39,876 nt of DNA. It comes from a virus. Under the pieces are notes generated by a model. That model saw only the letters and a list, made by a program, of their open reading frames with translations, was not told the origin of the DNA and searched no databases. The position numbers and the translations under genes are program-made. Location: positions 1-39,876 of the IMG/VR virus record IMGVR_UViG_3300037843_000583; one strand, written 5' to 3'. How positions within the stretch are numbered: position 1 is the first letter of the stretch; each line of letters begins with the position of its first letter. Below are positions 1-39,876 of the stretch, piece after piece.

Positions 1-1179
1 GAAGTCTTCGACTATTGGACTGCAGACCGTCATGCGGTTATTCTTGGCAAAGAGTACGTGCTGCTGAACGAGACGCACAAATTTGGGCGTCCGCCGTTTC
101 TTGGATTCTGTTTCCGCAATGCGCCCGACTCGGCGCACGGCTACGGCATCGCATTTTGGCTGACCGATTTCCAGCGCGTCTGCCAGGGCGTCATCAATGC
201 TTTCTTGGATGACATGAACTTGAACTTGATGGGTACCTACACGGCTCCTGCGGGCACTACGAACAGTGCGCAGGCGCAGTGGATTTTCCCAGGTAAGGTT
301 TTCAAGACCGATGCCGCAGGTAAGGTTGAGCCGATGACGCGCAACGCGGTCAATGCTCAAGAGCCGCTCTCGGTAATCGCCCAGATGAAACAATGGGCGG
401 CTTCGATCACAGGGGCGGGGCCGAGTACTCTCGGGGCGGCTCCTGGTCCGTCTGGCGCGATGCGGACTCCCGCAGGTGCAGAGGCGGTCTCTGGCGGCGA
501 GTCGGTCAAGCTCCAAGACTTGGTGGATGTGATTTCGGAACAGATATTCATTCCGTTCATCGAATTCTGTATCGAGCAGAATCAAAAGCTCAAGCCATCT
601 CAAGTACGCGCGATGCTTTCGCAGGCCCTGGGTGATGCATTCAAGGCCACGCCGCTCGATATTCTTAACGGTTCTTACCGAGTCGATATTTCTGCGGCGA
701 CGAAACTCGCGGCGCGGGAAGCACTGAACAAATACATGGGCGTGCTGCAGACATTCCTGCAATCGCCAGGCACGGTAGAAAATCTTGCCGTCCAGGCCAT
801 GAAGCTCGACTACAACGCCATGTTCGAAGCTCTCTACGATTCCTTCGGCGTGCCGTACAAGGAAAAGATTATCGTGCCGATGAACGACGAAGACAAGGCG
901 CGCATGGCCGCACAGACACAACAGGCCGCCGCGCAGGGCAAACTGGCACTGGTGCAGGCGCAAGGTGAAGTGAAGAAAGATGTGGACAACAACCAGGCCG
1001 AAAATCGGATGTTGATTGAAACAGGCAAGCACACACTGAAGACGCATGGAGCAGACCATCAGGCGAGTATCGACGCGGCGCAGGCGAAAGCCGAAGCCGC
1101 GACACCGCAAGCCCAGGGTCTCGACCGAGCCGCGAAGGGTGCGTTTGCGACGATGGACAAATCAGCTTTCGGGCAGTAA
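1..1179 (+). CDS. Portal protein, 5'-truncated by the window
   Basis: The reading frame is open from base 1, so the true start lies upstream; 392 residues are visible. The portal is the dodecameric ring at the head vertex through which DNA enters and to which the tail attaches. The assignment rests on position (directly before scaffold-like and capsid genes), on the mixed helical core with a FWLTDFQR segment followed by a region typical of podovirus head-tail connector/portal C-termini, and on the Ala/Gln/Lys-rich helical tail (last about 100 residues) typical of portal barrels. No residue signature is absolutely diagnostic. Another portal-like connector protein is possible but a different function is unlikely. 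A 7-bp hairpin (CATGGCC/GGCCATG, 1181-1208) follows the stop. Confidence 0.75.
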   Translation, partial: EVFDYWTADRHAVILGKEYVLLNETHKFGRPPFLGFCFRNAPDSAHGYGIAFWLTDFQRVCQGVINAFLDDMNLNLMGTYTAPAGTTNSAQAQWIFPGKVFKTDAAGKVEPMTRNAVNAQEPLSVIAQMKQWAASITGAGPSTLGAAPGPSGAMRTPAGAEAVSGGESVKLQDLVDVISEQIFIPFIEFCIEQNQKLKPSQVRAMLSQALGDAFKATPLDILNGSYRVDISAATKLAAREALNKYMGVLQTFLQSPGTVENLAVQAMKLDYNAMFEALYDSFGVPYKEKIIVPMNDEDKARMAAQTQQAAAQGKLALVQAQGEVKKDVDNNQAENRMLIETGKHTLKTHGADHQASIDAAQAKAEAATPQAQGLDRAAKGAFATMDKSAFGQ

Positions 1180-1222
1180 TCATGGCCGTGGTAATTAACA
1201 TGGCCATGGGACGGAGCATAAC

Positions 1223-1645
1223 ATGAGCAGCAATCCCAATCCCATCATTGAAGGGGGCTCGCCCTTTCAAACAACCACGACCCCAACAATCGAGCGGGCG
1301 AACCGCCTGATGGGCCTTCGCGCGCATCCAGGGTTCGCCGACCTGGTGCGGATTTCGCAGGAGATGGTGCAAACAGCGGCGGATCAGTGCGCTGATTATC
1401 CTGGCTGGGACCCGCTGCAAATCACCGTTCTGAAAGTTCGCATGCAAGTCGCGAAAGAGCATCATCAACTTCTGTTGGCCCGAGTTAATATGGCAATCGA
1501 AGCGGGAGTCGAAGAAGCCCGCGCGTTCGTTTCATCCCTGCCCGCCGTCTCCCCCGAAGAAGCCGTTAACAATGGAGACCTGGTTCGCCAAAAAGTGCTG
1601 GAACAATTCGAAAACATGGAAATGCGGCCAGCAGGGTCATACTAG
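1223..1645 (+). CDS. Small helical protein between portal and scaffold
   Basis: A 140-residue protein with a disordered Thr/Pro-rich N-terminus (about residues 1-22) followed by long predicted helices rich in Glu, Gln and Ala. There is no signal peptide or membrane segment. It begins 43 bases after the portal stop with a GGAG element about eight bases before the ATG, and ends just upstream of a conserved phage promoter motif, so it is the last gene of the portal transcription unit. I do not recognise the family. Position alone suggests a virion-assembly role such as a head protein or portal cofactor, which is an inference. Confidence 0.7.
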   Translation: MSSNPNPIIEGGSPFQTTTTPTIERANRLMGLRAHPGFADLVRISQEMVQTAADQCADYPGWDPLQITVLKVRMQVAKEHHQLLLARVNMAIEAGVEEARAFVSSLPAVSPEEAVNNGDLVRQKVLEQFENMEMRPAGSY

Positions 1646-1670
1646 ACCAGTTGCTGAAATCTTATTACAA

Positions 1671-1700
1671 GTTTTTGACTTTCCTTTCCATTAGTGTAAG
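1671..1700 (+). promoter_or_regulatory. Phage-specific promoter motif, copy 1 (before scaffold)
   Basis: Contains GACTTT, seven pyrimidine-rich bases, ATT and AGTGTAAG. With its upstream flank CTTATTACAA (1661-1670) it is almost identical over about 40 bases to the copy at 34936-34975, differing at two or three positions. It lies 24 bases before the ATG of the scaffold-like gene in otherwise non-coding DNA. The element does not have sigma70 spacing. Promoter function is inferred from repetition and placement. Confidence 0.75.
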
Positions 1701-1723
1701 TTCACTTTAGGGAGCGTCCAGCA

Positions 1724-2800
1724 ATGAGCACTAATCCAGTTGTCCTGAATCCCGTAGTCATGAATGACGAGTTGGCGAAGGCTGTCCACGGCGCGCTTGA
1801 CCCCGAAGATATCAAAGCCGCGATTCTGGCAGAAGCGGCCAAACAGACCACTGCGGCCACGCAGACGGCGGCTGATACTGCGGCACAAAAAGCGGCGGCG
1901 GACAAAGCGGCTGCCGATGCCGTTGTAGCCACGGAGCCTTTCAAGCGCGTGGAAGTGATCGGCGGACGAGAGTTTACATTCGAAGCCGAGAGCGAGCTTG
2001 AACTGGAGCGCGCGGTCAACAACGCTTATAAAGTTGCCTACGCGGTTCAGGAGTCTGCGCCAGTGGCTGCAGCGACCCCTGCCGCCCCTGTGGTGCCACA
2101 AAAGACTGCAGAAGAAATTGCAGCAGAGCGCGCAGAGTTGGACCTGAAGTTTAAGCGCGGAGATATCTCAACAAAAGAATATCTTGAGCAGTCTGGAGCC
2201 GTGGCGGATTACTTGGCCAGCCAGGGGATTTCAATCGATAGGCTAAAGTCCACAGTTGACCAAAACGAAAATACGCAGTATAAACAGTCATGGGAACAAG
2301 CCACTGACTCATTTTTGAACAGCACTGCGGGCGCAGATTGGCCAGGCGGCACAAAGAATCTCAAACTGATCGGCAGAATTATTGCGGCTGATCCGAAATT
2401 GGCTGAGGCGGAAGACAAAGTCGCCGCGTTGGCGCAAGCCTATAATCAAATGAAAGCGGATGGTACGGTTTTTCCGCCCGAAGACCCCACACTTGTGGAT
2501 GCAACTCAGACGCCCGCTGCACCCCCCACTCCAGTAGTTGTGCCTGCAACCCCCGCTCCCGTAGTCGCGGCTCCTGCGGCTCCTGCGCCGCGCGTAGCGG
2601 CAACATCGTCTTCTCTCTTCGGAGCAAGTTCAGGCGTAAGCGCAAATACCGCCGTGCCAGCAGCAACAACCACCAAAGTGGATGTCCCTTCAAATGCAAC
2701 ACCAGAAGAAATTCTCGATGCGTGGAAAAAGGCACAGGTCGCCGCAGGAAAAAATCCCGACGACGCTTTCAAAGAGACCTTTTCTGCCCGTCGTGCGTAG
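1724..2800 (+). CDS. Scaffold-like capsid assembly protein
   Basis: 358 residues, acidic and very rich in Ala, Glu, Gln, Pro and Thr, placed between portal and major capsid protein, where tailed phages with a separate scaffold encode it. Residues about 30-65 are an Ala/Lys/Asp coiled-coil-like stretch. Residues about 65-90 contain a short folded-looking GGREFTFEAESELELERA segment. Residues about 105-255 are helical, about 255-315 are a Pro/Ala/Val linker, and the C-terminal 40 residues are a helical domain (TPEEILDAWKKAQ) that could bind the shell. Scaffolds direct coat-protein polymerisation and leave before DNA packaging. Start ATG with AGGGAG (1709-1714). The assignment is by composition and synteny, not by homology. 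Confidence 0.65.
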   Translation: MSTNPVVLNPVVMNDELAKAVHGALDPEDIKAAILAEAAKQTTAATQTAADTAAQKAAADKAAADAVVATEPFKRVEVIGGREFTFEAESELELERAVNNAYKVAYAVQESAPVAAATPAAPVVPQKTAEEIAAERAELDLKFKRGDISTKEYLEQSGAVADYLASQGISIDRLKSTVDQNENTQYKQSWEQATDSFLNSTAGADWPGGTKNLKLIGRIIAADPKLAEAEDKVAALAQAYNQMKADGTVFPPEDPTLVDATQTPAAPPTPVVVPATPAPVVAAPAAPAPRVAATSSSLFGASSGVSANTAVPAATTTKVDVPSNATPEEILDAWKKAQVAAGKNPDDAFKETFSARRA

Positions 2801-2839
2801 GCATTCGAGCGTGCTGGCCACACGCTTTTAGGCGCGTAC

Positions 2840-2861
2840 GGGGAGTGCAAAGACGCTCCCC
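2840..2861 (+). terminator. GC-rich hairpin between scaffold and capsid genes
   Basis: GGGGAGTG (2840-2847) pairs with CGCTCCCC (2854-2861) around a six-base loop (one G-T pair). The first T-run (2880-2884) starts 18 bases later and belongs to the next promoter motif. It could act as a weak or partial terminator, or protect the 3' end of the scaffold transcript. Confidence 0.45.
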
Positions 2862-2878
2862 ACGCAGCCCCTTCCAAA

Positions 2879-2908
2879 GTTTTTGACTTTCCTTTCCTAT
2901 AGTGTAGG
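2879..2908 (+). promoter_or_regulatory. Phage-specific promoter motif, copy 2 (before major capsid)
   Basis: Same element as at 1671: GACTTT, CCTTTCC, TAT, AGTGTAGG. Located 49 bases before the major capsid ATG. Here the downstream half reads TATAGTGTAGGG, superficially like the end of T7-family promoters. Confidence 0.75.
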
Positions 2909-2956
2909 GACTTGAATTGAGCAGTTAGCCCATACTGGGCACAAGGAAATACGACC

Positions 2957-3952
2957 ATGATTTTACCGCCTGGCGTGCAGAGTACGACTCTTGCCGCTTT
3001 CCCACAGATCGCATACGACCGAACCGCCATTCTTGAGTGGCAGTTCAACACTCCGTTCCTGGAAGAGCTTTGCGACTTCCGACCTCTGCCGCGTCGGTCT
3101 GGTCGGACGCTCCAGTTCTACGGGCAAACTCCGTATGCTGCCGCGACCTACGACCTGTCTGAAGGTATCCCAGGGCCGTCACTCCAGTTGAACCAAGTTT
3201 TCAGCGATGCATTCGCCGATGAATACGGCGACTGGATCGGCATTTCGAACGTCGCACAGCAAATGTTCCTTGCGGACATCACGCTGGACGCGAGTCGCAA
3301 CCTGTCGTATCGGGGTGCTCTGACGAGCAACCTGATCGCGATTAACGGCTTCGAAGCCGCTGCGACCGCTCAGGCTTCCGCCCGCATCGACTTGCTCGAC
3401 AACGAATTCATGCTTTCCAACACGATTCGGAAGTGCGAGTCCCAGTTGATGGGCAACGCGGTTCCTGGTCGCGATGGTGGGCTCTATACGTCGGCTCAGC
3501 ACCCGTACGTTGTGTACGACTTCATGTCGGACAACAGCGCGGGCTCTGCCGTCGATACGCTGAAGCGATCCGAATCGGGTGCGAATGTCCTGAAGTCGGA
3601 CATGACGCGCGGCTACACCGTCCTGGAATGGGCGGGCGTCCGCATCATCCGTACCCAGACCGTGCCGACCTACACCAACTACCCGTCCACGGGCAAGACT
3701 GGTTATGCGTCGTACGTTGTGGGCCGCGAAGCCATGATGGCTTCCGAGTTGCTGGGCCAGCGCGTTCCGCGCAACCCCAGCTTCAAGGTGAACGTCAAGA
3801 CCTTCGGCGATAACGACATCGACCTCAGCAACCCCATGTTGCAGACACGAGCAATCGTGAGCTACGACTGGTTCCTGGGAGTCGTTGCCCGTCCGAATAC
3901 GAACAACACTCCTGGCTTCCGCCGAGTGCGCTGCGAAGTCAGCGCGGTGTAG
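2957..3952 (+). CDS. Major capsid protein
   Basis: 331 residues. It forms the icosahedral shell and is presumably of the HK97 fold, as in all tailed phages. Evidence is the order portal, scaffold-like, this gene; its own strong promoter motif; the size; and the composition, with N-terminal arm (about 1-50, containing DFRPLPRR at 40-47), a long central helical region (about 95-160) and a C-terminal domain ending near a VSYDWFLGVVARPNT segment. The start is ATG after CAAGGAAAT. The N-terminal 30 residues are duplicated in a short downstream gene at 4734. I rely on synteny and architecture rather than on a specific sequence match. Confidence 0.8.
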   Translation: MILPPGVQSTTLAAFPQIAYDRTAILEWQFNTPFLEELCDFRPLPRRSGRTLQFYGQTPYAAATYDLSEGIPGPSLQLNQVFSDAFADEYGDWIGISNVAQQMFLADITLDASRNLSYRGALTSNLIAINGFEAAATAQASARIDLLDNEFMLSNTIRKCESQLMGNAVPGRDGGLYTSAQHPYVVYDFMSDNSAGSAVDTLKRSESGANVLKSDMTRGYTVLEWAGVRIIRTQTVPTYTNYPSTGKTGYASYVVGREAMMASELLGQRVPRNPSFKVNVKTFGDNDIDLSNPMLQTRAIVSYDWFLGVVARPNTNNTPGFRRVRCEVSAV

Positions 3953-3996
3953 TCGGGACCTGAAACCAAGATCGGTTTTTGCACGACAAATTCGTA

Positions 3997-4029
3997 GGTG
4001 GGTTGAAATCCCCACCCCGAGATTTTCTT
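3997..4029 (+). terminator. Possible weak terminator after major capsid gene
   Basis: GGTGGG (3997-4002) pairs with CCCACC (4011-4016) around an eight-base loop, followed five bases later by ATTTTCTTT. It lies between the capsid and decoration-like genes and may cause partial readthrough that sets their ratio. Confidence 0.4.
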
Positions 4030-4050
4030 TGAATTGACAGGAGAACTACC

Positions 4051-4662
4051 GTGTCTAACGCTTCAACCATTCGTCGGCAAGTCGCAGGAACCCAGCAATT
4101 GACTCTCGCGTCGTTGCTCGGCTCGACAATTACCACAACGGAGACCGCGTTCAAGCTGAACGATAACGGTCTGACCTTGACTGGCGGGGGCGTCGTGCCT
4201 CTGGCTGCAGGGAACACTGGGCTGTACGCGGGCACTGGCCAGGTTATTTGGATTCACGCTGCGGGTACGATTACGGGCGGAACCGCCAGTTCTACCTCGC
4301 TGATTCTCAAACTGTACGAAGTTCCTGCGTCTTTGCTGCCCATCGCCGATACGCTGGCTGGTCAGCAAACCTTCACAAGCTGGAACCTGATTGCCACGTC
4401 GGCGACGGGAGTCCTCAGTTCGGGTGTCACCGCTGGAAACTTCTCCGTGGACGCTTATGTCCAATTGGACTCGCAGTACAATCTCGACGGTTGGTTCGAA
4501 TCGCAGGTATTTGCGTCTACGACTGGCGCAAAGACCGCCATCACTGCAGTCAAGGGTCTGGTCGGCGAAGCGGATTTGAACTTTGCTCTGACCACCACCT
4601 TGGGCGGAACCGAAGCGGGCGTTACCGTCAACCTGAACGAATTCGAACTCTCGCTCGTGTAG
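4051..4662 (+). CDS. Decoration-like head protein
   Basis: 203 residues, Thr/Gly/Ser-rich with alternating hydrophobic residues, indicating an all-beta protein. There are no Cys, no signal peptide and no membrane segment. It starts with GTG, seven bases after AGGAG (4040-4044), 98 bases behind the major capsid gene, and ends just before a strong terminator, so capsid and this gene form a two-gene unit. The profile of repeated jelly-roll-like strands (segments ending in LSLV) fits a capsid decoration or surface protein that binds the shell. A minor fibre or head spike is an alternative. The exact role is inference. Confidence 0.55.
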   Translation: MSNASTIRRQVAGTQQLTLASLLGSTITTTETAFKLNDNGLTLTGGGVVPLAAGNTGLYAGTGQVIWIHAAGTITGGTASSTSLILKLYEVPASLLPIADTLAGQQTFTSWNLIATSATGVLSSGVTAGNFSVDAYVQLDSQYNLDGWFESQVFASTTGAKTAITAVKGLVGEADLNFALTTTLGGTEAGVTVNLNEFELSLV

Positions 4663-4695
4663 TCCTGAGCGAGCAACAATTTCTTGACACCTCCA

Positions 4696-4733
4696 CCCCT
4701 CAGCACCAGTATGGCACTGAGGGGTTTTCTTTT
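4696..4733 (+). terminator. Intrinsic terminator of the head-gene unit
   Basis: CCCCTCAG (4696-4703) pairs perfectly with CTGAGGGG (4717-4724), directly followed by TTTTCTTTT. Two further CC/GG pairs can form inside the loop. This is the clearest Rho-independent terminator in the window, 34 bases after the decoration-like gene. The GAGGGG of its 3' arm is also positioned as a Shine-Dalgarno for the ATG at 4734. Confidence 0.85.
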
Positions 4734-4934
4734 ATGCTGCCGCTTGATGATGTCGCGTACGATTCCATCTCAATAGAAGAATGGAAAATGAACACGATGT
4801 TTGACAGTTTTCTGGACTTTCGTCCCCTGCCGCGCCGATACAAAAGCATCTGGCGCGTGCTGCATGTGGATGGTTTCGAAGCTGGAAAACCCGTCATGTT
4901 CAAGACTTTTTCTTCCATAAGTGAACCTGAATGA
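4734..4934 (+). CDS. Capsid protein N-terminal fragment (66 residues)
   Basis: The protein aligns with residues about 18-47 of the major capsid protein: AYD, EW, NT and DFRPLPRR are conserved in the same order with a single one-residue gap, and it continues for about 30 unrelated residues. It is therefore a partial duplicate of the capsid N-terminal arm. The start is ATG with GAGGGG nine bases upstream, a site that is also the 3' arm of the terminator. Its last codons run through a phage promoter motif (4902-4927). It may be a remnant of a second capsid gene, or a small expressed arm mimic able to interact with capsid or scaffold. Expression is uncertain because a terminator precedes it. Confidence 0.55.
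   Translation: MLPLDDVAYDSISIEEWKMNTMFDSFLDFRPLPRRYKSIWRVLHVDGFEAGKPVMFKTFSSISEPE
4902..4927 (+). promoter_or_regulatory. Phage-specific promoter motif, copy 3 (before tRNAs)
   Basis: GACTTT, TTCTTCC, ATA, AGTGAACC: a divergent copy of the element at 1671, ending 12 bases before tRNA-Met. It is embedded in the 3' end of the capsid-fragment reading frame and would restart transcription after the terminator, driving the tRNAs and the phosphatase gene. Confidence 0.6.
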
Positions 4935-4939
4935 ACAGG

Positions 4940-5016
4940 TGCGGAGTGGAGCAGTCAGGTAGCTCGTCTGCCTCATAAGCAGAAGGTCGCAGGTTCAAAT
5001 CCTGCCTCCGCAACCA
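4940..5016 (+). tRNA. tRNA-Met (anticodon CAT)
   Basis: A complete cloverleaf. The acceptor stem TGCGGAG/CTCCGCA is perfect, the anticodon stem is TCTGC/GCAGA with loop CTCATAA, the T-arm contains GGTTCAAATCC, the discriminator base is A, and CCA is encoded (5014-5016). The first pair is T-A and the anticodon stem lacks three consecutive G-C pairs, so it is an elongator rather than an initiator. A CAT anticodon modified by lysidine to read ATA (Ile) cannot be excluded from sequence alone. Confidence 0.95.
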
Positions 5017-5018
5017 AA

Positions 5019-5094
5019 GCACGAGTAGCTCAGACGGCAGAGCGGCTGTTTTGTAAACAGCGGGTCGGTGGTTCGATTCCATCCTCGTGCTCCA
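5019..5094 (+). tRNA. tRNA-Thr (anticodon TGT)
   Basis: Starts two bases after the tRNA-Met CCA. Acceptor stem GCACGAG/CTCGTGC, anticodon stem GCTGT/ACAGC with loop TTTGTAA, T-arm GGTTCGATTCC, and encoded CCA (5092-5094). The discriminator base is T, which differs from the A usual in E. coli tRNA-Thr. The pair is presumably co-transcribed from the motif at 4902 and may supplement codons favoured by the phage. Confidence 0.95.
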
Positions 5095-5112
5095 AATTTG
5101 TGATAGGATAGA

Positions 5113-5730
5113 ATGATGTTCAACATGGACCCATCTCGGACAAAAATCGGCTACCTAGTTCGCCATGGTGAGTTGAAGAACATGCGGATTTGGGATGGCT
5201 GGGGTGACTTTGATTTGTCCGAAGAAGGCAAACGCCAAGCCGAGAAGGCTGCGCAGTGGCTTTCATTCGAACATTTCGGTCGCGTGGTTTCATCCGATGT
5301 GCCGCGCACGATGCACACCGCGCAATATTTGATGGACTCTGGCTCGGTTGACTGCCAGTACATGGTGTGCGACCCGAACCTGCGACCATGGAACGTGTCG
5401 GATTTTACGGGCAAGGAAAAAACGCCCGAGCGGATCGCTGAATTCAAGAAGTACATTGATGACCCAACGCTGCCGATCCCTGGCGGCGAGAGTCGCAATC
5501 AACTCAAGGATCGCGTGCAAGTCCTGTGGCAGTACTTCATGGCTCCGTACAAGGGTCTTCCGACCGTGGGATTCATTCACAACTCGGTGCTGAAATCGTT
5601 GATGGGAATCGATGACGTGCGAGATGCCGTGTCGCCAGGCGGGATCGTCGCCGTTTATATGACCGAAAAGGGCGAGATTGAATTTCAAATCGTAATGGGC
5701 GAAGTCAATTTTGAAAAGGGAGTTTCGTAA
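5113..5730 (+). CDS. Histidine phosphatase superfamily protein
   Basis: 205 residues with the phosphoglycerate-mutase/histidine phosphatase core. LVRHGE is at 15-20 (phospho-acceptor His18 in the RHG motif), SSDVPRTMHTAQ near 60-71 matches the family's SSxxxRTxxTA segment, and the second catalytic His is in FIHNS near residue 157. The active site therefore looks intact. The family removes phosphate from small metabolites, nucleotides or proteins; the substrate cannot be read from sequence. The start is the first of two adjacent ATGs after a weak AGGATAG. It is co-transcribed with the tRNAs and overlaps the next gene (TAATG). It is an unusual gene to find in a head-gene neighbourhood. Confidence 0.8.
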   Translation: MMFNMDPSRTKIGYLVRHGELKNMRIWDGWGDFDLSEEGKRQAEKAAQWLSFEHFGRVVSSDVPRTMHTAQYLMDSGSVDCQYMVCDPNLRPWNVSDFTGKEKTPERIAEFKKYIDDPTLPIPGGESRNQLKDRVQVLWQYFMAPYKGLPTVGFIHNSVLKSLMGIDDVRDAVSPGGIVAVYMTEKGEIEFQIVMGEVNFEKGVS

Positions 5731-6311
5731 TGGCATCCCCAACCCCGCCGCTTACTGACCTCGCCGCGCCGATTCTCGCGGGCGATCCCATTCTGTCCGA
5801 CGAGAACCGTGCCGACCTGTGGGACACGTTCCACAGTTCCAAAAGTCCCGAAGAACTTATTCAGCACCTGCAGCCATTGGTAATCCCCGACGATACCAAG
5901 AAGCGGCTGTACGACGCCAAAAGGCAATCGATGCCCGTGGTCGGACCGATAGACAAAGTCACAACCGCCATGCAGCAACTGGCTCAGATAGACCCCAAAA
6001 TACTGGATGTCGCGGAAGCGCATCCGAATGTCCTGAAGGCACTCACCAGCGCGGCTACGACCCCCGAAAAAGGGGCTACAGCGACTTCTGGCGCATCGAC
6101 ACCTGCGGGGAAGGGAAAGACACCAGCCGCTGGCTCTGCGCCCGCCCCTGTCGCCCTACCGCCAAGACCCGATGGTTTAGAGCACATGCCGCCGATTCCT
6201 GAAGGTCATAAGCGCGTCCAAGCCAGCGATGGTGGGATTCATGACATCCCCGAAGAGAACTTGCCCAAGGCATTTGAACTGGACCCCCGACTGCATGTAA
6301 TGAATCCATAG
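5730..6311 (+). CDS. Pro/Ala-rich protein of unknown function
   Basis: 193 residues, overlapping the phosphatase stop by one base (TAATG), so translationally coupled. The N-terminal about 115 residues look helical. Residues about 117-150 form a Pro/Ala/Thr/Gly linker. The C-terminal segment contains a PPIPEGHKRVQASDGGIHDIPEENL stretch, a short motif seen in several phage structural proteins that precede large internal virion proteins. It ends nine bases before the large polyprotein gene, preceding its GGGAG ribosome site. A virion component is likely by context only. Confidence 0.65.
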   Translation: MASPTPPLTDLAAPILAGDPILSDENRADLWDTFHSSKSPEELIQHLQPLVIPDDTKKRLYDAKRQSMPVVGPIDKVTTAMQQLAQIDPKILDVAEAHPNVLKALTSAATTPEKGATATSGASTPAGKGKTPAAGSAPAPVALPPRPDGLEHMPPIPEGHKRVQASDGGIHDIPEENLPKAFELDPRLHVMNP

Positions 6312-6320
6312 GGAGCCTTT

Positions 6321-9300
6321 GTGGCCGACGATCAAACACCGACTCAGACACCTGCTGCGCCGCCCGCCGAACCTGCCGAAGGGGTTCTTCATTCCCTCGC
6401 AACTTCGGTTGGTATTGATCCCGAAGCGGTCAAGAGTGCCTGGCGCACGATTAAGGCGGACCCTGTCCAAGCGGCCAAGGAAATCGGCGGGGCGCAGGTC
6501 GATGAGTTTGTCGAAGCCGCCAAACATCCCGTGGGCGCAGCTATGCTCGCGCTTCATGGTGTTGTAAACTCCATTACTAACCCCGAAGCCCAGGCGCAAG
6601 CCAAAGCGCGACTGCACTCGCCAGGCATCATGAATAAGCTGATCGGGGCTCAAGAGTACCTGACCAGCGGAATTCCGTTTGTTGGTGGTGGGTATGCGAA
6701 AGCCGAAGAGCAGGGCGCGCGCGGCAATCTCCCTGGCGCGATAGGTACAATCGTCGGTACTACGGCTCCGATTTTGGCAGGCGAAGCCGCACGAGTACCA
6801 GAAGCCATTCATGAAGCTGGGGCAGAAGCCCGTGCAAGCATGGCCGCTCGGCATGAAGCGCGCATCGCCGAAGCCAAGACGGGTGACGTTATCACTGTCC
6901 GCCCAGACGAACAAACTCTGCCGCCAGCCCCTGCAGAAGCCGCGCCAGAAGCTAAAGCGGCTGCAGCACCAGAAGCTAAAGTTGCCCCCGAAGGTGGAGT
7001 GGTTCCCACTCACATTGATTTCAGCAAGATCGGCGGCATCGAGCGTCGGGGCCCGACTACCTTTGGTCGCGGTCAGGGCTCGTTTCCCGACACAGTCAAC
7101 ACGACATTTCAAATCATGCGCGAACTCGAAACGCCGACTGGCACCGCGCCCGAGGCACCTGAGATTCGCACCGAAGGTCCTACGTGGGATCGCATGCATA
7201 GCGCGTACGTGGGTGATGAAAAAGTCGGCTCGGTCGGGTATAAACTCGATCCCGAAGGCGAAGCCAAGATTTATGGCTCCCAAGTGAAGCCCGAGCTTCG
7301 CGGCAAGGGCATCGGCCAGAAGCTCTATCGGTCAGCGATTGAAGAAGCGCGCAACGCGGGCGCGACTCGCATCATGAGCGATCCGACCCATCTATCGCCC
7401 GACGCGGCGCGCGTGTGGGAGCGGCTACAAGGTCGCGGTCTGCCTGTCGAAAGCATTACACACCCCACGGGCGAGCCAGGGTATCAGATTGATTTCGAGA
7501 AACAAGCAGAACCGCCAGCCGCGACGCCCGAGCCTCAGTTCGAGCAAACTCTTGCCCGTCGTGGTCAACTGCCGAACCAAAAAGTGAATCTGAGCGACGC
7601 ATATGGTGCCACTGGCAAGTATGTCGGCGGACTGGTGGATTATCGACCTCCCGCAGACATGCCTGCCGCCAGCCCGCTGGAAGCAGCGAACAAACTGCAT
7701 GGCGTGACACACGGTCCAGAACTGTTGCCGATTCCCGAGCATCTAATGACGCCTGGCGGAACATCGCATGATACCATCACTCACGAACTGGCGCATGGCG
7801 TGGTTGCCGACTTAGTAGGGCTACCCACGGAAGGCGCAGAAGTTTACAGTCATTTGCATCCCGTGGCGACGGCGCGGGGGTCCGCCGCGACTATCGACCT
7901 CCCGTACCATAAGATTCCAGGCACTAGACAGGATTTTCTCAGCGGTGATGTGCATTTTCCGCGCCCCGTCCTGGAAGCAACCTGGCCGAAGTTCATTCCG
8001 ACATATTTGGCTGGTGGCGTGGCGCAAGAACTTGTCCACGGCATTCCCTTCGAAAAGAATGAGGGAATGTATGGGGACTTGGAAGGGCTGCACCATATTG
8101 GCAAGATGATGGGCTTCACGCGCGCCGAAACGCAGGACATGATTAACGCAGGCATTCAGCAGACGCGCGACCTATTGAACCATCCCGAGACTCTTGAGAT
8201 ACTCAGGAAATCGGCGGGCGAGCGCGAAGAAGGTCTGCCGAGAACGCTGCATGCCAGCGCGGATAAAGTTCAAGATGTTATTCGACAAGTAAGGGAGGCA
8301 CGACATGAACCAATCATTACTGAAGCTGGGGCTGAACATGGCGCAGTCCCTGCGGAAGCTGAACCCCGAGCAGCAGGAGCAGGCGCGGAAAAAGATGTAC
8401 GAGAAGACTACGGGCAAGGAATATCGCCCCGCGCAGAAGCAAGAAAAGTAGGTGCGGAATACCATCCCGACCTGCAAAAATTGGCAGATCAATTTGGCGT
8501 CGATTCCGATGCCGAGAAAATACGAAACGGCGCGTCATTCATCGCACCAGACGGAAAGTTCATTCATTTAAGTGGTGGGGCAACACATGACGCAGCGATT
8601 GATTGGGCGACGGGGCGGGGAGTCACCAAAGAAGCTCCCGATAATCGAGTGGCGTTTTTGCGCGATACGGGTGCAGTTCGCACTCGCTTCACAACTGGCA
8701 AAGCAGGCAACCAACTTGCCGTTTCTGTTCCGAAGGCTGGTATTACGCCCGAGCAAGTGAATGCTCTCAAACAGGCGGTCGGTCAAGGGCTAGGCCGAAA
8801 CGGAAATCTCACGATGGAAATCGGAGAGCCAAGCGGAGCGGCGGCGGGGCCTAAAGAATTTGCCACTCCAAAAGATGTCGAGCCAATGTTGAAACAGATT
8901 GGCGCACATCCCGAACAAGCCGTTACCCCGAAGCTAGATGCTCGCAAGCGCGCCGCCATTCAGAATAACGTCACGCCGATTGAACATACCACAGCAAACG
9001 ACCTGATGTTCGAGCAGGGGAAGAAAGATTGGGCGGCCCGCGCGGCAGAGTCTGTCAAGACGGGCGGCTTCACGATTCATCCAGAGACTGGTCATATTCC
9101 TGAAGAGGGGCATGTGATTGAAGTGGCACCTGAGCAGCGCAAAGCGTTGCCAGCCACCCCAACCAAGGAAGACATCGAACAGTTTCATGCAGAGCGCAAG
9201 CCGCTGTTCCAACAGCATCCCGAGTTGCATGTGGGCGGCTACGGGAATGAATTAAATGTGAGCGCGGTCGGCACACCCGAAGGTGCGAAGCTGGTCGGCA

Positions 9301-11894
9301 ACAAACTGGACCAGGAAGCGGGCTGGGATGCCAAGAATAAAGAACTCGTGCCGTATGAAGGTAAAGGTAAACAGACTTCGTTCCCTGGCTATCCGCTTGA
9401 GCAGCGACTGAAGGAACTCGGGACGCCAGAAGGTGGCACGATTTCTCCGATTCTTGAGGCGCGCAAAGCACCAGAAGAGCCGACGCTGCCGCTGTCCCAA
9501 TTCAAAATCATTGGCGGCAAAGAAGAAGAATTCCAACAGGCAGTGAAGAACTCCCCGTTCGCGGGCATTAGCAAGCGCGGGCTGACCGTGAACTTGACAC
9601 GATTCCAGAAGCCAGAACAGAAGGGTGAACAAGCTGGGCGTGGTGGCGTCTTCTATTTGGGCGGCGAAGGCGGAGCAGGTTACTATGCTCGCAAAACAGT
9701 GGGCGGAATGCCTGTGCCATACGGCGGCCCAGAAGAAATGCGCGGACGAACTACGTTCCAGAACCCGCTGATTGTGAAGGGTGGATTTGGCGGGCATATG
9801 CAAGAAAAAGCCATAGATGCATTATCTGGTGGGGCCAAAACACTGAGGGGACTTTTCATTGCCGCTCATACTGCAGCACAATTCAAAGCGGGCGATGAAC
9901 AAGTTCAGGCAATCGCCGATGTATTGAAACAATATGGTGGAAATCCTCAATCCGCTTATGATATATGGGCGGGGTCAAGAAGCACTCAGCAAATAGCCGC
10001 AGCGGTCTACGACCATGTGGTAGGACAAATGGCAAAAGACGCAGGACATGATGCCATCATTGGCTACTACAAAAAGCCAGGTGGCGGCTATCGTATTTCG
10101 GAAGTCTTCGACCTAACTGCTGAAACATTCCCAGAGAAGTCAGAACCCAAGGGTGCGACGACGGTGCTGCAAAAGCATCCGCTTGTAATCGAAGGGACGG
10201 GACCTGGCGGACGTACGACGGTCGTCGATTTGGCAAGCGCGTTGAACGAATGGTCGCAAGCGGGATTGAAACCCAAGAAGGAAATCAGTGTTGCTCTTGA
10301 CCGCGCTCGGGCCGAACTACAATATCAATTGGCGCAGGACAACAGCGGGCTAAACTGGTACAAGTCCGATGTGAAAGACGCCATCGGGCACCTGCAGGCA
10401 AATGGATTCCCTGAGTTGAAAGACCCTGTCCAGGACAAACTATTCCGCGTTCTGTGGGGAGTCACTTCGTACGGCGTTGACCCCGATGTCAATCTGACTT
10501 CGGCGGCGGAAGCCTGGAAGCAATACAAGGAAACTGGCAAGATTCCGCTCAAGGCGGACGCGAAAACTAACTGGCCTGGCTACAGCGGCATCAAGGGTAG
10601 CATCACGCTCTTGAACAAACTGATCGACGAGAAGGGCGAACAGGGCGCGGTCGATTGGCTGCTCTCGAAGCATCCCGTGAGCGAGATTCGCGAACAGAAA
10701 TTGAAGACCCATGAAGTTCATGGTGTAGCTGGAAAAGCGGGCGAAGAAAAATATGGAGCCTTTATCTTCGGTCCCAAAGGCGGACCATACACACTCAGTC
10801 TGCAGGGTATTACTGACCACACGACCGTTGACGTGTGGGGCGCGCGCATGATTCGTCGTTGGACTGGCACGCTGACGCCCGAGAGCATGATCCAGCCCGT
10901 GACGCCAGGAGAGGCGCGGAAGTTTCATCAGGTAGTTGAGAACGTCGGCAAAGAGTTTGGACTTGACACGTCGGATGTCCAGGCGGTACTATGGGGGTAC
11001 GAGCACGATCTATACGAAGCTCACGGCGCGGGCGAAGCCGCGAAGAGTTACAAGGGAGCAGCAGAAAAATATGTCACAAGACAAAAAGAAGGAAACACCC
11101 GAGACTTCATCCGAGAGCAATCAGGTCTTTTCGCCGAAAAATATGCAAGACCGATGGAACAAGCTCAAGGCGGCAGGGAAAGTGCCCCCGCTGGCGGACC
11201 TGCTGAAAGTCGTACAGAAGGGCTGATGGAGGGTCTCTCCCGTCTCGGCAAGCCCGCTGAACCAAGCGAAGCTGCCGAGCCCGAAGAGGGCGATACTTCC
11301 TTTCAGTTTGGCGCGAATGTTCTCAAGGGCTTGGAAAAACCTGGCTCCGCAGCCAAGAAGCCCATCCCAACAAAACTCAAGCAAACCAAGACGGTCGCGG
11401 ATAATATGAACGATCCCGACACCCGTTTCAATGCTGCCCGTCATGAGGCAGCGCACGCCGTCATTAGCGAAGCACTGAATCCTGGCTCTGTCAACATGAC
11501 TGGACTCACGGCTGGTGGTGGCGTGACCGACATCCAGCCGCCCGCTGGAAAGCAAACCGTGGGTCAACTCTCGCCCGACGAGGTTCGCAATATGATCGCC
11601 ACGTCGTACGCGGGTGGTCTCTCGGAACAGGGCGGCACGACCGCGCGGCATGCGAGCGGCGATGTGGCAGCACGAGCCCAGGTCCTGGCGGGCAGGGGAA
11701 CAGCGGCATTTGGGCAGGCTCCTGAACTGCAGGCGGAAGCGCGGGCCCGTGTGAATGCGTTGCTGGCTGATCCTGCGGTGCAACAGCACATCAACACGTT
11801 GACGACACACATCACGACCAAGGGAAAGCTCTCGGGTGATGAAGTCCGCGCGATTTTGAAGGGGCAAACGCAGTCCTTGACACCCGTGCGGTAA
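6321..11894 (+). CDS. Giant multidomain virion polyprotein (1857 aa)
   Basis: Starts with GTG after GGGAG (6311-6315). Visible segments: a GNAT acetyltransferase-like region at about 285-370 with LRGKGIG (acetyl-CoA loop); HELAH at 488-492, a zinc-metallopeptidase-type motif; a region at about 915-1035 whose HPxxGHIPExG and LHVGGY segments resemble a domain common in phage minor structural proteins; an ADP-ribosyltransferase-like domain at about 1105-1260 (GVFYLGGEGGAGYYAR, NPLIV and GHDAIIGYY segments); a region at about 1415-1515 with VDVWGARMIRRW, resembling a phage domain with an HhH-glycosylase-like pattern; and HEAAH at 1708-1712, like the M41/FtsH peptidase motif. Low-complexity Ala/Glu/Pro linkers separate the segments. 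Such proteins are usually internal virion proteins injected with the DNA. The activities are predictions; the third zinc ligands were not located. Confidence 0.8.
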   Translation: MADDQTPTQTPAAPPAEPAEGVLHSLATSVGIDPEAVKSAWRTIKADPVQAAKEIGGAQVDEFVEAAKHPVGAAMLALHGVVNSITNPEAQAQAKARLHSPGIMNKLIGAQEYLTSGIPFVGGGYAKAEEQGARGNLPGAIGTIVGTTAPILAGEAARVPEAIHEAGAEARASMAARHEARIAEAKTGDVITVRPDEQTLPPAPAEAAPEAKAAAAPEAKVAPEGGVVPTHIDFSKIGGIERRGPTTFGRGQGSFPDTVNTTFQIMRELETPTGTAPEAPEIRTEGPTWDRMHSAYVGDEKVGSVGYKLDPEGEAKIYGSQVKPELRGKGIGQKLYRSAIEEARNAGATRIMSDPTHLSPDAARVWERLQGRGLPVESITHPTGEPGYQIDFEKQAEPPAATPEPQFEQTLARRGQLPNQKVNLSDAYGATGKYVGGLVDYRPPADMPAASPLEAANKLHGVTHGPELLPIPEHLMTPGGTSHDTITHELAHGVVADLVGLPTEGAEVYSHLHPVATARGSAATIDLPYHKIPGTRQDFLSGDVHFPRPVLEATWPKFIPTYLAGGVAQELVHGIPFEKNEGMYGDLEGLHHIGKMMGFTRAETQDMINAGIQQTRDLLNHPETLEILRKSAGEREEGLPRTLHASADKVQDVIRQVREARHEPIITEAGAEHGAVPAEAEPRAAGAGAEKDVREDYGQGISPRAEARKVGAEYHPDLQKLADQFGVDSDAEKIRNGASFIAPDGKFIHLSGGATHDAAIDWATGRGVTKEAPDNRVAFLRDTGAVRTRFTTGKAGNQLAVSVPKAGITPEQVNALKQAVGQGLGRNGNLTMEIGEPSGAAAGPKEFATPKDVEPMLKQIGAHPEQAVTPKLDARKRAAIQNNVTPIEHTTANDLMFEQGKKDWAARAAESVKTGGFTIHPETGHIPEEGHVIEVAPEQRKALPATPTKEDIEQFHAERKPLFQQHPELHVGGYGNELNVSAVGTPEGAKLVGNKLDQEAGWDAKNKELVPYEGKGKQTSFPGYPLEQRLKELGTPEGGTISPILEARKAPEEPTLPLSQFKIIGGKEEEFQQAVKNSPFAGISKRGLTVNLTRFQKPEQKGEQAGRGGVFYLGGEGGAGYYARKTVGGMPVPYGGPEEMRGRTTFQNPLIVKGGFGGHMQEKAIDALSGGAKTLRGLFIAAHTAAQFKAGDEQVQAIADVLKQYGGNPQSAYDIWAGSRSTQQIAAAVYDHVVGQMAKDAGHDAIIGYYKKPGGGYRISEVFDLTAETFPEKSEPKGATTVLQKHPLVIEGTGPGGRTTVVDLASALNEWSQAGLKPKKEISVALDRARAELQYQLAQDNSGLNWYKSDVKDAIGHLQANGFPELKDPVQDKLFRVLWGVTSYGVDPDVNLTSAAEAWKQYKETGKIPLKADAKTNWPGYSGIKGSITLLNKLIDEKGEQGAVDWLLSKHPVSEIREQKLKTHEVHGVAGKAGEEKYGAFIFGPKGGPYTLSLQGITDHTTVDVWGARMIRRWTGTLTPESMIQPVTPGEARKFHQVVENVGKEFGLDTSDVQAVLWGYEHDLYEAHGAGEAAKSYKGAAEKYVTRQKEGNTRDFIREQSGLFAEKYARPMEQAQGGRESAPAGGPAESRTEGLMEGLSRLGKPAEPSEAAEPEEGDTSFQFGANVLKGLEKPGSAAKKPIPTKLKQTKTVADNMNDPDTRFNAARHEAAHAVISEALNPGSVNMTGLTAGGGVTDIQPPAGKQTVGQLSPDEVRNMIATSYAGGLSEQGGTTARHASGDVAARAQVLAGRGTAAFGQAPELQAEARARVNALLADPAVQQHINTLTTHITTKGKLSGDEVRAILKGQTQSLTPVR

Positions 11895-11911
11895 GCGTGT
11901 AACATAGGGGT

Positions 11912-12157
11912 ATGTTCGACCACGTCCTGCTGGTCTTACTTCTCCTAGCCGACATCCTGTGCTGGTATGAAGCGCGGCGGTCGGGCAATGTCATGCAACT
12001 CTATTTTAGGGAGCGGCATCGATGGTACGCAGCGAGAGCCAAAAAGACCGAGCCAAAGACCTCCGAATCCAGCGTAAATTTGGCATCACTCTCGCCGACC
12101 GTAACGAGCGAGCCCGCCAACAAGACGGCAAATGCAAAATCTGCGGTGGTCCCCTAG
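11912..12157 (+). CDS. Possible small membrane protein overlapping endonuclease VII
   Basis: An 81-residue frame with a hydrophobic N-terminus (residues 3-19, Leu/Val-rich), then a basic segment and a Ser/Thr/Ala-rich tail. AGGGG lies four bases before its ATG. The last 135 bases overlap the endonuclease VII gene in another frame, so only the first about 37 codons are in non-coding space. The tail is probably passive overlap. A single-pass anchor protein (for example a lysis accessory) would fit, but this is uncertain. Confidence 0.4.
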   Translation: MFDHVLLVLLLLADILCWYEARRSGNVMQLYFRERHRWYAARAKKTEPKTSESSVNLASLSPTVTSEPANKTANAKSAVVP

Positions 12158-12489
12158 ATGCGCATGGGCACCCGTGTGTGGATCACTTCCATTTTAAGGT
12201 GTGCGCGACCAGGCAAACCGATCCCCATATGATCGCTATGGGTTTGAAATGGTTCGCCCAAGGTTGCGACGAACAGCGCAAAGTTGTTTTTTCGAAACAC
12301 GCGCGCACCAAAGCGGCAGCAATCGCAGGTGTGAAAAAAGAAATGATGCCGCAGTCGATTCGAGGAATTCTGTGCGGGAAGTGCAACTACGGGTTGGGAT
12401 ACATCGAGCGATTTTTCGATGCAGCGGCGCATCCAGAAAATTTGCAGCCCGTGATGGATTATCTCTTTGCTCGACTAAAAAAGTCTTGA
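12022..12489 (+). CDS. Endonuclease VII-like HNH nuclease (Holliday junction resolvase)
   Basis: 155 residues with the T4 endonuclease VII signature: C38-x2-C41 and C118-x2-C121 forming the zinc site, VDH at 53-55 carrying the catalytic Asp/His, and the RGILCGKCNYGLG segment with Asn122. The family cuts branched DNA so that recombination and replication intermediates can be packaged. About 50 residues separate the VDH block from the second Cys pair, more than in compact members. AGGGAG lies eight bases before the ATG. It is followed by a TTGACA promoter, so it ends the upstream transcription unit. Confidence 0.85.
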   Translation: MVRSESQKDRAKDLRIQRKFGITLADRNERARQQDGKCKICGGPLDAHGHPCVDHFHFKVCATRQTDPHMIAMGLKWFAQGCDEQRKVVFSKHARTKAAAIAGVKKEMMPQSIRGILCGKCNYGLGYIERFFDAAAHPENLQPVMDYLFARLKKS

Positions 12490-12514
12490 CATTGGGCTAG
12501 TACTGCCGCACTAT
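12486..12514 (+). promoter_or_regulatory. Sigma70-like promoter with GTACT element
   Basis: TTGACA (12486-12491), a 17-base spacer and CACTAT (12509-12514); TATATA overlaps it. TAGTACTGCCGCACTA (12499-12514) forms an imperfect inverted repeat across the spacer and -10, and the GTACT element is shared with the promoters at 19496 and 23178. It would start the unit beginning at 12533. Confidence 0.6.
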
Positions 12515-12532
12515 ATAGACCTGGAGACTAAA

Positions 12533-13273
12533 ATGTCCGATACACCTGCCATGTCCTTCCTGAAAACCCATGAACGTCTAATTATTATTGTTTTGAGCTT
12601 GTTGGCCAGTCTGTATTTTGTGCATCGCGGCTTGAACGCCTGGGAAGCTCACGACCAGCGAACCGACATCTTGGCTCATGCCAAGCTCCAAGCGGACACC
12701 GATGCCGTCAAACAGATTGCGGCGGATAATGCGAAAGCTGCCGCCCAATACCAGACTCTCGCGACCCAACTCGCCGCTGCAAACAAGGCACTGGCGAACG
12801 CGCAGGCTACACGCAACGCCGTGACGCAAACTCAACAAGCCGCCGACCGAACACTCCCCCCGAATGAACTGGGCAAACGATGGGCAGCTTTGTTGAATGC
12901 TGCGCCTGAGTCCATTCAAGTCGAGCCTGGGGGTAAGGGTATTCCCGATGCATTGTTGGTGACACCCGCAGCGGCGATAGAAACGGTCGTGCAACTCGAA
13001 AGTGTGCCGACTCTGCAGGCCGACCTGAAGGACGAACAGACCATCGCCACCAATCAGACAACGCAACTCACGAGCCTGGCATCCATTAACGTCGGGCTGA
13101 ATAAGCAAATCGATGCACTGAACATCGAGAATGTCGCGGCAGCAAATGCATGCACTGACGACAAAAATTTACTGAAGGCGCAGGCACGCAAATCCAAGCT
13201 GCATTGGTTCGAAGCGGGCGTTGTTGTTGGGTTCATCGGACGCCAAATAATCAAGACTTATACTGGCTTTTAA
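12533..13273 (+). CDS. Membrane-anchored coiled-coil protein, spanin-like
   Basis: 246 residues. A single transmembrane segment at about 17-34 (IIIVLSLLASLYFV) follows a short cytoplasmic N-terminus. A long Ala/Gln/Asp-rich coiled coil follows (about 40-110), then a small globular part (about 110-150), a second coiled coil (about 155-215) and a C-terminal hydrophobic helix (HWFEAGVVVGFIG). This N-in membrane anchor plus periplasmic coiled coil is the layout of inner-membrane spanins (Rz type), though it is longer than usual and lies far from the endolysin. CTGGAG precedes the ATG. An envelope-spanning or DNA-delivery role is an alternative. Confidence 0.6.
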   Translation: MSDTPAMSFLKTHERLIIIVLSLLASLYFVHRGLNAWEAHDQRTDILAHAKLQADTDAVKQIAADNAKAAAQYQTLATQLAAANKALANAQATRNAVTQTQQAADRTLPPNELGKRWAALLNAAPESIQVEPGGKGIPDALLVTPAAAIETVVQLESVPTLQADLKDEQTIATNQTTQLTSLASINVGLNKQIDALNIENVAAANACTDDKNLLKAQARKSKLHWFEAGVVVGFIGRQIIKTYTGF

Positions 13274-13281
13274 GGGGGCTT

Positions 13282-13587
13282 ATGCCGCTACCTGCGGGTT
13301 TCAGAGTGAACGGGGCGAAAGTCTTGTCCACAAATCAGATGCCGATCCCTCCAATGGTTCAGAAAATCATCGCGTTTCTTGATAAGTTGCCGTTCGGTGA
13401 TATCGTGACGACTATGGAACTTGGAGAGCAGATGGGCCTGTCACCATCAGGCTCTCAACTCCGACATCCCATTCTGCGAGACTACCGCGAGAAGGTTGAC
13501 CAGAAACTGTTCTGGGGCAGCACAAAGAGCATTGCAAAGTTGCGTGCGCAGTTGACAGAACCCGAGGAAACCAATGGCGAAAATTAA
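13282..13587 (+). CDS. Small winged-helix-like protein
   Basis: 101 residues. ATG 13282 is chosen because AAGGGGG precedes it and the reading frame upstream of it lies inside the previous gene. The central part (about 30-85: KIIAFLDKLPFGDIVTTMELGEQMGLS then a helix and a WG-containing wing) resembles a winged helix-turn-helix, so DNA binding is plausible. It overlaps the phosphoesterase gene by 14 bases, implying coupling. The specific family is not recognised. Confidence 0.6.
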   Translation: MPLPAGFRVNGAKVLSTNQMPIPPMVQKIIAFLDKLPFGDIVTTMELGEQMGLSPSGSQLRHPILRDYREKVDQKLFWGSTKSIAKLRAQLTEPEETNGEN

Positions 13588-14629
13588 GGATGTAGTGGCA
13601 AAAGCAAAACCCGTCTCCGAAAAGGCAAAAGTTGATCTTGCTCTGCAGGCGTTGCGGGACAAGCGTGAAGGGAAAGAAGTCCAAATCCATGCGCTGCAGG
13701 AGAAAGTGGTGCAACTCGAAACTGAGTTGCATACGATTACCGACTTCCGCCAGTTAACTCCCCAGGCATCCGAGATTCACCCCCACGTATCGACGGGCAC
13801 GAGCGAATCGGCAGCGGTCGCGGTATGGTCCGACCACCACAATGAAGAGAAAGTGGACCCAGGTCAAGTCAGCGGCAAGAATGAATTCAATCTCGAAATC
13901 TATGACCGCCGATTCTCCCAGTTGGTTCATGGTACGTTGGCGTGGCTGGGCATCGAGCAACAAAAAACAAATATCCACACTCTGGTCATTGCACTACTGG
14001 GCGACTTTTTCAACAACAACATTCACGAAGACGCGGCTGAGTCCAATCTTCTCGCGCCAATGGATGCGGCGTACAATGCGCAGAATCACTTGATCGGCGG
14101 CATCGATTACATTCTGGCGCACACCCCAAAAGACCTGGAGCTTCTCGTTGTCTGCCACAGCGGCAATCACGCGCGGACAACAAAGAAACAGCGCATCGCA
14201 ACCGAAGCGGGAAACTCGCTGGAAAACTACATGTACTACGTGATGCGGGACCACTACAAAGACAACCCGCGCATAAAATTCCAGGTCGCGACTGGCTATC
14301 ACTCGTATGTCACCTTCTTCGACAAGTATGTGGTGCGGTTCCACCATGGACACCAGATTAACTACCAGGGAGGCGTTGGAGGCATAACCATCCCCGTGAA
14401 CAAGGCCATCGCGCAGTGGAACAAAGCGCGGGTCGCGAATCTCGACGTGTTCGGCCACTTCCACACCAAATTTGACGGCGGAAATTTCATTTGCAACGGT
14501 AGCCTGATCGGCTATAATGCTTACGCTGTTTCGATCAAGGCATCGTTTGAGAAGCCGAGCCAAACTATCTTCCTTGTGAACAAAAAGTTCATGGAGAAGA
14601 CGATGACTGCACCAATTTTCCTTGAGTAG
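13574..14629 (+). CDS. Calcineurin-like metallophosphoesterase
   Basis: 351 residues. An N-terminal coiled coil (about 1-58) precedes the metallophosphoesterase fold. Metal-binding motifs appear in order: SDHH (86-89), GDFFNN (143-148), GNHAR (197-201), HGH (258-260) and GHFH (294-297). All expected ligands are present, so an active two-metal phosphodiesterase is predicted. SbcD/Mre11-type nucleases share this fold; phage members next to recA are usually assumed to act on DNA ends, but the substrate here is unknown. It overlaps the preceding winged-helix gene and is followed 21 bases later by recA. Confidence 0.85.
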   Translation: MAKIKDVVAKAKPVSEKAKVDLALQALRDKREGKEVQIHALQEKVVQLETELHTITDFRQLTPQASEIHPHVSTGTSESAAVAVWSDHHNEEKVDPGQVSGKNEFNLEIYDRRFSQLVHGTLAWLGIEQQKTNIHTLVIALLGDFFNNNIHEDAAESNLLAPMDAAYNAQNHLIGGIDYILAHTPKDLELLVVCHSGNHARTTKKQRIATEAGNSLENYMYYVMRDHYKDNPRIKFQVATGYHSYVTFFDKYVVRFHHGHQINYQGGVGGITIPVNKAIAQWNKARVANLDVFGHFHTKFDGGNFICNGSLIGYNAYAVSIKASFEKPSQTIFLVNKKFMEKTMTAPIFLE

Positions 14630-14650
14630 TCGCCCAGTTCGGAGGCATCC

Positions 14651-15667
14651 GTGAGCAGCAAAGACGAAGTGTCTACAAATCTATCTGACGTGGTCGCAGG
14701 CATCGAAAAGCAACACGGCAAGGGTTCTATCATGATGCTGGGCAGCAAGGAATTTGTGCCCATCGATGTGATCCCCACGTCATCGCTGGCTCTCGACGAA
14801 GCTCTGGGCGTCGGCGGGCTTCCACGCGGGCGCGTTGTTGAAATCTACGGGCCCGAGTCGGGCGGCAAGACCACTCTGGCACTCCACATCATCGCCGAAG
14901 CGCAAAAACTCGGCGGTAAGGCAGCCTTCGTAGACGCCGAGCATGCCCTGGACCCAGTCTACGCTCGCAAGCTGGGCGTCGATGTTGACCACCTGCTGGT
15001 GTCTCAGCCCGATAACGGAGAACAGGCACTGGAAATCACAGAGTCCTTGATTCAGTCGGGCAAAATCGCCATCATCGTGGTTGATTCGGTGGCGGCCCTA
15101 GTGCCGAAGGCCGAACTTGAAGGCGATATGGGTGATCCGCAGATGGGACTTCAGGCGCGCCTGATGTCACAAGCTCTGCGCAAGCTCACGGGCATCACGA
15201 ATCAGACCAAGACGGTGCTGATTTTCATCAATCAGATTCGCGAAAAGATCGGCGTGATGTTCGGCAATCCCGAGACAACGACGGGCGGGCGCGCTCTGAA
15301 GTTTTATGCATCCGTCCGCCTAGATATCCGCAAGATCGGGGTCATCAAAGATGGCGACAAGGTGATTGGTGCCGACACCCGTATCAAAGTTGTCAAGAAT
15401 AAAGTTGCCAGCCCATTTCGTGAAGCGGAAGTCCGCATCCTGTATGGGTACGGCATCTCGCACGAGACTGATTTGCTGCGCCTGGGCGAGCAGCATAAGG
15501 TTCTCGAAAAGAGCGGCACTTGGTTTTCATATAGGGACGAGCGACTGGGACAAGGGGAAGAAAGAGCCCGTTTGTTTTTGGTCGAACATCCCGAAGTCGC
15601 GGGCAAGATTGAAACAGAACTGCGCAAGCTAATCTTCAAAAACGAGGTGAAAGATGTCTCAAAGTGA
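14651..15667 (+). CDS. recA: RecA recombinase
   Basis: 338 residues, near full bacterial RecA length. It carries GPESGGKTT (Walker A, about 68-76), the [10 protein letters not shown] segment, the [16 protein letters not shown] block (Walker B and L1), [22 protein letters not shown] (L2) and the C-terminal [13 protein letters not shown] segment, so it is complete. It forms filaments on single-stranded DNA and drives strand exchange. The start is GTG after GGAGG (14640-14644). It overlaps the DUF5664-like gene by 14 bases. Phages normally borrow host RecA or use UvsX-like proteins, so a full bacterial-type RecA suggests capture from a host. Confidence 0.97.
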
Positions 15668-16109
15668 AAAAGCAACGTATTTTGTTTCCAGCGGAAACTC
15701 TGGCCCGATAATCGCGCCTGGGCATATAATCGCGCCTGGGCATATAATCTGCGTTACAAATCCGCTTCTGCCTGCCGACCCCCAAGAACGGAAGCAGATT
15801 CCGATAGGGACAGGAGTGCTGGACTATTTCCCAGCCGCTCTGGCCGAAGTCGCCAAGGTCTCGTTTCATGGCAACCAGCAGCATAATCCTGGCGAGCCGC
15901 TACATTGGGCGCGCGGGAAGAGCACCGACCAGGCCGATACCATTGTCCGCCACTACCTGGAGCGTGGCAAGATCGATACTGATGGCATGCGGCACTCCGC
16001 GAAGCTCGCATGGCGTGCCCTGGCCTTGCTGCAACTCGAACTCGAAGCCGAAGGCGCGCCTATTGCGCGTGGTGCCAAGCTCCCAGACGTTAAAGTGGAG
16101 GGGAAATAA
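15654..16109 (+). CDS. DUF5664-like dATP/dGTP diphosphohydrolase domain protein
   Basis: 151 residues. Residues about 50-130 match the pattern of the DUF5664 family (annotated as dATP/dGTP diphosphohydrolase, N-terminal): [19 protein letters not shown], [18 protein letters not shown], [26 protein letters not shown]. Its His and Asp residues are conserved here. The family is frequent in phages and is thought to hydrolyse or sense purine dNTPs. An 18-base tandem duplication (15708-15743) adds an extra IIAPGH repeat near residue 20. It overlaps recA and the MazG gene (TAATG), so the three are translated as a coupled unit. Confidence 0.75.
15708..15749 (+). repeat. 18-base tandem repeat inside the DUF5664-like gene
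   Basis: Unit ATAATCGCGCCTGGGCAT occurs twice (15708-15725 and 15726-15743) plus six bases of a third copy. It is in frame and encodes repeated IIAPGH. It looks like a recent slippage duplication. Confidence 0.85.
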
Positions 16110-16555
16110 TGAGCACTCTTAGCGACCGTTTCATTACTGCCTTTGAAGATTTTCAAGCCGAAGCGGCGACCATTAACCAGAAAAACGGGTTCACCAATCA
16201 AGATTCCCGTCTCAGACAACTACAAGCCTACCTCATTGGCCTGGATCGATGTGAATTTCTTCCGCTTCTAGAGCAATATGAGAACGCCCGCATTGGTTTG
16301 AAGCTGGCTCTTGTCACGAGTGAACTCAGCGAAGCCCTCGAAGCAGTCAGGACAAACGCGGAGGCGGACGATCATATCCCTGACTTCACAGCAGAAGAGG
16401 CCGAGATTGCTGACGCCGTGATCCGTCTCATGAACTACGCCACCGACCGCAAGTTGCGACTAGCGGACGCCATCGTGGCGAAGAATGAGTACAACCGCAA
16501 TCGTCCCGACCACCGCCCAGAAAATCGTGCGTTCCCCCACGGCAAAAAATTCTAA
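16109..16555 (+). CDS. MazG-like nucleotide pyrophosphohydrolase
   Basis: 148 residues. An all-alpha NTP-PPase pattern is visible: LVTSELSEALEAVR (E72, E75) and EEAEIADAVIRLMNY (E99, D102), together supplying the EXXE-EXXD metal site, followed by the family's KxxYNRxRPDH tail. It converts NTP or dNTP to NMP and pyrophosphate. The N-terminal 60 residues are longer than in minimal MazG-like proteins. It is coupled to the DUF5664-like gene by TAATG, and followed by the deoxyribosyltransferase-like gene after five bases. In 2-aminoadenine phages a MazG-type enzyme (MazZ) makes dGMP from dGTP; that role here is speculative. Confidence 0.8.
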   Translation: MSTLSDRFITAFEDFQAEAATINQKNGFTNQDSRLRQLQAYLIGLDRCEFLPLLEQYENARIGLKLALVTSELSEALEAVRTNAEADDHIPDFTAEEAEIADAVIRLMNYATDRKLRLADAIVAKNEYNRNRPDHRPENRAFPHGKKF

Positions 16556-16560
16556 CGGAG

Positions 16561-16995
16561 ATGACCATGAAACCATTGAAAGTCTATTTGGCTGCGCCGT
16601 ATTTAATGAAGGACGAGATTCAAGCGCGGGCAGAAGAACTGCGCGCGAGCGGGATCGTTGTCACGTCCAGTTGGCTCACCGAGCCGCATGCTCCGAGCAC
16701 GCAAATGGCTGACATCACTCCCGAGCAGCACCGCACCTACGCCATTCAGGACATGAAAGACGTGCGTGCAGCGGATATCCTGGTCTTTTGGACCGATCCG
16801 ACCAAAACAATCATCCGCGCGGGGCGGCATGTCGAATTCGGTGTTGCGCTCGGCATCGGGCTCACGCGCAAGATACCGATCTTCGTTGTAGGTACCGAGT
16901 ATGAGAACATCTTTCACTACATGCCCCAGGTCACGCATTTCGACTCGTGGGAGAAGGTGAAGGACCTGCTGTGCGCGATGGCAGTTCCCGCATAG
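16561..16995 (+). CDS. Nucleoside 2-deoxyribosyltransferase-like protein
   Basis: 144 residues with the family pattern VYLAAPY near the N-terminus (residues 8-14), DMKDVRAADILVFW (about 64-77) and RHVEFGVALG (89-98), in which the Glu is the usual catalytic nucleophile. The family exchanges bases on deoxyribosides or hydrolyses deoxynucleoside monophosphates. It lies between a MazG-like gene and DNA polymerase in a tightly packed unit, which suggests dNTP-pool editing or supply of an unusual base. ATG with ACGGAG upstream. Confidence 0.8.
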   Translation: MTMKPLKVYLAAPYLMKDEIQARAEELRASGIVVTSSWLTEPHAPSTQMADITPEQHRTYAIQDMKDVRAADILVFWTDPTKTIIRAGRHVEFGVALGIGLTRKIPIFVVGTEYENIFHYMPQVTHFDSWEKVKDLLCAMAVPA

Positions 16996-17003
16996 GACAT
17001 TCT

Positions 17004-19274
17004 GTGGCCTATCAAGTTCTTTATGCCGACTACGAAACCTTCTCCCTCATTGACCTGAAGGAAGTTGGTCTCGATAACTACGCCAAGCATCCGTCTACTG
17101 GGATATCGATGCTGGCGTGGGCTCTGGACGACGAAGAGATTGAAGTGTGGCTGCCGCACCAGGGCCCCATGCCTGAGAAGTTGTTCAACGCGCTGTACGA
17201 TCACAAAATCATCAAAGTGGCGTGGCATGCTGCGTTTGAACGCGCGATCACGAAATATGTTCTCCCCCGATACGTCGGGGATTGGCCTGCCCCGCCGATA
17301 TCGGAATTCCGCGACCCCATTGTCTTGGCACATGCGCTCTCTCTCCCAGGGCATCTGAAAGACGTAGCTGAAATTCTTCGGATGAAAAATCAGAAAGACC
17401 CGCGCGGCGAAGAATTGGTTCATATGTTTTGCAACCCCGTTAGCCAGGGTGGGGAGATGACGCTGTTCGGTATTGCGCCACCACTCTTTCGCACCCATGA
17501 GAGCCATCCACGCGAGTTTGCAGAATACATCGAGTACTGCAGACAGGATGTGCGCGCCGAGCGAGACTTGTGGCATCGATTGCGCAAGATCGCACTCCCC
17601 GAACGCGAGTGGCGGGGATGGCTGTTAGACCAAAAAATCAATATCTTCGGCATCCCTATACGCCGCGACCTTGCCGAGAAAGGGCTGCGGCTGGCTCTGC
17701 GCTTCATTAAGGATCAGCGGGACCTGCTGAAAGAGGCGACGGGGCTGGAGAATCCCAACTCTGACGTGCAAATGAAAGAGTGGGTCGCCGCGCGCGGGTA
17801 CAAATGGAACTCGCTGCGGGCCCCGACCGTCAAAGCAGAAATCGATAATCCCGCGTCCCCCATTACCCCAGAGTGCCGTGCGGCATTAAAGTTGCGTTCT
17901 TCTGCCCGTAAGTCATCATACACAAAGATTGAAAAGCTCCTGGCATTACTCTCGGCGGATGACCGTCTGCGCTACCAGTTCCGCTATATGGGCGCGCCCC
18001 GCACGGGGCGCTGGGCGAGTGGCGGCGGGGAAGACACATCGATGCAGGTTCAGAATCTCCCTCGGGGCGAGAAAGCGGTCAAGAAAAAATTAGCCCTGGC
18101 ACTCGATCTTCTGGACCGCGAAGACTACGATGGGATTATCCGAGAATTTACGAACACTCCGAATCCCAAAGACTCAATCACGGTCGTCGAATTCGTTATT
18201 ACGCTGTTGCGGTCGCTCTTCCAAGCGACGCCTGGGAAAGTCTTTCACGTCGCCGACAAGAACGCCATTGAAAATCGCGTCCTGGGGTGGGCATCTGGCT
18301 GCCAGAAAATCCTTGATGTTTTCAGGCAAGGTCGCTGCCCCTATATGTCATTTGGGGTTGAACTGTACGGGATTCCGTACGAAGAGTGGATCAAAATCGA
18401 CGAGCACGGCAATCACAAACCGAAAAATGCCGAATTTGAAGAGCGACGCCAAAACTCAAAGCCGCCTGTGCTCGGCGGCGGGTATGGTCTGGGCGGCGGC
18501 GAGATGTATTTCAATGAATACGGCGACGAAGTGCGCGGCGGGCTATGGGGTTATGCTTTGTCCGTCTGCGGCGTTGACATGCCCAAAGAATTGGCTCATA
18601 AAGCCGTGAAGATTTTGCGCGACGCCTGGCCAGAAGTCGTCCAGTTCTGGACGGACTTGGAAGAAGCCTTCAAGCAGGTTTTCAAGCATGGCGGCGTCAT
18701 CAAAGTCGGTGAAGTGACCTGGGACAAAAAGGCAAAGGAATGGGTTGAGCATCCGACCAAAGGCAAGCAATGTGTCATTACGTTTCGGCGTAAAAAAATG
18801 GAAGATGGCGGCTACATGATTCAGATGGTGCTGCCATCGGGACGCGCGCTCCACTATCTCAATGTCTCGCTCGAAGAAGAAAAGCGCACCAGCCAGAAGA
18901 CGGGCCAGCCGTACACGGCGTACACGATCTATTACGACGGCATCGAGCACAGTGCGATACAGGGTGCAGACGGCAAGAACATTAAGAAACGGCACAAGTG
19001 GGGGCGGGTCAAGACGTACGGCGGGAAGCTCTGCGAGAACGCGGTGCAGGCAATCTCGCGCGACGATCTCCTGAACAGCATGTTCCTGGCCGACGAGATG
19101 GGCTTTAATATCTGGGGATTGTTCCACGACGAAATCGCGACGGAAGATAACGACGACCCCTTCGGGCTGCGGCTCGATGACTTGATCTGGTGCATGACGC
19201 AGGTGCCTGACTGGGCCCCTGGTTTGATTTTAGGCGCGGAAGGGTACACCAGCCAGGTTTACAAGAAAGGCTAA
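17004..19274 (+). CDS. Family A DNA polymerase with 3'-5' exonuclease
   Basis: 756 residues. GTG 17004 is chosen because AGGAC lies about six bases upstream and protein similarity begins at the exonuclease motif YADYETFS. The 3'-5' exonuclease is visible as D9/E11, WHAAFER near 75 and YCRQD with D182. The polymerase domain has TGRW near 333, motif A VADKNAIENRV (Asp about 418), motif B RQNSKPPVLGGGYGLGGG (about 482) and motif C FHDEIA (Asp about 707). The 5' nuclease domain of bacterial Pol I is absent, as in phage replicative enzymes. It is presumably the replicative polymerase. Confidence 0.95.
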   Translation: MAYQVLYADYETFSLIDLKEVGLDNYAKHPSTGISMLAWALDDEEIEVWLPHQGPMPEKLFNALYDHKIIKVAWHAAFERAITKYVLPRYVGDWPAPPISEFRDPIVLAHALSLPGHLKDVAEILRMKNQKDPRGEELVHMFCNPVSQGGEMTLFGIAPPLFRTHESHPREFAEYIEYCRQDVRAERDLWHRLRKIALPEREWRGWLLDQKINIFGIPIRRDLAEKGLRLALRFIKDQRDLLKEATGLENPNSDVQMKEWVAARGYKWNSLRAPTVKAEIDNPASPITPECRAALKLRSSARKSSYTKIEKLLALLSADDRLRYQFRYMGAPRTGRWASGGGEDTSMQVQNLPRGEKAVKKKLALALDLLDREDYDGIIREFTNTPNPKDSITVVEFVITLLRSLFQATPGKVFHVADKNAIENRVLGWASGCQKILDVFRQGRCPYMSFGVELYGIPYEEWIKIDEHGNHKPKNAEFEERRQNSKPPVLGGGYGLGGGEMYFNEYGDEVRGGLWGYALSVCGVDMPKELAHKAVKILRDAWPEVVQFWTDLEEAFKQVFKHGGVIKVGEVTWDKKAKEWVEHPTKGKQCVITFRRKKMEDGGYMIQMVLPSGRALHYLNVSLEEEKRTSQKTGQPYTAYTIYYDGIEHSAIQGADGKNIKKRHKWGRVKTYGGKLCENAVQAISRDDLLNSMFLADEMGFNIWGLFHDEIATEDNDDPFGLRLDDLIWCMTQVPDWAPGLILGAEGYTSQVYKKG

Positions 19275-19278
19275 ACCA

Positions 19279-19488
19279 ATGAATTGGGATGCGTACGAAA
19301 AGAAAGTGGTAAAGCAAATCGACGGACATTGGTGCAATGACTGGGATGGACTGGCAGTTAGTGCTTGGACCTACGAGTATGATTGCTGCGCCGATTTCAA
19401 AAAGACTCTGTTGGGGAGAGTAATCAATCAATTCGTGATGTGGCGCTTTTCCTTCGGCTGGTGGTGGTATATCGGACGGCGGCAATAA
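19279..19488 (+). CDS. Small Trp-rich protein of unknown function
   Basis: 69 residues with nine Trp, two adjacent Cys and a C-terminal hydrophobic/aromatic segment (FVMWRFSFGWWWYIG) that might associate with membrane. It starts four bases after the polymerase stop without a clear Shine-Dalgarno, probably by re-initiation, and ends just before the next promoter. No family recognised. Confidence 0.6.
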   Translation: MNWDAYEKKVVKQIDGHWCNDWDGLAVSAWTYEYDCCADFKKTLLGRVINQFVMWRFSFGWWWYIGRRQ

Positions 19489-19495
19489 AAAGTTC

Positions 19496-19524
19496 TTGAC
19501 AATGCAATGGTACTTTTGTACTAT
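19496..19524 (+). promoter_or_regulatory. Sigma70-like promoter of the ERF/SSB unit with GTAC repeats
   Basis: TTGACA (19496-19501), 17-base spacer, TACTAT (19519-19524). The spacer carries GTAC-TTTT-GTAC (19510-19521), an inverted repeat overlapping the -10 that could be an operator. The predicted start point (about 19531) coincides with a GTG opening the long frame of the next gene. Confidence 0.75.
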
Positions 19525-19530
19525 AGGTGA

Positions 19531-20763
19531 GTGAGCAGTACCGACTCATTTCTTGACATGGCCCGAAAAGAGGTAGTCGCTGCGGGCGGCGAGTGGGATG
19601 GTTTGCAAATTCCATTCGGGGAATCTGATCCTACTCCCGCCACGATTCATTTTTATCATCGCCCGACAAGTCGGCACTTAACGGTATCTGCGAATTTATT
19701 GATTGATACCCGAGACTGGGTTGCACAACAAATTCAAGAAGCGATTACAGGGAAAAAGGTTCCTAATAGGAGAAGTTCTATGACACTGCGCGAGAAGCTG
19801 ATTCAGGTTTACGAAGAGATTGACCACATTGAAAAGCTGGGGACGAATAGCAAGCAAAATTACTCGTACGTGCGCGCCGCCGACATGGTTCGCGCCGTGC
19901 GCAAGACCCTTCTGAAGCTCAAGGTCTATGCCGAAATCAACATGGTCAATGAGCGGCAGTATACCATCGCCCGAGCGAAAGATGTGAATGCCCCTTTCAA
20001 CGCCGTCGATGTACGTTGCACTATCGTGTTTCATGACGCCGAGTCGGAAGAGATGCTGACTTCTAGCGGTCTCGGGACTGGCGCGGATACGGGCGACAAA
20101 GCCATCTACAAGGCCCAGACGGGCGCAATCAAGTACGCGCTACGAAATAGCTTCCTAGTGCCCGATGAAGCGGACCCAGAAGCCGATCCAGTTGTGGATG
20201 GCGCGCCAGAGCCCGAAGGCTACTCTCCAGCCGAGCCCCCTGACTTCCAGGATGCCCGCCACGCGGCTCCGCGCGCTCCAGCCGCCGCTGCCGCCCCAGC
20301 GCAGCGGGTTTTGGAGACGACCGATGTCCCTTTAGGGCCCGCCCAGCCCGAGAATGCTCCTGCCTCGGCTGGGCCCAGCCAGCCTGTCCCCTCCACGGGG
20401 ACTCAACAATCATCTGGTGCGGCACCTGCGGCTGCCCCGTCGCAGATGAAGAATGCACAGGCTGCGGCTGACGACACACTGCCGACCGAAGAAGAACTGA
20501 CGCAGTATCGCAAGGCGTTCAGCACCCTGGGCGACGACTTGACGGCCAAGGGGAAACTGAAGTCCAGCAAGGGGCTGCCCGTCAATCGCAAACTGCTGGC
20601 ATTCTTGCTGTTCATCACTGGCGCGGCGGAAGCCAAGAGCATCACGAAGGCGCAATGGGATGATTTCTTCCAGCGCGTGGATCACGTCAAGGGCTTGGAA
20701 GACGGTTTGGTTGGTCTCGCCAAGCTGGTGAACAAGGCCAACGGAGTTGAAGAGAAGAAGTAA
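19531..20763 (+). CDS. ERF-family single-strand annealing protein, with optional N-terminal extension
   Basis: The ERF core begins near residue 85 of the long frame (TLREKLIQVYEEIDHIEKLG, YSYVRAADM, the family's hallmark N-terminus) and runs to about 215, including TSSGLGTGADTGDKAIYKAQTGAIKYAL. It is followed by a long Pro/Ala linker and a C-terminal domain (about 325-405). ERF proteins form rings that anneal complementary strands. Two starts are credible: ATG 19780, with AGGAG seven bases upstream, gives the canonical ERF of 327 residues; GTG 19531 at the predicted transcription start gives an 83-residue extension of unknown function (GEWDGLQIPFGESD). The reading frame is uninterrupted, so both products may be made. 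Confidence 0.85.
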   Translation: MSSTDSFLDMARKEVVAAGGEWDGLQIPFGESDPTPATIHFYHRPTSRHLTVSANLLIDTRDWVAQQIQEAITGKKVPNRRSSMTLREKLIQVYEEIDHIEKLGTNSKQNYSYVRAADMVRAVRKTLLKLKVYAEINMVNERQYTIARAKDVNAPFNAVDVRCTIVFHDAESEEMLTSSGLGTGADTGDKAIYKAQTGAIKYALRNSFLVPDEADPEADPVVDGAPEPEGYSPAEPPDFQDARHAAPRAPAAAAAPAQRVLETTDVPLGPAQPENAPASAGPSQPVPSTGTQQSSGAAPAAAPSQMKNAQAAADDTLPTEEELTQYRKAFSTLGDDLTAKGKLKSSKGLPVNRKLLAFLLFITGAAEAKSITKAQWDDFFQRVDHVKGLEDGLVGLAKLVNKANGVEEKK

Positions 20764-20805
20764 CGTCACGGCTCGCAAGAGCAAACTCAAAAAGGAAGGT
20801 GTAGC

Positions 20806-21252
20806 ATGGCAATGTCAGTGAACAAGGCAATCGTAATCGGTCGGCTCGGGAAAGACCCCGAAGTCCGTTTTACAGGAAGCGGCGCGGCGGTGGCGAGTTT
20901 CAGTCTCGCAACCGACGAGTCGTACAAGAACAAGGACGGCGAAAAGGTTCAGAAGACAGAGTGGCACAATCTTGTTGTCTGGGGAAACTCCGTCGAAGCG
21001 TTCGTTCAGAAATATCTCCACAAGGGCGACCTGATCTACGCCGAAGGCAAACTGCAGACCCGATCCTGGGATGACAAAGACGGCAACAAGCGATACACGA
21101 CCGAAATCAATGTGACCGACATCAAAAAGCTGTCCGATGCGAGCGGCGAGAAGCAAAACCCCGCGCAGAATCGCCAGGCCAGCAAGCCAGCGGCTCGACC
21201 CGCGTCGCGCCCCACAGCCCAGCCCGTTGACGACGACGATATCCCGTTCTAG
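20806..21252 (+). CDS. ssb: Single-stranded DNA-binding protein
   Basis: 148 residues. The OB-fold segments are characteristic: NKAIVIGRLGKDPEVRF, VASFSLATDE, TEWHNLVVWG, GDLIYAEGKLQTRSW and YTTEINV. A Pro/Ala/Gln linker and the acidic tip DDDDIPF, which recruits partner proteins in bacterial SSBs, complete it. AAGGAAGG precedes the ATG. It is co-transcribed with the ERF annealase 43 bases upstream; the pairing of SSB with an annealase is common in phages. Confidence 0.95.
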   Translation: MAMSVNKAIVIGRLGKDPEVRFTGSGAAVASFSLATDESYKNKDGEKVQKTEWHNLVVWGNSVEAFVQKYLHKGDLIYAEGKLQTRSWDDKDGNKRYTTEINVTDIKKLSDASGEKQNPAQNRQASKPAARPASRPTAQPVDDDDIPF

Positions 21253-21258
21253 CGAGAT

Positions 21259-21406
21259 TGAAGCAGCCCTAGTGACCAAGCGGAGCTATAGGGAAGCAAC
21301 CTGACACGGGGCTCGTACGGCTGACCACAGAGATGCCTACCGTGGCTGCTTCATGGGGCGGTGTAAAGGGCCGACCTGATAAATCGGACTCCAGCACCGC
21401 CTCTCC
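21259..21406 (+). ncRNA. Candidate structured RNA downstream of ssb
   Basis: No gene fits in the 171 bases after ssb. Two nested structures are evident. TGAAGCAGCC (21259-21268) pairs perfectly with GGCTGCTTCA (21344-21353), enclosing about 75 bases that contain further short pairings (CCTA/TAGG, CCAC/GTGG). Immediately after, GGCGGTG pairs with CACCGCC (within 21355-21403) around an inner hairpin CCGA/TCGG. The end reads CTCTCCA. It is not a standard tRNA: it is too short and has no T-loop. It could be a regulatory leader for the small membrane protein and helicase genes, or a free small RNA. Function unknown. Confidence 0.5.
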
Positions 21407-21423
21407 AATTTCTGAGGTGATTC

Positions 21424-21594
21424 ATGCTTCGTGATATTTTGCGGCTTGTCTGGGCTGGTCTCTGGCAAGGCTTCGGGGTAGAGTTGTCTTTCTTTGTGCT
21501 CTGGGTTGGCTGGCACTTCCTTCACGGGAAGGTGGCACACAAGCTCGACCCAGAGCACTGGTTTCACCGCATTCATGACTACTTCGCGAATTGA
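21424..21594 (+). CDS. Small membrane protein, 56 residues
   Basis: A short frame with a strong GAGGTGA site (21414-21420) three bases before the ATG, ending six bases before the helicase start. It has a hydrophobic central stretch (residues about 17-32, LSFFVLWVGWHFL) between basic and His/Asp-rich flanks, predicting one membrane-spanning or membrane-associated helix. No family recognised. It fills the only gap between the structured RNA and the helicase. Confidence 0.65.
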   Translation: MLRDILRLVWAGLWQGFGVELSFFVLWVGWHFLHGKVAHKLDPEHWFHRIHDYFAN

Positions 21595-21600
21595 GGCCCC

Positions 21601-23181
21601 ATGCTGGAGTTGAATCCAGATCAACAGCGGGTTGTTACGGACTACCGAGGCGCGCGGTCGGTGATCGCGTGTCCTGGCTCGGGTAAAACAGCCACCATGA
21701 CCGCTTTAATTAACAAGTTGATCGATTCTGGTGTCTCCCCATCTGAAATCCGCGCAGTGACGTTTTCGAAAGAGATGTCATCTGCCCTAGAGAAACGGGC
21801 AGGTGTGAAGGGCGTCGTATCCACCTTCCATAGCCTGGGCTATCTGATTTGTTCCGAGACTGAACGCAAACCCGTCGATCCCGAGTTACGGCACCGACTG
21901 ATGTGCAAGCTCGTGCGCAAGTATCATCTGGATTACAAGGAACTGGATGGCTTCATCGCACGCATGCGGCGCAACAACATTTCGCCAGACGAAGCCGTGA
22001 ACGGCATGAACGATTTTGATTACGGCATGGCGCGAGGGTACGCGGAATACGAGCAGACCCGCGCAACCGAAGGCTGGATGGACTTCGATTCCATGTTGGC
22101 CGATTCTGTGCAATCACTAGAAAATGCACAAACTCGTGCAAGGTGGTCTCCGAAGTATTTGATTGTCGATGAAGCCCAAGACACGGACGACCTGCAGTGG
22201 CGCATGATGCAACTGATGGCCGAGAAGCATGGAAACATTACAGTAGTCGGGGACCCAGGACAGGCGATTTACAGTTTTCGTGGCGCGAAGCCTGACAACA
22301 TCACGAACTTTCAGCAGTGGTTTCCGCAAGGTAAATACTATTACTTGGGGCGCAATTACCGCAGCACACAAACGATAGTACAGTTCATCCGAGAGAACGC
22401 GCCGCCTGGTACCCCGAAAGAGTTGCTAGATCGAATGGTGGCCGCCCGCAAAGATGTAGGCACGCCTATTGGCTTGCGGATGTACTGGACAGACGATGCC
22501 GAAGCTGAGTCCGCGTTGAAACTTTCGCAGCGGGACCCACTTAACAGCATCATTCTTGCCCGCACGAACCGCATGGTTGGATTGCTGGAGCGGCTGTGCG
22601 CGCGGTATAATCTTCGATATCATTTGCTGGGCAAGTCGGGATTCTGGAAACAGAACGAAATCCGCAAAGCCATCGAAGCCCTGAAACAGTATCCCTTGAT
22701 TTCGACCGAAGCTGGATTGAATTTAACCATACCAGGAGTCGAAAAACACTACGCTGTTGAAGATCGTACGGAGCGCGACAACGACGCCCTGGAAAACCTG
22801 AAGACACTGCAATTGATCGGAAAAGATTTTCGGATGGCGAAGGATTTTGTCGTCTACGCGAACAAGATGATGCATCGACGCAACGACCCGCGCGGCGTGT
22901 CAATCTCCACGGTTCACCAGGCGAAGGGCGGTGAGTGGAAGAATGTTTACATCATCGGTGCGAACGCCAAGGGCTTCCCGCACGCTAAGGGCGATCCGAT
23001 GGAAGAGCGAAGAATTTGGTTCGTGGCAATCAGTCGGCCAATCGACATGCTGCGCATTTCGTTCGCAGGAACACCGTCGCCGTACCTACGGCGATATCTA
23101 AACGACGAAATTTTGGACAAGTTGCGCGAGAAGGCAACAGAAGTTGACCACCTACAGGAACAGGCGAACCTTTTTTCTTGA
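21601..23181 (+). CDS. Superfamily 1 (UvrD/PcrA-like) DNA helicase
   Basis: 526 residues with helicase motifs in order: CPGSGKT (24-30, Walker A), VDEAQD (190-195, Walker B), GDPGQAIYSFRGA (about 216-228), GRNYRST (about 250-256), STVHQAKGGEWKNV (about 436-449) and FVAISRP (about 474-480). It is a 3'-5' translocase type used in replication restart, repair or recombination. It is shorter than host UvrD (about 720 residues), mainly in the 2B region. The start is ATG after GAGGCCCC. The stop runs into the promoter of the nuclease unit, whose TTGACA overlaps the last codon. Confidence 0.93.
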   Translation: MLELNPDQQRVVTDYRGARSVIACPGSGKTATMTALINKLIDSGVSPSEIRAVTFSKEMSSALEKRAGVKGVVSTFHSLGYLICSETERKPVDPELRHRLMCKLVRKYHLDYKELDGFIARMRRNNISPDEAVNGMNDFDYGMARGYAEYEQTRATEGWMDFDSMLADSVQSLENAQTRARWSPKYLIVDEAQDTDDLQWRMMQLMAEKHGNITVVGDPGQAIYSFRGAKPDNITNFQQWFPQGKYYYLGRNYRSTQTIVQFIRENAPPGTPKELLDRMVAARKDVGTPIGLRMYWTDDAEAESALKLSQRDPLNSIILARTNRMVGLLERLCARYNLRYHLLGKSGFWKQNEIRKAIEALKQYPLISTEAGLNLTIPGVEKHYAVEDRTERDNDALENLKTLQLIGKDFRMAKDFVVYANKMMHRRNDPRGVSISTVHQAKGGEWKNVYIIGANAKGFPHAKGDPMEERRIWFVAISRPIDMLRISFAGTPSPYLRRYLNDEILDKLREKATEVDHLQEQANLFS

Positions 23182-23205
23182 CATTCTCCAGTACTTTAGT
23201 ACTAT
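23178..23205 (+). promoter_or_regulatory. Sigma70-like promoter of the nuclease/prim-pol unit with AGTACT repeats
   Basis: TTGACA (23178-23183), 16-base spacer, TACTAT (23200-23205). AGTACT occurs twice, two bases apart (23190-23195 and 23198-23203), forming a near-perfect palindrome through the spacer and -10, as in the promoter at 19496. Confidence 0.7.
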
Positions 23206-23231
23206 TGACGCCAGAGAACAGAAGAAGTAAG

Positions 23232-23288
23232 ATGGGCGTGGCTAAAGAGCATGAGCAGCATGAAACCGCACTTGTACATCAACAGTAA
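23232..23288 (+). CDS. Possible 18-codon upstream reading frame
   Basis: ATG 23232 follows AGAAGTAAG and opens an 18-codon frame that overlaps the nuclease start (23251) in another frame. The nuclease ATG has a weak ribosome site, so translation of this leader frame could affect it. Speculative. Confidence 0.25.
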   Translation: MGVAKEHEQHETALVHQQ

Positions 23289-24390
23289 GGGGTACTTCGT
23301 CACCCGCCATAGTTATAGCGGGTCCGACTCGTTCACCTACTGCGCCCGCAAGTACTATCTGGAGCGCGTGCAGGGTTGGACCGAAAAAATCCAACGGTCG
23401 TCTACACACTTCGGCACCGCGCTGGAGAAGGCCATCACATTCTGGCACCAGCACCGCCAGGACACGGCGGCGGCTGTCGCGGAATTTGTGCGGCTCTGGG
23501 CCGCGCACAACGACAAGCCGTACACGTATTCCAAGACGGACAAGGACTGGAACAACCTGAATCTGAACGGCCAGGACCTGGTGCGTCTCTACGCTATCCG
23601 CTATCCGACGTTTCCATACGTCGTGAACAATCCCATGGACTTTCAGGTCGAGACCAACTTTGAGGTGTTTCCAGACACGAAGTTGGCTGGGATTGAATTC
23701 ACATCCTACATTGATGTGGTGGTGACTGACAAAGCCACGGGCGAGCCTGAGATTGTTGATATGAAGACATCGGGCGACGATGTGCCTGAATTTACGGTGC
23801 TGGACCCACAGCTTCGCAGCTATGCGTGGGTGAAATGGCGTCCCGAAGACACCAGCAAGCTCGTCGCGTTCTTGTGGTTCCGCAAGATGGGGCGGTCTAT
23901 TTCTCGGGGCGACACGGTTACATTCCTGGAGCCCTACGCCGACCTGCAGCCTGGTGATAACGCCATCGTGTTGGCGAAGGATGAATTCGGCATCTGGGTT
24001 ACACAGAACCAGCGTGTCGTTGATGAAATGGACGCGCAATTCGTCGGCGAGAGCAAGGCGGTAAAGGCGGCGCGCCAGCAATACATCGAGGCAAACGCCA
24101 AGCATGCGCCCGAGCGGGTCATCACCAAGCAGCGTGTACAATTCAAATCGGCGGTCATCACAAAAGAAAGCGCGGAAGATATCGGACGCAAGATCAAGCG
24201 CGACATCGTGAACATCGTGCGGGCAAACGAGAACGAAGACTGGGCCATGAATTCTGGGGTCCGATTTCCGAATGAGCGGTGCCCGAACTGCCCGATGCGG
24301 GGCATCTGCGCTAATCGTCCCGAGTTGCGGGACATGCTTCTGGTTCGCAAGCAAGAAGATGAGCTTGACTTCGGTAAAGAATCGGAGTAG
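23251..24390 (+). CDS. Cas4/RecB-like PD-(D/E)XK nuclease with iron-sulfur cysteines
   Basis: 379 residues. The catalytic core is YIDVVV (Asp about 154) followed by EPEIVDMKTSG (Asp170 and Lys172), the D-(D/E)xK pattern of the RecB nuclease fold. Cys31 near the N-terminus and C344, C347 and C353 near the C-terminus (CPNCPMRGIC) form the four-Cys arrangement of 4Fe-4S Cas4/AddB-type nucleases. Such enzymes resect DNA ends. Together with ERF, SSB and helicase it makes a plausible phage end-processing and annealing set. No other CRISPR genes or array are present, so it is not a CRISPR component. Start ATG 23251 or 23260. Confidence 0.88.
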   Translation: MSSMKPHLYINSKGYFVTRHSYSGSDSFTYCARKYYLERVQGWTEKIQRSSTHFGTALEKAITFWHQHRQDTAAAVAEFVRLWAAHNDKPYTYSKTDKDWNNLNLNGQDLVRLYAIRYPTFPYVVNNPMDFQVETNFEVFPDTKLAGIEFTSYIDVVVTDKATGEPEIVDMKTSGDDVPEFTVLDPQLRSYAWVKWRPEDTSKLVAFLWFRKMGRSISRGDTVTFLEPYADLQPGDNAIVLAKDEFGIWVTQNQRVVDEMDAQFVGESKAVKAARQQYIEANAKHAPERVITKQRVQFKSAVITKESAEDIGRKIKRDIVNIVRANENEDWAMNSGVRFPNERCPNCPMRGICANRPELRDMLLVRKQEDELDFGKESE

Positions 24391-24401
24391 TCTACACTCT
24401 C

Positions 24402-26234
24402 ATGCTCGAAAATATCCCTGCGATACTCAAGCAGTATCCGAATTGGGTCGTCTGGAAGTCTGTCGTCCGCGATGGTAAGGCGACCAAAATTCCCTTCGAT
24501 GCCAAGACTGGCAGCATGGCGAAATCCAATGACGCCATGACCTGGGCAACATTCGAACAAGCCATCAAAACTGGGGACGTGCTGGAAGGCTCCGACTACA
24601 ACGGTGTGGGATTCGAACTGCATGGAACTTCGATAGTTGGGATCGATTTCGACAACGCCATCAATCATAAAGGTGTCATTGATCCATACGTGTTGGAGAT
24701 TCTGAGCTTATTGGGGGACCCATACACAGAAAAATCCCCGAGCGGGACAGGGCTTCATGCTTTTGTAGATTGCGCCGCGTTGCCCGAGGGCGGCAGAAAA
24801 TTATCACAGGCGCACAGCGGAATTGAAATATATCACGGTCAAGAGGGCGGTCGCTATTTCACAATGACTGGGGAAAAGGTGCTCGGCGACGGAATCCCAA
24901 AAATCGCGGACATCACACTGCCGTATCTCCTGATAACCCAGAACAAAGATAAAAAGTTCAAATCCGCATGGCTGGGAGATACATCACTGTTTAACGGCGA
25001 CGACTCCAGTGCGGATTTCTATCTATTGACTCGGCTTGCCGCGCTCACACAAAACAACCCGCTGAAAATGGAATCATTCTTTAGTGTGTCCAAGCCAGGG
25101 CATCGGGAGAAATGGCACAACCGAAAAGATTATCGTGAGCGATCCATCAAAGCGGCTATTGGCACCAATCTTACTGGTAAGCCTGTGTCAGTATCTGCCG
25201 CGATTGAATTTCACACCCCTGCGCGCCCTGATCCAGATGGGGAATATGTGATTGCACCTATGGCTGGTCAAGATGATGGATGGTTCCCTCTTGGCGACAT
25301 CAGTCTGATTGGTGGAGCCAGCGGTACGGGAAAGACAACGTGGATTTTTGAAATGCTGCACAAACAGAAGCAAGGCTACCCCATACACGATCACCGCACT
25401 CATGGATATTTGTTTCAAGTTCTGGCATACGACCGAGGCAGGAATGCGTTCGCCCGCACGATGCGGCGATTGAACCTGCTTCCATCGGATATACCTACGA
25501 CGCCGCTACCGCTTGCTTTCGGCACCGAGGCAGTGCAAAGCGTCATCAATGAAATCGAAAAGATGAATCCAACCCCCAACATCATCTTCATTGAGGGGCT
25601 GGATATGCTTCTCGACGACGCCAACAAAAAATCAGTCGTTTCCCCCTTCATGCGCCAACTACAAGAAACGGCAGCCCACTTCCATATAGCCTTAATTTGT
25701 AGCGTCGGGGCTCCTAAGACCAAGCGCGGGGAAGATTACGCAGCCAAGCGCGACAAACTGTCAGGCAGCGAAGCCTGGGGCCGCAATTGTGAAACCGTCT
25801 GCGTTCTGGAATTCGCGGAGGATGATGACGGCACCGCGCCACAGAGAATTTTGACGATCCTTCCACGAAACGCCCCTGCTGAGAAGTTCACGCTGCAGTT
25901 TGAGGGTGGGCGTTTGGTGCCCGTTCAGGCAACAGAAGACCCGAAACAGGACCCTGGCGGGCGGCCACCTGAATCACTTCAGAAAGCCATCAATTTCCTT
26001 GAGCGCGAGCTTCAAGATGGGCCGCGCCTGGGCAAAGAAATCATCGTTCTTGCACGGGATTTGGAAAACATCAGTCGTGCGACTCTCTATCGGGCCGCCG
26101 AGGTTGCACACGTTCAAAAGGATGTTCGCATAGCGGGAAAATTGTGTTGGAAACTTACCCCTATGAACGAAACCAACGATCCACAAGAGGACGAAGAGGC
26201 GGGGCCGACCAGCACGGAGTTTAAGTATGAGTGA
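24402..26234 (+). CDS. Primase-polymerase / RecA-fold replicative ATPase
   Basis: 610 residues. The N-terminal domain (about 1-170) shows a prim-pol pattern: NWVVWK, PFDAKTG, IVGIDFDNA with D82 and D84 as metal ligands, and SPSGTGLH (112-119). The C-terminal half is a RepA/KaiC-type ATPase: GGASGTGKTT (304-313, Walker A), IIFIEGLDML (about 391-400, Walker B) and a SGSEAWGRNCE sensor-like segment. The last about 80 residues resemble a helix-turn-helix. Fused prim-pol/helicase proteins initiate replication in many phages and plasmids. It lies 11 bases after the nuclease gene, and the candidate origin lies downstream beyond the inserted IS element. Confidence 0.85.
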   Translation: MLENIPAILKQYPNWVVWKSVVRDGKATKIPFDAKTGSMAKSNDAMTWATFEQAIKTGDVLEGSDYNGVGFELHGTSIVGIDFDNAINHKGVIDPYVLEILSLLGDPYTEKSPSGTGLHAFVDCAALPEGGRKLSQAHSGIEIYHGQEGGRYFTMTGEKVLGDGIPKIADITLPYLLITQNKDKKFKSAWLGDTSLFNGDDSSADFYLLTRLAALTQNNPLKMESFFSVSKPGHREKWHNRKDYRERSIKAAIGTNLTGKPVSVSAAIEFHTPARPDPDGEYVIAPMAGQDDGWFPLGDISLIGGASGTGKTTWIFEMLHKQKQGYPIHDHRTHGYLFQVLAYDRGRNAFARTMRRLNLLPSDIPTTPLPLAFGTEAVQSVINEIEKMNPTPNIIFIEGLDMLLDDANKKSVVSPFMRQLQETAAHFHIALICSVGAPKTKRGEDYAAKRDKLSGSEAWGRNCETVCVLEFAEDDDGTAPQRILTILPRNAPAEKFTLQFEGGRLVPVQATEDPKQDPGGRPPESLQKAINFLERELQDGPRLGKEIIVLARDLENISRATLYRAAEVAHVQKDVRIAGKLCWKLTPMNETNDPQEDEEAGPTSTEFKYE

Positions 26235-26298
26235 GTGTGAGCGCAACCCCCTGCCTTCAGGCATGGGGTCAAGCGAGTAGTTTGCACAAAGAAACCTA

Positions 26299-26327
26299 TT
26301 GCAATAGGTAGCGGAGACTGGTATAAT
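26299..26327 (+). promoter_or_regulatory. Promoter of tnpA, extended -10
   Basis: TTGCAA (26299-26304), 17-base spacer, TGG-TATAAT (-10 at 26322-26327). The ATG of tnpA (26333) coincides with the expected start point, and no Shine-Dalgarno precedes it, so the mRNA is probably leaderless. Confidence 0.6.
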
Positions 26328-26332
26328 GCATC

Positions 26333-26731
26333 ATGCTCGAAGGATACAAGTCAAACAACAACGTCGTGTACTCCAGCAAATATCACGTCGTCTGGTGCCC
26401 GAAGTATCGACGCGAGGTGCTGGATGGTCCGATAGCGAGACGATGCGAACAGGTCCTGCGACAGACATGCAAGAAGTATCGAGCCGAAATCATCGCCTTA
26501 GAGATTATGCCCGACCACGTACATCTGCTGGTCGAAGTGGACCCACAATTTGGGATACATCGACTTGTCAAAAATCTCAAAGGTGTGTCGTCGCATACAC
26601 TGCGCAAAGAATTTGCCAGTTTGGTTTCACGTCTGCCGACGCTCTGGACAAATTCGTATTTCGTTTCGACAGTCGGTGGTGCTCCGCTTTCAGTGATTAA
26701 ACAGTACGTTGAAAATCAGAAGAACGTCTGA
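26333..26731 (+). CDS. tnpA: IS200/IS605 Y1 transposase TnpA
   Basis: 132 residues, normal size. The HUH motif is MPDHVHLLV (His62, His64), and the catalytic tyrosine is Tyr125 in SVIKQYVENQ. The N-terminal YHVVWCPKYRR block is also family-typical. It cuts and rejoins single-stranded DNA at the hairpin ends, often at replication forks. It overlaps tnpB by one base. All catalytic residues are present, so it should be active. Confidence 0.95.
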   Translation: MLEGYKSNNNVVYSSKYHVVWCPKYRREVLDGPIARRCEQVLRQTCKKYRAEIIALEIMPDHVHLLVEVDPQFGIHRLVKNLKGVSSHTLRKEFASLVSRLPTLWTNSYFVSTVGGAPLSVIKQYVENQKNV

Positions 26732-27777
26732 TGATTCAAGCGCAACTCAAACTTCGGCTCAACACCAAACAGGATGCCATTCTGACGGGCTGGCTGTGGA
26801 ACCTCACGGGTGTGTGGAACTGGGCGGTCAAGAAAATAGAATTGGATGCGAAGGATAAGATTTTCTACTCCCCGAAAGAATTTCACAATCTGCTGGCAGG
26901 GCACAGCGAAAAGATGGAGATTCCCAGCCACACCCTGCAGGGCATGCTATCGCAGGCGCATCTAGCTTGGAGCCGATGCTTCAAGAAATTAGCAAAGAAG
27001 CCTCACCTCAAAGGACTACGCAACAAACTCAATAGCATTCCGTTCCCTGATCCATTACGTGCGCCTGTCGGCAACCATATTGCAGTGCCTGGGTTGGGCT
27101 CTGTTCGATTCCACCGTCAGGATATTCCCGAGGGCAAAATCAAGTGTGGGCGCATTGTCAAACGTGCGTCGGGTTGGTATCTCTGCCTGTTCATTGCTGC
27201 CGACCGAGAACCGATTGCGCACACAGCGCATGGACAGATCGGAATCGACCCTGGATTCAAGAGCCTGCTCACGACATCCGAGGGCGAGATTATAGAGCAT
27301 CCTCGGGAACTGGAAGCGGGCGCACAAAGATTGGCGCAAGCGCAACGCGGCAACGACCGAACCCTTGCCGCACGTTTGCAAGAACGCATGGGCAATCGGC
27401 GCAAAGACCGAAACCACAAACTATCTCGGCAACTTGTCGCGGAAAACGATTTGATTGCGTTCTCCGCAGACAACCATAAAGGTGTTGCCAACAAATTTGG
27501 GAAGAGCGTTTCCAGTTCTTCACATTATCAACTTCGACGGATGCTTTCGTACAAAAGCCGTGCAGGCGGTACGGAATATGTCGAAGTTGATTCTAAGTTT
27601 TCCACCAAAACCTGTTCCAACTGCGGGAGCCTCTCTGGTCCTACAGGATGGGCAGGGTTGTCGATAAGGCAGTGGCGATGCACAGAGTGTGGAACTCTTC
27701 ACGACCGCGATGTCAATGCGGCTCGTAACACGCTACAGGCTGCCCTCGGAACGAGGGTCGAGGTGTGCTGTGCGTAA
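26731..27777 (+). CDS. tnpB: TnpB, RuvC-II glutamate apparently missing
   Basis: 348 residues. RuvC-I is IGIDPGFKSL with Asp173. The zinc finger is intact (C295, C298, C317, C320), and RuvC-III is HDRDVNAARN with Asp325/Asp327. At RuvC-II, where active TnpB has a pattern like VVEDLNVKG, this protein reads IAFSADNHKG, placing Ser245 where the catalytic Glu is expected. TnpB is normally an RNA-guided nuclease that promotes transposon retention. This copy may be nuclease-dead or use a relocated acid. It is otherwise full-length for a short TnpB and translationally coupled to tnpA. The guide RNA would be expected to end in the right-end region. Confidence 0.93.
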   Translation: MIQAQLKLRLNTKQDAILTGWLWNLTGVWNWAVKKIELDAKDKIFYSPKEFHNLLAGHSEKMEIPSHTLQGMLSQAHLAWSRCFKKLAKKPHLKGLRNKLNSIPFPDPLRAPVGNHIAVPGLGSVRFHRQDIPEGKIKCGRIVKRASGWYLCLFIAADREPIAHTAHGQIGIDPGFKSLLTTSEGEIIEHPRELEAGAQRLAQAQRGNDRTLAARLQERMGNRRKDRNHKLSRQLVAENDLIAFSADNHKGVANKFGKSVSSSSHYQLRRMLSYKSRAGGTEYVEVDSKFSTKTCSNCGSLSGPTGWAGLSIRQWRCTECGTLHDRDVNAARNTLQAALGTRVEVCCA

Positions 27778-27855
27778 GCATGGCGCAGTTCGGAATCCCC
27801 ATGGCTTCAGCCATGGGGAGGTTCAGGTTCAAAATATCCTCGGAACAGATAAAAC

Positions 27856-28077
27856 AGTTTTGAGACGTGAGATTTTACCTCTATATATAATAGAATCAAT
27901 AATATATTCGTCTCAAAACCCTTCTGAGACAGTTCTGAGACAGAGGGGGGTTTTGAGACAAGATTACTCTTTGGTCACAAAGTTGTCTCACGTCTCAGAA
28001 CTGTCTCAAAACCCTTCTGAGACAACCAACCCTCTGATATCAATAGCTTTACATACGAAATCTCACGTCTCAAAACT
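27856..28077 (+). other. Candidate replication origin: GTCTCA iterons with AT-rich core
   Basis: The region is bounded by a perfect 20-bp inverted repeat, AGTTTTGAGACGTGAGATTT (27856-27875) and its complement (28058-28077). Ten GTCTCA/TGAGAC copies occur at 27861, 27910, 27925, 27936, 27954, 27985, 27992, 28003, 28018 and 28067. A 21-base unit GTCTCAAAAC...TGAGAC is directly repeated at 27910-27930 and 28003-28023, and a 17-base unit is inverted between 27925-27941 and 27992-28008. Bases 27872-27909 are almost entirely A/T, fitting a DNA unwinding element. It lies downstream of the prim-pol gene. An operator cluster controlling the downstream genes is the main alternative. Confidence 0.6.
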
Positions 28078-28101
28078 AAATGCATGTTGCGGGAGGTTCT
28101 G

Positions 28102-28596
28102 ATGTCTCTTCAGAAGTCATTACCACGGATCGCGGCTCGGGTTCTCCACAATACCCATGTTGGGTTATCGCGGATGAAAGATAAATTTGAATTGATCGAA
28201 GAGGCTTACGGGCGCGCTGCCGTCGAAGCCGATTTTGAGAAATGGTGCCGCGAGGTCCAGGATAAGAACCCGCGATACCCCTTGACCGAATATGTGAAAG
28301 TAGTGGATTCTCGGCTTGGTCCCGAGTTTGCCGAGAAGCGCGCCGATGTGGATGATCCCCGAGTCTCTCAAATTACGGCGACCGCGTACGAAATGACAGG
28401 CGTGCTTCCTTCCGCGCGCTCCATCGCAAAACTACTTCTTGCTGCGCCGCCAGAAGAAATCATCGCGGCACTCAAAGAATACGTGACCACACTGGACGAG
28501 AATGAATACAAAACGGGGATGCGCGCGTTTTTTACAGAAAATGGTGGCATCGCGGTGATTATCGCCCGCAAAGGTAGAACCGACAATGCCCGTTAA
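28102..28596 (+). CDS. Conserved-looking protein of unknown function next to the putative origin
   Basis: 164 residues from ATG 28102, chosen over an ATG 18 bases upstream because GGGAGG (28091-28096) is optimally spaced. The protein looks helical, basic at the N-terminus and acidic in the middle. The segment ATAYEMTGVLPSARSIAKLLLAAPPEEIIAALKEYV could be a helix-turn-helix-like or helical-bundle domain. There is no signal peptide or membrane segment. As the first gene after the iteron region it may be controlled by it. Function unknown. Confidence 0.7.
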   Translation: MSLQKSLPRIAARVLHNTHVGLSRMKDKFELIEEAYGRAAVEADFEKWCREVQDKNPRYPLTEYVKVVDSRLGPEFAEKRADVDDPRVSQITATAYEMTGVLPSARSIAKLLLAAPPEEIIAALKEYVTTLDENEYKTGMRAFFTENGGIAVIIARKGRTDNAR

Positions 28597-28840
28597 AGTT
28601 GTGAAGATCAACCAAAAGCAAATCAATTTTACGCTCTATATTGGGCGTAAATGGGCGGGGTTCCCTGAATCTATTTTCTGTAATCCGTTTCATGTCGGAA
28701 AAGACGGCACACGCGAAGAAGTTTTGGAAAAATTTGCGGCCTATTGGTGCGCCCCCGAACAAAAGTCTTTGCGTGATATGGCACTTTATCCACGGCGTCG
28801 TAAAACCCCGCACTTCAGGCGGGGGAGGATGTCAAGGTGA
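28586..28840 (+). pseudogene. DUF4326-like gene truncated at its 3' end by an IS200/IS605 end
   Basis: 84 residues. KVVKINQKQINFTLYIGRKW and CNPFHVGKDGTREEVLEKFAAY match the DUF4326 family, whose full proteins continue with a CWCAP...CHxDVL segment. Here, after residues about 60-69 (KSLRDMALYP), the frame enters the hairpin of a solo IS200/IS605 right end (28806-28824) and terminates as RRRKTPHFRRGRMSR. The C-terminal conserved Cys/His part is missing and not found downstream. The gene overlaps its upstream neighbour by 11 bases. The shortened product may still be made, because it ends in an ATGA junction with the next gene. Confidence 0.7.
28801..28836 (+). mobile_element. Solo IS200/IS605-type right end (fossil)
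   Basis: CCCCGC and GCGGGG (28806-28811 and 28819-28824) pair around a TTCA loop with one bulged A and a closing C-G, followed by GGAGGATGTCAA, which closely resembles right ends of this family. No left end, transposase or TnpB accompanies it. It is either a remnant after deletion or the end of a minimal non-autonomous element. Confidence 0.7.
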
Positions 28841-29127
28841 TGACTGCTGAGTTGGCTCATACCTGGCCCGACTCGCGCGGTAAGTGCGGCTTCTGCGGCA
28901 AGGAAGAGAACGGCTATGCCAAGCGCGACGAAAGCGGACAGTTCCGCGCAGCCTGCTGGTCGTGCATCAACAAAGACCGCGTGATAGGCGAGCAGCCCAA
29001 GCGCAAGCAAGTTGGCACCGTTTTCACCGAAGACCTGGACACGGACGACCAGATTGCCAAGCGAGAGAAGGCCACAAAGAAAGCGAAAGGGATTCCGCCG
29101 TCCGATTACAGACCGAAAGTTTTATAG
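28840..29127 (+). CDS. Small zinc-ribbon protein
   Basis: 95 residues from ATG 28840, which overlaps the preceding stop (ATGA). CGFCGKEE at about 17-24 and CWSC about 20 residues later give a Cys4 pattern, followed by a basic, Lys-rich tail. Its nearest ribosome site, GGAGG (28824-28828), lies in the IS remnant. Such small zinc proteins in phages often bind nucleic acid or host proteins; the role here is unknown. Confidence 0.7.
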   Translation: MTAELAHTWPDSRGKCGFCGKEENGYAKRDESGQFRAACWSCINKDRVIGEQPKRKQVGTVFTEDLDTDDQIAKREKATKKAKGIPPSDYRPKVL

Positions 29128-29137
29128 GGAGGCCCCG

Positions 29138-29323
29138 ATGCTGGGACGAATTCTTTTTAGCGTGATTACTGGGATGGTTCTTGGTGCGCTGCCCGCCCTT
29201 CCCCTGTTTCTCATCAGCAGTTTTGTCGATGACCGTCCAAATTTATGGTTTTGGCCGCTATTCGGCGGGGTATTCACCATTGTTATATTTTTTAGTCCTG
29301 CTGCAAAAGGGGAGAAGAAATGA
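29138..29323 (+). CDS. Small two-helix membrane protein, holin candidate
   Basis: 61 residues from ATG 29138, eight bases after GGGAGG. Two hydrophobic segments (about 4-28 and 36-52) separated by a short charged turn (DDRPN) and a basic C-terminus (KGEKK) give a hairpin membrane topology like class II holins. It is not adjacent to the endolysin (32921), so a holin role is only a suggestion. Stop and next start overlap (ATGA). Confidence 0.6.
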   Translation: MLGRILFSVITGMVLGALPALPLFLISSFVDDRPNLWFWPLFGGVFTIVIFFSPAAKGEKK

Positions 29324-29502
29324 CAAACAGAACGAAAACTGACTGGGCCTATAAAAAAGCCGAAAAACTTCAACAAGCGGTGATGGATCACCTTTGGTTC
29401 ACGCCGCTGGGGCACATCAACGAACGAAAACTTGAAGATCGGCGAATGATTGCCGCTGCACTGCGTCGCGCCTATCGGAAGGGGCTGCACGCCAATGGAT
29501 GA
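29320..29502 (+). CDS. Small basic protein of unknown function
   Basis: 60 residues, Lys/Arg/His-rich, helical (YKKAEKLQQAVMDHLW; RRMIAAALRRAYRKG). Coupled to the preceding gene by ATGA and overlapping the next by eight bases. GGGGAG lies just upstream. It could bind nucleic acid by charge, but no family is recognised. Confidence 0.6.
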   Translation: MTNRTKTDWAYKKAEKLQQAVMDHLWFTPLGHINERKLEDRRMIAAALRRAYRKGLHANG

Positions 29503-30133
29503 TTCAATCAAAACCGCGACTGGCGACGACGCGCTGCGGCAGGTGCAGAAACAGGCGGCTGAGATGGCCGCCGTTGATAATCAGGCCGAACGCGGCTATG
29601 CTCATCTAGGCTGGTTGTTACTCGAAGTCGCTGAGATGGGATATTGGCGTGTGCGCTACAACACTTTTCGCGACTACCTGCGACTGGTTGCGGCTCACGC
29701 AAAGCGGACGGTCGGGCAACTTCAGCAGTATTATCTCACTGTCCGTGATCTGAGTGACACTTTTTCAGCCGCGCAGTTAGAAACCATGGGAATAACCAAA
29801 GCAATTCGGTTGCGGGCAGCCAAGGACTACGCTATTGTGCTGCCCGCCTCCGTGGTGAACGCCGCACTGGACCCGAAGGTCACGGTCAAGGAATTGAAGC
29901 AAATAATCTCCACCGCGCTGAAGATGCCCGAAGAAGAAGGTGATTGGATGGACCTGGAGTTTGAATTTATGGTGACTCCCGAGCAGCGAGCACTCTTCAC
30001 CCAGGCCATTGACGTGGCGATGCACACCGAGCCGCTGACGAAGAAGACCATCTCGAAGTCGGCGCAGATGTTGGATGTCATGACCAAGCTCGCGCAAGAA
30101 TTTTTGGGGGCGCACTCAGGGGACGGCCAATGA
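29495..30133 (+). CDS. Helical protein of unknown function
   Basis: 212 residues from ATG 29495, preferred because the longer frame lies inside the previous gene. A segment HLGWLLLEVAEMGYWRVRYNTFRDYLRLV followed by a helix-turn-helix-like stretch (residues about 70-115, TVGQLQQYYLTVRDLSDTF...GITKAIRLRAAKDY) suggests a ParB- or DUF3102-like DNA-binding architecture. The C-terminal half is acidic and helical. Start and stop overlap both neighbours, implying one polycistronic message. The functional suggestion is weak. Confidence 0.65.
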   Translation: MDDSIKTATGDDALRQVQKQAAEMAAVDNQAERGYAHLGWLLLEVAEMGYWRVRYNTFRDYLRLVAAHAKRTVGQLQQYYLTVRDLSDTFSAAQLETMGITKAIRLRAAKDYAIVLPASVVNAALDPKVTVKELKQIISTALKMPEEEGDWMDLEFEFMVTPEQRALFTQAIDVAMHTEPLTKKTISKSAQMLDVMTKLAQEFLGAHSGDGQ

Positions 30134-30519
30134 AAACGAAACGCAATAAATGGGTGTGGGGTGAACTGAACGCCGACCGCACGCATGTCGTCCGAATATT
30201 CAAAAGTAAGAAGGCTGCGGTCGCCGCAGGGCTTTGCGCTCCAGTTGTGCAAGTGCTGTACGCCTACGCCGTACATCAGATTCGCCATCAACTTTTTGTA
30301 CGCTCGCACGGCGAATGTGAAATTTGTCTGGCACCTGTAACCGAAGATAGCGGTCACATGCACGAGAAGCGGCATCGGGGCAAGGGTGGTGAGATTTCGC
30401 TGGACAACTCGATTTTCATCTGTCTGTCGTGCCACCGCCGCGCTCATCAAGACCGCAATCCAAGATTCAAAAAAAAAGTTCTTGACATTCTGACTAAAGC
30501 CTGGCAATATCCAGACTGA
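30130..30519 (+). CDS. HNH endonuclease
   Basis: 129 residues. The nuclease domain (about 55-115) has CEIC, the His-rich GHMHEKRHRGKGG block, an Asn in SLDNSIFIC, and CLSCHRRAH, giving the ββα-metal fold with a Cys4 zinc site. The N-terminal 50 residues contain an ADRTHVVRIFKSKKAAVAAG segment that may contact DNA. It is either a free-standing homing endonuclease or a phage packaging/recombination nuclease; it is not located beside terminase. ATGA coupling to the preceding gene. The 3' end contains a promoter for downstream genes. Confidence 0.85.
   Translation: MKTKRNKWVWGELNADRTHVVRIFKSKKAAVAAGLCAPVVQVLYAYAVHQIRHQLFVRSHGECEICLAPVTEDSGHMHEKRHRGKGGEISLDNSIFICLSCHRRAHQDRNPRFKKKVLDILTKAWQYPD
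30482..30510 (+). promoter_or_regulatory. Sigma70-like promoter inside the HNH gene 3' end
   Basis: TTGACA (30482-30487), 17-base spacer, CAATAT (30505-30510). The expected transcript starts near 30517, with a leader of about 120 bases before the next gene. Confidence 0.5.
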
Positions 30520-30581
30520 TAGCAATACCCCGCGACAGCGGGTCAACCAATAGGAACGCACCACCACTAGACGCACGGCGG

Positions 30582-30610
30582 GGCGGGTTGTCTTGAGCAA
30601 GCGACCCGCC
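30582..30610 (+). promoter_or_regulatory. Hairpin in the leader of the gene at 30637
   Basis: GGCGGGT (30582-30588) pairs with ACCCGCC (30604-30610), and CTT/AAG can extend the inner helix. No T-run follows, so it is not an intrinsic terminator for the + strand. A smaller CCCGC/GCGGG hairpin lies at 30529-30542. It may be an mRNA stability or translation control element. Confidence 0.4.
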
Positions 30611-30636
30611 TCTAAAAAACTCAACAGGAGCACCCC

Positions 30637-31041
30637 ATGGGTCACAACGTCGGCGATCAGGCAAATCGAGCGGTCAAGAAGGGCGAGCGCAAGCAAGTCG
30701 AAGATAAGCGTACGCCCGAGCAGCGACTGGCGGACATTCGCAAGAATCTGGATGCGAAGTTGTTCGTGACACCCGACGATCAGCGATGGCTGCTGAGACA
30801 GTACGATGAAATCCATGCTATTCTGACCGCGTTGAAGCACAACACTGCAGCGAAAATCGCGGAGATGACCACGGCCAACTTCGATGCGATGACGGCGGCC
30901 AACCAAGAAATCGACAATCTCAAGGCGCAGATCGAACAGTTCCGCACAGTTTACGAACAGGAGAACCGCAGCGTGGCTGTTGAGATTGAACAGGTTGTGG
31001 ACCAAGGCGGAGTGTTTGAGGAAAGTAATGAAAACTCCTGA
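30637..31041 (+). CDS. Coiled-coil protein of unknown function
   Basis: 134 residues, highly charged, with N-terminal basic segment (KKGERKQVEDKRTPEQRLADI) and a long coiled coil (about 45-120; AANQEIDNLKAQIEQFRTVYEQENRS). CAGGAG lies seven bases before the ATG. No family recognised. Overlaps the next small Cys-rich gene by 14 bases. Confidence 0.7.
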   Translation: MGHNVGDQANRAVKKGERKQVEDKRTPEQRLADIRKNLDAKLFVTPDDQRWLLRQYDEIHAILTALKHNTAAKIAEMTTANFDAMTAANQEIDNLKAQIEQFRTVYEQENRSVAVEIEQVVDQGGVFEESNENS

Positions 31042-31255
31042 TTGTGATTTCTGTTCCCTAGTTTCAGGCATCTGCGTCGAGTGCGGCGGGTGTTTCGGCG
31101 AACACTGCCAGTGCGACCCGTGTCAACACGGGAAGGCCCGAGCAGATGAGTGCGTCTTTTGCGGGCGCGGCTTTGGTCCCTCTGAAGAGCAACTCCAGGC
31201 CAGCTTAGACTGGCTATTCAAGGCGCAGCCGTCGCCAGACCAGGAGTTACCGTAA
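31028..31255 (+). CDS. Small Cys-rich zinc-binding protein
   Basis: 75 residues from ATG 31028 (GAGGAAAG upstream). Eleven Cys are arranged as CDFC, CVECGGC, CQCDPC, CVFCGRG, enough for two zinc sites. A short acidic helix follows. Stop overlaps next start (TAATG). Likely a zinc-ribbon or knuckle protein for nucleic-acid or protein binding; exact role unknown. Confidence 0.7.
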   Translation: MKTPDCDFCSLVSGICVECGGCFGEHCQCDPCQHGKARADECVFCGRGFGPSEEQLQASLDWLFKAQPSPDQELP

Positions 31256-31443
31256 TGCTCAACATCCATGTAGAAATGCCGCTCGGGAATAAATCTAGAG
31301 GGTTTGACCGAGAAGATGCCGCCGAAGCCGACAAAATCTTCGATCAGATGGTGGCACAGATAAAGAAGTGGAAAAATTTCGTCGCGGATGTCGTGATGCG
31401 AGATGAGCAGCATGAGATTCGTCGGGAGCACATCGAATGCTGA
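31255..31443 (+). CDS. Small protein of unknown function
   Basis: 62 residues, amphipathic helical in its C-terminal two thirds (EADKIFDQMVAQIKKWKNFVADVVMRDE). Coupled to the upstream gene by TAATG and overlaps the next by seven bases. No recognisable domain. Confidence 0.6.
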   Translation: MLNIHVEMPLGNKSRGFDREDAAEADKIFDQMVAQIKKWKNFVADVVMRDEQHEIRREHIEC

Positions 31444-31793
31444 AAGATGTCAACGGGAATAAATTGTTTCGCAAAGTCGTCGTGAAGATTTTCTTTCCTG
31501 ACGACGTTCTTCCGATGAAGACGATCTCGCAACGCGCGGGCCCGCACCAGGGTTTCGGTCCAGCGGGCATCGATGATATTCTGATGAGTGTCGCCGACCA
31601 GCTTGACTCTCTCTATCCGTGGTGGGACTTCAAAATGGTTGAGCTTGCCCCTGAAGGGCGCACCGCTCGGTACAGTTTCACGTTCGCGGGATACCGATCC
31701 ACGTCCGCGACGCTACAAGATAATCCCAACGCAGAGAGCAGTACACTCATTCCCGAGACGGCAGATAGCAACCCACCGACGGCAGTCGCATAA
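31437..31793 (+). CDS. Protein of unknown function
   Basis: 118 residues. A β/α-looking domain occupies about 1-90 (VVVKIFFPDDVLP..., GIDDILMSVADQLDSLYPWWDF...). The C-terminal 30 residues are polar and partly encoded by the left arm of a 21-bp inverted repeat. The start is ATG overlapping the previous stop. No family recognised. Confidence 0.65.
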   Translation: MLKDVNGNKLFRKVVVKIFFPDDVLPMKTISQRAGPHQGFGPAGIDDILMSVADQLDSLYPWWDFKMVELAPEGRTARYSFTFAGYRSTSATLQDNPNAESSTLIPETADSNPPTAVA

Positions 31794-31842
31794 GAAAACG
31801 TCGGGACATTCACTGAAATAACTGCCGTCTCGGGAATGAGTG
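31744..31842 (+). repeat. 21-bp perfect inverted repeat with 57-base loop
   Basis: Left arm 31744-31764 and right arm 31822-31842 (core ATTCCCGAGACGGCAG and complement) are perfect complements. The left arm lies in the end of the upstream gene; the right arm ends three bases before the AGGAGG of the next gene. In RNA this would be a very stable stem. No T-run follows, so processing or translational control is more likely than termination. Confidence 0.8.
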
Positions 31843-31855
31843 CCAGGAGGATTTC

Positions 31856-32062
31856 ATGGAAGACAGAGTCGTGAAAAACATGCAGCCACCTAAAGACGAC
31901 GAAGTCCAAGTCAATCTTCATTTCTCAAGGGGACCCGTAAACTATCATCTCATCAATATCTTCACACGCAATCAATCGGCATGCATTCAGGTAAAGGTAA
32001 ACCTGTCGCGTGAAGAGGTAGCTCGTTTTGCCGCCTGCATCGCGGGGCTGGGGGTTATATGA
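31856..32062 (+). CDS. Small protein of unknown function
   Basis: 68 residues with mixed β-strand-like segments (VQVNLHFSRGPVNYHLINIF; ACIQVKVNLS) and a C-terminal helix. Very strong AGGAGG (31845-31850). Stop overlaps the next start (ATGA). No family recognised. Confidence 0.65.
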   Translation: MEDRVVKNMQPPKDDEVQVNLHFSRGPVNYHLINIFTRNQSACIQVKVNLSREEVARFAACIAGLGVI

Positions 32063-32220
32063 CGGCGCATGCGCTCTATGATATCTGGGAAGACGAAGAC
32101 GCCAGCCTACCCTGGTGCGCGCAGCTAGTCAATTATGTCGGTCATTTTGCGACGCGGGAGATGGCTGAGAACTTCATTGCACTGGTGCAGGCGTATCGCA
32201 AGAAGCATGGATTCAAGTAA
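32059..32220 (+). CDS. Small protein, 53 residues
   Basis: ATG overlaps the preceding stop (ATGA), and the frame runs 53 codons: acidic N-terminus (YDIWEDEDASLPW) and a helical, basic C-terminus. It is the last gene of this coupled set and overlaps by a few bases the 3' end of the convergent minus-strand gene. No family recognised. Confidence 0.55.
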   Translation: MTAHALYDIWEDEDASLPWCAQLVNYVGHFATREMAENFIALVQAYRKKHGFK

Positions 32221-32392
32221 GTTTGAATGGTTCTTTGAACCCGCAGGTGAGCGGTCCGCACTTGCAATCCGCACAAGTAGTTTCGTAGGGCTCCCAGCAA
32301 AGTGTGAACAGGCAGTCCCACTCCGCGCCGCAAATGCGGCAGACATGCGGCTGGCTCCAGGGCGTCTCTTCGGGCGCAGGCTGATTTTCCAT
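32213..32392 (-). CDS. Probable minus-strand zinc-ribbon protein, 59 residues
   Basis: The only credible minus-strand gene. It fills a 230-base gap between + strand genes. The product has two Cys pairs (CRICG and CADC) with Trp/Cys between (EWDCLFTLCWEP), a zinc-ribbon pattern unlikely by chance. ATG 32392 lies seven bases after TGG-TAGAAT on the minus strand (an extended -10), with a weak TTGCGC 17 bases further upstream, so the message would be leaderless. It is divergent from the + strand promoter at 32417. A small regulatory protein is possible. Confidence 0.55.
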   Translation of the reverse strand: MENQPAPEETPWSQPHVCRICGAEWDCLFTLCWEPYETTCADCKCGPLTCGFKEPFKLT

Positions 32393-32416
32393 GTCCGCTA
32401 TTCTACCAGAAAATTC

Positions 32417-32445
32417 TTGACAGCGCAAGCCTGCGGGTGTATTAT
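32417..32445 (+). promoter_or_regulatory. Sigma70-like promoter, leaderless start
   Basis: TTGACA (32417-32422), 17-base spacer, TATTAT (32440-32445). The expected start point is base 32452, exactly the ATG of the next gene. It overlaps the divergent minus-strand promoter. Confidence 0.75.
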
Positions 32446-32451
32446 CACCTC

Positions 32452-32919
32452 ATGAACACACAACAAATCACGATTGTCTACAGCGATGTCGAAATTCGGT
32501 ACGACGAGTCCTCCAACCGCTGGAATTTTGAGTTGCGCGGACGCGAGCGTTTTGCTGATTCCCTGAAAGCCGCGAAGGAAGCCATTGACAAACCCGAGCC
32601 TGTAAAGAAAAAGCCGTTCGCACGTATCTCGGCGTTCAGAACTGTTCGTTGGCCGATGAGAGGGCAGAGTACCTTTGAAAAGGTGGAAGTTACTTCAGTT
32701 GCGGCGAGAGAAGGTGATGGTCCTTCTATCCAAGTTTGGGTCGTCACCCGAGGTTCGAGCGAGAAGGTCGCCGCTAACTCTATCTACCAGGATACGCCTG
32801 GGAATATCGCCCTGATGGAGACTTACGTGGAGCGGGAGAAAGAAGTCGAGCGACTTCAAGCCGAGAAAACCAAAATCGAGAAATCTCTGACGCGGATCGA
32901 AATCCCCTCCGAGGATTAA
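32452..32919 (+). CDS. Protein of unknown function upstream of endolysin
   Basis: 155 residues from ATG 32452. There is no Shine-Dalgarno, and the -10 TATTAT ends seven bases before the start, so it is probably translated from a leaderless mRNA. The N-terminal part is β-rich (ITIVYSDVEIRYD, WNFELRGRERF), the middle has FRTVRWPMRGQSTFEKVEVTS, and the C-terminal 40 residues are a charged coiled coil (YVEREKEVERLQAEKTKIE). No family recognised. Directly followed by the endolysin gene one base later, so they share a message. Confidence 0.65.
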   Translation: MNTQQITIVYSDVEIRYDESSNRWNFELRGRERFADSLKAAKEAIDKPEPVKKKPFARISAFRTVRWPMRGQSTFEKVEVTSVAAREGDGPSIQVWVVTRGSSEKVAANSIYQDTPGNIALMETYVEREKEVERLQAEKTKIEKSLTRIEIPSED

Positions 32920-32920
32920 C

Positions 32921-33430
32921 ATGGCCGACGCGAAAACAGCGATCTTGATTACTCTGGACCCCGAACACGAAGGTGGGTTCCAGAAACTCTATCACGACCG
33001 CGCGAACTGGACGAGCGGTCAAGTTGGCGTCGGCACCCTGGTAGGAACAAATGGCGGCATCACGGCTTTGGATATACCTGGCGCAGATATCGAGCATCTG
33101 ACCGTCGAACAAAAAGTCGAGTATTATCTGGAGCACGACTGGACGCCGCTGTACAACCAGATTGTTTCGCAATCGGTCACCAACAAATTATTTGACATGG
33201 GTGTCCTATTTGGGATCGGCTCTGCTGTGAAAGCACTGCAGCGTGCTCTCGATATGACGCCTGATGGTATCTTTGGGCTGCACACGCTCGCCGCCGTCAA
33301 TCTCGTGAACGCGACTTTGTTGCTCAATGCATTTAAGACCGAGCTTCATGAACATGCTCAGTCTGTCGCGGCGGCAAATCCGAACGAAGCCCCATTCTTG
33401 CCCGACTGGACCAGGAGGATTGATTCATAA
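32921..33430 (+). CDS. Endolysin, glycoside hydrolase 108-like muramidase
   Basis: 169 residues. The N-terminal catalytic domain shows HEGG (catalytic Glu17), NGGITALDI in place of the family's TNxGIT, and LTVEQKVEYYLEHDWTPLY. A C-terminal peptidoglycan-binding-like half follows (DMGVLFGIGSAVKALQRALDMTPDGIFGLHTLAAVN). It cleaves glycan strands to release progeny. No signal peptide is visible, so a holin should export it. It is one base after the preceding gene. Confidence 0.85.
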   Translation: MADAKTAILITLDPEHEGGFQKLYHDRANWTSGQVGVGTLVGTNGGITALDIPGADIEHLTVEQKVEYYLEHDWTPLYNQIVSQSVTNKLFDMGVLFGIGSAVKALQRALDMTPDGIFGLHTLAAVNLVNATLLLNAFKTELHEHAQSVAAANPNEAPFLPDWTRRIDS

Positions 33431-33431
33431 G

Positions 33432-33457
33432 AAGACTTTTCTCATCATGAGTGAGAG
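33432..33457 (+). promoter_or_regulatory. Phage-specific promoter motif, copy 4 (after endolysin)
   Basis: GACTTT, TCTCATC, ATG, AGTGAGAG: a divergent copy of the element at 1671. It lies in a 127-base gap directly after the endolysin stop and 100 bases before the zinc-ribbon gene at 33558; nothing else is identifiable in the gap. Confidence 0.5.
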
Positions 33458-33557
33458 ACAAATTTGACCGAGTCGGCGCGGGCCAAGGCTTATCATCGAA
33501 TGGGAGCCTATAAAACCAAAGCAATACGCCGACACTTTTTCTTCGGGAAGGTGGGCC

Positions 33558-33743
33558 ATGGCGGGACTGCGGCATCGGTATACGTTCAAGTGCGAAGTCG
33601 GACACGAGACTGAGAAAATCTTTCCGCCTGGGACACGCATAGACGAGAACGACGAGACCACCTGCCTTGAATGTTTGAAGAAAGGCGATCTGAAAACGGC
33701 ATACGTGATTTTCATTTGTTCTATGCCCGCGAAAGGGAAGTAA
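33558..33743 (+). CDS. Small zinc-ribbon-like protein
   Basis: 61 residues. CEVGHETEKIF and CLECLKKG give a C-H...C-C pattern of FmdB/regulatory-type zinc ribbons (HRYTFKCEVGHE). Start ATG after GGAAGGTGGG. One base separates it from the next gene. Role unknown. Confidence 0.7.
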   Translation: MAGLRHRYTFKCEVGHETEKIFPPGTRIDENDETTCLECLKKGDLKTAYVIFICSMPAKGK

Positions 33744-33744
33744 G

Positions 33745-34053
33745 ATGGCGGACAGCGTTCATAAATACTATTGTTCCTACTGCGAGCGATTCACATTTGG
33801 TGAGACGCTGGCCGACCTGGTGCGCGGCGTGAATTTCCACAATACGACCATGCACCCCGCAGATTTCGATCAATGGACGCCCGAGACAATCACCCATTCT
33901 CATAATTACACTGGTTCGGCGGGCAAAGCACTCCCGCAGTATCTGCGGCCTTATGGCACCACGTCCAAGAATGAATGGGGCGACGCACAGAACCCCCCAA
34001 ATATCACCCCGCAGGATATTGCGCTACTTGCAGAAGCGAGAATCAAATGGTGA
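33745..34053 (+). CDS. Small zinc-finger-like protein
   Basis: 102 residues. YYCSYCERFTFGETLADLVRG with downstream NFHNTTMHP forms a C2H2-like site similar in layout to DUF1059-type proteins. The remainder is polar and Pro-rich. Start ATG one base after the preceding stop, with AAGGGAAG upstream. Function unknown. Confidence 0.7.
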   Translation: MADSVHKYYCSYCERFTFGETLADLVRGVNFHNTTMHPADFDQWTPETITHSHNYTGSAGKALPQYLRPYGTTSKNEWGDAQNPPNITPQDIALLAEARIKW

Positions 34054-34163
34054 GATTGCTAGTCGCGGCCTGGTTCATGATGGTGCTGGCTGGCGGGCTC
34101 GTGCATCGCTGGTATGAGATTTGGAGGTTTCGTCGTGGAAGAGCTAGAAAAAAAGTTCATTGA
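34047..34163 (+). CDS. Very small membrane protein, 38 residues
   Basis: ATG overlaps the end of the preceding gene. Residues about 3-18 (LLVAAWFMMVLAGGLV) form one hydrophobic helix, followed by a strongly basic tail. It overlaps the next gene by 29 bases. Typical of tiny phage membrane proteins, but it could be chance. Confidence 0.4.
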   Translation: MVRLLVAAWFMMVLAGGLVHRWYEIWRFRRGRARKKVH

Positions 34164-34347
34164 GTTGGGGAACGCACTCGCGCGCAGTTTGGGTCATAAT
34201 CCCCGCTGTCCGAAGGCATCGCATGCCGTGCCGTGTAGCTGCGGAGTGGGATCGCGACAGGCTCAAGCACTGAGTGACTGGGATCGTTTTGTGGCCACTC
34301 TTCTGAGCTTAAAAGACGAAATCAAGGAACATCATTATGGCACCTGA
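34135..34347 (+). CDS. Small Cys-containing protein of unknown function
   Basis: 70 residues from GTG 34135, chosen because GGAGG (34123-34127) is seven bases upstream. CPKASHAVPCSCG (about residues 22-34) is a Cys cluster between two helices (EELEKKFIELGNALARSL; ALSDWDRFVATLLSLKDEI). Overlaps the next gene by 11 bases. Likely metal-binding; role unknown. Confidence 0.65.
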   Translation: MEELEKKFIELGNALARSLGHNPRCPKASHAVPCSCGVGSRQAQALSDWDRFVATLLSLKDEIKEHHYGT

Positions 34348-34933
34348 CTTCTGGTCTCCTGAGTACTTCGCGCAAAAAATGCACGAGCGTGTCTCCCAGA
34401 TGAAGCCGCAAGACTTTGAACCCTGGGACGAAGCGCGCGAGCGGTACGCCAAAACAAAGATCGAACCGATTCTGCAGAAGTATCGCCAGTCAGACCATGA
34501 TTGGTTTCGTGACTGGAGCCGCCGACGTGGTGAGATGTTGCACTCCAGTGATGTGATTTTTCGACTGCAGAAGTTGAACCCACATATTTTTGTCCAGCAA
34601 CAAATCAACTTTCCCGACGACTGGGGGCTGTATTCTTCGGCACTCGGGCGCATCCAGTTTCTGACTGGGCTGCCGAAGGGCTGGCTGACAGAGTTTTCTT
34701 ACGCGCTCGTGGACGACCGCGACCTGCCGACCGAAGAGCGGCGCGGGTGGCGGACAGTATTGGTCTATTGTTTGATGAAAGGCGCAATTACCTGGGATCA
34801 GGTCCTGGCGGAATTCGGCGAACCCAACGACGCTTGGAATGAACAGCGTTGGTGCGAAGTGACGGCGGATTTTCGCTTCGGCGGCGACGGGATCGTGGAT
34901 CGCAATATCGCGAACGCTGTCGCAACTGATTAA
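34337..34933 (+). CDS. Protein of unknown function, last gene before the right structural block
   Basis: 198 residues, rich in Trp and Arg (15 Arg or more), acidic/basic mixed and mainly helical. Sections DWSRRRGEMLHSSDVIFRLQKLNPHIFVQQQ and RGWRTVLVYCLMKGAITWDQVLAEFG look like folded helical modules. No Cys cluster, no membrane segment. Phage virion and packaging accessory proteins can have this composition, but no family is recognised. Ends just before a promoter motif. Confidence 0.65.
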   Translation: MAPDFWSPEYFAQKMHERVSQMKPQDFEPWDEARERYAKTKIEPILQKYRQSDHDWFRDWSRRRGEMLHSSDVIFRLQKLNPHIFVQQQINFPDDWGLYSSALGRIQFLTGLPKGWLTEFSYALVDDRDLPTEERRGWRTVLVYCLMKGAITWDQVLAEFGEPNDAWNEQRWCEVTADFRFGGDGIVDRNIANAVATD

Positions 34934-34945
34934 AACTTATTACAA

Positions 34946-34975
34946 GTTTTTGACTTTCCTTCCCATTAGTGTAGA
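34946..34975 (+). promoter_or_regulatory. Phage-specific promoter motif, copy 5
   Basis: GACTTT, CCTTCCC, ATT, AGTGTAGA, and with its flank from 34936 it matches the copy at 1661-1700 at all but two or three of 40 positions. It is 35 bases upstream of the gene at 35010. Confidence 0.75.
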
Positions 34976-35009
34976 GCATCCAGCAAGTGAGCATTTCAGG
35001 AGCAGTCTA

Positions 35010-35510
35010 ATGGGAACCGACCACAGCGACAACCGCAGTTCAGCATTCACCCCCGAGCAATTGGCAACCATCAATGCCCAGGCGAACGCGCTCGTTCGTG
35101 AGACAATCACGCAGCTTTTCGCGAGCCTTGCGCCGACGCTGAAGGATATGGCGATCACGCCAGAGAAGTTGCGGGAAGCCAGTCGTCCCTGGGTCGATCC
35201 CGCCGTCGAAGAGCGTCAGAAACGCGAGATGGCTTTGTGGAAGGCCGACGAAGAAGAGCGGCTGAAGAATGAGCGGAGGGTGAAGGACGCCTGCCGCCAC
35301 CTGGACCCACGCGGTCAGACTTCGATTCGCCTGGTCAGGAATTTCCCTGACCGTCAAGCACGCGGCCTGTGCATGCTCTGCCACGATTTGATTCACCCGA
35401 AGGAATGGCGCATCGGGTCCCCCGACAAGCAGAACCCGCGCGGCAAGGCGTACCTGGTCGAGCCGCATAAGGACTATATGACCGTCGTTCACATCATCGC
35501 CCATGAGTAA
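35010..35510 (+). CDS. Phage protein with CxxC motif, unknown function
   Basis: 166 residues from ATG 35010 (CAGGAG upstream), preferred to a longer frame that would start in the promoter motif. Residues about 1-105 are helical and charged. The C-terminal part contains CRHLDPRGQTSIR, GLCMLCHDLIHPKEW and a DYMTVVHIIAHE end, a Cys/His set suggesting one zinc site. Similar small C-terminal zinc modules occur in phage head or tail proteins. Overlaps the next gene by eight bases. Confidence 0.65.
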   Translation: MGTDHSDNRSSAFTPEQLATINAQANALVRETITQLFASLAPTLKDMAITPEKLREASRPWVDPAVEERQKREMALWKADEEERLKNERRVKDACRHLDPRGQTSIRLVRNFPDRQARGLCMLCHDLIHPKEWRIGSPDKQNPRGKAYLVEPHKDYMTVVHIIAHE

Positions 35511-35685
35511 GAACGGCAAGGTCGGGCGACCGAAGCAACCGAAGCACTGTCCCGCCTGCGGCACGGGAGACCTGGCCGCATTCGCGGAAAATCAGCGACG
35601 GCATGATGGACTGCAAGTCTATTGTCGTGAATGCATGAGATACGACTACTTCCTGAAAAAACTCGCGATTATAGTCAAAAGTTGA
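35503..35685 (+). CDS. Small zinc-ribbon protein
   Basis: 60 residues with CPACG and YCREC, a classical Cys4 ribbon, and a basic N-terminus (KNGKVGRPKQPKH), reminiscent of AT-hook-like GRP. Possibly DNA-binding. Coupled to the preceding gene by overlap. The stop lies inside promoter motif copy 6. Confidence 0.7.
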   Translation: MSKNGKVGRPKQPKHCPACGTGDLAAFAENQRRHDGLQVYCRECMRYDYFLKKLAIIVKS

Positions 35686-35707
35686 CTTTCCTTCCTATAG
35701 TGTAGGG
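35681..35707 (+). promoter_or_regulatory. Phage-specific promoter motif, copy 6
   Basis: GACTTT, CCTTCC (one base shorter than other copies), TAT, AGTGTAGGG. It precedes the structural gene at 35765. Confidence 0.7.
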
Positions 35708-35764
35708 TGAAGTTTTATGCTTGCCGCGATTCTCAGTACGCGGCCCCAAAGGATCGAAACGACC

Positions 35765-36634
35765 ATGGCGACAGGTACACAAAACAAAATTTATTCAAAT
35801 CAGAATTTCCGACCTTTGAAAATCCGCGATGTCTTTCAATTCGTTCGCGGGAACGTATCGGGTTTTGCGCACGAAGGTAGCGAGACTGGCGCGGCCTCGG
35901 TCATTGGACCCAACAGTACTCCTGGCGGGTCTCCTGATGTGCCGTTTGTCATCGGCGTGTTCAGCGCGATGAGTGAAGCGGCGCAGCCTGGAAACATTCG
36001 CGCCATCGATTCTGAATTGCTTTTCAACTATCCTGGCAGCGTCGCGGTTGAAGTAAATCCGACTGGCATCGATGGACAGCCCACAGCGGGAAATCAAAAC
36101 ACGGCTGCGACCAGCATCGCCTCGGTTCGTGGAGCCATCACCGTGGGCGGTACTTATACGGGAGCCACGGCAGGGACGGGCACTGCTGGAGTCGATCCAT
36201 CGCGCACCACAGCGACAACTATTACCGCTGGATTCCTTTACGGCGTTCAGGGAAAATTGATTGTTTGCGGCACGATCAATGCAGGCAGTAATGTCAGCGC
36301 GGGACTCCAAGGACAGCTTGATTTGTCCGCTGCGGTTGCAATTACTTCGCCTGTGGCGGCTCTGTGGTTGGATATGGGCGCAACGGCATCGGCGGCCCTC
36401 ATCTCTGCTCCGACGTACGTTAACGCGATTGCGGTTTACAACACAACGGCGGCGGTTATCAATTCCGCTTTCCAAGTGATCGCCAACGCCACGTATTTGT
36501 TCGACGTGACGGATTTGTCGCAGGGCGGGTCGCACTTCTATAATCACTCGGGCAGCGGGCTCGGCTCCATCGGGACCGATTATCTGGTAGTTCTGGTCAA
36601 CGGCGTCCCGAAGCACATCCCGTTGTATGCCTAA
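35765..36634 (+). CDS. Beta-rich virion protein, unknown specific role
   Basis: 289 residues from ATG 35765, chosen because AAGGA lies 12 bases upstream. A start at 35717 would add 16 residues without a ribosome site. Gly/Ala/Thr-rich with alternating hydrophobic strands throughout, no Cys-cluster and no membrane segment, as expected of tail, spike or decoration proteins. It stands between promoter motif copy 6 and the tail-tube gene unit. Candidate minor tail or head-surface protein. Confidence 0.6.
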
Positions 36635-36648
36635 AAAGTTCCTGGCAC

Positions 36649-36682
36649 GGGAGCCACAGTCTCAACCTTCGCTGTGACTCCC
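36649..36682 (+). terminator. Hairpin without T-run after the gene at 35765
   Basis: GGGAG-CACAG (36649-36659, one unpaired base) pairs with CTGTG-CTCCC (36672-36682, one unpaired base). No U-tract follows, so it may be only a 3'-end stabiliser or an incomplete terminator. Confidence 0.4.
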
Positions 36683-36730
36683 CTCGCCTCAAGTTTGTAG
36701 TTGCAGTAAAATTCTAATTGGAGAGAAAAA

Positions 36731-37126
36731 ATGAGCGAAACACCAGCAACACCCGTAGCACCCGTAGCACCCGTAGCACCCGTAGCACCCGTAGCACCCG
36801 TAGCACCCGTAGCACCCGTAGCACCCGTAGCACCCGTAGCACCCGTAGCACCCGTAGCACCCGTGGCGACGAATGTCGTCCCGAACCCAGCACCAAAGCC
36901 CACGGCCATTCAATTGATCGAACAGGAACTGGCTGCGTTTTTCAAGCAGCGCGAACAGGCGATTGCGAACGTCCATGCAATCGATGGCGCGATCCAGGGA
37001 GCCCAGCGGTTGCTTTCCGTGTTCAAGGCGGAAGCGGCCAAGGCCGAGACTCTGGTTGAAAAGGCTGTTGAGACGGTCGAAGCCAAAGCTGGCCAAGTCG
37101 TCGAGTTTGTTAAAAAGGAACTGTAG
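36731..37126 (+). CDS. PVA-repeat protein with C-terminal helical domain
   Basis: 131 residues. Residues 8-46 are thirteen Pro-Val-Ala triplets, twelve of them identical at DNA level. Residues about 60-131 are helical ([49 protein letters not shown]). This is a flexible stalk plus coiled-coil domain. TTGGAG precedes the ATG. It lies between structural genes and is probably a virion component. The repeat number probably varies between isolates. Confidence 0.75.
36752..36868 (+). repeat. Nine-base minisatellite encoding PVA
   Basis: Unit CCCGTAGCA is repeated perfectly twelve times (36752-36859), followed by a variant CCCGTGGCG. All units are in frame, so length changes by slippage would vary protein length only. 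Confidence 0.95.
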
Positions 37127-37173
37127 TAATACCGATCTTCCAGACCGCTGCTCGCGGCTGGATGCTCCGAACG

Positions 37174-37210
37174 CGCCCGCCTCTGGCATCAGGGGCGGGC
37201 GTCTCTATTT
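37174..37210 (+). terminator. Intrinsic terminator candidate after the PVA-repeat gene
   Basis: CGCCCGCC (37174-37181) pairs with GGCGGGCG (37194-37201), extended inward by TCT/AGG-type pairs, followed by TCTCTATTT. It sits directly upstream of promoter motif copy 7. Confidence 0.55.
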
Positions 37211-37237
37211 AAGACTTTTTCTGTCATGAGTGTAAGG
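37211..37237 (+). promoter_or_regulatory. Phage-specific promoter motif, copy 7 (before the tail-tube-like gene)
   Basis: GACTTT, TTCTGTC, ATG, AGTGTAAGG. It ends only seven bases before the ATG at 37245, so the transcription start must be close to the motif's 3' end, which helps place +1 for the whole family. Confidence 0.65.
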
Positions 37238-37244
37238 ACAAGCC

Positions 37245-38654
37245 ATGCCTAATTTCAATCTGGTGCCGAATGTGAATATGACCACCACGCTTCAAGCGAT
37301 GGCGGATCAACTGAAGATTCACACCAAGCTCCAGAATTATTTCAATGTCGGTGGGATTGACGGTCAGCCGATGCGGCGCATCGCGGAGAATGTCCAGCAA
37401 ATGTTGCTCTCACGCCGCATGCCGTGGAAATTTAATCGCGTGAACTTGGGCAGCAACAATCCCGCAGTCAATCCGCATTTCGTTATGTCGCAGCAAGGAT
37501 TTCAGGATTATCATTACGCGGGTGCAACGTGCTTTGCTTTGATTAACAGCACGCTGCCAGGGGGTCAGCTTCCAGCAGGCGGCGCGGGCATTGATTTGAA
37601 TCCAGGGACCTACCAGAACGGCACTGCGAAAGTGGCATACGGCACGTTCAACGGCGGCAATTCCTATGGGCCGATGGGGAACTGGCAAACGGCGGGAATC
37701 ATCTTCAATCCCGCGACGGGGAACTTCACGATACAGTTTCTTGATCCGCACCCCTTTCAGCCTGGTAATATCGGCACGTCGCAACTATTGGTCGCGGGCG
37801 TCGTGAATCCCGCGTACAACAGCACGTTCTCGTACAACCAACTCGCACAAACGAGCCAATGGATTGATAGTTACACGCTGGTCTCGATTCCAGATAATTT
37901 CCACATCGTGCTGGCGGGGACGCCCGGACAGTACGGCATCATCAGCAACATCTCTGCGTCGGGCGGCATCACGACAGTTGCGGTTCCGAATGCGATGACC
38001 CCTGGCGACATCATGACTTTTGCCAGCATCGGAGTGAACACAGGACTGAACGGGGCGACGGTTAAACTGATATCGGCGACCCCGACAGCGGTGACGTTTG
38101 CAACACCAAGCGGCGTGGTAATCGTCAATGGGGCGGACACAGGGACGATTTACGCGGCACCATCTGGGGCCCCTGGGATTTTCAATCTCGGATGGGTCGA
38201 ATCGGCGGCACTCGTCGATATCAACAATCCGAGTTTTCCGCTGCCCGTCAATCCGATTGACGCGGTTCATAGGCTCTCGCCCGAATACACATCCACGGGA
38301 GACACACTTTCGCTGGCCTGCGAAATCGATTATGGAAACGGCGTCGTGAAATTCCGAATCTCACAACCCGTGAGTACGTATCCGTTCGCATTCAACATCA
38401 CGTACCAAGCCCGCGCACCGAAGTTTATTAACGGGCAGAGTATATTTCAGTGGCCCGACGACTTGTCTTACGTTCTTTTCGAAATGTGCTTGTGGCAGGG
38501 GATGCGATTCGCATACGGGATGACGGCGGCTGAGACTCAAACGCAGATGCAGGTGGCCGCGTTGGCTCTCCAGACCGCGCTCGCGTCGGAAGATCGCGAA
38601 GATAACGCGCAGGCTCTGACACCCGCGTTCTCTTTGATGGGGGGCCCATTCTAA
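37245..38654 (+). CDS. Tail tube/connector-type structural protein
   Basis: 469 residues. The N-terminal segment (RRIAENVQQMLLSRRMPWKFNRVNL, about 45-70) and the C-terminal helical block (LFEMCLWQGMRFAYG...QTALASEDREDNAQALTPAFSLMG) resemble the ends of podovirus head-tail adaptor (T7 gp11-like) proteins; a large inserted β-rich region (about 100-380) separates them. Such proteins sit below the portal and make the tail tube. The assignment is by layout rather than decisive motifs. It ends two bases before the fibre gene. Confidence 0.6.
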   Translation: MPNFNLVPNVNMTTTLQAMADQLKIHTKLQNYFNVGGIDGQPMRRIAENVQQMLLSRRMPWKFNRVNLGSNNPAVNPHFVMSQQGFQDYHYAGATCFALINSTLPGGQLPAGGAGIDLNPGTYQNGTAKVAYGTFNGGNSYGPMGNWQTAGIIFNPATGNFTIQFLDPHPFQPGNIGTSQLLVAGVVNPAYNSTFSYNQLAQTSQWIDSYTLVSIPDNFHIVLAGTPGQYGIISNISASGGITTVAVPNAMTPGDIMTFASIGVNTGLNGATVKLISATPTAVTFATPSGVVIVNGADTGTIYAAPSGAPGIFNLGWVESAALVDINNPSFPLPVNPIDAVHRLSPEYTSTGDTLSLACEIDYGNGVVKFRISQPVSTYPFAFNITYQARAPKFINGQSIFQWPDDLSYVLFEMCLWQGMRFAYGMTAAETQTQMQVAALALQTALASEDREDNAQALTPAFSLMGGPF

Positions 38655-38655
38655 C

Positions 38656-39876
38656 ATGATTACTCTCACAAACGGCTATCCCCAAGGTCCAAATGGGCTC
38701 ATCGTTCCGAACGGCAGCATCAGCTTCCAGTTGAATACCGACGCGATAGTGGTGGCGGCCCCTGGTGGATTTGTTTCTTCGGATATCGTTGTAACATTTC
38801 AGTTCGATGCGAGTGGCAAGATTTTGCCGAACGCGCCCTCGACGAAGGCGCAGATTTATAGCAACGCGGAACTGTACCCGCAACAATCGTCCACTCTTCT
38901 GGGCACATATTACTTGGTGACGTTCTACGACCAGAACGGCGCGCGTCTTAATCAGGTGCCGATGTGGTGGCAATTTCCAGAAGCGGCTGGCGCGACGGTG
39001 GATATCAGCCAGATCGCACCGTTCATGCAGATAGGGGGCAACGTGATTTTTTATCCAACGAATTTCGGCGGCGTTAGTTCCGTGTCGTTTACAGGAGACG
39101 GCGTTATTTTCTCGTCGGCTGCGGGCACTCCCGTGACTTCAATTGGGACGCTTACTCCATCACTGCTGCCGCAGGCACCGCATGTGGTTCTGGCGGGGCC
39201 AGGCACGGGTGTTTCAAACGCCAATCCGACTTTCCGCGCGCTCGTCGCGGCAGATATTCCTACTCTGCCCGCCAATCTTCTTACACCTGCTGGATCAACC
39301 AAACAGGTTCAAGTCAATCTAACCAACGCGCTCTACGCAGATTCTGGATTCACGTACGATCCATCAACTCATGCGGGAGCGATTAGCGGCGCGGTGACTT
39401 TTGGTTCCGCTTTGACGGTCAATGCTGGCGTCGCCACCCTGACTATCGATGCACCAGGAAATACCAGTGCGCCTTACTCACCGCCTGAGTCCGCCATAAC
39501 CGTGAATCTCGGGCATACGGGATTTAGCAATCTTCTTGTGATTAACGCCCCGAGCGGCCCCGCTGCCGCCATTCAGGCATTCTATTCGACAGACACTTCC
39601 GTTCGAATGGTAATCGCGTCGGGCGAAAGTGTTTTCACTCAGAACCCCAACAGTTTTCTTTTTTTCACCACACAAGCCAGCGGCGTTGTGGACTTCTATC
39701 GGAGCGGCGGCTCCGCTGGGCATTTTACCTGTGATTTGGATTCCTGCTACCTGGCCATCGATGCGCTGACGGTTCGAGTTTCGGCATCTCCCAAGTCTAA
39801 CGATGCGGGTGTGACAGGGACAATTGTTTGGGATGCGAACTACATTTATGTTTGCACGTCTACAGGGGCTTGGGCA
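38656..39876 (+). CDS. Tail fibre-like protein, 3'-truncated by the window
   Basis: At least 407 residues, open to the window end. The N-terminal domain (about 1-125) ends in an SQIAPFMQIGG segment. Residues about 172-197 show VLAGPGTGVSNANPTFRALVAADIP, a motif common in phage tail fibres and appendage proteins at the start of the shaft or fibre repeats. A Thr/Ser/Gly-rich β-strand region follows and the visible end is GTIVWDANYIYVCTSTGAW, also typical of fibre C-terminal blocks. It should recognise the host surface. AACATG start one base after the preceding stop, likely coupled. Confidence 0.8.
   Translation, partial: MITLTNGYPQGPNGLIVPNGSISFQLNTDAIVVAAPGGFVSSDIVVTFQFDASGKILPNAPSTKAQIYSNAELYPQQSSTLLGTYYLVTFYDQNGARLNQVPMWWQFPEAAGATVDISQIAPFMQIGGNVIFYPTNFGGVSSVSFTGDGVIFSSAAGTPVTSIGTLTPSLLPQAPHVVLAGPGTGVSNANPTFRALVAADIPTLPANLLTPAGSTKQVQVNLTNALYADSGFTYDPSTHAGAISGAVTFGSALTVNAGVATLTIDAPGNTSAPYSPPESAITVNLGHTGFSNLLVINAPSGPAAAIQAFYSTDTSVRMVIASGESVFTQNPNSFLFFTTQASGVVDFYRSGGSAGHFTCDLDSCYLAIDALTVRVSASPKSNDAGVTGTIVWDANYIYVCTSTGAWA

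Follow-up and report, generated by a model that had tools for sequence, protein, structure and literature searches.

What is the role of a 222-base, gene-free region in which ten copies of a single hexamer, in both orientations, flank and adjoin an A/T-rich core? The region lies in a stretch of 39,876 nucleotides (positions 1 to 39,876 of IMG/VR virus record IMGVR_UViG_3300037843_000583, hereafter called the window), which is part of a tailed-phage genome. A first-pass annotation made from the letters of the window had proposed that the region is an origin of replication, with an operator array as the alternative. The origin proposal is supported by our analysis: the layout recurs in relatives that lack the insertion sequence (IS) present in the window, an exact core sequence is found in four phages, and minima of GC skew fall near the region in most of the genomes. 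We consider it very probable that this candidate site is where the bacteriophage begins to copy its DNA.

Genomic setting

Upstream of the region is a replication module that encodes a UvsX-like recombinase, a family A polymerase, an Erf-like annealing protein, SSB, a UvrD helicase, a PD-(D/E)XK nuclease and a 610-aa primase-ATPase (Table 1). Pfam searches with the primase-ATPase of the window return only AAA_25 and a weak match to the NrS-1 helix-bundle domain (HBD, PF22763), which scores 21.4 bits in the window, below the cut-off of 27.9, and 29.8 bits in the relative L023. An IS200/IS605 element sits between the primase-ATPase gene and the repeat array. This element is absent from the relatives, in which the candidate initiator gene is directly upstream of the gap; the distance of 1.6 kb in the window is therefore explained by the intervening IS. 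The product of the gene at 28102, on the other side of the array, has no family match, and a fold search with it gave no convincing match.

DNA and protein queries (the ATPase region of the window and the 28102 product) produced no match in an annotated phage collection, and thus no isolate with a known host. No relative was found among GTDB genome contigs searched with the 28102 family and the ATPase, and among the plasmids searched the primase part alone matches, distantly. Rfam searches gave only below-threshold matches at chance level.

Table 1. Coordinates of the candidate origin and its neighbouring features in the window
Feature	Coordinates	Strand	Remark
AEP-type primase, RecA-fold ATPase, winged helix protein; candidate initiator	24402..26234	+	
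C-terminal winged-helix domain, candidate iteron reader	25956..26159	+	predicted model and PDB winged-helix matches
IS200/IS605-type insertion genes (tnpA 26333-26731, tnpB 26731-27777)	26333..27777	+	not part of the origin
Iteron and A/T region, candidate replication origin, 222 bp	27856..28077	.	same layout in the same place in relatives
Left arm of perfect 20-bp edge inverted repeat	27856..27875	+	
Iteron TGAGAC, copy 1	27861..27866	+	within GTTTTGAGACGTGA
A/T-rich core, candidate unwinding element	27876..27908	.	85% A/T
16-base core ATATATAATAGAATCA	27883..27898	+	exact in four phages
Iteron copy 2	27910..27915	-	GTTTTGAGACGAAT on the minus strand
Iteron copy 3	27925..27930	+	CTTCTGAGACAGTT
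Iteron copy 4	27936..27941	+	GTTCTGAGACAGAG
Iteron copy 5	27954..27959	+	GTTTTGAGACAAGA
Iteron copy 6	27985..27990	-	GACGTGAGACAACT, hexamer only
Iteron copy 7	27992..27997	-	GTTCTGAGACGTGA
Iteron copy 8	28003..28008	-	GTTTTGAGACAGTT
Iteron copy 9	28018..28023	+	CTTCTGAGACAACC
Right arm of perfect 20-bp edge inverted repeat	28058..28077	-	
Iteron copy 10	28067..28072	-	GTTTTGAGACGTGA
Conserved downstream protein, 164 aa, predicted all-helical	28102..28596	+	

Anatomy of the repeat array

The ten copies of GTCTCA/TGAGAC that had been reported are all present; they span 27861-28072, and each strand carries five of them. Both inverted repeats of the earlier description, a 17-base pair (27925-27941 and 27992-28008) and the 20-bp repeat at the edges, are perfect, and L005 has a comparable 19-bp inverted pair with arms 181 bp apart. 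Two measurements had to be corrected. The direct repeat given as 21 bases is 22 bases long (27910-27931 is identical to 28003-28024), and the 38-base stretch described as almost pure A/T is 84% A/T. The region is free of genes, as had been stated, provided that the downstream gene begins at 28102, the start used by all relatives; an alternative ATG ORF opens ahead of it, at 28084.

In dinucleotide shuffles of the 269-base gap, the maximum count for any hexamer was five, and none of 1000 shuffles reached ten. The phage from which the window derives is also represented by a 74.9-kb record (G001) that holds nearly the entire window sequence. When that record was scanned in 1867 segments of 220 bp, the array was unmatched elsewhere in its number of copies, on both strands, of a single 7-mer. 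The fuller unit GTTYTGAGAC occurs seven times in the record, always inside the array. Over the whole window, GTCTCA is about as frequent as expected by chance (20 copies versus 18), with significance confined to the clustering.

The anatomical elements of an iteron origin are present: multiple short repeats of one sequence, an A/T-rich region next to them (84-87% A/T across 30-38 bases) and a nearby gene for a candidate DNA-binding initiator.

Relatives keep the layout and carry private repeats

Relatives were taken from IMG/VR scans as members that pair a primase-ATPase gene with a gene for the 164-aa protein, and the gap between the two genes was read in ten of them. Six strong arrays, each above chance in comparison with shuffles, have a common layout: those of the window, L014, L005, L006, L007 and L017. 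The iteron is CTTYTG/GTTYTG + AGAC in the window, CTTCTG + GACTG in L014, CTTYTG + CCAAA in L005, CWTYTG + GACA in L006, CTTYTG + GAAA in L007, and ATCTCGGG in L017, the last being unrelated to the other five. Comparison of the six thus indicates that five repeats have a constant half, and that the other half varies. Most of the copies found anywhere in a record fall within its array (7/7 for the window phage, and 7/7, 6/7, 6/7, 3/3 and 5/9 for the others). Conservation in relatives lacking the IS had been named as a check on the origin proposal; the layout and the core are indeed kept, but the sequence of the repeat differs. On the basis of sequence comparison, this pattern suggests that the initiator protein and its landing site may change together.

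Other members are less clear. Candidate repeats of TGAGC in L043 and L054 and of GTCGGG in L047 were read from the sequence. In shuffles, the L027 array is borderline, and L015, L023 and L025 have arrays that are weak or fall short of significance. In L098, a distant new member whose ATPase is 40% identical, strong iterons and the 16-base core are both lacking; this was the one new member on which the prediction was tried, and it failed. Two isolates, OkiRoe and Squash, carry distant relatives of the other ATPase type; in both, there is no gap after the primase gene, because its end is overlapped by the following gene.

Two other arrangements were observed at this locus. In L029, L057 and L058 the primase-ATPase gene is absent, and the 164-aa gene is preceded by a small protein (~127 aa) together with tandem repeats rich in T and G, for example TTTGGTATTGG (L029 4523-5000, L057 3366-4000, L058 3510-4000); these phages possibly use a different initiator and origin. 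Short HNH-endonuclease-like ORFs (a cysteine pair, then EFDHLP) lie inside the origin gap of L023 (4520-4960) and L027 (4480-4860), and the gap seems to collect insertions.

GC skew

Cumulative GC skew was another check proposed earlier. In its plain form the skew is monotone and uninformative. We used a bias-corrected skew, based on fourfold-degenerate sites of plus-strand genes, in eight genomes, and measured distances from the start of the downstream gene. The minimum is at +262 bp in G002, -512 bp in G003, -407 bp in G009 and +121 bp in G005. Thus, it is less than 0.6 kb from the gap in four of the eight genomes, and at most 3 kb away in six (G007 and G004 being the additional two); in G006, it is 11 kb off. 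An origin near the array gains support from most of the genomes. In G001, the phage of the window itself, the fourfold sites show no skew switch at the array, and their minimum is far away.

Skew is clearly higher to the right in seven of the eight genomes. For the best four, shuffling of the gene order gave location values of 0.0015-0.014. Because the genomes are syntenic, these results are not independent; several genomes are also fragments, and we take the skew as support and not as proof. The G009 record (L073-L077, 99668 bases) has a 97-base direct terminal repeat and is probably a complete genome.

Conserved elements of the A/T-rich core

Four records (the window, L005, L006 and L007) each contain a single exact copy of ATATATAATAGAATCA, and in all four this copy lies in the gap. 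Its orientation in the window is opposite to that in the other three. The four phages that carry it have ATPases that are 87-91% identical, although the primase of L007 is DnaG-type and not AEP-type. A second element, AGAGRGAAAGAGTTA, is common to L017, L023 and L025. These three phages have the other ATPase type, and their primases are likewise of mixed kinds. Both motifs were chosen after the sequences had been viewed; therefore, the correspondence between core and ATPase is a pattern to test.

With regard to the opposite orientations, inverted iterons flank the window core (27883-27898) and would permit a flip by recombination. A DnaG-type zinc-finger/Toprim primase replaces the AEP-type domain in L007 (6942-9092), L017 (1454-3703), L027 (1714-3942) and L047 (1912-4194), an assignment that was family-tested for L007 and L017 and made from alignment for L027 and L047. 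In these four phages the swap is within one protein, and the ATPase, the winged helix and the position of the origin are retained.

The core also bears on the possibility that the region is an operator array, in which a phage regulator would bind the repeats and control the operon starting at 28102, with the A/T core as promoter. The array is directly upstream of a conserved gene, the core has four promoter-like sites compared with a mean of 0.6 in shuffles, and the 16-mer contains TATAAT. However, the orientation of the 16-mer in the window is the reverse of that in L005, L006 and L007, which would be surprising if it served the same downstream gene as a promoter. Moreover, an HTH_3 repressor scores above the cut-off in none of the 11 records, and an operator would not be expected to coincide with a skew minimum. 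The operator alternative is weakened by the flipped core and by the failure to detect an HTH_3 repressor, and we regard it as unlikely. Nevertheless, iteron origins are often self-regulating, so the region may be both origin and operator.

A candidate iteron reader

The upstream primase-ATPase and the 28102 product had both been put forward as binding partners of the array, and the evidence favors the former. The C terminus of the primase-ATPase is predicted to form a winged helix, with three helices followed by a two-strand wing; pLDDT is about 81-90 across this domain. Structural matches of this domain in the PDB are mostly winged helices; the best Z is about 8, and therefore the matches indicate no more than the class of fold. 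Among the window, L005, L006 and L007, whose iterons differ, identity is 41-53% in the winged helix, compared with 87-91% in the adjoining ATPase. The downstream proteins of L006 and L017 are 77% identical, whereas their ATPases are 19% and their winged helices 37% identical, and their iterons are unrelated. Because of this divergence pattern and the comparison of L006 with L017, the upstream winged helix is a better candidate reader than is the 28102 protein. When similarity of recognition helices was compared with similarity of iterons, no residue-level link was demonstrable with ten sequences. We conclude that the region is likely to be a replication origin whose iterons are bound by the upstream primase-ATPase through its predicted C-terminal winged helix.

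The 28102 protein, or another adaptor, could also bind the array as a partition (centromere-like) site of a plasmid-like prophage. Iteron arrays upstream of a small gene match the anatomy of centromere sites, and integrase genes in 6 of 11 records suggest that some of the phages are temperate. However, closely similar 28102 proteins of relatives accompany unrelated repeats, and a search for partition ATPases of the ParA type (PF01656) found none in 11 records. We consider a partition site very improbable.

Comparison with known origins

By analogy, the candidate origin appears to work like those of SaPI, P4 and RSF1010, and it belongs to none of those families. It differs from the SaPI, P4, pRN1 and RSF1010 systems in its presumed motor, an AAA_25 RecA-fold ATPase to which a primase and a winged helix are fused; for this reason, it cannot be assigned to any of them. 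As summarized in a passage of PMC7581432 that cites Ubeda et al. 2007, the C-terminal domain of SaPI Rep binds iterons directly downstream of its own gene. Iteron binding by the C-terminal domain has been shown for SCCmec Cch2, whose iterons are likewise directly downstream of its own gene (PMC7581432). The relatives of the window resemble SaPI in that the iterons directly follow the helicase gene, an arrangement that the IS interrupts in the window. However, SaPI Reps are DUF927 or Primase_Cterm/D5 helicases, whereas the window protein is an AAA_25-type RecA-fold ATPase with a fused primase.

P4 alpha is described in PMC4234260 as a single protein that unites primase and helicase with a winged helix for binding the repeats of the origin. 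The window protein also has a winged helix, as predicted, but P4 alpha combines a Toprim primase with an SF3 helicase, whereas the window protein combines an AEP-type primase with an AAA_25 ATPase. The four relatives L007, L017, L027 and L047 carry a primase of the DnaG/Toprim type. A section of the same article describes RepA, RepB' and RepC of RSF1010 as a helicase, a primase and an iteron binder that act at an iteron origin (PMC4234260). These are three separate proteins, whereas in the window the three activities appear to be fused in one polypeptide.

At RK2 oriV, TrfA binds iterons in duplex DNA and, in single-stranded form, a specific A/T-rich element (PMC4081077). RK2 has four 13-mers, whereas the window has one 16-base core. 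TrfA is not known to be a helicase or a primase.

The pRN1 ORF904 and NrS-1 PrimPol proteins resemble the window protein in having an AEP primase and a helicase module, and pRN1 ORF904 also has a C-terminal winged helix and an origin downstream of its gene. However, the helicases of both are SF3, whereas the window has an AAA_25 ATPase. NrS-1 priming depends on TTTGGTTA or GTGA/GTGG, and not on iterons (PMC8718748). The pRN1 origin, a stem-loop directly downstream of the gene for the AEP-helicase-winged-helix protein (PMC4234260), raises the alternative that the inverted iterons of the window form a cruciform and that the initiator recognizes its shape. As single-stranded DNA, the region does fold far better than shuffles (z = -7.6), an automatic result of iterons that stand in both orientations. 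However, the pRN1 origin has no iterons, whereas the window array does, and what is conserved within each of the present phages is the sequence of the repeat. Thus, we think an origin of the stem-loop kind highly unlikely.

A MITE-like, non-autonomous mobile element bounded by the 20-bp inverted repeat is scarcely credible, even though the region is 222 bp, non-coding and has perfect terminal inverted repeats, as a second copy was not found in the record, no target duplication was seen when the edges were read, and the same gap in relatives holds the same layout with other sequences, so that the region is not a recent insertion.

Proposed mechanism and implications

If the region is an iteron origin, copies of the primase-ATPase would bind the ten TGAGAC iterons through the C-terminal winged helix, and the A/T-rich core would melt upon binding around it. 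The ATPase ring would then load on the opened core, where the 16-base sequence may be recognized in single-stranded form, and the fused primase would make the initial primers used by the phage-encoded family A polymerase. Such a mechanism would be consistent with a layout kept in each phage, a core kept in close relatives, and a private iteron that adjoins a divergent winged helix.

More tentatively, recognition of the origin might be modular and private to each phage. The fast-diverging winged helix and the iteron would together form an address cassette, the core would follow the ATPase type (ATATATAATAGAATCA in one type and AGAGRGAAAGAGTTA in three phages of the other), and AEP and DnaG primases could be swapped with the plan of the origin unchanged. 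If this possibility holds, each phage fires its own origin only, perhaps under pressure from satellites or co-infecting relatives.

If the origin interpretation is right, these phages form a natural series with one replication plan and differing addresses that are read by the initiator. The series would allow tests of how initiator and origin change together, of which winged-helix residues set the iteron, and of whether the ATPase, rather than the iteron binder, reads the core. It would also provide origins and candidate initiators for a phage group of which the collections searched contain no isolate. In addition, it would offer a counterpart of the RSF1010 system in which one fused protein takes the place of three.

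Other features of the window

At 28586-28840, a DUF4326 gene is truncated to 84 aa, compared with 107-113 aa in relatives. It ends in a short G+C-rich hairpin that resembles IS200/IS605 ends and is perhaps the scar of a second insertion. Repeats of CACCCG/AGCACC are dense at 36641-36800, with up to 13 per 222 bases. Finally, a 42-base stretch at 1657-1698 is repeated at ~34931-34972 with 95% identity, more than 33 kb away, and a related 31-base piece is found at 2877-2907.
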